The notes beneath the pieces were generated by a model that was not told the DNA's origin, made no database searches, and saw only the letters and a program-made list of their open reading frames with translations. Positions 1 to 64,000 of a stretch of 64,000 bases of DNA are shown in pieces. Numbering within the stretch: position 1 is the first letter of the stretch; every line of letters begins with the position of its first letter. The translations under genes were made by a program, and so were the position numbers. The DNA lies in NCBI RefSeq assembly GCF_032854445.1, contig NC_088295.1, forward strand, positions 24,167,385 through 24,231,384. Direction: 5' to 3'. This DNA is from Liolophura sinensis. Lineage: Eukaryota; Mollusca; Polyplacophora; Chitonida; Chitonidae.

Positions 1-1300
1 ACAATGTATACTCCACACTGATCATACAGAATGAAGTACATGTGAACAGTGTACCCCGAACAACACACAGCCACTGTACACACTGTATTCCCATTATGTA
101 TTTCCAGGTACAATGTATACTCCACACTAATCATAAAGAATGAAATACATGTGAATAGTGTACCTCAGACAACACACAGCCACTGTACACAATGTACTCC
201 CCATTACTTATTTCCAGGTACAATGCATACTCCACACTGATCATAAAGAATGAAGTACATGTGAACAGTGTACCCCCAACAACACACAGCCACTGTACAC
301 ACTGTACTCCCCATTACTTATTTCCAGGTACAATGTATACTCGACACTGATCAAACAGACTGAAGTACATGTAAACAGTGTACCCCCAACAACACACAGC
401 CACTGTACACACCGTACTCCCCATTACTTATTTCCAGGTACAATGTATACTCGACACTGATCATACAGACTGAAGTACATGTGAACAGTGTACCCCCAAC
501 AACACACAGCCACTGTACACACTGTACTTCCCCCATTACTTATTTCCAGGTACAATACATATTCCACACTGATCATACAGACTGAAGTACATGTGAACAG
601 TGTACCCCGAACAACACACAGCCACTGTACACACTGTACTCCCCATTACTTATTTCCAGGTACAATGTACACTCGACACTGATCATACAGACTGAAGTAC
701 ATGTGAACAGTGTACCCCCAACAACACAGCCACTGTACACACTGTACTCCCCATTACTTATTTCCAGGTACAATGTATACTCCACACTGATCATACAGAA
801 TGAAGTACATGTGAACAGTGTACCCCGAACAACACACAGCCACTGTACACACTGTATTCCCATTATGTATTTCCAGGTACAATGTATACTCCACACTAAT
901 CATAAAGAATGAAATACATGTGAATAGTGTACCCCAGACAACACACAGCCACTGTACACAATGTACTCCCCATTACTTATTTCCAGGTACAATGCATACT
1001 CCACACTGATCATAAAGAATGAAGTACATGTGAACAGTGTACCCCCAACAACACACAGCCACTGTACACACTGTACTCCCCATTACTTATTTCCAGGTAC
1101 AATGTATACTCGACACTGATCAAACAGACTGAAGTACATGTAAACAGTGTACCCCCAACAACACACAGCCACTGTACACACCGTACTCCCCATTACTTAT
1201 TTCCAGGTACAATGCATACTCCACATTGATCATACAGAATGAAGTACATGTGAACAGTGTACCCCCAACAACACACAGCCACTGTACACACTGTACTAAT
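1..1300. repeat. Minisatellite, ~110-bp unit, about 12 copies, with a higher-order duplication
   Basis: Head-to-tail copies of a 109-111 bp unit, each with a 'ccattacttatttccaggta' segment followed by 'caatgtatactcc' and 'aacacacagccactgtacac'. The array runs off the left edge, so its full size is unknown. Copies differ by scattered substitutions and small indels. A block of about 440 bp starting at position 1 recurs almost identically 769 bp later (from about 770), so part of the array was duplicated as a seven-unit block. Open frames here are repeat artefacts. Confidence 0.95.
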
Positions 1301-1930
1301 CAGCATAACCTGTACAACTTGTACACACTTTATAACCTCAGGCATATCATGTACCCTTCAAACATAACACATCCTTAGGGACACATTGTACAAGCTCTGC
1401 ATAACAATCTTAGGCATATCAAGTACCCTTCACAAATAACACATCCTTAAGGACACACTGTACACACTCCCTATAACAATCTTGGGTATATCAAGTACCC
1501 TTCAAACATAACACATCCATAGGTAAACTTTGTACAATCTCTGCATAACAACCTCAGGTATATCAAGTACCCTTCACACATAACACATCCATAGGTACAT
1601 ATTGTACAATCTCTGCATAACAACCTCAGGTATATCAAGTACTCTTCACACATAACACATCCATAGGTACACATTGCAAACACTCTCTAAAACAATCTCG
1701 GATATATCAAGTACCCTTCACACATAACACATCCTGAAGGACACAGTAAACAAGCTCTGCATAACAACCTCTGGTATAATGAAGTACCCTTCTCACAAAG
1801 CACATCCACAGGTACACAGTGTACAAGCTCTGCACAACAACCTCAGGTATAATGAAGTACCCTTCACACAAAGCACATCCACAGGTACACAGTGTACAAG
1901 CTCTGCATAACAACCTCAGGTATCTCTGGT
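1300..1930. repeat. Minisatellite, 72-bp unit, about 8-9 copies
   Basis: A second tandem array directly follows the first. The unit contains 'tatcaagtacccttcacaca', 'taacacatcca' and 'ctctgcataacaacctca'. The spacing between 'ggtatatc' at 1557 and 1629 gives a 72-bp period. Copies are more diverged than in the first array. Both arrays share 'tgtacac'-type words but are otherwise unrelated in sequence. Confidence 0.9.
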
Positions 1931-4900
1931 GTACAATTTTCTAGTACACATTAATCTCATTATAATACAATCTCAAGTTAACAGCTTGGTGAACAGAACC
2001 TTTCTAATGGTCATCCTTAGCTTTCAAGCGTCCTTATCATATCATATGAAATCAGCTCCTTAGAGTAAGCTTCATAGCACACCTGAGCCTAATGACATCC
2101 TAGCACCTGCCCTGGCTAAGCATCATGATTACCCATGCCTCAACATCATCATACATCACAGTAATGTGAGTTCAAGTATATTAGACCATGGCATGGTCTA
2201 ACAAACATGGCATCATTATTTTGTCCAGGAAAAAAAGCAAAATCTGGCCAGTTTTAAGTTCATATCCACGAAGTGTTTGGCAAGAAATGTTACAAAAGAC
2301 ACACAAATGTGTACGTGTACTGCACGTAAATGTACTGGAGACCATGTTTCCTCTTCTCATAGCCTGTAGCTACATGTACATCTATGTCAGCGTTTTCTAT
2401 CAGCTTAGTACCAGTATGTCTTCCCAAATGCTGGCTTATATGAGCTTTCATGAACATGCATCCCTCATACATCTCATCTACATCTACTTCTTTTGTTTGT
2501 GATGCAATAAGAGCTGAACACAGACCATAATTTACAATTGTACAAGTGACAGTTCAGTTCTTGTCCCTAGGCTTTTAAGTCCATGACTCACTCCATTAAT
2601 ATTCTTTATACTGTCACTCAGGTACCCCAGGATCACAGATAAAAACTGTTGTAGTTTTAAAACCGTTTACTGCATTTGAACTGTGACTTACATTAGGAAC
2701 TTGCAATTTAATGCTTAGATCTGTCTGAGACTTTCAGGACAAAACAAAAAACTAGTGACTGTAATTCAAGTATTAATTCAAGAATAATACCACCAGGTAA
2801 GACATGACAGATATAAACTAGATGTACTTTTACACACAATTATTTGTGTCTTAAATCACTTTTTATTACAGCCGAGGAAAATCATAAACTAAATAAACAA
2901 TAATGCTGTAGTGAAATGCAGGGCTGAGGAGTGCATCAGTTCTAAAGTTATGTTTGCAGTAATGAAACAGACAACCATGCAACTCTACACTTCAAAAATT
3001 TTTTTTAAATTGACACTCAGTGTAAAACAATTTTTTTGGCAATATTTTAGCCTATGTTTTGAGCTGTGGTCAAACCTTCATTTCTTTATGCTCACATAAC
3101 ATGTGTAATAAAGTGACTATGTCTAGAGACTTTATCCCTCTCTATTTTCCCTTAAGGACATGTACATGTGTATCTGGTGAAAACACAATAATTATAAACT
3201 ATCTTCCTGAAAATTTTGCCAAAGTAATGTACACAATTGACGTCAATCCAACCACAATTGCCTGAGATAATGTCTAGGCTGCTTAAAATAAAGTGACACT
3301 GCCACATGAATATTTTCAACTCCGGCAAAATTAAATTTATGGATGATTATGCTATCATATATGCGTCACTTCATAACACCAAAGACTGTTCAGATCTGTC
3401 ACTGCATAAGTAGATCATATCATTTTTCACTATGGTATGATCAGTTAATTACAGGTAACCTTTATTTCCATTACTAACTTTTGTGACTAGGCTAGCTCTT
3501 CAATACATGAATACAAAATACAGAGTAAGTTTGCTGATAAAAACTAGAACCCATGGGTTTAAAGGGATCTGGTTATTGTGCAGTACAATTACAGGATTAT
3601 AAGCCTTCATCAAATTTCATTAGCCGAAAATTTCACTTTGGTTTATACACCAAAGTACATGTGGGTCTAGTAGAATCCTACGGATACAATTTTGCATTTT
3701 TCTTTTGTAATAAAGAATTCTGACTCAGGGATAGAACTGTATTCAAATATCACTTGAGATACACCTGTAACTGAATTTCAGTCAAGCCTATGTTTTTCGT
3801 AAAAAAAGAATACAAATGTACTCAAGAGAAATAGTGTAATGGTTTGATGGGTGTGTCCTTTATCCAACACTGGAAACTGCTGAGTTGAGTGAACAGCCGC
3901 CAAAGAATTAAGTCAGTGGCCTACATGACCTGGCTTAAGACTGGGGTACATAATTCTAAATGAACATTATTGAAACCAGCCACAAATGACGATTTTGGTT
4001 GGAGTGATAGTTTATATTTAGCTTTCTAGGAGAAATTCCATGTATGCTGAACAAAGACACCACATAAAATTTTTCCTCAGTATCATACATGTACTGCAAC
4101 CATGGTCTTCCATCCCTTCTTTTAATGGTATTTACCCAAATATATTTGCTTGACAAGGTATGAGTCCTGTCTAGTGTACAACTTCCGGCAGGTCGAGGGA
4201 CGCCTACTGGTGAACACTTGTGCCCGTACTGTATCAATGAATCCCGTTAAACGAAGAACAGAATCGTCCTCAAAAAATATACACGCTTGCTAAAATCGAA
4301 AGAAGCTTACTAGTTAAGCCAAACAGATACACTTGTTTATAATGACATATAACCCTACCAAAATTTTTCCCAGCCAAAGACAACTAGTAGCTTTCATCAG
4401 CCCTGCCTTACACATAACAAACATAAACATTACACGTAACATCTAAAACTATTTCAGTAAATTGGTGACAATTTTCAAGACCTCAGTAATGCCCCTAGGA
4501 CTCTTCGCTTTCAGACCCCAAAAAGAAACACAAACTAGTGATATCCCATTTATGGAGGGCATGTATATATATCTACATATAAACAACTTCAGATTCATGC
4601 AGTTGTACATAATCTCACAATACTAAATTGGAAAATCCAGATACGAGATAACAGTATCACACAGAATGCATTGAACAATCTTGTATCACAGTATGGTAAC
4701 ATTTAAATGCCCATTAATCCTCCAGCTACATATGATCAAGCATATGCCCAGCTACCACGGAGGCATGTGGTTATTACTACTTCACAGGCCCTAGGTTTAC
4801 ACATGTAGCATGTTTTTCAAAGTCAGCCCACCGGTTCAATGATGAGGTAAGGCTTGAGTCAGCCTGGTCACAATACTTTAATCAGATAGTCTTTGAATGT

Positions 4901-7900
4901 TCTAGAAAAGTTGGTCAGAAACAGTGGTAAGAGAGGATCCTGGAAGCTTCCAGCTGATTCATGGTAAACCAGGATCCCAAATGCACCACTGCCAAACACC
5001 GGACTCTACGGCAGACTGAGTGGTGGCACCACCACTTGTCCTTCACTGACATCAACAACTTTCTCTGTCACCACGTAACACATCAGTGATGAATAACAAT
5101 GAAGGAAGAAGAAAAAAAAAAAAAAAAGAGCGAGAGAGAGCACGCAGATTTCTCTTCTTCTTCTATAATTTGTACTTTCACAGTACACATCTAATATAGT
5201 ATACAATAGGCATGTACATGTATACATAAGCTGCATTCAACTTGAACAATCTCACCTCTTACATAGAAGCAGGCAATATGTCCAGGAAAAGATAAAATCG
5301 TAATTCTGTTATTTAACTGATTTACTACTATCTGATTTATGAAGATAGTACCATTTTTTGTCATTTAATTTATCGTTTACTATCTAACTGATAAAGACAC
5401 CATTCAACTGTAGCAAATCATAGCTTTACATATGGTTATCAGTGCATGCTTGTAGTACAACCTTGAACTACCAAAACTACCTTACAAAGTTGCCATTTCA
5501 TTACTCCTAACATCAATATTTGTTGGCAAAGCATCTCTAATAGCATATGGTTAATTTTCTCATATATCATACGTGTATGTTCTGACAAGTGGATCCAAAT
5601 AAATGTAATTTAAAAAATTTAATGCTATTTTTTGTGCTCTCCACCACAGCTACCACTTCCTGTCTGCTTTTTTTCAGTACATACTGCATATAAATAAAAG
5701 GCAAAACATAAATATATAATTTAAGTAAAAGTCCACTTATAGCATAAAGTAATAAAGTAAATTTGTGCTAACCAGAATTAACACAGAAGTACAGTCCCAA
5801 ATATCAATGTAGCATGAATGTTTAGGCAGTCCATCATACATTCTGAGTTTCATTGTATACTGAATAAATACACTTGTTAAACACCAACACAACAATAAAT
5901 ACAATACAATTAAAAGTGAAAAAAAAAATGCTTTCTATGGTTATACACACTTCCTGTTAATATACGTGTACATGTAAACTAAATCTCATCATTTAGTTTT
6001 TCTAATTAGATTCTTAATGTATTCAGTAAATCTATTAAACGTGTTACAACACTTTAATCAGGATCACACTAGGAAACAGAATCATTCACAAACTTTCATT
6101 ATCATTACGCATGTAACTGTATGCAGTGTACATCAAGTAATGAGGCTAATATACATTGTACATGTACATCCAGCTCTTTCTCTTAACTTTCACTTACCTG
6201 CTACTTCCATCATTTTAACACCTTTCACTAATTAGTTTACTCTGTTACCTCAGTTACACGTATTAATGAAGAATGAAAATGTCCTTTCATAAATCCAATG
6301 GAAAACAGCACATCTGTCAACGGTGAAATCACTGGCTGCATTCAGCAAATCTCATTTGCATATTTTTGAACATACTGTACTCCCGGCAATATCAGGAATG
6401 TTTACGATGTCAATGATGGGGTTTCGCAAAAGTGTCATCCACGCTCACAATAGTGGTATAGTTTGATGCTGTTTTACACCTAGCTCCTTGCTACAGGTAA
6501 CCTGTGAGGACAGGTAAGCTTCAGAGGTAAGACAATGGCTGCACAGATAGGTGGTGTGGGCTGAACACTGACAACCTCCCGACAGACCACGGCACATGTG
6601 AAGTAAGCACAACACTCAGGTAAAAATAGAGTTCTGCCATGTGCCTTGAGACTGACTGGCAATATGCTGCTGGTTGGTGGGCAGAGAACACAACACATGT
6701 CAGTTCTGTCTATCCGCAGCCTGTACTCATCTCACCATTTTGGACTACCAATGACACACGCCATGTCCGCACTGACAAGCTACTGCCAGAGAACAGGTTT
6801 TCGTGATATACAGTACTGTAGTTAAAGCCTACATCTACCTGTTCACCTATCTAAATTCTACACTTCTCCTTTACTTTTTCAGGGCTTGGAGGATCTAGGT
6901 GGTCAGATAAGGTTTATGAAATATAGATTTATTTATTACAGTGTACTAATGTGATCTTGTGTTCTATTAGAAGTCTGATATTAAAGTGAGGTACAGTACA
7001 ATGAACACTGACTCAGACACAAATTGCTCAAAAAGACAAATTATGAGATCCTGCCTTAACAATAAGCCCAAGGAGACCAAATCCACTCATCATATCTGCC
7101 CCACAGCAGGCAACTAATAACACAGTCTCCACTTTGGGCTAAGCAACAGGGACATGAACATACAAACACCATATTTTCAGCACTATATTTAACCACAAGA
7201 CGACCCAAGAGAACTAAGATTACGCTGACTGTCTTTTCTGAAACAAAAATAGCTGATAAACTGGCATCTTAAAACTGTCCCTCCATAGTCTCTGAATCCC
7301 ATGTCAGAACCAAGGACAAGTGAGCAGGCTACATATTTACAAAACTGGAGCCAAAGCTGGTTTGCAGGATTTCACCATATCTAATGTAAAGATACATTTC
7401 TCTAGATAGGAGTATAAACACAGACAACCAAAGTCTTTGAAGTAAAACCTTTATACATCTACTAGTACTGTATATATTACCATAAGCTGCTCATGTCATA
7501 CGTGTACATGTATTATTCAAACTGTACAAATGTTCAATAAGCTGTGTGTGACTAGTAATGCTTTAATCTACATTGACATGAAAATGCATTTGGTGAAGAC
7601 TGAACTGCATAATTTTCAGGCTCTGGTCATAATATGGTACAAATGTCAAGAGTTACATATACAGGTAGCACACTTCAGATGCTAGTCATGATGCTAAGAC
7701 CAGGTCTTATCGTTGCTTCTACATGTACTTGTATTAAGGAACATTTATACAAGGTAGAAAACATCTGATCAGAAACAGAATAGATGTCAGCTTGACTTCT
7801 AGAGTAAAACATCTTGCAAAGGCAGAAAATTGGAGGAGACAAGGACATGTATTTAAACTCTTTAAAAAATCCCAAATTCCAACTGTCCTAGTGTCTGTTT

Positions 7901-10900
7901 TTGACAGGTGCCAGGAGTTTCCCCCTTGATCTCTGGATACAACAGCCAGGTTAAGCGTAAAGTCTTTAAGACTAGTTCCTCTGGGTTGATCTGTGTTTGC
8001 AATGTCTATTTTACAGGATGTTGACTGGAAAGGATAAGAACAAACACCAAGTATATCCTAGCATAGGAAACAGCAAGCTTACAGATTACACACAACCCTC
8101 TCTCATCAACTGTTAGCTTTAACTCCAGGACAGGGGCATGTACAAGGGCGTCATTCTCATGACATCTGCACTGTAACACTCCAAAACTGCAGCCAAGGCA
8201 TTGGATAATATTGTCATGTGTATTCAAAATTTCCTAAAAATTTACTTCAAAATCATCACAAGACAGGGATGTTATATATATACTGTATATAATTATAAAC
8301 AGGTTTTGGATCAGTTCATATATAGAATCACCTCAATCACTTTTCATGTTAATGATTTCCAATTAAGTATTAAAGGATGAAGGTAATGATGATGATAATC
8401 TATATCAGGATTGCTTGCTTTACTATTACTTGTACAGGATTATAATGCATAATTAATGGCAATTTAATTTCACACCCAAAATATACTAATAATTCTTTCC
8501 TGAAGAGTCCCAAACAACATCATAAATAATGCTGCTCATCTGTCTTAATACTGAAATATTAATAAGGGGTGGCACATTAATCACATGCGTGAAATCTGTA
8601 CCTTTAACATTTTGACCTTTCCTGAATGTGAATAACCAAGAAGGCACTAAGGAAACACCTCATGAAACCACATTAATTACAATATACATGTACAATGTGT
8701 GCAAGTATTCATACTGTCCAAAGTTAAAATACTTTTTGTACTTAAATATAACACATCTGGCCTATAGGCAACATTTAGAGTTTACTCAGTTCAACACACT
8801 GTCATCATGCATGCAATACTTGAGAACCCTTCCTAAAATGGAATGGTCTCCATTTTGGCCATGTCATCTCTACACTGTATTTGTACCCAGTTCTTAAAGT
8901 TATTATGACAGTATTTAACCATCATCTCCCCGGTTCAGCGCTTGGGTAAACATGTCTGCTGAAAGTATGATGGTTCTGGTCCTATTTTCATTGTTGATAG
9001 TGGTTTTACTGGTTACATCTGGAGGACACTGTTGATGATTAAGAAATCATACTAACTACAGTTGTGTGACTTCAAGCTTCTCCATTCTGTAGAGGTGCAC
9101 CTGCATGATCTAGCACATGACATGTTAAAAGATAATGCAAATGTACATGCTTTTATACAACTAAAAACAGATTGTAAACAAGTGACTAAATTTTTGTGAT
9201 GTGTGGGTTTCTACTCTTCTGCAGCAAACATTCACAGAAGTTTGACCGAGTGGCAAACAGCCACTTGACAATGGAGGAATTTCACAATAACTCCTCTTGC
9301 CAACTGAATGAGTTAATTTTGAAATAAATCACACCCACTTACACATTATACCCTTGTTCATACCCTATATATGAAACGAGACCATAAAGTTACATGTATA
9401 TATAACTGTCTCGTTAATATCAGTAAGGTACACATATATGTAACAGCCTGAGCCATAGTGAACATGTATATGTAAACTGCTAATGTAGAGTCTATCTGTA
9501 CGTGCAGATCTGGTGGGATACTCTGTTATCCTGATGAACAACTCTGTCAGAGCACAAAAGTGTGTGATGTGATGATAATTAGCCAATCATGTCACCATAT
9601 AATGACAAATACAAACAGCATGTCAGACCCCTTGTCGCTGAAACTGTATTCACATAAAAATACCACATCGTTACATAGGAGGTATAAAAGTTTGTGGCCT
9701 TGTTACAACACTAGCACTAAAGCACATTTCAAAAAACCTGCATGTACAAATAACAATGTGACCTTTTTTTTTCTTTCTTCAAATAACCTACCCTTTAAAC
9801 ATTACATTTATGACAAGGAAATCCTCCTCAATGGCTAACTGTTCACTGCCTTGTTTTACATGTATCTGGAACAAATTGTCAACAAGCTGACTACATCTGC
9901 AGACAAGTGAAGCAGCTCAATGAGTTTACAAGTCTGGGAAGATTCACTGCTTTTTGGAGGCCTTGGTGACAAATACCCTCGTCGCTTATGAGGCAATTGC
10001 TGCATCCCAACATTTGTTGAGGGCAACTCAAGTATATATGTACACATCACGTGCAGGAGAGTTCATCAGTAATTTGCTAAAGGCCAAAGGCCTTCCCGGA
10101 CATGCTTGAGCACTCTCGTATCCTAATACTATATAAACTGACTGTCATCGTATAAATGGAAAATTCCTGAGTATAGCATTAAACAAGAATGAACTAACTA
10201 ACTAAATAAATAAATCTGACGACTACCTTTATTCACCCAAAGAGAGCATAAAGCTAGGAACATTCACTTATCCTTTTCATGATGTTGTAGTTACAGAGAA
10301 AGACCATAAACAAGACTCACAATGTACATGTACCATCCCACCAACACCACCTAAAAATATTAATACCAAAATGCATGATAAAAGAGAAAATAATTTATAA
10401 CTCAAAAACTAAAACTTAAAATCTCAAATGAACACTTTCACATGTAGCATGAAATGTTGCCATGACATGAACAGAAAATGGAAAGATAATTAATGTAAAT
10501 TATTTAATAGAGAAGTAAATATCAGAAACATTTATAGCTGACAAAAAATAACATGAAGAATGATAAGAGACCAGGTCATTGGTTGTCGGAGCAAGAAACT
10601 GACAAGTTTACAGGAGCACCCAAGAGAGCAAGTAGGGGGCCAGTGACACTGATTCTTCATGAGCATCAACTGTGTCAGAGAACAAGCTGAGATAACATAC
10701 ATGATAGGCACTTTGAGGCTAAACATGTGATTATCTTCCGTATAAATCAGCAGGTACATATACATGAACAGTACATGTTGACCCAGAGATGAACTGTCGT
10801 TATTGGGAAGAAAACTTGAACTGCAGGGCATGTCTGCCTCACTCCTGAGGCTCATCACTCACACAGCTATATATACCCTCAGTGACATGCTAATTGCCAA

Positions 10901-11274
10901 CCAATAGCAACCACAACACAGTACCAAGGCCAGCTGGGTCTTTGGGCTTTGAAACACTTGTGCACATCACAAATAATGACAACAGCATTGTTCATTTGCT
11001 GCATTACCAGGCAAAGCATGCTAGTATTAGTACGCAAACTCAAAAACTTCTACCTTTAGACAAGACAATACTTCCCTACTAACTTCCCAATACCAAATGT
11101 TTAAGAGATCTGTATGGACAAGGAGGCAATAGATACATGAACATGTTTTACCTTTAGTCTTATTTAATATTTCTAGCTAAATCTGACCAAATAAATCATT
11201 TATACCCAACCAGCAGGGACAAAACAGTACATGTGCACCAATACATTATTTGCACAGATTTATACAAGGACAGG
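1931..11274. other. AT-rich non-coding stretch, no gene supported
   Basis: I found no recognisable protein, splice-linked exon set or RNA gene on either strand. Short open frames have no domain signal and low-complexity composition. Visible landmarks are an A16 tract followed by a GA-rich run (about 5112-5140), many copies of the palindromic word 'tacatgta', and one old SINE fragment (see 10030-10215). It may be intergenic, or an intron of a gene outside the window. Confidence 0.6.
10030..10215 (+). repeat. Old SINE fragment, 3' part (family D)
   Basis: The segment has 'gagagttcatcagtaattt', then 'tcgtataaatggaaaattc' and 'ctgagtatagcattaaac', and ends in ctaactaactaaataaataaat-type repeats. 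The 'cgtataagtg...attcttgagta..gc.taaac' end is shared with SINE-A in this window. The 'gagagttcgtcaataactg' part is shared with 29216-29384, which has a tRNA-like head. Probably one SINE family split over two truncated copies. Confidence 0.55.
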
Positions 11275-12842
11275 ATAACACTGTACATGCGTGTCTGTGA
11301 AGATGTAGACATGGTGAGGATAACACTGTACACGTGTGTCTGTGAAGATGTAGACATGGTGAGGATAAAACTGTACATGCGTGTCTGTGAAGATGTAGAC
11401 ATGGTGAGGACAACACTGTACATATGTGTCTGTGAAGATGTAGACATAGTAAGGATAACAATGTACATGTGTGTCTGTGAAGATGTAGACATGGTAAAGA
11501 TAACACTGTACATGTGTGTCTGTGAAGATGTAGACATGGTGAGGACAACACCGTACATGTGTGTCTGTGAAGATGTAGACATGGTGAGGACAACACCGTA
11601 CATGGGTGTCTGTGACGATGTAGACATGGTGAGGATAACACTGTACATGTGTGTCTGTGAAGATGTAGACATGGTGAGGACAAAACTGTAGTACATGTGT
11701 GTCTGTGAAGATGTAGAGTGAGTGAGTGCTTAGGGTTTAACATCGTACTCAACAATTTTTCAGTCATATGACGACGAGTGAAGATGTAGACATAGTAAGG
11801 ATAACACTGTACATGTGTGTCTGTGAAGATGTAGACATGGTGAAGAAAACATTGTACATGTGTGTCTGTGAAGATGTAGACATGGTGAGGACAATACTGT
11901 ACATGTGTGTCTGTGAAGATGTAGACATGGTGAGGACAACATCGTACATGGGTGTCTGTGAAGATGTAGACATGGTGAGGATAACACTGTACAAGGGTGT
12001 CTGTGAAGACGTAGACATGGTGAGGATAACACTGTACATGTGTGTCTGTGAAGATGTAGACATGGTGAGGATAACACTGTACATGCGTGTCTGTGAAGAT
12101 GTAGACATGGTGAGGACAACACTGTAGTACATGTGTGTCTGTGAAGATGTAGACATAGTAAGGATAACAATGTACATGTGTGTCTGTGAAGATGTAGACA
12201 TGGTAAAGATAACACTGTACATGTGTGTCTGTGAAGATGTAGACATGGTGAGGACAACACCGTACATGTGTGTCTGTGAAGATGTAGACATGGTGAGGAC
12301 AACACCGTACATGGGTGTCTGTGACGATGTAGACATGGTGAGGATAACACTGTACATGTGTGTCTGTGAAGATGTAGACATGGTGAGGACAACACTGTAG
12401 TACATGTGTGTCTGTGAAGATGTAGACATAGTAAGGATAACACTGTACATGTGTGTCTGTGAAGATGTAGACATGGTGAAGAAAACACTGTACATGTGTG
12501 TTTGTGAAGATGTAGACATGGTGAGGACAATACTGTACATGTGTGTCTGTGAAGATGTAGACATGGTGAGGACAACACCGTACATGGGTGTCTGTGAAGA
12601 TGTAGACATGGTGAGGATAACACTGTACATGCGTGTCTGTGAAGATGTCGACATGGTGAGGATAACGCTGTACATGTGTCTGTGAAGATGTAGACAAGGT
12701 GAGGATAACACTGTACATGCCTGTCTGTGAAGATGTAGACATGGTGAGGATAACACTGTACACGCATCTGTGAAGATGTAGACATGGTGAGGATAACACT
12801 GTACATGTGTGTCTGTGAAGATGTAGGCATGGCGGGGATAAC
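11275..12842. repeat. Minisatellite, 45-bp unit, about 33-35 copies
   Basis: Tandem copies of a 45-bp unit containing 'tgtacatgtgtgtctgtgaa', 'gatgtagacatgg' and 'tgaggataacac'. Because 45 is a multiple of three, several frames stay open on both strands, with apparent ORFs of up to 545 codons on the minus strand. These are best read as repeat artefacts. A 3-bp insertion ('ctgtagtacatg') marks positions near 11690, 12126 and 12399. Blocks between these marks repeat in the same order (about 11425-11690 matches 12140-12400; about 11790-11960 matches 12430-12600), showing higher-order block duplication. Confidence 0.95.
11718..11777 (-). mobile_element. 60-bp SINE-B tail inserted in the minisatellite
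   Basis: Sixty bases, starting 'gtgagtgagtgcttagggtt' and ending 'cagtcatatgacgac', are the reverse complement of the 3' end of the SINE-B copies at 62450-62655 and 63085-63430. The fragment is bordered on both sides by the same 13 bases 'gtgaagatgtaga' (11705-11717 and 11778-11790). These look like a target-site duplication, although the same word also occurs in every minisatellite unit. Confidence 0.85.
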
Positions 12843-15800
12843 AGCAACCTGTAAAGGGAAATGTTGTGTTTTCTAGGTGGCATGAGTCATAAGATGGATG
12901 GTTGAAGACCCTTTAGTGTATGGATAACTTTTTCTAGTCCACAAAATTGTCTGAGTGATTCTATTATTACAACATGCTTATTTGAAAATATGTTGAGGAA
13001 ACAGCTTTGAACAAGGATAAGGTCAAGTAAAATTCATTTTCTGTTTCTCAGGCACTTTTTCTCATGCTGAAATGATATCCTTAAAGACATCTTCTTAAGC
13101 AAAGCTGTTTATGATTAATAAAATGTGAAATACTTTTTTATTTCACTTTTGCTCTGATGGCAATGGTTACTGAAGGAATTTATCTGCCAAAAACATCTAC
13201 AATTTCACCTACTGTAGGAGACGGACAGAACACAATTCTCCTGAAACCCGGCAGTAAATCAAGACACAAGCTCATTTGTGACCAGGAAGGACTTACCATG
13301 TATCTGGTCATCTTAAAACTTTCTTAGTGTAAAAGATGCCAAAACTGTTCAGTGTCGATCCTGATAAGGGTATGCTAACAACAGCAGCACGCTAAACAGG
13401 GAAAGTGTCTTGAACACCTCTTCAAGTAGCCTAGTATGTCCTGGCTATCAATGGGGCAAGCCAGGGGCCGCAGCATATGTCCCTTCCGGATATGTCTTAC
13501 TTTCGAAACTTTATTTTTGCAGTACATCCAGGTCATGTTCAAATCTCTGCAGGCTGAGTGAAGCTTCACGTAGATTGCAAGCTAATATTGTCCTTAGCCA
13601 CACGAATGTGGCTCAACTGATCTAATGATGCACTCACGTGCTTAGCAGACAGCGCCATACTAGTATCACACAAGATGTTCAACAGATGACTATCGGCAGC
13701 AGAACATTAAGTTTTAACAATGTTATTTTGTCCTAATCTGCATAAACTGGTTTCTGACACAAGACGTAAAGCCAACACGCGTGGTCCCTACTCCAATATG
13801 TATGACAAAATTAAACTATTTCAGCGCACAAGTTGCCTCAGCTTCGATGGGGTTGGTCACCATTTTTCGCTGCCGTACTCGCCATCATGTGACCTGGGGA
13901 TTCCCGCTGTCAGCTATAAATACATGTAGCTTGGGTGTCACACGGATGCATATTCATGTCACCACAACTGCAAAGGCTATCAAATAAATTACTTAGAATA
14001 TCCCTTAGTTCTTTTGATTTATTGAGTCATTGCAAACAACCTCTTTCCAAATATCACCTTGCGGTGACAAAATGACAGCCGCAATTAACACAGTTTACAC
14101 TCGACATCTGGCTCATCTGACGCTTCTCTGGTACTGTGTGTGACCCTTGGCCAATGGTCAGGGAAGCCCAGTAAAAACCACATCATGCAAAAACTGGGGT
14201 TTCATGATGTCACATGACATAAAATTGATTATTGCGTGAAATTTAGTCCAAACTTGGCGGAAGTATCCCGAAGCAAAGACGTTTCTTCAAAACATCAAGG
14301 ATTAACTCTACCGAGCCGCTGATCAGAATATAAAAGTGAAGCTACAGCTGTATGCAGACGTGATTTATCTGTTCATCAATGCATAAATCTACAAGGTCAG
14401 GATTTAAGGCTCCTGTTAAGGTAGCGCATTGCATCTCGGATCATTGCAGGAGTGTGTGAAGCTGACTTAGCAGCTCAGTACGATAGTACACTGTTAAATC
14501 TGCTGTTGGCCTCACTTGTGGAGCTAATATTGTCCTAAGACAAAATGAAACTTAAACATCACCTTCAGAGTTCAATATCATCAAAACAACAACTCCAACT
14601 CAGCTGCCTCCAAATATAAATATTTGATAAATCAACCTGACTCTCTTTGGACCATGTCCTAGATCCGGTTGTACTACTGCTTCAAGGCTTTTGTGGAGCT
14701 GTGTTATGTTCATGGGGCAATGCCATTATACCATGCTAGCTGATGCACATATCCCTATGAGGTGGGCAAAAGGGCCCTTGACAAAGATGATGCTTGTCAT
14801 GGTGCTAACTCTGGCTGGATCTCTCCCCCACTGGAGGCAGACATATAGTAAATTACGGCACCAGATCATGTCAAACATACAGCCATTCAAAACGTCACGT
14901 CCTAACGGCTCTTGGTTCACAGATTCCGATATGGCAATCTATGTAATATTTGCCCTAATTACACTGAAGACCCTTATTCTATATGTTTGGTTACATCTGA
15001 AGAAGACCTGCTGAAACGTGTAAAACGCTCCTAGTGATTGGTGTTAACCATCCTCATGTTTCCTCAATGGGAGACACCTAGTACCACCCCAAGTGATTGT
15101 GTGAAAGACCACCACCACCATACAGGGTGAGAAACAGAAAACCATTTTTTCACAGCCTAATATTTTGATTTTTGAAATCAAAAAGTTGCCTAGTCCAGGT
15201 GAAAACTGCATTCAAAGTTATTCATTAAAAGTTTTTAATGACAGGCCATGGGTATTCTATTATTCTGATGTTCTGTTCTGATGTTCTATTATTCTGATGT
15301 AAAATGAAACATCAATGACCTTTACAATTTTCATAACATACACTTACCCTATTTCCCACAAAGCATCAAGTGATACTGTCTGTTACGAACAAATTTCTAA
15401 TTACTCTTGCTCTTCTCACACTGTTCAGGTTTTCAATAATGCATAGAGAGGATCTGCATGTCACTGACGTGAAAAGTTTGTGTAAACATGTCTTTCCATC
15501 ACGAAAGATGCAATATATAGTATGTCATATTTATACATGTTCAAAAGATAGCACTGTGACTGCTAAATATCATAAAACAACAGCTATGCATACTTCCAAA
15601 TTGTAACCATATTTTCCCCAAAAAAGCAACAAAACAATTTCCAAATTTTATACAGAAATGATATGTATGAATATGTTTTGACTGTCGACAAAATGTAAAT
15701 ATCAAACTATCTTGGAGTCGAAATAGAGAGAATGTTAATGAGGATAATGTTACAGACAGTGACCCACATTCTACAAAAGAACACCATGTTCCTATTTTAT

Positions 15801-18400
15801 TTGATATGCTCTACATCTTAATACAGCATTATGTTGTGCATCCTAACATGTCATAATAATAATTTTGTGCTGACGACAAGTTAAGGGGAGGCTATTATGC
15901 TAAAGAGTTTTTCCATGGTTTGTTGTCTCCCCTTCCGGGAACGTGTAACAACAGGTGCAGATATTTAGTATTATACATAGTAAGTTCCACACAGAGAAAA
16001 AATGAAACTTGCATTTCAAAAACAACAACGCAACTGTTACCCAGGGGGGTAACCAGAAATGTGAAAGAGGGTATCCATACATCCCTTTGTGAGGCCATTT
16101 AGATATAGCAGGGCGTCCAGATTTCATTCTCTTCTATATCTCACATGTTAAGAATGCTGAAAACCGGGTGTCCACATGGCACCAATTTTGTAATTCACAC
16201 CTCCACTTGGATAAAAAATATGTCACAAAAAATGAACAACATAAAAGAGGTGCAGCAAATCCATGTCAACAGAAATTAAAACAAAATTATACTCACACAA
16301 AAACCAATGTCCAAAATCAACTGATTACCCAAATCTGTCAAACCTTGAAAAAATGAACAAAAAAAACAAACAAAAAATTGTAAATATAAATACATGTAAG
16401 ATAAATATGTTGAGACACAATATATATATATATATACACTCCATATACTTTGTGCACTGCTGTGCATAGCAAAGTGTATGTTGATTCTTACAGTGAAAAA
16501 AAAATTAATAAATTAAAATTGTCTTAAAAGTATCACTATTTCACAAGCACGTGTACACATACAACTCACTCACCAATCATGTTAAGAAAAGCAAGGTAAG
16601 TTTCAATTATCAATCTAGGTTAAAGTGCACATTCTAACATTTCTTAAAAATCCTGTTTACTAAGTAACATTTTCCCAATTAATATGTAAAATGTACAGTT
16701 TGTTGTGTCTGCATGTAGAATTCCTCTCCAGCCTTTATCCAAATCATCAGCTAACAGGAAAAATCTATGAAAGTTATAATATTAACAAGGTACTCCCTCT
16801 GACACCTTTCACAGGAAAGCGTCAGCATCAAATTGGTTTTATTAAACAGCTACTATATGTATGTTTCCTGAATGGACGACGACATGTTTTGATTGACAAT
16901 CACAAAGGCATTTGATCAAACTGCTATGATGATTAAATCACAGAAAATAAGAAACACAACTGCACGAAACACTGTACATTAATAGAAATTCTTGTTTTGT
17001 TCTTCAAAATCCATGCATAGTCATGAGTTGTGATGTTACAACACTGGAGTGACCTCCATTTAGTTGACATCATCACATTGTCATGACACAACTAGTTGAA
17101 TCTGTTTCAAATATTCAAAATGCATAAGGTACTGTAACAAGAGTTATAAATTTCTCTAAAAACAACAACTGAAGACTAATCAAGAGCAAAGATTGCACTA
17201 TCAAGATGCATAGTTGCTGTTGTGTACATAATCCAAAAAGCTCTTGTTCATTTACCATCCAAATCTTATCAAAGAATATTTTTAGGTGTTAAATTTATAC
17301 AGACACAGACAAAGTAAAAAAATAAAGTTGGCTGGGGATTTACCATATGAAACTCCAGCTCACTTTTGAAATTGAACTTGATATTAAGAAAAGGTGATGA
17401 AAAGTGCCTAAACATTCAGACATTTAATACTGCCAAGGGACATCTATAATTCTCAAAAAAGTTTATTTACTTATTTGTTTCATTGGTGTTTTACAGAACA
17501 AAAAAAACAAATTTATACAAAATGTTATGAAGTTATATATTATGAAAATATAAACCCTTACACAAAATAATATACATAACATATCAGCATACCAGATGAC
17601 TGGCAGTGTAGGGTAGCTATTTATTTATAAGCCTCAGATTGTCTTACATGTACTTTAATAAGAGTACTTTTATCAAATGACAGAAAATACTTAAAATTCA
17701 TATGCTGTTGACATGTATCCAGTCACCTGAGTTTCATATTTTTCCCAAAACTAATGGCATTATCCAAGTATACACATAAAGTATATATCAGCCACACAGA
17801 ATCAAAGTTCCTTCACGTGATGGGGGCCTGGGTGGGGGGTATGGCATTTGAACCTTTGGTGTCAAAGATTAATCAGGTTTCAAATTAAGGAAGCATTAAA
17901 TCATACATGTCGTGTATCTGCATGAACATGACCATGTTGCAATGGGATAATAAGTTGTCTGCTTTTCTTGTAAGATACATGTACATGTTACATTTTCAAA
18001 CCCTACTGAACAAAGACAACTTAACTGTAAAACTGTAAATGTAAAACTTAACTGTCAGACCTACATGCATACATGACACAGTGTTGGAGCCATCGTGGAA
18101 AAACGGGAAAGTGGAAGCAATCAGGTCATGTGACCTCGTCCTAAACTTTTAGTGTTTAGTACGTGTTGCTCGTCTTTTCTTAACAATATAAAATCAGAGC
18201 TGAAACACTTCTATACCTACGTGCGAGAAGTTGCCAAACTTTGAAATACATAGGTCTGTATGAATTATATCGCGCGTAAAAATGCAAATGAAAGCAAAAA
18301 TCTAACGGTCAAGAATTCATTACGAGTCCCACTCCTAGTGCCCAACCCACACTAACTCAGGGCCACGCGATGGGACATGGTCAGAACATACAATATGGCC
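12843..18400. other. Non-coding stretch, no gene supported
   Basis: No exon or RNA gene could be supported on either strand. Local features are short repeats of 'ttctattattctgatgt' near 15255-15300, a (TA)n run near 16421-16436, and small AT-rich low-complexity patches. The short open frames (for example around 14691-15014) have no recognisable domain and no matching neighbour exon. Confidence 0.55.
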
Positions 18401-19051
18401 TTCGCCCCCTCAAGCAATAATAGATCAGTGCATAAATAGGCAACCTTTGGCTTTAAACTGTCCACATGTCTAAGCCTTCCTCAGATACAGACCTGAAACA
18501 GAATGCGGAAATCAAGTCGATTTTGACATCGAGCAACTGCCTGTAAATAGAGCAGCCATGGCAAGTCCCCGGATGTACATCTAGCAGTGCGTTGACGTCA
18601 TTTGGCGCAAGTTTCCTGAAATCTCCACGTTCAGCGATCTTTCGTGTAATCCTAGTTTTATACATACATGTACTGAAAGAAAACGAATGATGGAAGAAGA
18701 AGGCTCGGGTTACCTTCCATCTGGGGATTTCACAATATTTATTGTTTTCTGAGTGGATATTTATCTACCTATTGCTGTAAATCATGTCTGGTACGCTTTA
18801 AGAGCATGATACCGCAAAATACCAGCAGGTTTGCCTTGTGCTTCTTGCTTTATGCGTCAGTACAGAGATCGTGGTGTAAGAAATGTATGTCATGTATCTG
18901 TCAATAGGTGGCGTCTAGTCAACTGCGTGGATTCACTTCCGCCTGCCAGACCTCCAGACGAGACAAGTGTGATCTACATGCAATAGACGAGAAAGATGCA
19001 CTTGTCAGGGGATTCCGGAGTATTTTGACAAAACTCGCTGTTGTGCAGAAC
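18400..19051 (+). promoter_or_regulatory. Probable promoter and 5'UTR region of PDPK1
   Basis: This stretch lies directly upstream of the PDPK1 start codon. It is richer in CpG than the flanking DNA and contains a full palindromic CRE-type site, 'tgacgtca', at 18593-18600. The part just before 19052 has no in-frame ATG back to a stop at 18905-18907, so it is probably 5'UTR. Two very short upstream ORFs start within it. No TATA box stands out. The assignment rests on position and composition, not on a mapped transcription start. Confidence 0.4.
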
Positions 19052-22000
19052 ATGGTAAGATGTTACACGCTGCTAATGCTTTCACGCTGCTTCAACCGTA
19101 AGCACTGTACAATATTTCAGGAATATTTAGGCCGACAGGCCCCCCTCCCGTCCTCTACATTTGTAGGCTTCAGCTCAGTTCGATTCCCTACCTCTTTTTA
19201 ATTTCATCACTTGATCCCATGGCATTTGACCCTGATTCTTTACATCCTATATACGAATGCACACATACAATCACGTGAGGGTTTAATTTCGTTTATAAAA
19301 TTTCTTCAACATTTTCCTTTTCAAATCACTGAAATTGAATTTTAAGCCTGAAACACAAAAATGATCATAAATGTACATGAATGCAAAGATAGACACCAGA
19401 TCGAATGTAAGCCTTTATTTTGGTTTTAGTACAGAGTGAATCTAAAACTGCCTGTAATAAGAGCATATTATGTTGAGCCCATATGCCAGACCCGAAGCCT
19501 CCTGTGAAAGTCATTGTGGAAGTTTGTCCATTCATGTTATTATATATTAATTACTGTTTCTTTTAAATGTAGATCAGCTACAAACAGAATTTTTCATTTA
19601 TTCTTTACTGAAGCAAATATTATTTAAAATTTCTGCAAAAGTCCAGCTTTTTATTTAAATGTTAGTACCTTTCTGAGATCAGTTCGTTTGGAATAAAAGT
19701 GACGGGCATGATTTCCATACTTCAGCTGGAGAAGAACTTTTTCTCTCTGGGAAGTATGCTCCGATAGAAACCTCAAATTCAGAGTATATTTTGCTGAAAT
19801 TTTCATCTACCTTAGTTAACCATGACCTGGCCTATATGTACCAGTATGGCTTGATGTCATATTACTAGTCATGCTAGAATAGCATTTTATCTTCTTGTAG
19901 ATTCCACTGCATGATCTGTGTTGACAGATCAGTTATTAAGTTGTCAGATTTCTTTCTACTGTCTTCTGTTTGTCATTATTAACAAATGTTCACTCTGATT
20001 TTATTTTTTTCTTGGCTACAGTCTGTGCTAAAGGGAGTTAACTCTCCCTCAATACAGACACCCCCATCTCCTACTACCAAAGACATGGCTGTCTCTGGCG
20101 AACCAGACAAACTTGTGAGGAAAAGCTCAACCAAAAGGACACCCAATGACTTTATTTTTGGCAAAGTTATTGGTGAAGGATCATATTCCACGGTAAACAA
20201 TTGTAGTGTATACATCATGGTGGCCACAAGTTGTTGGTATTGTACCACACTCATAGGAGGATTAGCAGGCAACTCATGAATACCAATTTTGGAATGTATA
20301 ATTATACATGACAGTTTCAGTGTAGGTCGGGGCCTCCATTGCCAACATGTTGAGGGGGTTAGCACACCAATGCGGTGCAATGACCCAGGTGCATCCCACC
20401 AATGCAGTCGCTGCGAGTTCAAGTCCAGCTCAAGCCGGCTTCCTCTCCGGTCGTACGTGCAAAAGTTTGCCAGCAGTCTGCAGATGGTCGGCCGGATTTC
20501 CTCGTACCATAATGCTGACTGCTGTCGTATTAGTGAAATATGCTTGAGTACTGCGTAAAATACCATTGAAATAAATAAATAAAATCAAAGCAGGTCCGAA
20601 GATCATTATCAAGTGAAAATCAGGTCTACATCAAATTTTCCTCTGGATTATTCATTGTATTACAAGTCCACCAAATTTACATTACATTGATAAAACTTAT
20701 GGCAAATCCTGTTCAGTTAGTTTCAACCTTGTCTTTCCCTTGTATTGATATTTAAAGCTCTTATGTCATTAAAAAAAGGGATACAGTTTTAGTTACACAA
20801 CATTGTTAAAAGAGGCTGTAAATCAACAGTGGCCTCAAAATTTATGTTAAAATGGTGTGCAGTAGGTCTATTTTACAAGTGATAATGCAAACTCATTTTT
20901 GTTTCCTTTTTCTTCAGGTGTATTTGTCGAAAGAGCTCAGCACTGGAAAGGAATTTGCTAGTAAGTGATTCCAGGATTTTTTTCACCAACCAAACTGCAA
21001 TCTCATTTGTTTATTAGTAAGTAAGACCTGAAATGCCCCACATGTCCCACTGTCTAAATGAATGCAGTAATGAAGTTGAAATAGTTGCCCAAATTTCTCA
21101 GGTCAGATTGAGATATCTAAGTAAACTGAATGAACCAATCCTTGAGTTAATTTAAAAGCAAATGTACTTGCAGTAAATTTAAATGCAGTTTTAATCTACT
21201 GAGACACAATTAAAAAAGCAACTATTTTCTTTTCCAGTCAAGGTTTTAGAAAAGCGGCATATTATTCGAGAGAGAAAACAGCAATATGTGATGAGAGAAA
21301 GAGATGTCTTTAACAAAATTGGTGCTCATCCATTCTTCATTCAGATGTATTATACCTTCCAAGATCCAGACAGACTTTGTATCCTTGCTAACAAGATGAC
21401 GTTACCAATTTTGATTCACTTACTTCTGTTATTAAATTCTTAGAATGAAAGATAATATTTACATGATATATGAAAGTCACAAGAAAGAACTTCAACCACT
21501 GTCCAGTTAGTCATTATTTTCTCCAGCGAAAAAGCATTTGACACATTGGATTCTATGGTGGTCGTTTCCGACCATATTATGACCGTTAACATCACATCTG
21601 GTGTTTGTTAATATACATTGACAGACTGCTGGATTTTTACGTTCAAAGTGCATATGTATACAAGTTACAAATGCATAAAAGCATTTTACATGGTTGCAGA
21701 AATTCAGACAGAAAAAATGAAAAAAAAAAAATGATTTTCCTGGACAGTGTTACCTTGTCTTTCACCTGATATACAATGCACTGTAGGATTTTTTGCTTTT
21801 AGTTCGAGTTAAGTTGCATCTTTTTGTAAAGTTGTGTGATGAAGGGGATTTAAATTTAAAGTAGATCCCCAGTGCTGGGCCTTTTAAACTGCAGATAATT
21901 GATTTGATGTCTTCTGAATCGATTCTGATCGTGTAAATGGAAAGAAAACGGAATAAAAACTGCAGAATATGGTGATCAAAGGTCGGGAAGTCTACTTCAG

Positions 22001-25000
22001 TACGATCGAACCACCGTTGAGGTTGTGATGTCTCAGTGGTACAGGCATCTGAGGCTTCTCTATGCGTACAACACAGACAACAGAAAATACGGACCAGATG
22101 TCACCGAAAACACTTCTTGATTACGGGGGACTCGATCATAGTCGTATGGGATTTGCTAATTCATCCATACCTTCTAAAAGATAAGGCAGAAGCACAAGCC
22201 TTGTAATATACCCTCAAAATAGCCAAAAGAAAAAGATGATATGTCCGGATTTTCATTCCTGGAATGCAGAAGTTGTTTAGCAACTTGTTTGTTTGAAACG
22301 GAAGGCTGTGACACAAACTCTAGGGAGCCACTAGTCTTTGCCCTACAACGGCCACAGGGCTACAGGTCAGCGCTCTGACTCAGTTCACACCTTTTCGGTG
22401 ATACTTTTTTAAAAGATGAAAGATTAGCTTTCACAGATGTTGAGTGACGGACTGTCCTCATCACTTCAACTCACGATCTGTTCGCCTGACTGCATGAATC
22501 CTTGTGTGGCAGCCAGATCGCTTGACTTGGTTGTGAAAATGTATGGTTTGTGGACTGCGAAATTGTGCAAAATTTTTCAGAGGTACAATCATAATTCTAT
22601 GGCTGTCCAGTTTGGGTCAGACGGGAGCACATTTGCATCATCTATGGTGGCCTGTATCACTCGCTAGCTGTTCATCCTTTTCTAATACTCCTATAGCTTA
22701 TTTATTGTTAAACTGTTTTACTTATATGGAAAAGCACACAGTGCGTAGGTTTAATGCTTGGATTTGGCAGTGCATTGTAGGGCTTTTCAATACATAATTC
22801 TGACAGGTCTTAGTGGCGTGACATCAGCCTGCTAGGGCTCAGCGGTCAACAAGATAAGCAGAGAGTCCAACTTTAATGGGCTGTTTGAACAGGATTAATT
22901 AACATACTATTTTTTTAAGAACTAACCTAGCATAATTATTGTGTCCAGGGAACATTTAGTGTGAAAATAAGGATGTTGGGGATGTTCTTTAAGAACTTCA
23001 ATTTGCACCCCTGAATTGTCTTCTGAAAACAACAGCCAAAGCATTATGAAAAATTAACTTTTCAATGCGTGAAACTAAAGAAAATGGTACCTCGTGTAGA
23101 GTCATGCAGTTCACTGGTTGTATGTTGACAATAAAACTTATTTTCTAAGCAACAAAATGCTGGAAAAAAATTACATCGGATGTTGTGAGTTGTAGAAATG
23201 GTGATAGATCGTTGATAAATCCCACGTTCTTGTAGCGCAGGTTGCTGTATTTTATAAGGGGTTTCAGTTGTAGTTTAAGTTTCATAAAAACGGTTAAAAA
23301 TGAACAACAATTGAATGTAAACTAGACGTGTACGTATATATCCTGGGATTAGTGAATCAGTTTATGATAAGAGATGGCACAAGATTATAAATGTACTTAC
23401 ATGTTTATCCTTCTCCAGACAAAGTGAATCCAAATTTGTTGTGTCATTCATCTGTCCATAAAAGACTGGCAGTAATGTCACAAAATTATTTAAGTAGCTC
23501 TTCAGTTTTTTTGCAAAGGTGATTTATGAAAATCTCCAACTTTATCATCAAAATCAGTTTTTGATTTTGAGTTAAAATTGAGTTCAAAACTTCTTAACAT
23601 GTGTCTAGACTTTGTGCTGACGTATGCCAGACGGGGAGAGTTATTGGATTACCTGCACAAGTTGTCGTCCTTTGATGAGAACTGTACACGGTTTTACTCT
23701 GCAGAGCTGGTGGTGGCTATAGAGTACCTCCACAGTCTGGGTATTATACACAGGTACTTCTGTTTTCTGTCATCATGTGAAGCAGGATGTACATGTCGCT
23801 CACTGATAAGGTGCGCACCTCCAGACCATTGGGTCCAGGAGTTGCCGGTTCAATTCTAGCTTATGCACAGGAAATTTTCCTTGCTCTTTGTCCACAGTAA
23901 ACAGGTAGTGGAGCACATGGGGCCATTTCCATAGTATTGCATTCATTGAAAACCATTTGTCTTCCACCTCTGTGGCACGCATGGTTTCCTCAACTTTTAA
24001 AACTGACAGCTATGATATAAGCGAAAAATTTCTCAGTGTGACACTAAAATATAATCACATATATAAAAAAGTAAACTTGCCATCTTTCATTTCAAATTAT
24101 GAATAATTAAGGAATAGATATTTAATTGCATCCAAATTGATCTGACATTTATATATGCACTCTGTATCATTGACTAACAAGTGGTCTTCAGAAAAAGTTA
24201 GACTGCACAAACAATGCTCAGTTTGAATATGTCATGTGTTACACACCCTGAATAGCAAGAGCCTTAACCATGAGCTGCGCTCAAAAAAATGGCAGCATAT
24301 TCCATTTGTACTATTAAAATAGAGTGTTAAGACTCAAAAAAATGGCAGCATTTTTCCATTTGTACTATCAAAATAGAGTGTTAAGACTCAAAAAATGACA
24401 GCATTTTTCCATTTGTATTATTAAAATAGAGTGTTAAGACGAAGTGTGTACTTCAATTACCGTTTCTCAATTTAGAGGAGAGCATTCTCTTACATTTGAT
24501 CTTTTGTTGGAATTGTTGGAAAGAAAGCACATTTTATTATTTGTTTTTCAGAGATCTGAAACCAGAAAACATTCTCTTAAATGATGAAATGCACATTCAA
24601 ATAACAGACTTTGGATCAGCAAAGATGATCAAGACAGACGTGGATAATACAGGTTATTGTTAAACTAACATTGTACATTTACAAATTAACTTTAAAGGTA
24701 TCAAATTATATGACGTATTTCAAATGTGTAGCTTCTGCTGTTTACCATGGGACGTGTGCAGCAAGGTCAAAATTGATTTGGAAAAAAAGTTTATTTTATC
24801 CACTTTCAGTTCCATTTAAGCTTACTTGTAATGTTCACCTTAATTTTTTTTTGGAACCTAGTAATTTGAATATGCTTTTGATTATGTATATTATAAACCA
24901 TTTGAAACAGTTATGATAAGTGGTCTGGTTTCCAGATAAACCTGAAACTGGGAGAAAGAAGTCATTTGTTGGAACAGCTCAATATGTGTCACCTGAAATC

Positions 25001-28000
25001 CTGACAAGTAAAGATCCTCATTGTAGGTTAGTACTGGTGTTTACATGAACTTTGTCATTGTTACCTGTCTTAAGGGAAACAAAACCTACCTGAATGATGT
25101 CATTAATGTAACCTCCTCACGTGACATGTACATATAGTCAGTATGATCAACCATGATCAAGAAAAACCATGTTTCCTCTCGGTGTGTTTAATTCTTTCAG
25201 TTTCAGTACTTTTTGATAGCATTGACAAATTCTTTCACCTGTTTTTCAGTTGTGATCTGTTGCTCTTGGCCAGAATCAGTCTCTAAGACCAGAAATTGTT
25301 GTTAAACGTACCCTTTTCAGAAATGCTCAAAGGTTCTGTAAAGATTACAACATTTGAATGTCACTTTGTGAGTACTGGCTGTTGGTCAAGTGACATCAAG
25401 TTTGTTTGTAGATATTTTTTTTTTGTCAGAAAGACTATCAATGAAATGTCTTCATAGACCTGATCTGTGAAAATATTATCTAAATAACAGAAGTTGATAC
25501 AAACTCTTCTCCACAACCTCATAAGCCCAAAACCAGGTCTTGTTGGCATTCACTTGATTGCTCTGTTGAGACTGTAATTTCCTCTTAATGTCAGCAATAG
25601 TTCTGCTTTTTTCCTCATGGGAGAGAAATTCCCAAGATCATAAAGAATAAAGACCAGGTGTAAGTGCTTGGTGTAAATATGTTAATTAAATGAAGTTTTG
25701 AATTTTGGTGTTGATGTATCAGTGTGAAGAATTATTCTGTTTTTTTTTTGTTTTTTTTTTTTTTTTCTACCTTTTTTGAAATACAGTACTGATTTGTGGG
25801 CATTGGGGTGCATCATTTACCAACTTTTATCGGGGTTACCTCCCTTTAGAGGAGGGTGAGTATATACTACTCTTATTTAACTGTATGTTTTCAAGTTTTA
25901 AAGTTTGCATTGTCTTTATATTTGGTAAAAAGTTGTATTAACATTCTTGTATCTGAGTTTAAGAAGATACTTTTTTTGTGAATCCCTGAAGTTGCAAGTG
26001 TAGTAACATGAAAGGGTGTATTGATCTTTTGTTCAATATTTCTGGGCTGGTTTGAGATATCTTTTTTTTTTCTGTAACATTTTTCCATTCTGAAGAAATT
26101 AATGACTAATTTTGGTATGTCTTGTTGAACTATGCATTAAACTAGTTTAGTATTATGAATTTACTTGTATTGTCTTTGTTGAAGGCATGAGTATCAAATA
26201 TTCCAGAAGATTACAAAGCTTGAGTATGAGTTTCCTGAGGGATTTGGCGATACAGCTCGTGATTTAGTGGAAAAACTATTGGTAAGATTTTGGTGTGATG
26301 GATGTAAAAACAGGAGAAGTTGTCATTTACTGTTATAACTTTGTACTTTATATTTTATTTCTGTTGATGGCCCAAAACATGGTGGTTCACAGAATTTGTA
26401 TTTCCTTGTCAGCAATTAAGGTATGATCTCAAATGTATGGATCAAAGGACTGTCAGCAACCCGGGGGAAAGGGGAGGTTAATTTCTCCCAGCCTTTCCAT
26501 GATGACTTCCACCATAATGTTAGCCGCTGTCATATAAATGAAGTAAAGAAATCAAAAGAGTAGAGCTAAGTAGTACATGTGCAATATTTAAAGTAGAACC
26601 CCAATGCTGGGCCTTCCACACTGCATATAAATAGTTTAATGTCCCCTGAATCCATTTCAATCATTTAACACATTGAAAAGGGAAGAAAAATGGTAGAATT
26701 TGATTATCAAATGTCAGAAAATCTTCCCCATTTCGATTGACCCAGCCTTGACCTTTTGATGCCACAGTGGTACATCCGTTGACAGGTATGCAGGCTGCTC
26801 TGTGTGTACAACACAGACAACAGTAGACAATCGCTATACTTACTCCATGTCCAGGACACTGCAAATTTGCTTACATGGCCTAAAAATGCCAGATATTGAG
26901 AAAATATAGACCAGATATCTCATCGTAAACGGGCTTTTATTATGGAGGACTCGATCGATGGTAGTCGTATATGTATGAGTCTTGCTAATTCCACCATTCC
27001 TATATAAAAAGAAAAGGCCGAAGGACGAGGTTTATATTTTCATTTCCAGAATCGCGAAGTTGTTTAGTTACTTGCTTGTTTCGAACTGTAGGGAGCTGCT
27101 AACCTTTGCCCTACAATGTCCAGGAGGCTACCGTGTGGCCCTCCTGTTCACCCTGCACGCAGCGGGTGCGTGACACCTCACAACATGCCGTACCTTGATG
27201 CCCGTAATGGGACAAAGTTTAAATTGGCGTTTGGATGTCTTACCAATCACTGTTTCCATTCACTATAATTCAAGCCTTATTTATTTTTGCTGGTGATACT
27301 TTTTAAAATCAAACATAAAAAAATTACCTTGATTGTTACTTTCATGAGTGTTGAGCGACAGACTTTTCAAGTTCATCACTATGACTCACAATCTGCAGGC
27401 CTGACAGCGTGGATTCTCATGTCCCAGCCTGGTATCACTCGACTTGGCTATAAAAATTTATGGACTTTAAAAAAACTGTGGACTATGAAACCGTGCCAAA
27501 TTCTCCACGGGTACAACCATGTCCAATTCGTGGCACCCTAACCAGACGGGAGCGTGTTTGCTTCATCTACATTGGCCAGTATGTCAGCGAAAATTGGTCA
27601 TCGTGTCGCCCATTCACTGTGATCTACACTTTGGTACCTTTCAAAATATTGAAACTGTACAGAACTTGCTTATATGATTTTTCCGGGTATTAATTAAGAG
27701 GTGTACATGTAGAGGTAATTATATATGAGGTCACACCATGGCTAATTCTGGAAAAAACACATGGCGGGTAGGCCTAATGCATGGATTCAGCAGATTTTGC
27801 TGGCATGACATCGCCGAACCAGGGCTCCACGGTCAACAAGATAGGCAGAGGGTCCAAAGTTTTTCAAATAGAACTATCTAAGATAATGTTGTTTTTTTTT
27901 CAAAATGCAGTTTACAGACTGATGTAGCATAAATATTGTGTCTAGGGAACATTTAGTGTGAAAATTAAGTCATTGGGGATCTCCTTTAATTAATGTAGAG

Positions 28001-31000
28001 ATTATATTTACATTTGCTGGCTTCCTCTCTGGCTGTATGTGGGAAGGTCTGCCAGCAACGTGCAGATGGTCATGAGTTTCCCCCATAATGCTGGCCGTCG
28101 TCGTATAAGTGAAATATTCTTGAGTACGGCGTAAAACACCAATCAAATAAATAAATAAATGTATTTACATTTAATGAGTGATTTTGATGTCTCCATTGTC
28201 TTCGTTAATGCACAGTATTTTGATTTGGTTTTTAAATATCAGGTTTTAGAACCATCAGAAAGATTAGGCTGTGAAGAAAAAGGTGGAATGAAGATATTGA
28301 AAAACCATGAATTCTACAAGGGAATACAGTGGGATACACTTCATGAACAGAAACCCCCAGAGTTAACTCCATACCTGCCTTCTAACTCCTTGAACTCACA
28401 GCTCTGGAGTAAAAACAGAGTGAGTACCAGTGTTAATATCAGTTTTATTCCAGTAGTAACCATATAGAAGTATTTCATATACCCTCAACGAAGTGAACAT
28501 GAAAAAAAGATTGCTTATGTTTACGTTGTGTACATGTGTTCCGTATGTGCCAGTTTTCGAATGTGTGTAATGTTTTGTTTTGTTTTCACAAGGCTGAAAA
28601 AAATACATGCGTGCCCTTGTGTTTAACATACTCAGGACTTTAAATATTAAGCAAGGCTTCAAGGACTTGCCTAATAAAAATGACAACTCCCAAGAGGAAA
28701 GCAAACCCGTCCATCCTCTTCTCAACCCTCTGATCCCACACCCCTTGAGACTGAAGACAGTGAAATGCTTATGATTTGAAGTTACACCTTGAAATAGATG
28801 AAATAATCAAATATGTTTTATAATTTTAGCCTGGCCTTGATGATGCACGCATCGGTGAGATAATCGCAGACACTGTGTAGGTATACTGTAATGGTTCATA
28901 ATTTCATAAAAAAGAACACCCTAACTGATAAAAACTCTTCCCCGTGGTACAAGAAAATGTCAGAATAAGTGTTAGGTTCTAAATTTGTAATATCAAGATG
29001 GGTCTAAATGTACGACATGTGAAATATTTGAGATTTTCCGTGGGATTATATTGTTACTGGTGTTCAGTATGGGTGTGTTGTGTTCTGCAGACTGACTGAC
29101 GATGAACGGAAGATTCGTCTGGAGGAGCAGATCAAGTCTAACGAGTACCACAGATTTGTGGAGGGAAACCTTATCCTGAAGCAAGGTTTGCTGGACAAGC
29201 GTAAGGTGAGGGCCAGGGGGGCATGCCGTGGCCGTGTGGTTAAGACACTTATCATTCAGTCTAGGCCACACTAGGAGTGGAATCAGTCTACTTCTCTGAC
29301 TGGTAATAGTTCATTGTATGAAGTTTGTAGATGACTACATGCTGTCCACCATGTCTCAGATGGGAGAGTTCGTCAATAACTGACTACTGTGAAGTACTTA
29401 ATTTTCGCGAATTTCACGGTCAATAATTTACCGCAAAAAAAAATAATTCCAGCGGAAAAAATATTCAATACTGAATCGTATACTACAGGTAGTAGTAATA
29501 ATGAAGGGAAACTTTTGCCAGGGTGACGGGAGTTGCACTAAGAAAGCTCGATGGGCCAGCTACATTTTTTTCACAGCAGAGAAGGGAAATTATGGTTTAA
29601 ATATGTACAAACTCTGGTGCTAAGGCTTGGTGGGTAAAAAAACAAAGTGGGAGTTCATTTCCCTTTAGTTGATCAGTCTTCACTGTACCCGTAAAGTGAA
29701 AGAAAAGTAGATACCAGCACATGCTTCTGATGAATGTCGCTCTGAAACACGCTATCCCATTGGCTGTGTCTCTGCTGTGGTTCAATGAGCGAGCTTCTAA
29801 CAAACTGTTAAGAGTGTACAACACCACAATGGCCGTTTGACAGTTACGGCAATGTTTGCAGTTTCTGACCTGCTACAGAGGATGATTAAAACCGAAAACA
29901 ATGCAACACTTACCATGTTACTTGATAAAGAAAGAGTGACTGGTGCCGATAAGGGTGAATTCATGTGTTTTGAGTTGAACTGCTCAAAAGGTGACAGGAG
30001 ACTTTGCCAGGTGTTTAAAAGTACTCATCGATGATTCGAAGTGACACCTGTTTGAGTACTACTCATGATAGGTGCGAAAATAACCTTCTTACATTGTGAT
30101 AATCTATCCCCCATTGTTATATTGTGTGATCCAGATCACAAGGATTAGTGATACCACAGGAAATAAAGAAGGATTAAAGCTTGACGTGCTTGAATAATTT
30201 CGGCCATATTATATCTTGGAAAATCTGAAGATTTTAAAATTTGTTTTTCAGTTTTCTCTTAAATATGCAAAAATTTATTCCCACAAACATATTTTTGGAG
30301 AAAATCCGCGAAAATAAATTCCAGTGAATAATAAGTACTTTACAGTATAAGTTGTTGGTTTATTTCAGGCACTCAGGTTTCATCTACACATAAAAGTGTC
30401 AGCAACATATACAAAGTGCTAGAGTATGATATTTACTATCAGATAAATAAATAAGTAAATAAATAAATCAACTGAGTGATGTTGGAATCACAAAAAGTGG
30501 TAGCAGTTTACCCTCCAAAATATTTTGAACCTAAGTTTGTGGCTACAGGATATGTAATGACTTTTTTGCCTCATTAGAGTGCTTGATAAATTCATTCTTT
30601 TGTGTAGACATCCAGGTATGGTTTAGTTTTAGTGCTGTTTGTAGTGATAGACCATTGTCAGAGAGAGATATCAAAGTGATAAGAATACAAAATGGTCAGC
30701 TAGTAATTATTGCCTATATCTGGTCCATATGAGAATAATTATCAAAAAGTGAATAAAACCATTTCATGGTTCACTATGAGATGAAATGTTACCATACCAA
30801 AAAATCACCAATGCGGCCGCTGTGAGTTCAAGTCCAGCTTATGCTGTCTTCCTCTCCGGCCGTACAAGGGAAGGTCTTTCAGCAACCTGCGGATAGTTGT
30901 GGGTTTCCCCGGTTTCCTCTCACCATTGTGCAGGCCACGGTCGTGTAAGTGGAATATTCTTGAGTATGGCATATAACACCCATCAAATGAATAGATAAAT

Positions 31001-33063
31001 ACATTAGAAATCATTGAATGGAGACAGTGCATTAAAATAATTTTGTACTAAATAGATTATCTACATTACAGTATTAAGGCTATTTGGTTTTTCTCTATAA
31101 TAATCTCATTCTGCAGACCTCTCAGATTTTACCAGATATTCATAAGATTTTGTCTTAATACCTGGCTATTATAGTCGGTTAATTCACTGTGCATTGTATT
31201 CATCAGGGACTATTTGCCAGAAGGAGGATGTTCCTGATGACTGAAGGTCCTCATCTGTACTATGTAGATCCAGCCAATAAAGTATTAAAGGGACAGGTGC
31301 CATGGTAAATGTTGTATATATATGCTATCATTTGCTTGGATTTCCTGTACATGTAGTATGGACCAATCATGATATTTCAAGTGGCAGTGAGGAGTTAGCA
31401 GTAACAGGTGATCGATTTCCATGTCATGCCCTGATATATACAAGTACATGTAGTTACAACAGATAATATAAAATACTATAGGTCACATAAATGCTCACAT
31501 AGGTTAGCATTTGGCTTGATTTTGATTGAATTATCCACTTTATAGGGCTACTTTTGGGTGAAGTGCGATTAATTTCTTATCATAAGTGTTGGCATCAAAA
31601 ACAAGGCTTTAAGGCCTTTATGTGCTTCAGAACAGGCATTTCTACATACCAGACTTTGGGTGAAATGCTGTCTTTGTTACCAATTTTTTAGCAGTAATTG
31701 ATATCAACATGGTTACCGGCCTTCACAATAACCACATTTGACAATGTTAAACCCCAAGCATGCAAAGTACAATATGTACTTGTAAATTTCCCAAAAGAGT
31801 TGAAGCACAAGAAGCTGGTAGTTGTATTGACTTGCTCTGAGGAATATACCGCCGAACACAGCACCCAGTTATTCTAATCCATGGGCCTATTTTATGATAC
31901 AGTTGTAACTTGTCTCTAGAAGAGGGGCATGCATATTTGGTTGAGGTGCTTGCCTGACAGTGGTTGGGTTACACAAGATCACTCTTAGGTACTTTGGTAC
32001 CACATTTTTGACATTGGTGACAAGTATCATCTTGTGGCCATCAGTGATGTTTGCTGGAAATCCTGTGTGGCCCACCTGTGCTAGTGTAATATGTTGTAAC
32101 ATATGATGGAGTGTATTAGTCAGTGTGCCTTATTCCGACATTTGCGTTTTCAAATATATGTATATGCTTGTTATTTTTTCAGGTCCAAAGAGCTACATCC
32201 AGAAGTGAAGACCTTCAAAATATTCTTCATTCACACAGTAAGTTTGTATTTCATATCATCCCTCCCTCACATAAGTTTTGTGCATTAAATATAAAAAATG
32301 TCATGCTTCAGATTATTTAAGCTCACAAATGTTAGTGTCCAATAACTTTTGTAACTGTAGCCTGCTATACAGCATTGTTCATAATTCAGCAGGATTTCCT
32401 GATGTTTTCACTGTGTCGCTGTTTTGTTCCCTGCCACGAAAGTTGAGGGGACATGGAAAATATCTTTGGGTCCGTCCTTCCATCTGTCTGTATTGCCTCA
32501 CACATCTTAAACAGCTTAATTTGAAAATTTCAGAATTAATTTGATTTTGGTGTTTACAAAATACTTAAGAATATTTCACTTATATGATGGTGGCTAGCAT
32601 TATACTTGGAGGAAACCAAGCAGACATGGGGGAAACCCATGACGATCCTTTGGTTGCTGCATGACCTTTCCATGTCTGGCTGGAAAATGAAGGCAGTGTG
32701 ACTTGAGATCAGCAAAGGGACGGTAAGGGTGGCTTTTTTGTCGCTCTGCATAATCCAGTGTGCTGTTGACCATCTTAGATTTCCTGGCCATCACATCATT
32801 TTCTTTGACATTAGCCCATGCTGAGAATGACAACTTGTCTGACAGTAACATAAGGGCAGAATATCGCTCAGCTACTGAGGTTGTTAAATCGAGCTTTAAA
32901 ATAGGCGAGGTGTTGACATTAGTTAATTGTCTGGCTTCTGCTTATTTTTCAGCCTAACAGAACTTACTACCTTGAAGATCATACTGGACATGCACAGGAT
33001 TGGTGCAAGGCAATAGAAGATGTCTGGCAGCGTTACTATGGTGACAAAGATAAGCATTATTAG
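19052..33063 (+). CDS. PDPK1: 3-phosphoinositide-dependent protein kinase 1 (15 coding exons)
   Basis: AGC-family Ser/Thr kinase that phosphorylates the activation loops of AKT, S6K, SGK and PKC at PIP3-rich membranes. Exons: 19052-19054 (ATG only), 20022-20192, 20918-20960, 21238-21378, 23609-23753, 24552-24652, 24936-25026, 25787-25855, 26185-26281, 28243-28419, 28830-28876, 29091-29205, 31207-31304, 32183-32237, 32953-33063. All junctions are GT..AG and phases agree, giving 487 residues (human 556). Visible motifs: glycine loop GEGSYSTV (52-59), catalytic Lys74 in FAIKVLEKRH, HRDLKPEN (167-174), DFG (187-189), activation-loop Ser211 in [14 protein letters not shown] (human Ser241 position), [19 protein letters not shown], then a C-terminal PH domain (about 381-482) with [21 protein letters not shown]. 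The kinase-PH linker is shorter than in vertebrates. The start is inferred: ATG ends the first exon and the frame is closed upstream. The donor 'gtaggt' at 28877 was chosen because only it keeps the frame. Confidence 0.96.
20329..20584 (+). mobile_element. SINE-A, near full length, PDPK1 intron
   Basis: tRNA-derived SINE. The head starts 'ggggcctcc' and carries a B-box-like 'gcgagttcaagtccagctc'. The body includes 'cggcttcctctccggtcgta' and 'agtgaaatatgcttgagtac', and it ends in AAATAAATAAAT. It is diverged from the better copy at 38977-39238. It lies in the intron after PDPK1 exon 2 and is transcribed in the sense direction. Confidence 0.85.
21856..22992. mobile_element. TTAA-bounded inverted-repeat element, copy 1
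   Basis: A 1.1 kb block in the intron between the PDPK1 glycine-loop/N-lobe exons and the exon at 23609. It begins TTAA-AGTAGATCCCCAGTG and ends with GGGGATGTTCT-TTAA, so the two ends are imperfect inverted repeats bounded by TTAA. Much of its body aligns with a second copy at 26588-27989, including the words 'gtacaacacagacaacag' and 'aacatttagtgtgaaaa'. No transposase is recognisable. TTAA targets are typical of piggyBac-type elements, so a non-autonomous piggyBac-like element is the best guess. Confidence 0.7.
24277..24440. repeat. Three-copy ~54-bp tandem repeat in a PDPK1 intron
   Basis: Three consecutive copies of a unit containing 'ctcaaaaaaatggcagcat', 'ttccatttgtactatt' and 'aaaatagagtgttaaga'. 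The copies differ by a few substitutions and one A-run length change. The array lies about 110 bp upstream of the exon that encodes DLKPEN. Confidence 0.9.
26440..26550 (+). repeat. Degenerate SINE-A fragment
   Basis: It holds 'ctgtcagcaacccggggg', 'ccataatgttagccgctgtc' and 'atataaatgaagta'. These match the central and 3' part of SINE-A with many differences. Boundaries are uncertain. Confidence 0.45.
26588..27989. mobile_element. TTAA-bounded inverted-repeat element, copy 2
   Basis: A 1.4 kb block in the intron after the PDPK1 exon ending at 26281. It starts TTAA-AGTAGAACCCCAATG and ends CATTGGGGATCTCCT-TTAA, giving inverted repeats of about 18 bp with a clear TTAA on each side. It is homologous along much of its length to 21856-22992 but about 265 bp longer. 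Both copies have an open frame with similar words ([10 protein letters not shown] in copy 1, and a matching [10 protein letters not shown] at about 27490), but I recognise no protein family. Confidence 0.72.
28012..28160 (+). mobile_element. SINE-A, 5'-truncated, PDPK1 intron
   Basis: It contains 'ctggcttcctctctggctg', 'gggaaggtctgccagcaacg', 'tcgtcgtataagtgaaatat' and 'tcttgagtacggcgtaaaac', and ends in AAATAAATAAAT. The tRNA head is missing. It lies about 80 bp upstream of the exon starting at 28243 and 20 bp beyond the TTAA element. Confidence 0.85.
29216..29384 (+). repeat. tRNA-like SINE head (family D), cut by the following TIR element
   Basis: Starting just after the donor of the PDPK1 exon ending at 29205, the sequence 'tggccgtgtggttaagacac' resembles a tRNA A-box region. 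It is followed by 'gggagagttcgtcaataact', a word also found in the fragment at 10030-10215. It stops where the inverted-repeat element at 29385 begins. Confidence 0.45.
29385..30347. mobile_element. TA-flanked inverted-repeat (MITE-like) element, 963 bp
   Basis: The left end TA-CTGTGAAGTACTTA is followed by 'attttcgcgaatttcacgg'. The right end, read on the minus strand, is TA-CTGTAAAGTACTTA followed by a related 'attttcgcgga' segment. The termini are therefore imperfect inverted repeats bounded by TA dinucleotides, as in Tc1/mariner-type non-autonomous elements. Internal open frames on both strands (29597-29827 minus, 29837-30034 plus) match no family I recognise. Confidence 0.65.
30805..31001 (+). 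mobile_element. SINE-A, 5'-truncated, PDPK1 intron
   Basis: It starts within the tRNA-related part ('gctgtgagttcaagtccagc'), continues with 'cttcctctccggccgtacaa' and 'cctgcggatagttgtgggtt', and ends with a diverged ATAAATACA tail. It lies about 200 bp upstream of the exon beginning the PH-domain coding at 31207. Confidence 0.85.
32560..32725 (-). mobile_element. SINE-A, degenerate, antisense in the last PDPK1 intron
   Basis: In reverse orientation the SINE-A 3' region is visible ('aagaatatttcacttatatg' on the plus strand), followed by 'ggaggaaacc' and 'gggggaaacccatgacgat'. The head is missing or eroded. The apparent minus-strand reading frames here come from this repeat. Confidence 0.65.
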
Positions 33064-33129
33064 TGATACATTTTCCCCCTACACTGGGAGTCTGGTGTTA
33101 AGAATTTTTATCTCAGGAAGGTCCTGTGA

Positions 33130-33790
33130 ACTGTGTCTGTACTCAAACTTCACAGGGCTGTGAACTCTCTACAGAAACCTCACAGGACTGCGAACAGTGT
33201 ACAGGAACCTTACAGGGCTGTAAAGTGTTTACAGGGACATCACAGGGCTACTGGAACCTTTACAGGGGTGTAAAGTCTGTGCTGGAACCCCACCAGGCTG
33301 TGAACTACGTATATAAGAACCTTATAGGGTTTTAAAGTCTGTACTGGAACCTCACGGGGCTGTGAACTCTGTACTGGAACCTTACAGGGCTGTAAAGTCT
33401 GTACTGGAACATCACAGGGCTGTGAACTCTGTACAGGGACCTTACAGGGCTGTAAAGTCTGTGCTGGAACTTCACAAGGCTGCGAACTATGTACAAGAAC
33501 TTTACAGGGCTGTAAAGTCTGTACTTTAACATCATGGGGCTTTGAACTCTCTACTGGAATGTCACTGTGAACTGTGCAGTGGAACATCACAGAGCTGTGA
33601 ATTGTGCAGTTGAACACGGTTATGAACTCTGCTGTGGAAATTCACAGGGCTTTCATCTCTGTACTGGGACATCATAAGGCTGTGAACTCAGTACTGGAAG
33701 GTCACAGTACTTTGAAATCTGTACTGAACGCACATGGTGGTGAACTGTGGTGGTGAACTTGTGGGGCTATGAACTCTGTACTGGACCCTC
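33130..33790. repeat. 30-bp tandem repeat in the PDPK1 3'UTR
   Basis: Starting about 70 bp after the PDPK1 stop there are about 20 degenerate copies of a 30-bp unit. They alternate between 'cagggctgtgaactctgtac' and 'cagggctgtaaagtctgtac' forms, so a 60-bp dimer is also visible. If the 3'UTR reaches any of the later AATAAA signals, the array is transcribed. Because 30 is divisible by three, the minus strand shows a spurious 125-codon frame. Confidence 0.85.
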
Positions 33791-34364
33791 ATAGGCCTAT
33801 GAACACGATGTATATATGATATATGGGCTCTTTGGTACTGTACTGAAAAGTATGTGTAGTAAAGTCAAGCTAGAACTAGAAAGTCGTAGAAATTTGATCA
33901 GAATAGTTGAAGTCATTATATAATGAAAACTTTTCACAATATGAACAACTTTTAAACTGGAAACTTGTAGTACTTTGATATGGTGTGTGGGGAGAGTGTA
34001 CTGTAGGACAATCACAGCAGTGTGATCTCTCTAAGTACCAGCGAGTCACAGGACAAGCCTGGTCAACTGGTCATTGATGCAGGATAGGTGTTAGGAAGCT
34101 TGTGTACATATTTAACAGAAACAGATGTAAATATTAGGAAGAAATGGATAATGAAAGACAAAGTTATATTGAGACCTTGTCATTTAGCTAATTTTAATGA
34201 GTCACTGTAGATCCATCACTTTTGGATCTACCCTATACAAATTTTGATGATGTTTGTGATTTATGTAAGGAATCAGGGCCAAACTCTGTGAAAAGTAATT
34301 TCTGAGAAATATATGTAGTTATCTGAAAATTATGGCGATGGTGTTGAGGTTTGAGTTGTAATGG

Positions 34365-34370
34365 AATAAA
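34365..34370 (+). terminator. Candidate PDPK1 poly(A) signal
   Basis: An AATAAA hexamer 1.3 kb downstream of the PDPK1 stop. Other AATAAA signals are at 34960-34965 and 37084-37089. Which one is used cannot be told from sequence alone. Confidence 0.4.
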
Positions 34371-37300
34371 CCTGTCGGTAATGAAGATATTTTTTTGCGT
34401 AACTCTAATCTAAAAGTATGAAGCCAAATGCTAAATACTTTTCTGAGGAAGTTAAGCCGAGTTTATTGAATGGGAGGATGGCTTGAGTTTTCCAACATTG
34501 TGAAATTTTACTGTGTAATATGAGAAAAAGTATCCATGTTTTAATACCCAGACTGGGTTGTCATTTATTAACATAACCATTGTGTGTATATATATGTATA
34601 ATGATATGTGCCAAGGTGAGGCATGTCAGTCAGACCGGAGCTTAAATATACTGAAAAATTTTTACAGAGGCTTTCTTTTTTTTCCCTCATTTTTTACAGA
34701 ACTGTTTTCATTTCACTGTACAAATCTAACATACACATAATGTGTGTGTTTTATTGGCCTAATGGGTGCAAATTTGTGTGTGGCGAGGGAAGTATTAAAG
34801 GCTGAGACAAACAGTAGTAAACATTGTTTTTAGATGTCCGTCTATGGTGAAGCTTTATGTGGTAATGGCTCAGTAAAGAGGTGTGTTAACCTGTGAACTG
34901 TCCAGTGACTTGGTCATTGCTGGTGTATTCATGTGAATACCAGACCAAAAGGTGTTTATAATAAATTTCTTAACTAATGATGATTTTATTGAATGTATTG
35001 GTTTGTGTTGACAAAGGTGAAATGTTCTTGAACTATTTGTCATTCAGTTATTAATGTTGACAAGTGGACTCCATTAGCCTCACATTGATGGCTTCAGGTG
35101 TTCATGTAAATCTAGGAAATGTGGACTCCAGTGTGTATGCAGTCACAAACATGTGGTGATGTCCTTAGCCCAAGGTCTAGTAAGTCGTAAAATATATCTG
35201 AATCTGTGAAGGAAATGTTTTCATGTGATACACGGTTAGACTGTGTGCAAACTCCTTCCAAGCTGTTTTAGTTAATGTTTAATGTGGTATTTTATCTGTG
35301 TTATACTTCGCTCCTCACATCTGTCATTTTAAAATTTTACTAAATACTCCAGTTATATCTTGTTTGAAAATGTTAGTTTCACACTGAAAATTGAAACTTT
35401 TGTAAATGTTCATATTTTGTTTGGAAGAATAACACCATATTGAAAGCCCAAAATAATCACATCTCAAAATGGGACAGAAACTATACTATAAGCAACAAAC
35501 CATATGTCTGACATACGAAATACAGATTCAAGTGATGGAAACTAAACTATTAAGAACATGAGTGTGGTGGAAACCCGTCTTGTGCAACATAACACAATGT
35601 TAATTCAGCAGCCATTCAGGTATTTGTAATGATGAAAATATGTTCAGACAAAAAGAGGTATCGGTATAGGTGTGTAGATCATGACCCACTTCTGCAAAAC
35701 TTTGTAAACCAATTTTTCGCGACTTTTCTCGTAAATGAAGTAGACTTATAGCACTATAACCTACACCGTACATGTATCTTTTACAAAAAACGTTACGAAA
35801 AATCTAACTTACAATAGTTTGTGAAAGTGGCCCCACATAATAAAGATTCTAAGTTTCCATGCTGTGAAACTGAAAATTCCTTGTAATACCACATCCTGTG
35901 ATTTTGACCAAATACATGATATATACACTATGTACATGCTCAGTTATTTATTCAACAAATCACATTTACAGAGGTGACATCAAAGTGTAGTCACCGCAAA
36001 TTCTTGTGCCATGGTGCAGAATTTTGAACACTTCCATAAGGCTGACTATAACCAAAAGTGTGTGAGTGCTGTGTGAAGCTTGTCTATTCAGTCTGCATGA
36101 ACACATCAGATTGGTAGATCACTTTTATACACGTCAACGCACCCACAGACAGTAAATATTTGTGATGTAATGATCATTATAATCTTGTTCTCAATTGTTA
36201 CAACTTCTTATGAATTTCGTTTTGGTTTTATTTAAAGATTTCGCATCATGCTAAATTGCCACACAGAAATGTTAGACCTGGCTTGCCTCTTCACTATATC
36301 AAGAACTTCAGTCTCTTGCATACTTTCATAGCCCTTTTGTGTACATATACTTTTATGGACAGTTTTTATCAACGTTTGATTCTGTACATCATCATTTGAT
36401 TAAGCATTCAGAAGTTGTTCATACCAACACAAAAGACAACTGATCCACCACCCTGTGTTGAACATGTATGTAAGTAAAATAAGTTTTAATGGTAGAAAAT
36501 CATTTTATTTGGATATGTGTGTACTTGTGCTTTACTGACAGCAGAAAATAACTCAAATGACGTGGTAGAAGTCCTGTTTTTCACCCTCCAACAGTGGTAA
36601 AAGCAACTTATATTGAAGAGTATATCCTGGTCATATAAATACAATGTAAACTGTGTGACTTAGTTTGGTTCCATGTTAGCTGAAAGTGCTCAGTTTCTGT
36701 CTTTTTAATGCTTCTGTTGTTTTAAGTGTTTTCAAGGTTTTATGTTAGTCTGGAACACTGACACCTATTAGTTGGTTTTATGTCATTTATATATGTGAGA
36801 CACTATTTTACATGTGAGTGTCTTTCAGTGTACAGAAAAGAGCCTAACCATAATATTGCTTTTGAAGCTATATCTATCACCATGTGTAATTGTCCGCTGT
36901 ATGAACTGGTCTGTTGTGCGGATAAGGCATATGCCCTTTTACTACAAGGCTAACGAGGTACAGGACCTACACTTTACCTACAAAACACTCAGTCTACTTT
37001 GTCTATTTTCCAGCCTCCAAAATTAGTGCAAGGTGGATTGGTCACAGCATTGTTTGTATCTAAAAATATGTGTATAAAATCTTAATAAATACCACAGGTG
37101 TTGTGACCAGAGTGATGCAATGGCAAAATGATGTGTATCACCAAATTGTTTAAAGCATTATACATGTTCCAATATTATGGCATTAAAGCAAATCTTTTAT
37201 ACCCTTATGTTTTGTTCATGTTTCTCTCTTGTTTTAGGATTGAGTAGTGCATCCACCTTGTAAATTTGTGCTTCATTTTTGTCCAGATCTGGGATGTCCT

Positions 37301-37765
37301 TATGTCAATGTGGTATCAGGCCATTTGCATTTTTGGCTTAACACCATAAAATGGAATAATTGAATGATCTTGTACCGACTAGTTTCATTGTGTTAATTAC
37401 TGGTTGTTGTCTCTTGCTTGATGATAAGCCTAGTCTTTCAGGAATCGACAAGTTCCCACACATATTTAGGAGAGAGGGTGGGGGGCTCCCGCAAACAAAC
37501 GCAGCTGTCGTAAAATCACGCCTTTTAGCCGCGTTAGTTCTTGAGAGTCTTGTCTCAATCTGTGTGAACTCGTGACATTCCTAAACTGCCGACTCTGCTT
37601 ATTCAATGAGGCACCACAGGATATTTATGGTAATTTATTGAGGTTAGTGGAAAATCCATGCATTTTCGTTGTTGTATTGGGGTCTTAATATCACTAAGTT
37701 CGAGTCTTTGCAACTTCCGTAGTTAGGCCGCATGACATCGAATCTTCGCACTTCAGTTGCCTTTA

Positions 37766-37833
37766 GTTCAATTTAATTAAACGTTGAGGTCTATTTTGTT
37801 GAAAATAGACCTCGACGTTTAACTTGATTGAAC
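37766..37833. repeat. Strong hairpin: 32-bp inverted arms, 4-nt loop
   Basis: The left arm starts 'gttcaatttaattaaacg' and ends 'aggtctatttt'. The right arm starts 'aaaatagacctcgacgttt' and ends 'gattgaac'. The arms pair over 32 positions with four mismatches around the loop 'gttg'. It lies about 320 bp upstream of the RBM22 start. It could be a small palindromic element or a structured regulatory site. Confidence 0.85.
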
Positions 37834-38130
37834 CAAGTTGCTTTTATAGTTTACGGTGAGTTTATCTATGGTTTACCCGATTGGGAGTTCTTCATTGAGC
37901 TATAATAAGCTCCCTGTTGCTTCATATGGTTGTGCTCAGAATATTTCACCGACAGCGGTCAGTTTTTTTCTGTGGAGAAAAAGTTATCCTCGTAAGTCTT
38001 AGAGTGAAACCTACACACTTTCTTACAAATCAATGCCAGAAGTTGTCTCACGCCGAACTGTAAAGCCCATGCTCTCCGCGTACTGGTTGGTTCTCGAAGA
38101 ATCTCCACATGAGTGGAGAATGTCAGTGAA

Positions 38131-38140
38131 CTTCCGGTAA
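38131..38140 (-). promoter_or_regulatory. ETS-type site just upstream of RBM22
   Basis: 'cttccggtaa' is the reverse complement of an ETS-family core (ACCGGAAG), 15 bp upstream of the RBM22 start codon in a CpG-containing stretch. Such sites are common in TATA-less housekeeping promoters. It may overlap the transcription start or lie in the 5'UTR. Confidence 0.4.
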
Positions 38141-38154
38141 CGCATTTCGTCAAG

Positions 38155-41100
38155 ATGGCTATGTCAAAAGGAGCTAACACTTATAATCGGCAAAACTGGG
38201 AGGATTCTGTAAGTAAAAGTGCAGTGGGCTGGTGTTGTTAAACAGCCATTTCAATAAATAAAAACAAAGTTACTTTTAGCGAAAGTAATCGTAATCCTAT
38301 ATTTTTAAGCTTCGTATTGAAAACATAATCGTGGGCTAGAAATCGACATGATCTGGTGATCAGATTTCGTCACCCACCGGAAATCCAGCAAATGTTCTGT
38401 TCATTTTGGGTTAGCAATTTCTGAGCAATTTATCACAGAATGATGTATATTCAGAATAACATTTGCTGCCTGTAGGAACTTTCAGCTCACTGGGGGTATT
38501 TTAAACAATACAAGTCTTTGCTTTGTTCTTTTTGTTTTAGTAATATAAATTTTCCTTTCAGGAATTCCCCATTCTGTGTCAGACATGCTTGGGAGACAAC
38601 CCTTACATTCGAATGGTAAGTATGATTTATTTTTCATTTACTTTTTGTTACATTTTACATTTACTTGATTGGCTCAGAACAGCTATGACATCACTGCAAA
38701 ACGGCAAAACTATGAATGCCGGAGTCCAAATGTTGTTGAAATTCACATAAATACTTCTTCTCGCTCACAGAGTAACTTTGTACAGTCATGGCGAGTCAGG
38801 TGCACTATAATCTCGCAGCGGCTTGTCATAACATGCAGAAATCAACCTTACAACAGAAAGGGATGGTTTCATCAGTCATCATTGATGTAGAATAGAAAGA
38901 ACATTTTTGATTAGTTAGTCGGTCAAGAAAAAGCAATCCTTTAGGTTTCAGTTACAGCTTGCGGCTATCGTCTGCATGGGCGGACTCTGTGGCTCAGTTG
39001 GTTAGCACGCTAGCGCAGCATAATGACTCAGGAGTCTCTCACCAATGTGGTCACTGTGAGTTCAAGTCAATCTCATGCTGGCTTCCCCTTCGGCCGTACG
39101 TGGGAAGGTCTGTCAGCGGATGGTTGTGGGATTCCCCCGGGCTGTGCCCGGTTTCCACCCACCAAAATGCTGGCCGCCGTCGTATAAGTGAAATATTCTT
39201 GAGTACGGCGTAAAACACCAATGAAATAAATGAATAAATATCGTCTGCACATCTGCTTTGTTATCCATGTTTTCTGCCCATGGCCTCAGCTGCAATCCAG
39301 ATTTTGGATGCACCCGATGCAATTTTGAAGAGATATGAAGTTGGTCATGCATAATTATTGAGAACTGTATCCACATCTTTCGACCAGCTGTGTGACATAT
39401 AAACCTACTAATTACTGATGCATCGGAGTCGTCACATTGTGTGCGTTTGCCTGTGGAAGTTTCAAAAGATGTTCCGATTATACTTTTTGGGCAGTTGTTG
39501 AAGTCGTGTGTCATCTGTATTTGCTAACTGTAATTCACCTTGCCCACTTTGACATAAAGTTGAATAATGGTGTGCGTCTATGACAACTGGCTCAAAAATG
39601 CAAAAGTATAAAGACTGGCTGCGCAAATTTGTAGAAACAAGTAACGCAACATGCGGTGCTTGTACAAAAAACATTGATATCGTTATGATGGGTGGGGCCG
39701 ACCAGTGATCCCATCTTCAGGGTAAAAAACAAACCAAGTTTCAAGTTGAAGTGGAAATAGTCCAATATAAAGGTATTATAAAAAGGGCAAACTAACCTTG
39801 AAAAAGGTCTTGGGACTGTGAACCCTGTACATTACATGAAAGAGGGTATAACATCAAAACTTGCTTTCACTATGAGTTGAAGATGTGGTTTGGCATTAAG
39901 AAGATAATTCCTGTTTAATGGTACAGGCATTTTGCATCATTATGTTAGGAACATAATTCCTGTTTAATGGTACAGGCATTGTGCATAATATTGTATATCC
40001 CTTAGTATTGAAGCGATAGCCACTATGTATTTTTTTTCTTTTTCATCAAAGTCATACTGATGGTAATTCATGCATTCTTTCAGACAAAAGAGAAATATGG
40101 AAAAGAGTGTAAAATTTGTGCACGCCCTTTCTGTGTATTTCGTTGGTGCCCTGGAGCAAGAATGAGGTTCAAAAAAACAGAGGTCTGCCAAACCTGTTCA
40201 AAGATGAAGAATATCTGTCAAACATGTCTACTTGATCTGGAATATGGTAAGTTAGGCCTTCATTAAAGAATTGTTTGCTTCACAAAAAGTCATTTGAAGG
40301 CAAATTGTTCTGTAATTAAAAAAAAAGAACAATTTTCTGTAGGAGGTCTCTATAAAAACTTTTGAGTAGTCCCCTGTTTCAGTAAGTGGATGTGTTGGGT
40401 AACACAAAACATATGTTTAAAGACAGCTTTGAATTATAAATAGGTGACCAGAATGTAGATTAGAGGTGGTATTATCTCAACATTACTTACTGTGAATTAG
40501 TATACTTGGTAAGTTCTCTATACAGATTAGCCACATGACTTGATTCATTGACATAGAATTATCTTGTCACACCTGTTTGCAAATTGTGATTTTCTTGTTT
40601 CTATTGGTCTTTTGATAAATCACACATATCAAAAATTCCTCTTTGGCCGTAAGTGGGAAGGTCTGCAGCAACCTGTGGATGGTCATGGGTTTTCTCGGGG
40701 CTCTGCCTGCTTTCCTTTCACCATAATCACTTTCCTATAAGTGAAATATTCTTGAGTATGGCATAAAACACCAATCGAATGAATAAATAAATAAATAACA
40801 TATCAAAAATGTAGTGCACGCAAGTTTCAAGCAAACTCACGTGACATGAATAAAACTGCAATTTGGTATCAGTTTATTTATTTATTTGATTGTTGTTTAA
40901 TGAACAAAAGTCAAGAACAAATTGATATGTAAAATAGTTACATAAATGTTGGTGAATGTAAGCTCTGGTGTTTTTTGTGTTGACATAATGTGAGATTTTT
41001 TAATGTCCTTAGCAAAGATAGAAAGTTTGCCAATTATTCTCTGACAGTCAGCTCTCAAGATGGAATGTTCTTGGTGTTTTTGTGGTCATATCAGATTCCT

Positions 41101-44100
41101 TCTATTCAGATGACTTAAGCTTGAGCTAAAGTTTTATTCAAGGATCAAGAAGAAAAGAGTAAACAGTGGCTGTCAGAATTTGAAAATAGCTCCTGGTATC
41201 TTCTGTTACTCACACTGCCACTTTGGTTGCCTGATGGTTAGAGCATTCGCCTCAGAGTCAGGAGACCAGGGATCAAACCCAGGAATGGTGATGCCAACAA
41301 CTTTAAAAATGTTACTTTTGCTTGGAACTAAGCACGGAGAGGGTATGACAAGGAAGCAGAGCTGGTTGGCTCTGTCAGTGTGTGTGACTTGATGGGGTGT
41401 CATATTTCAGCGTGATAGATAGTCACAGGCAGCAGATTGGCAGCATGGGCTCACCAAGAAGACACAGTATATGTACACACATCTCATTGTCATGTGACTG
41501 AAAAATTAAGTATGGTGGAAAAACCGAGCTTACGTATGCACATACATATATTCTGTTAATCGATGGTAAAGTGATACGAGATGTTATATATGATGAGGCT
41601 TTATGCCAGCCAGTTCGTCAGGTACTTAGCAAGGTTTTGTGGGTTACCCTGGTCTCTTAGTTTCCCTCAAACAGCTTGATTTCTGGTCAGAGTTAATGGA
41701 CCAAACATATAAACCATGGATGAATAATGAGAATGCCACATTTTAGACACATATATTGTTGACATTGAAGGTTTCTGAGCATAATGTCTTTTGATCTGTA
41801 CAGGCTTACCTGTTCAGGTGAGAGATGCTGCCCTTAAGTTACAAGATGATATTCCAAAATCAGATGTAAATAAGGAATATTATACTCAGCGCATGGAAAG
41901 AGAGGTAAGATTTTGTGTTTATGCTTTTTTTTTCAAATAAGATGTGTACAAGGTTTAATAATGGATATTAATGACAGAGTATGCATGATTAAAGTGTACT
42001 TTCAGATGTTCATTCTCAGTGCTGTAGAATTCTCATATGTAAATGATATGAGTTAAAAATGTTTACAATTCCCAAAACTTTTATATTGTGTATATATTCT
42101 CATACTGTGGCTTGTCATAACATGAATTACTGATTTTGATCATCTGTTACTTAGGCTGCCAAGACAGATGGAACTAACCCTCTAGGTGCTCTGTCAGGGA
42201 AGGCTCAGGCCCCTAGTGACATGTTACTGAAGCTAGCCAGAACTACCCCATACTACAAGAGAAACAGACCTCACATCTGCTCTTTCTGGGTCAAAGGAGA
42301 GTGTAAGAGAGGTGAAGAGTGCCCCTATAGGTAAGGGCCTGACACATTTATGCCTTCTGTCACATAAGGTTGTGGTAATGCTCTCCATTCTTCAGATATG
42401 GGACATTTTGGCATAATTAACACATCATAACTGAAACTTTGACTTTGATACAGAAGGTGAAAAATGGTTCACAGATTATGTCCACAAAAAGTGATCTGTC
42501 ACATACAACTGTATTATTAGTAATTTAGTGATAATACTTGATGTGTAAATGGAATTTAATAGCCTGGTGGAAGAAGGGAGATTACTCAGTAATTGGAACT
42601 ACTGAGATCATTGCTAGAGGCACACATACACAGTACAGATTAGAAATGACATCATCAGAGAAGATAGCAGACTTGATGAATATCAGTAGTTTCTTCCACA
42701 GTAGTAAACTTAAAGCCTTAAGTGGTTTTACTTCTTTGTTTATACTATGTTCAATCATTTATTCAACTGGTTGTTTTTGTGCAGGCATGAGAAACCCACA
42801 GATCCAGATGACCCGTTGGCAGATCAGAACATAAAGGACAGATATTATGGGATGGATGACCCAGTGGCAGATAAACTGTTAAAGAGATATGCAAATATGC
42901 CAAAGCTAGATCCCCCAGAGGACAAAACCATCACCACCCTGTATGTGGGTAATTTGGGAGAGAAGGTGGCAGAGAAAGAGTTAAGGTATGGCTGAGGTTT
43001 TCAACTGAGAAACAAATATGGATCACCTATTATGACGTGAAGTACATCTTGCACTTTAATATTGTGGTAATTTTTACTGAGAACTAATGGTCATTATGAA
43101 TTAAAATTTGACTTTTATTCTATGTGTTGAACCTATGATTATCTCTTATAGAGTTAATTGTCCATCACAGCTGGATCTTTGAAAATTTGGGGATTGAGGA
43201 ATCAGCATCAAAGAATGATCTTTTTTGTTTTGTGAATAAAAGTTTTAAAATTTTACTTGCGGATTTTGTGAGACCCACTTTTGCCCTGTTTGTGGCAACA
43301 TTAGTTTATAGTATTTTTTATCTGTTTCAGGGACCACTTTTACCAGTTTGGTGAAATCCGCTCAGTCAATGTGGTCAGTAAGCAGCAGTGCGCATTTGTA
43401 CAGTTCACAAACCGCCAGTCCGCAGAGACAGCTGCCGAGAAGTGCTTCAACAAGCTCATAATTAATGGTAGAAGGTTAAACATTAAATGGGGCCGATCCC
43501 AGGCTCAGCAGGCCGGAGTAAGGATGGACGGAGAGGAGCCAGTCTACGAACCAGTTCCAGGTCTCCCTGGAGGTTAGTTGTCCTGAGACATATCTAATTT
43601 AGGCATTGTAGTCCTGTATTGAGAAATGCTGCTGAGCTCATTAATATACATCCTAGGGCAGTTTGTCTCAGAACATCTCCTTCCACTCTATCACACTGTT
43701 CCCACCTGTTCCAGGTACAAATTTAAAAATGTTGTGTTATTGTATATCAATCTGATATTGATAACTTCAGCTGGAAGATCCAAGATAAGCAAAATCTACA
43801 TGTAAATGCCAGCATTTGTCTGAAGGGTTGATTTAATACTGAGCGACAAAACACCCAACAAATAAATAACTAAATAAATAATACATGTACTGAGAGATCT
43901 CCATCGTCTACTTCTGATAGCTTTTTGAAGCTGTTGAATAAGGAATGATTGACTGGTCAACTCAGCTTTCTATAACAGTAATTTCATTTTGACTGAATAT
44001 TCATGTTCAAAAACACACAGGGTTCAAACTGGACTTTGTAAACCTTGAAAATCCTGAAAATTGAAAGTAACTTTTTCAGGTCTAGGAAGGCTTGTAAATG

Positions 44101-46247
44101 CAGGGTTTTTGTAGTTGGGCGTGAAAAAGTCTTGAAGCAGAATCAATTCACATTGCTTTAATTTTGTATAACTAGAATATTTCTTCCAGGTAGTCTCGAG
44201 TATGTTGGCCTGAAATTCAAATTCTGTGAGGTTTAGGAACTCTGAACGAAGGAACAATCATCCAGCCATGTAATCGTGCTGCTTTCATTTTAAAGTGCAT
44301 CATTCCTGCAGTTTTGCATAGAATTTCATCCCTTTAACACAGTATCTTTGTAAAATAATAAATATATCAAATATATAAAAAAATTAATTGTATGTTTTAT
44401 TCATTTGTTTACAGTGCTACCACCTCCTCCACAAGATATGGGTAACAACTTCTTCAACCTCCAGCAGCCTCCCCCAATGATGCCCCCACCCCCTCCAGGT
44501 GGACCACCCAGAGGCCCTCCACCCATGCACCCCATGGGAGGTCCCATGGCGCCCATGGGACACATGATGAGAGGACCACCACCCCCAGGTATACCTTTTA
44601 GTTCAATTGTGTTTATTTAAATTGTTAAGTATCATTCATTCATCAACACAAATAAGATATAATCATTATAAACTATTATGAACCAGAAATTTCAGTTTAT
44701 CTGGAATCTTGAATCCTTGTTAAAGGGTATTATTAATGTTAGGCATTCCAAGTATATGATTGATGTCTGGTATTTCTTGGAAACATAGAAATATATTTCC
44801 CTCAGACCCTGACTATGAGCCTGTAGACCATTATATAACATATGTCGCAATGCAGAATGAGCCAAGGTTCTGGTCTGTCCAGTGTCAGTATAATGTGACT
44901 AGGCCATGTGTCATTTCTAGTGTCTTTAACATGGCTTTCCAGTGAGGCACAGAGTCAGGCCTGCTACAAGGAGACAACATCGCCATAAAACTGAATTATT
45001 ATTAAAAGTAACCTATCAAGCCAACAATTCATAATGCAGTCATCCTGGCTTCCTCTCAGGCTGTAGGTGAGAAGGTCGGATGACAACCTGCGGTGGTCGT
45101 GGGTTTCCCCAGGACCCTGCCCAGTTTCCTCCCAAACATAATACTAGCTGCTGTCATATAACTGAAATATTCTCGAGTACAGCATAAAACACCAGTGAAA
45201 TATATAAATCATAGTGAAGAGCTTGAAGAAAAAAAAAAATTAAGGCATTTGTGGTTACGCCATTCTCAAGTTAAGATAAGTTAGTGGTTGTACATAATCA
45301 CATTTGGCAGAATAAAAACATTCAACATGTCATGAACACAGGTGCCTCTAACCATTGTAGTCACCTGATGTTGGCTTCCTATCCCTTTGTGTAAGGGGAA
45401 TGTGGGTCAGCTACCTGTAGACGGTTGTGGGTCTCCCCCAGGCTCTGCCTGATTTCCTACTACCATAACACTGGCCATTGTTATATAAGTGAAATATTCT
45501 TGCGTATGGGGTAAAATACTAATTATATAAATAAATAAATCATCGGGTCATTGTATAAATTCATGCTCAACATTGATTCCATCAGTATCTGGTAATACTT
45601 GCATATGCGATTTGCATATACATCCCAATTATGTGATTTATACTGCAGTAGAGTCAGAGCTTAATCAGATCATTCGGATCTATTATGTCTATTTGATGGG
45701 TGTTTTACGCGGTACTCAAGAATATTTCACTTATACAACGAGAGGCAGCATTATGGTTAAGGAGGAGAAACCCACGAGCAGGTTGCTGACAGACCTTCCC
45801 ATGTACGACCAGGGAGGAAGCCAGCATAAGCTGGATTTGAACTCACAGCAACTGCATCGGTGTAATCAGATCAAGAAATGAATTGTATGGAATCTTGGCA
45901 GGTTGGATGCCATTGTGAGGCAATTTAGTCAGATATATACAGCTGTATAAATATAATTTTAATATGCTGTTGTACTGAAGCAGTCATAAGCTTCACTATC
46001 CAGCTGTCCTGTTTGTAACTGTTCAAGTCAGTTATATAACACCAATCAAGGTTATATTATATACATGTATTTATTATAGATTACCCCTCGGTTACTAGTT
46101 AACATTAAGTGTTCTTATTTTACAGGGATGAGGTTACCACCCCCACCACCTGGAATGATGCCCATGAGGCCACCCCCAATGCCGCCCCGAGGGGCTCTTC
46201 CTGTACACTACCCATCTCAAGACCCAACTCGTATGGGAGCAAAATAA
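38155..46247 (+). CDS. RBM22: Pre-mRNA-splicing factor RBM22 (9 coding exons)
   Basis: RNA-binding protein of the spliceosome (yeast Cwc2-related), which contacts U6 snRNA and pre-mRNA near the catalytic centre. Exons: 38155-38208, 38562-38615, 40084-40246, 41804-41904, 42155-42330, 42785-42985, 43331-43572, 44415-44588, 46126-46247. All junctions are GT..AG and in phase, giving 428 residues (human 420). The N-terminus [18 protein letters not shown] is followed by a cysteine-rich part with repeated CxxC pairs (to about 90). A CCCH zinc finger (C166, C174, C180, H184) sits in [19 protein letters not shown]. An RRM spans about 232-305, with LYVGNL and CAFVQF as RNP-like strands. The C-terminal tail is rich in Pro, Met and Gly and ends in a conserved [13 protein letters not shown]-type peptide. 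The start is the first ATG, matching known family N-termini. An ETS site lies upstream and a poly(A) signal 118 nt after the stop. Confidence 0.97.
38977..39238 (+). mobile_element. SINE-A, full length with 11-bp target-site duplication
   Basis: Best copy of this family in the window, 262 bp, in RBM22 intron 2. The tRNA-derived head has an A-box-like 'tggctcagttggttagcac' and a B-box-like 'gtgagttcaagtcaatc'. The body has 'cttccccttcggccgtacgt' and 'gccgccgtcgtataagtgaa', and the tail is a degenerate ATAAATGAATAAA. The word 'tatcgtctgca' borders both sides (38966-38976 and 39239-39249), a clean target-site duplication that fixes the ends. Confidence 0.95.
39904..39992. repeat. Two-copy 49-bp direct repeat in RBM22 intron 2
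   Basis: 'ataattcctgtttaatggta' followed by 'caggcatt' occurs at 39904 and again at 39953, an offset of 49 bp, with few differences. It is about 90 bp upstream of the exon at 40084. Confidence 0.85.
40638..40800 (+). mobile_element. SINE-A, 5'-truncated, RBM22 intron 3
   Basis: It contains 'cctctttggccgtaagtggg', 'gcagcaacctgtggatggtc', 'ataagtgaaatattcttgag' and a tail of AATAAATAAATAAATAA. The head is missing. Confidence 0.88.
41218..41520 (+). mobile_element. tRNA-derived SINE (family C, SINE-B-like tail), RBM22 intron 3
   Basis: The head reads like a tRNA gene 5' half and T-arm: 'tggttagagcattcgcctca', then 'ccagggatcaaacccaggaa' as B box. The right part ends 'tcatgtgactgaaaaattaa', the same kind of end seen in SINE-B ('tcatatgactgaaaaattgt'). 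It cannot be a functional tRNA, because the sequence after the head does not close an acceptor stem. Confidence 0.7.
45040..45210 (+). mobile_element. SINE-A, truncated, RBM22 intron 8 (first of three)
   Basis: The SINE-A body is visible as 'ctggcttcctctcaggctgt', 'ggtcgtgggtttccccagga' and 'aactgaaatattctcgagta', with a weak ATATAAAT tail. Substitutions are numerous, so it is an older copy. Confidence 0.8.
45343..45540 (+). mobile_element. SINE-A, diverged, RBM22 intron 8 (second of three)
   Basis: Recognised by 'ttggcttcctatccctttgt', 'ggttgtgggtctcccccagg' and 'ataagtgaaatattcttgcg', ending in AATAAATAAAT. It is one of the more diverged copies. Confidence 0.75.
45690..45870 (-). mobile_element. 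SINE-A, inverted copy, RBM22 intron 8 (third of three)
   Basis: On the plus strand it reads 'gtgttttacgcggtactcaa', 'gaatatttcacttatacaac', 'ggaggaagccagcataagct' and 'ggatttgaactcacagcaac', the reverse complement of SINE-A including part of its tRNA head. It faces the two plus-strand copies in the same intron, so the transcript could form a long double-stranded hairpin. Confidence 0.85.
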
Positions 46248-46364
46248 TGGCGAGGATGGTAATTTACAATCAGTCTTTTGCTGTATTCATATTCTGTGAA
46301 CAGCCAAAGAATCCAATGATTTTTAAATGTGCGAAACTGAAGTCTGGAAATTGTACACGCTATT

Positions 46365-46370
46365 AATAAA
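46365..46370 (+). terminator. RBM22 poly(A) signal
   Basis: AATAAA 118 nt after the RBM22 stop codon, in a short AT-rich tail. It fits a compact 3'UTR ending before the convergent cadherin gene. Confidence 0.7.
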
Positions 46371-46926
46371 TCATTTTATTAAATGACAGACAGAATTTTT
46401 TTGGTTGATTTTTTGATGTAGGTAAGGTTTCGGAGATAAAATCCAGGTAAATTTGATGAAGAATGAGTATTACTTGATTGTGTTCAGTGCAGTAGTCAGT
46501 GAACTAGCAGTCGGGAATTAGGAAACTGGATTCACAGATGTAAACCTTGGCCGTGGTGTCTGTGCCAAGCTGATGGGCGAACCACTTGCCGTTTTGTGGG
46601 GGGGAGCAACAGTTTGTACAGATGTCATCTCAGCTCACACCATTTAGCTATTAAAATATGAATTTGTGCGGACGAAGATCAATTTGATGAGTTCTCGAAA
46701 AATGTACTGGTACGTGTGATAAATGAGCTGATAGTGTGATTTAAACATGACTTCTTCTTATTGAATTCAGATTAAATCCATGTATGCAGTAGTTCACCAT
46801 AGTTCCCTGGATTCCCAGCAGTGAGCGTCCAGTTTCCAACACACACAGACTTCTTTATTCCTCTTTATGGAGATGAACTAGATTCTGATAGACATAGGAA
46901 CTGGAAGCATGGGCACTGACTTACCA

Positions 46927-46932
46927 TTTATT
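46927..46932 (-). terminator. Candidate poly(A) signal of the cadherin-repeat gene
   Basis: TTTATT on the plus strand (AATAAA on the minus strand), 250 bp beyond the cadherin stop. A second such signal is at 46854-46859. Either would end the transcript in the interval facing RBM22. Confidence 0.5.
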
Positions 46933-47181
46933 CATCGTATTGACCAGCATTAAACATATATACACATTAATTGATAATGTAAACTCAAATTATGGGAATA
47001 AAGCTCCATTATGAAGGTTGACACTTCCCCGAAAACAATAACACAAGGCCTAAATACAAGGTGTAAATACAAGGTGTCAACACATGAATATTTGTTTGTA
47101 GAAAATTTGTTCATAATAGCACAGATTGAAGGAACACTTAAAACGGCGTACAGTAGAAAAATATTTCTGCTATCCCTTGTG

Positions 47182-50100
47182 TTATTCTAGGACTGTTACT
47201 AACAGTTTGGTGGTATCGGTGAAGCGTCCATCGTTAACTGTGATCTGAAAGGACACACAAGAAGCAAATACATATAACCTGTCATCGAGTAAGAATCACT
47301 CAGAAAAAGCGATTTTTTTTGGGCTTAGGCATTTTTAGGGTGTGGGTAAATGGTAATTTTACTCTGCGTTTTAAGGCTTAATTGAGATATGAATTTTACC
47401 AACCCATAAAATAGCTTGAAAGAACCGCCGAAAAGCACACACATTTATTTATCAAATTAACTATTCCAGCGAAAGTCTTAAAATTCACAAAAATGTCTAA
47501 ATGGCGAAGGTGTTGATCTAACAGAAATATAAATTAACATTGACAGAAAGATAACCCTACTTTTTTTGCAGCTCCGACTAGTAGGAAACTACACATTTTA
47601 TACATACACATATACATATTGTGTAGGAAGTGAGGTTAGATTGGCAGAAAAGGAGGAAAAGGTAGGTCTTCCTTCTACAGTTTTTGATAGTAAGCATATG
47701 CTTACAGGACACCATCGACTTTAAGTAACAGTATTTAGGTTTAGTCTTATTTACGTACTGTTGTGGAATAAGGTTTGTTGGTCATGGCGCTACATCGATG
47801 TGCCACTTCGACTAAATCTAATTTGGCACTCAACATACAAAACAAATTCTCATTAAATCGTTCAACTCCATGGTACTTACAGTAAGCTTGAAGGAAAGGT
47901 CCGTAACATCAGCCATGGACTTCTTCAGGACGATGTTCGTGATATTTTCAATTTCAAACACTTCTTTTTCATTCCCGCTCGATATTTTGTACACCATCTG
48001 GAGAACACAGTGACACAGGGTTATACCCTTACGGGTTGTGAGTCCACGCGGGACAGAAAAACTTATAAAGGCCTCAGTGTAACAAGAACTATTTAGTCAT
48101 GGGCATAGTACGTGTCCTAGGTAACGCCTTAAGAAATCGCGCACATTATATGATCTCTATTTGGCCGTTCTCTTGAAGGCCTAATGCAAAGAGGGTAACA
48201 GAAAGAATAAATGGGTGTGCATGGCTTTGCGCCACAGTGACAATATTTCAGGCATTTCGTGGCACACGATGCCTGACCAGAGAAACTTTTGGACCTTAAT
48301 CATTAGGCTTCCGCTGGCCATAATAAGAAAGACCATAAACTGATTGAACGTGTACTAGTACCAATTTGTTATAATAGAGGTCAAATGAAGAGAGAAATAG
48401 CTCGTGCCCAACAAGCCATATTTGTGTCTTAAATGTTTCATCTTCTTGTAGACACAGGTCGGCAAAAGAATACTTAATTTGCCTTCGGCTTGAAATTCAT
48501 CATATTATAACGAGGCTTTCACATTCCACAATTATGCAGTGACGCCACTGACAGATAGGCCTATCAATCTTTACGTTCCAAAAACATTCACATCTATTGC
48601 CAGCAGCAAAACACATGCTCCTGAGGAACACTGAATTTCTTTTTAAGACGGAAAGATGCCGTGTATATTAGAGCCATGGCCTTTCTAGCGCGATTATATA
48701 CAATCTTGTAAACACTACAAAACAGGGCTATGCTCTAAGGAGAATGATGGCATTTGGTGGAGTATACATTTGACAACATTACCTGTGAGAGAATGTCAGA
48801 ATCGATGGCCCACACCCGGTAAACAACCGCACCCTTGACAGCATCTCTAGGTATGTGTGCCGTCATAGCCTCAAAAGGAAAAACGGGTGGGTTGTCGTTG
48901 ACGTCCGAAATAATTACATTAACCTGGAAACGAAAATATGTACATATGACTCTGTAAAAGACTGGCAAAATGAGGAGCTGTATGTAGATTTTGTGTGAAT
49001 GGTTTGATTTTGATTCTCTGAAAATTTATGGGGCCTCCGTGGCCGATTTAGTTAGCACGCCAGCGCGGCGCAATACGACAGAAGCCTCTCACCAATTCGG
49101 TCACTGTGCGTTCAAGTCCAGTTCATGTTGGCTTCTATTCCGATCGTACGTGGGATGGTCTGCAGCAACCTGCGGATGGTCGTAGGTTTCCCCTGGGTTC
49201 TGTCCCGTTTCGTGCCACCATGAAAGCCATGAGCATTCTGATTTTAAATTACCAGCTTCTCATCTTCTACATAGCCTCTTCGTACAATACACGACTCGTT
49301 ACTGCGCCGACTTCTTCACGTATATGTATAAATACATCGCAATAAGTTTCTCTAGTTTTATTATCTTACCAGTGCGATCACACTTATACTTGGGTAAACC
49401 CCCTTAAGAGGTAAATACTCATATGTTTTTTTAGCTGTCCTGTAAAAATATGAAAGCCTTAATGGAGCGAGTGAATGCTCGAGGTTCAACGTCACATTAA
49501 CCATTTTTTTCAGTCATGTGACGACCGTGCCTCCTTTTCGCTGGACGGATTTCCACTGCTCTTTTATCTACTGCTGCTTCACTGAGACGACTTACCGTAA
49601 GGCAAGTAAGCGGCTCCACCCGAGCAATTATACTGATACGGATCAACCAGTCGTTGCACCGCCCCTCAATGCTGAACGCCCAGCGAGGGAAGATACAACT
49701 TCCTCTTGTAAGGTCTTAGGTGTGACCCGACCCAGGATTGAACCTGGATCTACCGCCACCGAAGCGGACACTCTGCGAACTGAGCCATTGGGGCCGGTAA
49801 AGCCCTGAAGGAAGCACTTTCACTAGTGTTGGTACTGAGCAGTTGTTTTCGCGTGTGTATAACAAGGCCTGTGCTGAAACACCACAGAACGTAACCTACA
49901 TGTTGTTTATACGGACAAAAACACCAGAGAATGTGACCTAGACCTACATGTTTTTTATACGGGCAAAAATTTTCGTTGTTGTCAATGTATAACCCGTAAT
50001 AACGTGAGTTTCAGTATTGCTGTATATAAAGACCAAACTATAAATAGATGAAAAGCTTTATATCCTCTGTTGTACCATAACATCGGAGTTGAGTGAGATG

Positions 50101-53100
50101 TCGTTGGCGTTGGTCGCCCGCACTACCAACGCTGTTCGCTCCATGATCTCTCTGTCGAACTGCTTCCGGGAACGTATGACACCCTGTGGGAAAACGTCAA
50201 ATAGATGTTCATTTACGTCAACACGAGCGTCTAATAAATACCGCATAAATGGAAAGAAATCAAGGATAAGTCGGCAGCTTCAAGTAACCGATCTTCAGGA
50301 CAGTTAGATGCCTATTTCTGTAATATCTAGATCTCTCCTTGACACGCTGTACTGAGTATTGCACTACAAATGGATACCGTTTGACATATTCGGTGGTTCC
50401 CCAGCTGCAGAAGCCTTAAATATTATCTAATTAACGAGCAAATAATGTGGATATTGTACATGATTATGTTCTGTCGTCTAGTTCAATACTCATTATAATT
50501 ACAGCCTTTTTGTAAGTAGGGCTGCGAATTATGGTTTAACGAGGTCGTATATGTGAACAATTTGACTGGTAAGATTTTTCTCATTCTTGTTATACCAGTG
50601 GTCAACTCCGACCTAAGGGACCTACTGCAGCGAACCGATAGAGTACCGCTGACATTGTGAAGGTGAATTTCCCAAGACGTTTACCTATTCCTACGCACTT
50701 ACCGAGGTGGAATTGACGGTGAACATTTGCTGAGCTGTACTGCCGATGATGCTGTATACAACCTGAACATCGGACTGCTCCGCCATAGCTGATACTGTCG
50801 CTACAACGTTACCCGCGGCGGTGTTTTCCGGGAACGTCACGGCTACAAATCCTGAACTGAATTGGGGCTGACCCATTGCTGGGCTGTATGCTTCTATATC
50901 CATGTCAGTAAACCCACTCAGTCGTGGTTGTCCGTTATCGGTGACCTGGATTCGCAGACGGTACACTGTTCCAAGAGTCAGTGCAGTCTTGGTAGTTAGC
51001 TGACCCGTCCTGGCATCCAAAGAAAACACACGTGGGTTTCCAGAGACCAAGCTGTAGTCCACGCGGCTGTTGTCAGTGTTCCGCTGGTCTCCGTCCCACG
51101 CGTGGAATGTGTATACAACTCGGCCAACGGGAAGGTTTGCTGGGACGCGAAGCGGGGAAAGGACACCGAAAAACATAGGTGGGTAGTCATTGACATCGAT
51201 TACCGTTACTCGAACATTTACCGGGAGAACTGCTGAGCAAGAAGAATTTGGTTTGGGGGAGATGGTGAGGTCGTAGTATGGCTGGGTCTCAAAGTTTAGA
51301 GGGAAGGAAACTAACAGAGCGTTTTCGTCAGAGAGAATAAACCTCCCAGAATCCGGTGTGATGGTGTAACTGGAGCCGGGGACACAAGGCAGGGGGTGGA
51401 TGAGATTCAGTATCACTGCACCCGCCGTATTCTCCGAAACTTCCACATCAAAGGAACGTTCTGGTGCAGCCTGTCTCGTCACGGACTGGGAAGGTAATGG
51501 GACAGACAATGCCTGGACTCTTACCCTGACCAGTGCTGATGTCCACAAGCTGGGCGTCCCTTGGTCCCTGGCCAGCACCGTCACTCGTATGTCATCTGTG
51601 GGAGGCGGTCTAGTTATGGTAATCTGGCCGGAAACTCGGTTTATTGCTAAGTATGGAGAAGGGTCTTTGATGCTGTACTCTATTGCGCCGTTCATCCCAG
51701 TGTCCTTGTCAAACGCCATTACTGTTAATACAGGCGTATCTGGTTTGATGTTAGAAGGTATGGCAACGTCGTAGAGACTCGGTAAAAAGCGTGGTTTTTC
51801 ATTCATGTCAGTAATATCAATAATGACTGTGGCCGAACTGGACTCAGAGTTTTGCCCTAATGCCAAGACCATCATCACGTAATGCGATCGATCTTCATAG
51901 TTCAGGATTTTAGTGGTCAAAATGTTACCGGTTGAACTCTCAACAGTGAAAACGTCAGCACCCAGTAACTTTATCTCAGTAAAATCTCCAGATGGTTTAA
52001 GCTGAAATGGATATAAGTCAATGTGAACTAGAAGCCTTAGTTAAAATATATAGGATCTATTTGTTATTTTTTTGTCATAGATGTGAATTTAAAAAAGTCA
52101 TCATTTAATAGTATAGTCCTAGAACCACAAGTCATCACGATAAGCTAATATAGTTCTAGAAGCATTTAGCAGAGATAGTCTTTCATAGTTATACGAAGAA
52201 AGTGTTAATATCTTCCAGTAGAAATAAGCACACAAAAACACGACAGCAAACAAGCACGAACTATTTACCTGACCAACAATCGTGGAGACAGGGCTGTTTT
52301 CAGGCACGGTCAGCTTGTATATGCTCTTCGAAAAATGCAGTCCGTTTTGCACACGGGCCAAAACTGTGGCAAATAAAGTAAAACTATAACAATGTCTGCA
52401 CTTTCTCACCTGAGCCCATTGACGAACATAAATATACCGGTACATAAAGTTCGTGTGTTGCTTATATACAGGTGTGAAATACACGCGCCTTTCTGCATGT
52501 GTATGAAGTCTGCAGTCACGTTTTTTGTGAAACTTTTTAAGAGATTCCCACTTAAGACGTCGTCAAACAGATTTCAAATATACATGCAGGAGAATAAAAC
52601 ATATTTGCACAGCGAAATTAGGATTTAAAAGTAGCCTTTAAACAGTGTTAATCCTAATAAACTAATTTTTTTTTTATAGAAGTGCGTATACAAATAATGC
52701 ACAATCTTAATTTGCCAATAGGCCTGGTATGAATTGCGAAATGTTTCCCCCGGGCTGTGCCCGGTTTCCACCCACCATAATGCTGGCCGCCGTCGTATAA
52801 GTGAAATATTCTTGAGTACGGCGTAAAACACCAATCAAAAAAAAAAAAAAAAAAAATTGCGAAATGACCAGGCATGTAAGGCGTATTATGTACAAAGTGG
52901 GTCTGTACAGGCCAATAACATTATTTCCACTTTGCGCAAAGCCACAATGCAGGGATAAACTACTCAGCCCAAAGGTTCAACACATGTTTCTTATCTGTGG
53001 ATACAAAATTACAAAACCTAACATTTCATCTGTAAGCTATACATAACTTACTTGTGTAATTGCCGAGTACCAGTACCAACAGAATACAACGGAACATCTG

Positions 53101-53369
53101 TAAGCTATACATAACTTACTTGTGTAATTGCCGAGTACCAGTACCAACAGAATACAACGGAACATCTGTAAGCTATACATAACTTACTTGTGTAATTGCC
53201 GAGTACCAGTACCAACAGAATACAACGGAACATCTGTAAGCTATACATAACTTACTTGTGTAATTGCCGAGTACCAGTACCAACAGAATACAACGGAACA
53301 TCTGTAAGCTATACATAACTTACTTGTGTAATTGCCGAGTACCAGTGCCAACAGAATACAACGGAACAT
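47182..53369 (-). CDS. Secreted-type cadherin-repeat protein, six EC domains, no membrane segment
   Basis: Predicted exons on the minus strand: 53369-53324, 52363-52269, 52001-50703, 50183-50076, 48923-48783, 47997-47881, 47244-47182. All are GT..AG and in phase, giving 622 residues. The N-terminus MFRCILLALVLGNYT is a signal peptide. Six cadherin (EC) repeats follow at about 27-119, 120-228, 229-325, 326-427, 428-531 and 532-622. Family marks include VPEN, DITDMNEKPRF, ARDQGTPSL, IDVNDYPPMF, VTDNGQP, FDREIMERT and SDVNDNPPVF, which bind calcium between repeats in this family. EC3 has a lone cysteine pair (C253, C302). The protein stops at the end of EC6 with no transmembrane or cytoplasmic part, so it may be an extracellular matrix or soluble protein. 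A missed alternative 3' exon could supply a membrane anchor. The gene converges on RBM22. Confidence 0.88.
49029..49215 (+). mobile_element. SINE-A, 3'-truncated, antisense in a cadherin-gene intron
   Basis: The complete head 'ggggcctccgtggccgattt' with 'agttagcacgccagcgcggc' is followed by B-box-like 'gtgcgttcaagtccagttc' and 'acctgcggatggtcgtaggt'. The last third with the tail is absent. It lies in the intron between the exons at 50076 and 48923. Confidence 0.88.
49465..49800 (-). mobile_element. SINE-B, near full length, sense in a cadherin-gene intron
   Basis: Read on the minus strand it starts with a tRNA-like head ('ggccccaatggctcagttcg', B box 'ggttcaatcctgggtcgg'). It continues with the central 'cttgccttacggtaagtcg' region and ends in 'tcacatgactgaaaaaaatg' and a CATTCACTCGCTC end. 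It is in the same orientation as the cadherin gene. Confidence 0.85.
52744..52854 (+). mobile_element. SINE-A, 111 bp, 5'-truncated, poly(A) tail and 12-bp target-site duplication
   Basis: Only the 3' part of SINE-A is present ('ccgggctgtgcccggtttcc', 'gccgccgtcgtataagtgaa', 'gtacggcgtaaaacaccaat'), followed by about 20 A. 'aattgcgaaatg' borders it at 52732-52743 and 52855-52866. Its sequence is close to the copy at 38977-39238, so the insertion looks recent. It sits in the first cadherin intron, antisense to the gene. Confidence 0.95.
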
Positions 53370-53372
53370 CTT
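53033..53372 (-). repeat. Five-copy 68-bp tandem array containing the cadherin signal-peptide exon
   Basis: Five head-to-tail 68-bp units start at plus-strand positions 53033, 53101, 53169, 53237 and 53305. Read on the minus strand, each unit is a 46-nt segment (ATG...ACACAA, coding MFRCILL(A/V)LVLGNYT plus one base) followed by 22 nt that begin GTAAGT and end TTACAG. The copies are essentially identical, except that the gene-proximal 5' copy has Ala where the others have Val. Only that copy is preceded by non-repeat sequence and a good start context (accaagATG). Confidence 0.95.
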
Positions 53373-53459
53373 GGTCACAAGGGCTCGGCAGATGTGTTTC
53401 CCAATGACATCAGTGTACAAGTCACGAACACCTAGCAGGCCTACCGTTAATACCACTGT

Positions 53460-54200
53460 ACAGATTGGTTACCATGACGCGCGGAAGTCCATGTAGGCCT
53501 ATCTTATCTATCCCCTGAAGAACAAGCCGATCTCTACAGTTAGGCTTGTACCCCCGCAGCCCAGGAATGTCAAACATGAGCTGTGTTAGCTTTAGGTGTC
53601 ACATAAAATGTACCGTAACTTCAATATCCTCTCATACAGCAATGAGCATATGAGTAAATACACACCTAGACCTACTGTTGTTTTCACTATCGGGAATCTT
53701 TTTGACCTCAGATAATTTACTTGTGCTGGTCAAACTCATGTCTTGACAGTTCCCTATCCCTAGATGTGATTTCGTCAGCCAGGGTTTCATATATAGGTAG
53801 CACAAGTAAATAAATTGCTTTGAACAGCATCTAGGCCTACAGGCCTAGCAGCAACGGAGGGTGGTAGCTATCTGGGTTTGGGGGCTGGGGTTGTGGTTAA
53901 GAACTGTATATTCCTCTAAGCATATATAAGCCTACCCAGCTTTACGTGAAATAACGTCCAACACCAATGTATAAAACCGACGGCCAAAAGAAACTTTACC
54001 ATAGATTTAATGGCCCCAATTTTTAACAACACAAAACAATAGATGCTGGAAATGTATTTCCAAAGTAAGGAAATGTACAGCAGCCCATATATAGCCATTA
54101 CAAGTGCCCAACTGGGGTTGGAGTAAGAAAAATTGACATTTCAGTTTGATGACCAATCGGGTGAGTAAGGAAAAAGTTTCATAGTCGCCTCATCAGAAAC
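53460..54200. other. Upstream region of the cadherin gene, no gene seen
   Basis: It probably holds the cadherin 5'UTR and promoter (minus strand) near 53370-53700. No TATA box or other clear element stands out. The remainder is unremarkable AT-rich DNA up to the decayed transposon. Confidence 0.45.
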
Positions 54201-54209
54201 TTGTGTGGC

Positions 54210-55908
54210 CGCCCCTTGCTTCAATGCATGCAAAAATTCTCCGACGCATATAGAAAGTCAGTCGTCTAATGAGGTCACGTGAGATACGATGCCGTTCTTC
54301 GTCAAGAGAATGTATCAGTTCTTGTCGGTAAGCTGAAAGTTGTGCTCGCTGTCTTACCCGGCTATCCAGGGCATCCCAGGGGTGTTCTGTGGGAGACTTG
54401 TCGGGGCAACGTACAGGACATGGTAAGATGTTGATGTCGTTGGCGTCAAGGAAGTTCTGTACGACTTCACTCTGGCGTTGTCATGCTGTGGATGCTGGCG
54501 AAAGAAGGGCAGAACAATCGAACGTAAAATGTGATCCACGTAAATATAAGCGTCAAGTCCGACATTCCTATACCATTCGTAGTCCGTAAAAGCCGTTCCA
54601 AGTCGATAATCGCAAGATCCATTTCCAAAACAACGTTTAACACTAACTCCCGAAGACAAAGGTATGTAAGAAATTATACAAATAAGAAATAAAGCCGGTA
54701 ACACACAAGAGAGAAGCAGTCATCAGTTTTCAATGATGCCGGGCAGACAATGAATATTCCAGGCATGAATTCCTTATCAAAGTCCAAATTCGTAGTCCGT
54801 GAATGAGTTCCATGTCAAATAACAGCTAAACAAGTATCTCAGTCGCGCTTTCATTGCAACTGTTCATAAAGGCATTATGCTGATGTAATTAGCATGGCTA
54901 CCTTTACGGCCCCTAGCCCCAGGTTAATCGGTATTAGATACAGTTTGAAAATGACGAGCTTTACAGACCCTAACCGATCAGATTATGATTCAAAAGCCGA
55001 GCTGTTAAGTTCCCATCAATGATGACCAGTGCACGTTGTCCGTTCCTGTCCACAAATCCCTCCCCATACCCCCACCACCATACGGTACCACCTCCTGAAC
55101 GCAAGCTAAGGCCAGTCTTTTGCCTCTTCGACGGCATACACGCTGTCTTCCATCAGCTCTGAACAGACAGAAGGGACTTTCATGTGTGAAGACGACCCAT
55201 TGCCAATCACGTTGCAGCCAATGTCGTACAATTAGGGCCAACCTCATCCTCTGACGACGATGTTGGACCGCCAATAACTGCCCTCTTAATGGGCGATAAG
55301 CCCGGGTTCCGTGATTCCGGAGTCTCCTGGACACTGCCGACGGAGCCGATGACCTAACGCATTCAGCAACGACGTCACAGCCAGGAAGCGGTTTCGCAGA
55401 TGCAAGGCGTGGTTACCCTAGGTCTGCCTGTTCTTGGCCTGTCTGAGGTCCGTCCTGTCTGCCTGTTCTTGGCCTGTCTGAGGTCCGTCCTGTCTGCCTG
55501 TTCTTGGCCTGTCTGAGGTCCGTCCTGTCTGCCTGTTCTTGGCCTGTCTGAGGTCCGTCCTGTCTGCCTGTTCTTGGCCTGTCTGAGGTCCGTCCTGTCT
55601 ACCTGTTCTTGGCCTGTCTGAGGTCCGTCCTGTCTGCCTGCTCTTGGCCTGTCTGAGGTCCGTCCTGTCTGCCTGTTCTTGGCCTGTCTGAGGTCCGTCC
55701 TGTCTGCCTCTTCTTGGCCTGTCTGAGGTCCGTCCTGTCTGCCTGTTCTTGGCCTGTCTGAGGTCCGTCCTGTCTGCCTGTAAAGCAGCATCAGATTGAT
55801 AACGGTTACACGAGAACAGTCAAAAGTTCTTGCAATGTCAGCATGAGTGACTCTCGTAGCCACCAAACCCAGGGCCCTCTCACGTTGTTCTGGAGTGAGT
55901 TGTGGCAT
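54210..55908 (-). pseudogene. Decayed Tc1/mariner-type transposase
   Basis: Pieces on the minus strand, in order: ATG at 55908 followed by MPQLTPEQRERALGLV and an HTH ending SRVTVINLMLLYRQTG; a 35-bp tandem array; GRPRVTT; the catalytic core RQRMRLALIVRHWLQRDW...WVVFTHESPF (about 55330-55080); then AYIYVDHILRSIVLPFF and HPQHDNARV (about 54560-54460); then SPTEHPWDALD (about 54360). The family uses a DDE triad. The first Asp, normally in F(S/T)DES, is His here, while the second Asp (HDNA) and the Glu region remain. About 400 bp of unrelated sequence (roughly 54600-55000) interrupts the core and there are frame changes. The protein cannot be active. Confidence 0.9.
55424..55790 (-). repeat. 35-bp tandem array, 10 copies, inside the transposase linker
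   Basis: On the plus strand 'gtctgaggtccgtcctgtct' recurs with an exact 35-bp period at 55441, 55476, 55511, 55546, 55581, 55616, 55651, 55686, 55721 and 55756. On the minus strand the unit codes RQTGRTSDRPRTG in one frame, and the two other frames are also stop-free. It derives from the (Y)RQTG..DRPR.GRPR linker between the transposase DNA-binding and catalytic domains. Confidence 0.95.
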
Positions 55909-56395
55909 CACTACGGTGTTTTTTAAACACTTGCAAGTCTGACATACTGGCTTCAACGTTTTATACACTATTTGACCTTGCAGTTTCGGCCTGTCCACGG
56001 GTGACGTGGTTTTAGAACTTTTCTGTTTCTTTTGCAACGGATTATCATGAGCTTACATGTAGCTTTCCCCATATGGGAATACGCTTGGACTCTGATTTTT
56101 ACTGGGTTAAGCAAACCGAATTCGCTGAAAACGTTTGTTAAATTTCAAATGATGAGAGGTAAGGTTTCTTTAGGCCGTCAGTTTATATATATACAAATAT
56201 ATTGTTTAAGTCTATCAAAAAATTATTTATTAACAATAGTAGTACTTAAATGTTTGGAAGATTAACTGAGCAGCAAATTCAAATAGGCCTACATTAGTTT
56301 CAGTAAAAAGTGTATAACGTAATACATATATATTTGCCAGTAAAAGATTATTTTGAAGTACCTGTAGCCTTCGTTACTGCCTGAAAATGTGTTCA

Positions 56396-56560
56396 GGGGA
56401 GGTAACTCACTCACCATGACCTAAAAACAAGGAACACTGAGAGTTACTTTTCCTTGAGTAACACATAAGGGGAGAATACTCTGCAATGAAATTACACTGC
56501 GCAAGAAAAATTATAAATTATCGTTCTTGACATGGACATTTTATTTCCTTGCGAAACGAA
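56396..56560 (+). repeat. Dispersed repeat family R, copy 1
   Basis: About 165 bp beginning 'ggggaggtaactcactcacc', containing 'gagttacttttccttgagta', 'aggggagaatactctgcaat' and 'ttatcgttcttgac'. The same order of words recurs at 57270, 58603 and 59450. It is the most diverged of the four copies. Confidence 0.7.
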
Positions 56561-57174
56561 AGCTTCAGCTTAAAGGCAACATATGAGACCTTCAAGATAA
56601 ATCTTTCAGCATAAAAATGAAGTTTCACTATTCAGACGTTCATTAGGAGAGTTTTCGTGCATCCATGTGGCAAAGTTTTGCTTTTAGCAGTTTAATAAGA
56701 TTGCGTACATGCATGCGCCCAGCCCTCATTGAGGTGGTGTGCCATTAAGAAATATACCGGTATCAAATACATGTAAAAAGTGAGCTTCTTTAGGTTTTAT
56801 CCTATTTCTTTCAGACGACGAGTACACATGGGAGTGAATGTTCAGTGTACGATATTGGCATATCGAGAACTTCATATCGATATGCACCCAGGCGTACAAT
56901 GGCTAACCGGTACAAACAGTAACATATTGACCTATCTTGTACTGGGTCCACATAAGTTTACGCTAAGTGAACCGTTTGCTCATTATTATTAATTTAAGAT
57001 ACCCAACGACTGTGACAGATCTTTATCACGACAGGGAAAAAAAACAAGCGACTAGCGATTGCTAAGGAGAAATTGCTTGAGAATACTAAAAGCAGAAATG
57101 AGAAATTCTTACTTGGACTGGAGGGGGGGCGTGGGAAAAAAAGAAATTAGATACAGATGAAGTGAGTAATGACA

Positions 57175-57740
57175 TAGCACAAAGTCTTTTAGAAAATAAA
57201 ACAGATTTTGCACATCATGCGTCCCGTTCACTGACAAATGCTCTTTCGAAAGTAGAGGATGGATATCCTTAAATATAACCAAGGGAGGTAACCCGATCAG
57301 AATCACTAAAGAACAAATTAAGGACAGAGTTATTTTCTCCTTGACATGTATCAAGGGGAGAAAATTCTACAAAAGTATAACAGCAGGGAAAGTGAATAGT
57401 AGTTATCGTTCTTGGCAGGAAGACTATTTATGCGCTAAAGAAAATTTTCACAATAAAACATCATCAAACCCTAAATAGAATTCCTTCTATTTGGTAAAGT
57501 AATGCCGTAATTTTTTTACTTGTGCAAGTGATGAATTCAATAAATATTCAATAATAAATAAATTCAATAAATACGTATTAGCTTCAGCCCGTAGGCACAT
57601 AAAACTAGATGCTGTTTCTTTAGGAACAGCAAGTGAGCAATAAAACAGCCTTATAATCCAGTATACATAAGTAAGTGAAAGTAAACTGAATGAAACTTTC
57701 GAAAGAGCATTTGTCAATGAACAGGACGCATGGTTTACAA
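57175..57740. repeat. Inverted repeat, ~36-bp core arms, flanking dispersed repeat copy 2
   Basis: 'atgcgtcccgttcactgaca' plus 'aatgctctttcgaaag' (about 57217-57252) is the reverse complement of 'ctttcgaaagagcatttgtc' plus 'aatgaacaggacgcat' (about 57696-57731), with two mismatches over 36 bp. Weaker pairing continues outward. The arms enclose about 440 bp that includes repeat copy 2. Confidence 0.8.
57270..57441 (+). repeat. Dispersed repeat family R, copy 2
   Basis: Contains 'gggaggtaacccgatcagaa', 'ggacagagttattttctcct', 'aggggagaaaattctac' and 'agttatcgttcttggcagg'. It sits between the arms of the inverted repeat at 57175-57740. Confidence 0.8.
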
Positions 57741-58147
57741 ATTTGTTCTGTTTTCTAAAATATGAGTTTCTAAAGAATTGCGTGAGTGACCTTTCGCACA
57801 CTTAAGCACTAAGTCATTACACAACATTAAGTCATTGCACATGACACTAAGCTTTTTTTTCATGACGGCGGCAACATTGTGTCCAGGACAAAATAAGAAA
57901 ATAACGTGGGCATGTAACAACATGACGCATTTGAGCTGCTCCAGTCGTCAATGAGAAACGCGGATGAGGGTATGGTGGGCCTTGTGAGCAGATCCAGGAA
58001 ACTGAAAGAAAATCAATTGATTATTAATTGAATTGAGTATATATAAATGCTTGATAGATGTAAAAAGTTTTAAGCATTTTGTTGACAGTATATCAGTTAG
58101 AAAAATTGTTTTCCGCAGAATTTGTCAACAAAAAAGTCTAATGGACA

Positions 58148-58573
58148 CAGACCCCCATTACAACTTCCGTATTGTAGTTCTGTGTATTTTAGGGTATAAA
58201 GTCTTTTTTTGCTCCCAGGCGGCCATGTTTGGTGTACAGGCGCATGCTTGGTATCAAAATGCTGGAAACTGTCTAAACTTTGAGGAGGTATGAGCTTTAT
58301 TGATGAAAGTTTGAAATTCTGGGCGAGAGGACACAAGGTGTGAGGTAGTGATGAGGCTTCGAGTGACGTCCGCTTGGCGTTGCTAGGCACGCCTCTCAGC
58401 TCCCGCATGGAAAGGTTAGATTTTGACGGTCAATATATGTCAAGATTTTTATGGCTTGTTTCTCACAGGCTGGGCCAGGTATGCACCAAAGCTTATTGGC
58501 CACGGAATGTTTGGGACTGAGCTACAGCGCTGGGCGTTAACATTGACGCTTATGGAAAATTAATGGGGGTCTG
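58148..58573. mobile_element. 426-bp TIR element (MITE-like)
   Basis: The left end CAGACCCCCATTA and the right end TAATGGGGGTCTG are perfect 13-bp inverted repeats. A few bases further out on both sides is 'ctaatg', which could be a target-site duplication if the element is slightly longer. There is no coding capacity. The short open frames within it are not supported. Confidence 0.65.
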
Positions 58574-58602
58574 AGGCCTAATGCAGTGAACGGAAAATAG
58601 AA

Positions 58603-58762
58603 TCAGGAGAGGTAACCCAATTTGAATCACTTAACAACAAGTTATTTCCCTTGATAATAATCAAGTTAGAAAACTCTGCAATATTATAATAAGAGGGAAA
58701 TAAATGATAGTTATCGTTCTTGGTAGAGAGACTTGATTTCTGCACTGGAGGAAATTCTGTGT
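58603..58762 (+). repeat. Dispersed repeat family R, copy 3
   Basis: Contains 'gagaggtaacccaatttgaa', 'acaagttatttcccttgata', 'gaaaactctgcaatattata' and 'agttatcgttcttggtagag'. It starts about 30 bp beyond the TIR element. Confidence 0.8.
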
Positions 58763-59449
58763 TTATCACGTCACCAAAGTCACAAGAAAGAACTTGAAAC
58801 ATGTTGGAAGAAAAATTTCGTACTGTAGATGCTCACTTTTAGACTTTTTGTAGTTCGTGTAGTAAAGTGTTGACCATAGCAATTTGCTCATAGAACTTCG
58901 ACCTTCTTTGACTTTGTGCTACCGTACTTGTATTTCTTACGGAAACAACACGTAAACAATAAAAATAGTACTATCATGAGGAAGTCAGAGTAAATGGAAA
59001 ATGGAAAGGAAATGGTCTGCACACCCACGCGTGGGTGATGAACTGCAGTTCTACATGCAGTAAACGTTCTATGAACCGATAGTTCATTTTAGGCCAGGCT
59101 ACTAGGTCATGATATATACCTGCCACGATTTGTGGCATTTTATGAACCGACAGCTCATTTTATGAATGCCTAACGGCGGTGACATTGTGTTTATCACTAA
59201 ATTAGACTTCAGATCGGAAGTCACCGTAATTGAGGTTAATCCAACCGTGCATGAGAAATCCTCGTATAGTGTAGTGAGGTTGTACAGAAGAGGGAACTTC
59301 TGAATCTGTTGGTTATTCAGTTATATTTAAATGTTTGAAGATGTGTAAACTTTTAAATAGGTTAGACATAAGGGAAATGCGTTAGATAATTATGTCTTCC
59401 TTCAAAATTTCTCAGTGAAAAACGAGTATAACGCGTTGATGTGCAAATA

Positions 59450-59618
59450 ACAATTAAAGGCGGTAACCCAATCCGAATCATTTAAGGACAAATTACAGTC
59501 AGAGTTATTTTCCCTTGACAACAATCAAGGGGGAAAACTCTGCAGTCATATAATAACGGGGAAAACAAACGATAGTTATCGTTCTGGGTAGGCAAAGTTG
59601 ATTTCCGCGTCAAGATAT
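59450..59618 (+). repeat. Dispersed repeat family R, copy 4
   Basis: Contains 'ggcggtaacccaatccgaat', 'agagttattttcccttgaca', 'gggggaaaactctgcagtca' and 'agttatcgttctgggtagg'. It is the copy closest to copy 3 in sequence. Confidence 0.8.
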
Positions 59619-59619
59619 A

Positions 59620-61062
59620 GGTTTATAAAGAACGGACATGAGCCAAAGAAGTGAGTGTATGAATTGTGGGCGTGACGAGAGATGGTTTGCAGGAATTGTG
59701 TGTGGCTGTGGATGAGTGGGCAATGTCCGGATCTACTAACCCTAGGCTGGGTCTAATTTTAGTCTCAACTCTTTGTCAGAGGATAGATTTGCCACTGAAA
59801 CATGTGAATTATCAGATAAGTCAATTTTCTCGCTTGCCTGTTTTCTTTTTTCAGTGTCCTTGCTATTCACTCAAAAAGCAAGTTGTTTAGCCTCGGCAGA
59901 GCAACATTTCGAAACAACACAATTGATGATAAGGAAACTTTTTGTATAAGTTATGAAGGAAACACTTGTTAGCCGAGTTAGCCCATTAAAAAAATATCAG
60001 AGATCCACACAGATGGCTGTATAGTGCTAGTTTACACGAGTGCATGCCTTGTAAAATTACGGGAACCTTTTGGATGAATGGGTTCAAACCTGGGTTAGTT
60101 CATTTGTATTTGACATAATTCAGAATGGCTACAAAATTCCGTCCAAACAAAATACCATACCTATTTGTTTTTGAGTACCGAGCAACAAGAAGTCCACTCT
60201 TAAAAACTGAGAATTTGGAGGAAATCTGAAAATTAAAAGAAAAGGGTTGTATATCTGGAGTCACAAAGCCGTCTTATTCTTTTTCGACTCACAGTTTGAC
60301 AGAAGGGCGGAAAGAGCAGACTTATTCCTGTTAGACACCTGAATCTATACATCTACATCTGCCAGCTCACACTTTGCAGTTTTCATTTTCCTCAGTAGGC
60401 GATAAATGTGAATGCAAGTATGTATGGTGTAAAATGGCATTATGTAACGGCTAATGAAGTTTCGCTAACCGACAATCCATTCGTACACAATTTATTTCGG
60501 GCAGATAAACAATCTTATTCAAACCATTGACACCAAAAAACTAGAACATTGTCCAAAAGAATCAGCTCCATAACTTTCGTTCAAAGTGTAAGGATTCTGT
60601 GGACTTCAAAACTGTGTGAGACATTGCTATGGGCTTTCCTGGACTTGTATGGTTTAATGAACGTTCGAGAGTGGTATGTGTTCAAATCAATTCGAATCCT
60701 GTGAAAATTTTCATTCCACAGATCAAAAACGATCAGTTAAGGAGAGGGTCAGAGATAGTAATAACACAAGTCAAACACAACAACCTTCCCAGTTACCTGG
60801 CCTGAAAACTACCTAGATATGACAAATGCGCAGACGGAATCTGATAATTTTTGTTTTGGCCTGTAAACAAGTCTGGGTAGGAGGAATGGCCATTAAGGTG
60901 AACTGGGCCCATTGATTATGCGGCATGTAAAGGAAGTATTGTTGAAAAGCTTGAAACTGTTGGTCAGGGGTTTCTCTTTACATTCGATGAGAGCGGGTGG
61001 GGCTTTAGTAGCTGTGGTCTTTAAAGATTTAGCTTTCCTTTAGTATAACAAATACATGCACT
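59620..61062. other. Non-coding stretch upstream of a candidate exon
   Basis: No exon, RNA gene or clear repeat could be supported. The last few hundred bases may be the promoter and 5'UTR of the candidate gene beginning at 61063. Confidence 0.4.
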
Positions 61063-61209
61063 ATGGCAGTCACAACGGGTGGTCCAGCCGAAAGGAAAGA
61101 CAAGAGTCAGGCCTACACCAACACACCTTTACTACTCGATTCCGACTACTTGGAGTACACTGACAATCCTGCTAAATTACAAGACACTGATCAGACATAC
61201 TGGTTGCTG
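61063..61209 (+). CDS. Candidate first coding exon of an unidentified gene running right
   Basis: ATG in a fair context (A at -3, G at +4) opens a 49-codon frame, beginning MAVTTGGPAERKDKSQ, continuing TPLLLDSDYLEY and ending in DQTYWLL. It stops at a plausible donor (CTG|GTAAAG); reading on gives a stop seven codons later. The composition is protein-like: hydrophilic, acidic, with a TPLLLDSD stretch resembling a dileucine sorting motif, as in the cytosolic N-tails of some multi-pass transporters. I cannot name the family. No convincing second exon was found in the remaining 2.8 kb, so it probably lies beyond the window or this is a chance frame. Confidence 0.4.
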
Positions 61210-62445
61210 GTAAAGGATTGGCGTTTGGAATGAAGTTCTCACCATACAGTTTATATTCTATCGTGATATGTACTTTAACAAAGAATTAATACGATGCAAT
61301 GTTGACATACCAGGTAATCAAAAACCACTAAATGTATAGGTAACCAATTAGAATCAAGTAGTGGAACATTCAACTGCAGTGGGCCATCTGCGGCAGCCAT
61401 CACTGTACATAAAACATGCGATTTGAGGCCTACGTGTAATTAAATGCGCCACGGAGACCTGTTTGCTGCCAACAGGGAACAAAATAACGAACGCGCGAGA
61501 CCAGTAAAGGCGGATAGTGTCGGCGAAGTGGAAATTCTCGCTTTGCTGACTTCTCTCTATTGTCATGTATTTAGCTCAGAGTGGCACATTTCGTCTGTCA
61601 AACATCATTGGAAACTGTTGACTGCTGCTCTTTACTTGAATCCGTCCCTATTTTCGTATTTATATACTTTGTTAGTTCTTTTGTGGTCGAGGAAGTCGAG
61701 GTTGGAGCCCCGCTGTGAGTTGAGCTGTTGAGTTACAAATTTTGTTATAGAACACGAGTACTGTATTGTGCCGAACATTTTAAGATAGTGTTTATAAATT
61801 TCGCAAAATATACATTTCCAGTATTTGTTGCGTAGATCTACGTCTGAGGAGGCTCACGTCATTTTGCACACTGGTAAATATAGAGAAGTAATCGATCAAA
61901 TACAATCCTCTCAAAGCTAAGAAATAGGGGCGAGGAATTAGGGGAATGATATTCGTCACCTATTATATTTTAAAGTTACAAAGTTTACAAAAATGTGACC
62001 TTTACTATAATGTTGGCCCAGGGGCCAGTCTCTGTACAGAAAGGCTGAGCTTGACAATACGGATTTTCGTATATGCTTTATCCTCAGTTTACTGTCCAAA
62101 TCTATTAGATACGTTTCAATACCCATGTTGTCTTTAAACTTGAAAACATCTTTTCGGGGAGGTAAGTATACATTAATGGCGTCTTTGGTCAAATTTCATG
62201 TGGATTTGTAAATATTTATATTTACATTACAGTTTTGTTCATATAATGAGTTCAACTCATCGTTCACAAAAATGAAAAAAAAAGTCTAGGTGACAGGTTA
62301 CCTCTTTGGCCCACATGGGTGAAGAAAACGCGCTATAACGTGAGACAAAGAAAACGACAAAACAGAAGATGAGAGACTATTCCGACGGAAAGTCTAACCC
62401 AAAACATCAACCACACTATTAGTTAGTGATGCAGTCCTCAGTGGA
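61210..62445. other. Non-coding stretch, possibly intron
   Basis: No supported exon on either strand. If the exon at 61063-61209 is real, this is its first intron. Confidence 0.4.
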
Positions 62446-62449
62446 AAGA

Positions 62450-62655
62450 GAAAACCAGTATAATGGCTCGGGCGTGGCAGCTTACTTGTCTTCGGTAAGT
62501 GGTCGCAGTAAAGTAGCACAAGACATAAGATCGGTGGAAATCCGTCCTGCAACAAGGAGGCACATTGCAAGCACTCTAAGGACCCCTTCGTCGTCATATG
62601 ACTGAATAATTGTTAAGTACGACGTTAAACCCCAAGCGCTGACTCACTCACTCCA
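62450..62655 (+). mobile_element. SINE-B, 5'-truncated
   Basis: It shares 'cagtataatggctcgggcg', 'gtggaaatccgtcctgcaac', 'aaggaggcacatt', 'cgtcgtcatatgactgaata' and 'tacgacgttaaaccccaagc', ending CTCACTCACTC, with the copy at 63085-63430. The tRNA head is missing. Confidence 0.9.
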
Positions 62656-63084
62656 CAACACTCTGTCAGATCAAAGTCAAATGGCTGGTGATAACAGCTG
62701 TACAGGGCCTACAACCCACATCGTGATAGTACGCGTAAATCACCATTCTTCAAAGTGGCCTGTCTCCCTAGAGCGAGGATGATGATGACTTACGTCATTC
62801 CACTTAAATATGCCAGGAAGAGAGAATATACGGGTTCGCAACCAGACTAACATCTTCCAAATCTCAGTTAATATGAACATTTCATTCTACAGTGCACAAA
62901 GTGTCATTCACAGCATTATTGAACACTTGGATATTAAACTCTAAGTAGTTCCATTATTCGATTATTCTGCTTCTGACTCAACTCACTTATTTTTAATTGT
63001 CTGGAGAATCTTCATTGGGATGTTGTGATGTATTGCTGAAGCTTAGACACATCGATGCATTTATACCCTGTAATCTTGTCAAAA

Positions 63085-63430
63085 CACTTTCTATTCGATG
63101 TTCGGGACCGGTAGATCCAGGATCAATCCTTGATCGATTCACAGCTAAGACTTTAAAAGAGGAAGTTGTATCTTCCTCGCTTGGTGTTCAGCATGAAGGG
63201 GATAGTGCAATGACTGGTTGACCCGTATTAGTATAATGGCTCGGGCGGGGCGGCTTACTTGCCTTCGGTAAGTCGTCTCAGTGAAGCAGCACTAAATAAA
63301 AGAGCGGTGGAAATCCGTCCTGCAACAAGGAGGCACATTACACGTACATGCACCCTAATGATTCCTTCGTCGTCATATGACTGAAAAATTGTTGAGTACG
63401 ACGTTAAACCCCAAGCACTCACTCACTCTA
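63085..63430 (+). mobile_element. SINE-B, near full length
   Basis: The head retains a tRNA T-arm-like 'ggtagatccaggatcaatcc'. Then come 'aagaggaagttgtatcttcc', 'ataatggctcgggcggggcg', 'gtggaaatccgtcctgcaac' and the 3' end 'tacgacgttaaaccccaagc' plus ACTCACTCACTC. It is one of two same-strand copies within 1 kb. Confidence 0.9.
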
Positions 63431-64000
63431 TTCAATGTAATTAGGGATTTAGTCTCCGAATGTACATTACATCAACTGTTGTTCTGTCACATCAGCTATT
63501 AGGCGCAACACTCCGAGGCATTTGGGAGCGGACCGGTCTCAGTGAAAGTTTCTATGAAAATTTCTGTGAAAGATATTCAGGCTCTGAGATAAAACCATTA
63601 AGGGCTGCTCCGTTTTAGAGCAGGTATATGAGGCTTCGAATAACTGCTTCCCGGTGCGTCTCTGTATACTAGCCCTTGTAGTGATGACCATTTGGGTGTT
63701 TGGGCTCTCATATTAATTCTACAAGGAAAAAGAACGGTATAAGCGTAAATTAAGATGCTCAGTGGAATTTATTTTAATAGACCGATGAAGTCGTCTAGAA
63801 AGCAACAGTGACTTGATGGTCGGTCGGTCGGTCACAGTTGTGTATTCGTTCTCCTGTTTGGTATTGTCCTCAGGGTTAAAGGCAGTTAGGCTTTAGACCA
63901 GCTACTGTACAACCACTTCCAGGACGGTTGTGGCACTGAGAACACCATCAGATGCCATTATCTTCAACAAACAAAACATATCAAATAAGCATCAGCACGT
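63431..64000. other. Right-edge stretch, nothing recognised
   Basis: No exon, RNA gene or repeat recognised. A short 'ggtcggtcggtcgg' run occurs near 63820. Confidence 0.4.

Follow-up and report, generated by a model that had tools for sequence, protein, structure and literature searches.

A 68-bp tandem array carrying a start codon and a splice donor in a predicted cadherin-repeat gene of the chiton Liolophura sinensis

Within the stretch of Liolophura sinensis DNA analysed here (64 kb in total, hereafter the window), the minus strand at 53369-53030 holds five contiguous 68-bp units arranged head to tail, each with a start codon and a splice donor. We consider it probable that these units form a young slippage minisatellite lying, in a cadherin-repeat gene, over the first coding exon and the donor that follows it, with unit 1 in use and units 2-5 intronic, tolerated and not selected. 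The assembly was built from PacBio HiFi reads and published as L. japonica (PMC11068029), and a later correction gave the species as Liolophura sinensis (PMC12441733).

Results

Structure of the array

Each unit consists of the ATG plus 43 nt (46 nt), followed by 22 nt that begin with GTAAGT and end with TTACAG (spacer sequence: GTAAGTTATGTATAGCTTACAG), as an earlier note on this DNA had described, and the donor context is ACACAA/GTAAGT in every unit. TRF called the array at 53027-53371 (period: 68; copies: 5.1; match: 99%). The earlier note had reported five perfect 68-bp units at 53033-53372; the number and length of the units stand, the coordinates were 3 bp too high (Table 1), and the repeat is not perfect, in that units 2-5 are identical and unit 1 departs from them at position 23, where C replaces T and codon 8 reads Ala in place of Val. 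The base at -3 of the ATG is A in unit 1 and C in units 2-5. Because units 2-5 are identical and unit 1 differs by one base, a recent origin of the array is supported, in agreement with the very recent expansion or homogenisation proposed before; zero differences over the 272 bp of units 2-5 bound their divergence at about 1.1% per site. An introner or other dispersed mobile element was rejected as the source, since a search of the genome (609 Mb) with the array DNA returned a single matching locus and not many copies, with a tool that may miss some.

Table 1. Coordinates of the array, its edges and the exons of the gene model (positions of the window). The end of exon 7 was computed as 622 codons plus the stop minus exons 1-6.
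Feature	Coordinates	Strand	Description
AGATG, upstream edge copy	53367..53371	-	part of a partial sixth copy; read directly
Unit 1	53302..53369	-	coding sequence of exon 1, 53369-53324 (MFRCILLALVLGNYT + 1 nt), then the opening 22 nt of intron 1
Hairpin	53304..53323	-	GUAAGUUA-UGUA-UAGCUUAC; contains donor 1; lies in the 22-nt spacer of each unit
Unit 2	53234..53301	-	same sequence as units 3-5; Val for Ala
Unit 3	53166..53233	-	
Unit 4	53098..53165	-	
Unit 5	53030..53097	-	
AGATG, downstream edge copy	53027..53031	-	read directly
Exon 2	52269..52363	-	95 nt; N-terminal cadherin-like domain begins here
Exon 3	50703..52001	-	1299 nt; cadherin repeats
Exon 4	50076..50183	-	108 nt; predicted donor ATG/GTACAA, weak
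Exon 5	48783..48923	-	141 nt
Exon 6	47881..47997	-	117 nt
Exon 7, coding part	47182..47244	-	63 nt including the TAA stop

Gene model around unit 1

Unit 1 and six further exons make up an open seven-exon model of 622 codons without a stop. Pfam search of the 622-aa model returned four cadherin stretches and a FAT4-like N-terminal cadherin domain (residues 31-94, 4.7e-13), which follows directly on the predicted signal peptide. The earlier reading of unit 1 as a signal-peptide exon that ends in phase 1 and joins exon 2 at 52363 agrees with this model, in which the phase fits and the cadherin domain runs from residue 31. Frame, phase and domain evidence together point to this placement of exon 1 and its boundary. 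The 622-aa model reads as a secreted protein because no second strongly hydrophobic stretch was found past residue 25 by hydropathy scan (best 19-residue mean: 1.11 versus 1.6 at the N-terminus).

Open ATG-to-donor leaders of 30-120 nt were collected from both strands of the window, giving 131 in total, of which 35 are in phase 1; nine of those 35 have a hydrophobic core. All nine of these signal-peptide-like leaders fall within the array: five open at the unit ATGs, and four at ATGs of the hairpin loop that share the frame of the following unit. They are copies of one sequence, not independent cases; none was found elsewhere among the open leaders of the window. The unit 1 ATG had been taken for the 5'-most one, and an earlier ATG was located at 53410. 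It opens an 11-codon ORF that closes ahead of the unit 1 ATG, as computed with an arbitrary transcript start at 53440, and counts only if transcription begins far enough upstream.

Cadherin-repeat stretches gave at least 112 matches in the genome, and no single-copy relative of exon 1 was found by a genome search with exons 1-2 supplemented by the neighbouring cadherin gene. The better outside match to exons 1-2 (C1:23960923, E 1.11) was rejected as an exon 1 paralog, as its sequence looks like an internal cadherin exon; the second match was C12:13464059 (E 3.46). Query residues 1-27 were unmatched in 10 kb of the neighbouring gene, a stretch that may end before the first exon of that gene. 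This neighbour (C1:24231001-24241000) is a second, diverged cadherin-repeat gene on the same strand, with matching exons about 11-14 kb upstream and 31-32% identity over one exon.

Intron 1 also holds a dispersed-repeat-like insert at 52732-52866, composed of a T tract followed by GATTGGTGTTTTACGCCGTACTCAAGAATATTTCAC and flanked by perfect 12-bp direct repeats (AATTGCGAAATG; 52732-52743 and 52855-52866). These repeats look like a target-site duplication. Stretches similar to the insert were seen by eye near 45500 and 45190.

Reading-frame and splicing consequences

If translation starts at the unit 1 ATG and the array itself is left unspliced, the 622-aa protein follows from donor 1, against 55 codons from donor 2 and 42 codons from donors 3-5. 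The full-length 622-aa protein is likewise obtained for each of the five units when the ATG of unit k is combined with donor k. When one intron is placed inside the array, the frame from the unit 1 ATG is kept in 3 of 20 combinations, and when two are placed it is kept in 1 of 21; the earlier claim that only the first donor is in frame holds if nothing is spliced within the array and fails for these combinations. Introns of 90 nt or more that skip units could be spliced, and two of the three frame-keeping combinations with one intron are of this kind (90 and 158 nt). Joining whole exon copies preserves the frame for one or four copies, and yields 51, 63 or 97 codons for 2, 3 or 5 copies.

The "acceptor-like end" that had been attributed to each unit is a poor one: its pyrimidine fraction over -20..-5 is 0.50 and an AG lies a short way upstream, whereas the six acceptors in the gene model have 0.69-0.81 and no such AG, that of exon 2 being strong (0.81). 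A length of 22 nt is below that of animal introns. With a spacer this short and an acceptor this poor, the earlier supposition that the units are exons that each have a usable donor and acceptor is not supported. Where identical donors compete, the intron-proximal site is sometimes preferred, and such a choice in the array would yield upstream ORFs. The simplest working transcript would start upstream of the array, use the unit 1 ATG and donor 1, and leave units 2-5 in intron 1.

Array edges and spacer hairpin

The 5-bp microhomology AGATG is present at both edges of the array; for two breakpoints placed at random in this window with a distance of 68, the probability of sharing homology of 5 or more is P = 0.0126. 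The 22-nt spacer folds into an 8-pair hairpin with the donor GU as its first two bases (-7.1 kcal/mol; z -3.71), and the fold of the whole 68-nt unit is not unusual against shuffles (z -0.36). Values of z -2.62 for unit 1 with 21 nt upstream and z -2.34 for two units come, in our reading, partly from chance flank pairing and repeated sequence. Hairpins of at least 8 pairs from GTRAG occur at 5 of 5 array sites, which count as one independent case, versus 1 of 108 other minus-strand sites and 1 of 150 plus-strand sites; both the hairpin and the microhomology tests were picked after the sequence was seen. The AGATG edges and the spacer hairpin suggest slippage. The coincidence of the unit boundary with splice signals is probably best explained by a duplication breakpoint, with AGATG at both ends, and not by a splice-bounded module. 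The hairpin covers donor 1 as well and could weaken it.

Frequency of arrays in the genome and in the window

Twenty stretches of 10 kb, taken at preset round positions on six contigs, contained 26 arrays (period: 20-200; copies: at least 3), five of which were at least 95% alike, and by the same criteria the window contained 8 arrays, two of them at least 95% alike. Young arrays are common in this genome, at roughly 15,000 by scaling from only five cases. The number of protein-coding genes in this chiton is 28,010 (PMC11068029), and by our arithmetic random placement would set some tens of young arrays on a first donor. Larger and more diverged minisatellites with periods of 30-110 were called by TRF at 1-1923, 11272-12843 and 33145-33804. 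A 35-bp array at 55422-55781 (10.3 copies; 98% match) lies within open frames with repeats of TDRPRTGRQDGPQ. These frames read like a relic of a Tc1-like transposase, and Pfam search gave no match for the two open frames at 55422-55781.

A second exon-boundary array in a carboxylesterase gene

A genome search for the pattern GTAAGT...CAGATG...GTAAGT returned 84 forward and 218 reverse matches, versus 81 and 117 for the reversed control. Among the matches listed, many of the reverse ones fall in a few long arrays; the matches are not clearly above control and no excess of donor arrays is claimed. The lower gap of 15 in the pattern excludes the cadherin array (gap 13), and the search says nothing on the rarity of that array. 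From the arrays listed, six stretches that had many copies or units resembling exons were picked by eye, and one of the six is located at an exon boundary; a clear gene was not seen by ORF reading in the other five.

That one, C2:27482001-27485500, contains a carboxylesterase exon (Pfam COesterase, E 1.8e-126, profile positions 3-472 of 515), the last 40 or so nucleotides of which are repeated six times together with the donor at a spacing of 79-82 bp, with older diverged copies beyond. Its units also hold a pyrimidine-rich stretch and CAG before the exonic part. By eye, the exon after the array looks like the esterase C-terminus, and its 92-aa reading alone gave no Pfam family match. When this next exon is joined and nothing is spliced within the array, a 601-residue reading results from donor 1 alone among the 8 exact donors; the other seven meet a stop at residue 524, which is the first read-through stop. 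Donor 1 would be the expected working donor if the gene is active, because the body of the exon precedes the array. By analogy, the carboxylesterase array offers the best support within this genome for the first-donor reading of the cadherin array.

Discussion

Proposed origin and alternatives

The minisatellite reading that we favour would begin with an ancestor that had a single copy between two AGATG words 68 bp apart, a state reconstructed from this one genome. The nascent strand, having passed the downstream AGATG just beyond the hairpin-forming 22-mer, may have re-paired with the upstream AGATG and recopied the segment, and the copy number may then have reached five by unequal exchange or more slippage. 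Transcription would begin upstream, the unit 1 ATG would be used, and the spliceosome would pick the most upstream donor, with units 2-5 as harmless sequence of intron 1. The array is probably neutral, and its copy number would be expected to differ among individuals.

It is unlikely that the units act as equivalent start cassettes, a reading in which transcripts begin at several places both ahead of the array and within it, all make the same protein from the first ATG and donor that they contain, and copy number or donor choice tunes output through upstream ORFs. The pairing of each unit ATG with its own donor would render a start inside the array harmless, and an upstream start with a later donor would leave ORFs of 42-60 codons before the true start, but the -3 base is poorer at the later ATGs, and the near-identity of the units reflects youth and not maintenance. 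We give slightly less credence to the idea that the 68-bp unit is a self-copying start cassette made of ATG, signal peptide and hairpin-held donor, with copy number as a heritable, fast-changing expression dial; if so, any upstream or internal start would lead to one and the same protein, and later donors would place those upstream ORFs in the leader. It is rather improbable that the array lies outside the mature mRNA, as promoter or intron DNA of a gene whose start lies in a different exon or at an ATG of a longer exon 2 (MYRYIYVRQW...). An open frame with Met does reach upstream of the exon 2 acceptor, but that acceptor is strong, the N-terminus from the longer exon 2 has lower hydrophobicity (highest 8-residue mean: 2.2 versus 3.5-3.8), the phase of exon 1 fits, and a signal-peptide exon stands directly before the N-terminal cadherin domain.

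We find it very improbable that tandem exon copies are joined or alternatively combined, with new exons or introns forming. The units are bounded by GT and AG, and the four-copy join and the three one-intron combinations described above leave the unit 1 ATG in frame, but the spacer is shorter than animal introns, the acceptor is weak with an AG nearby, and the joins of 2, 3 or 5 copies end early. The array is real. Near-perfect short tandem arrays classically collapse or falsely expand in assemblies, and this assembly was made from 14X HiFi coverage only (PMC11068029), but the HiFi reads average 8,347 bp (PMC11068029), far above the 340 bp of the array, and unit 1 has its own distinguishing base, so that an assembly artefact is hardly credible.

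Implications

The two loci seen suggest that exon-boundary minisatellites occur in a mollusc, and the cadherin array suggests that a minisatellite unit can span a start codon and all the coding sequence of a signal-peptide exon. With its identical start-plus-donor cassettes side by side, the array is a natural experiment on spliceosomal choice between equivalent donors, and the single distinguishing base of unit 1 should make donor use readable from RNA reads, barring a polymorphism there. It also bears on the first steps towards new exons or introns. If the array is neutral, it serves as a caution for gene prediction, as exon 1 could be placed at any of five equivalent sites.

Comparison with known systems

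The earlier note knew of no standard description of such an array, and at least two are in print, the "mirages" of amphioxus (PMC3087553) and the repeats in intron 7 of human factor VII (PMC6627357). Mirages are minisatellite-like tandem duplications of exon-intron boundaries, described for Adh3 and for the globin genes BflGb6 and BflGb9, and that source reports splice signals in many units, haplotype length variation, edge units outside homogenisation and regular splicing (PMC3087553). The chiton array resembles them in that its 68-bp tandem repeats run head to tail across the predicted exon-intron boundary at the exon 1 donor, that splice signals lie within the units, and that homogenised units are accompanied by an excluded edge unit, a likeness that turns on one base. 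On sequence grounds it would count as a mirage by the anatomical definition. Unlike the mirages described in PMC3087553, the chiton unit takes in the start codon and all of the exon 1 coding sequence, and the host is a mollusc. No mollusc mirage and no start-codon-carrying mirage was found in the open-licence literature searched.

In human factor VII the start codon lies outside the repeat and each 37-bp repeat holds a donor, unlike the cadherin array, where the unit includes the start codon; the carboxylesterase array is closer to the factor VII case than the cadherin array is. Of the several 37-bp repeats in factor VII intron 7, the first contains the donor, and normally only the most upstream donor is used (PMC6627357). 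By analogy with factor VII intron 7 and the amphioxus mirages, we infer that donor 1 of the cadherin array would be used and that units 2-5 would be harmless.

Vertebrate protocadherin and UGT1A genes have clustered alternative first exons that are diverged, have their own promoters and encode different proteins. The chiton array shares with these clusters the presence of several first exons before a common exon 2, and differs in that its copies are 68 bp long and near-identical. With intron gain by tandem duplication, as treated in PMC4974935, PMC2891723 and PMC2812944, it has in common a duplication with splice-like signals; unlike those cases, its 22-nt spacer is too short for a new intron. 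Repeats that cross an exon-intron boundary were already known, and what is new in the chiton array is that each unit has a start codon as well as a donor.
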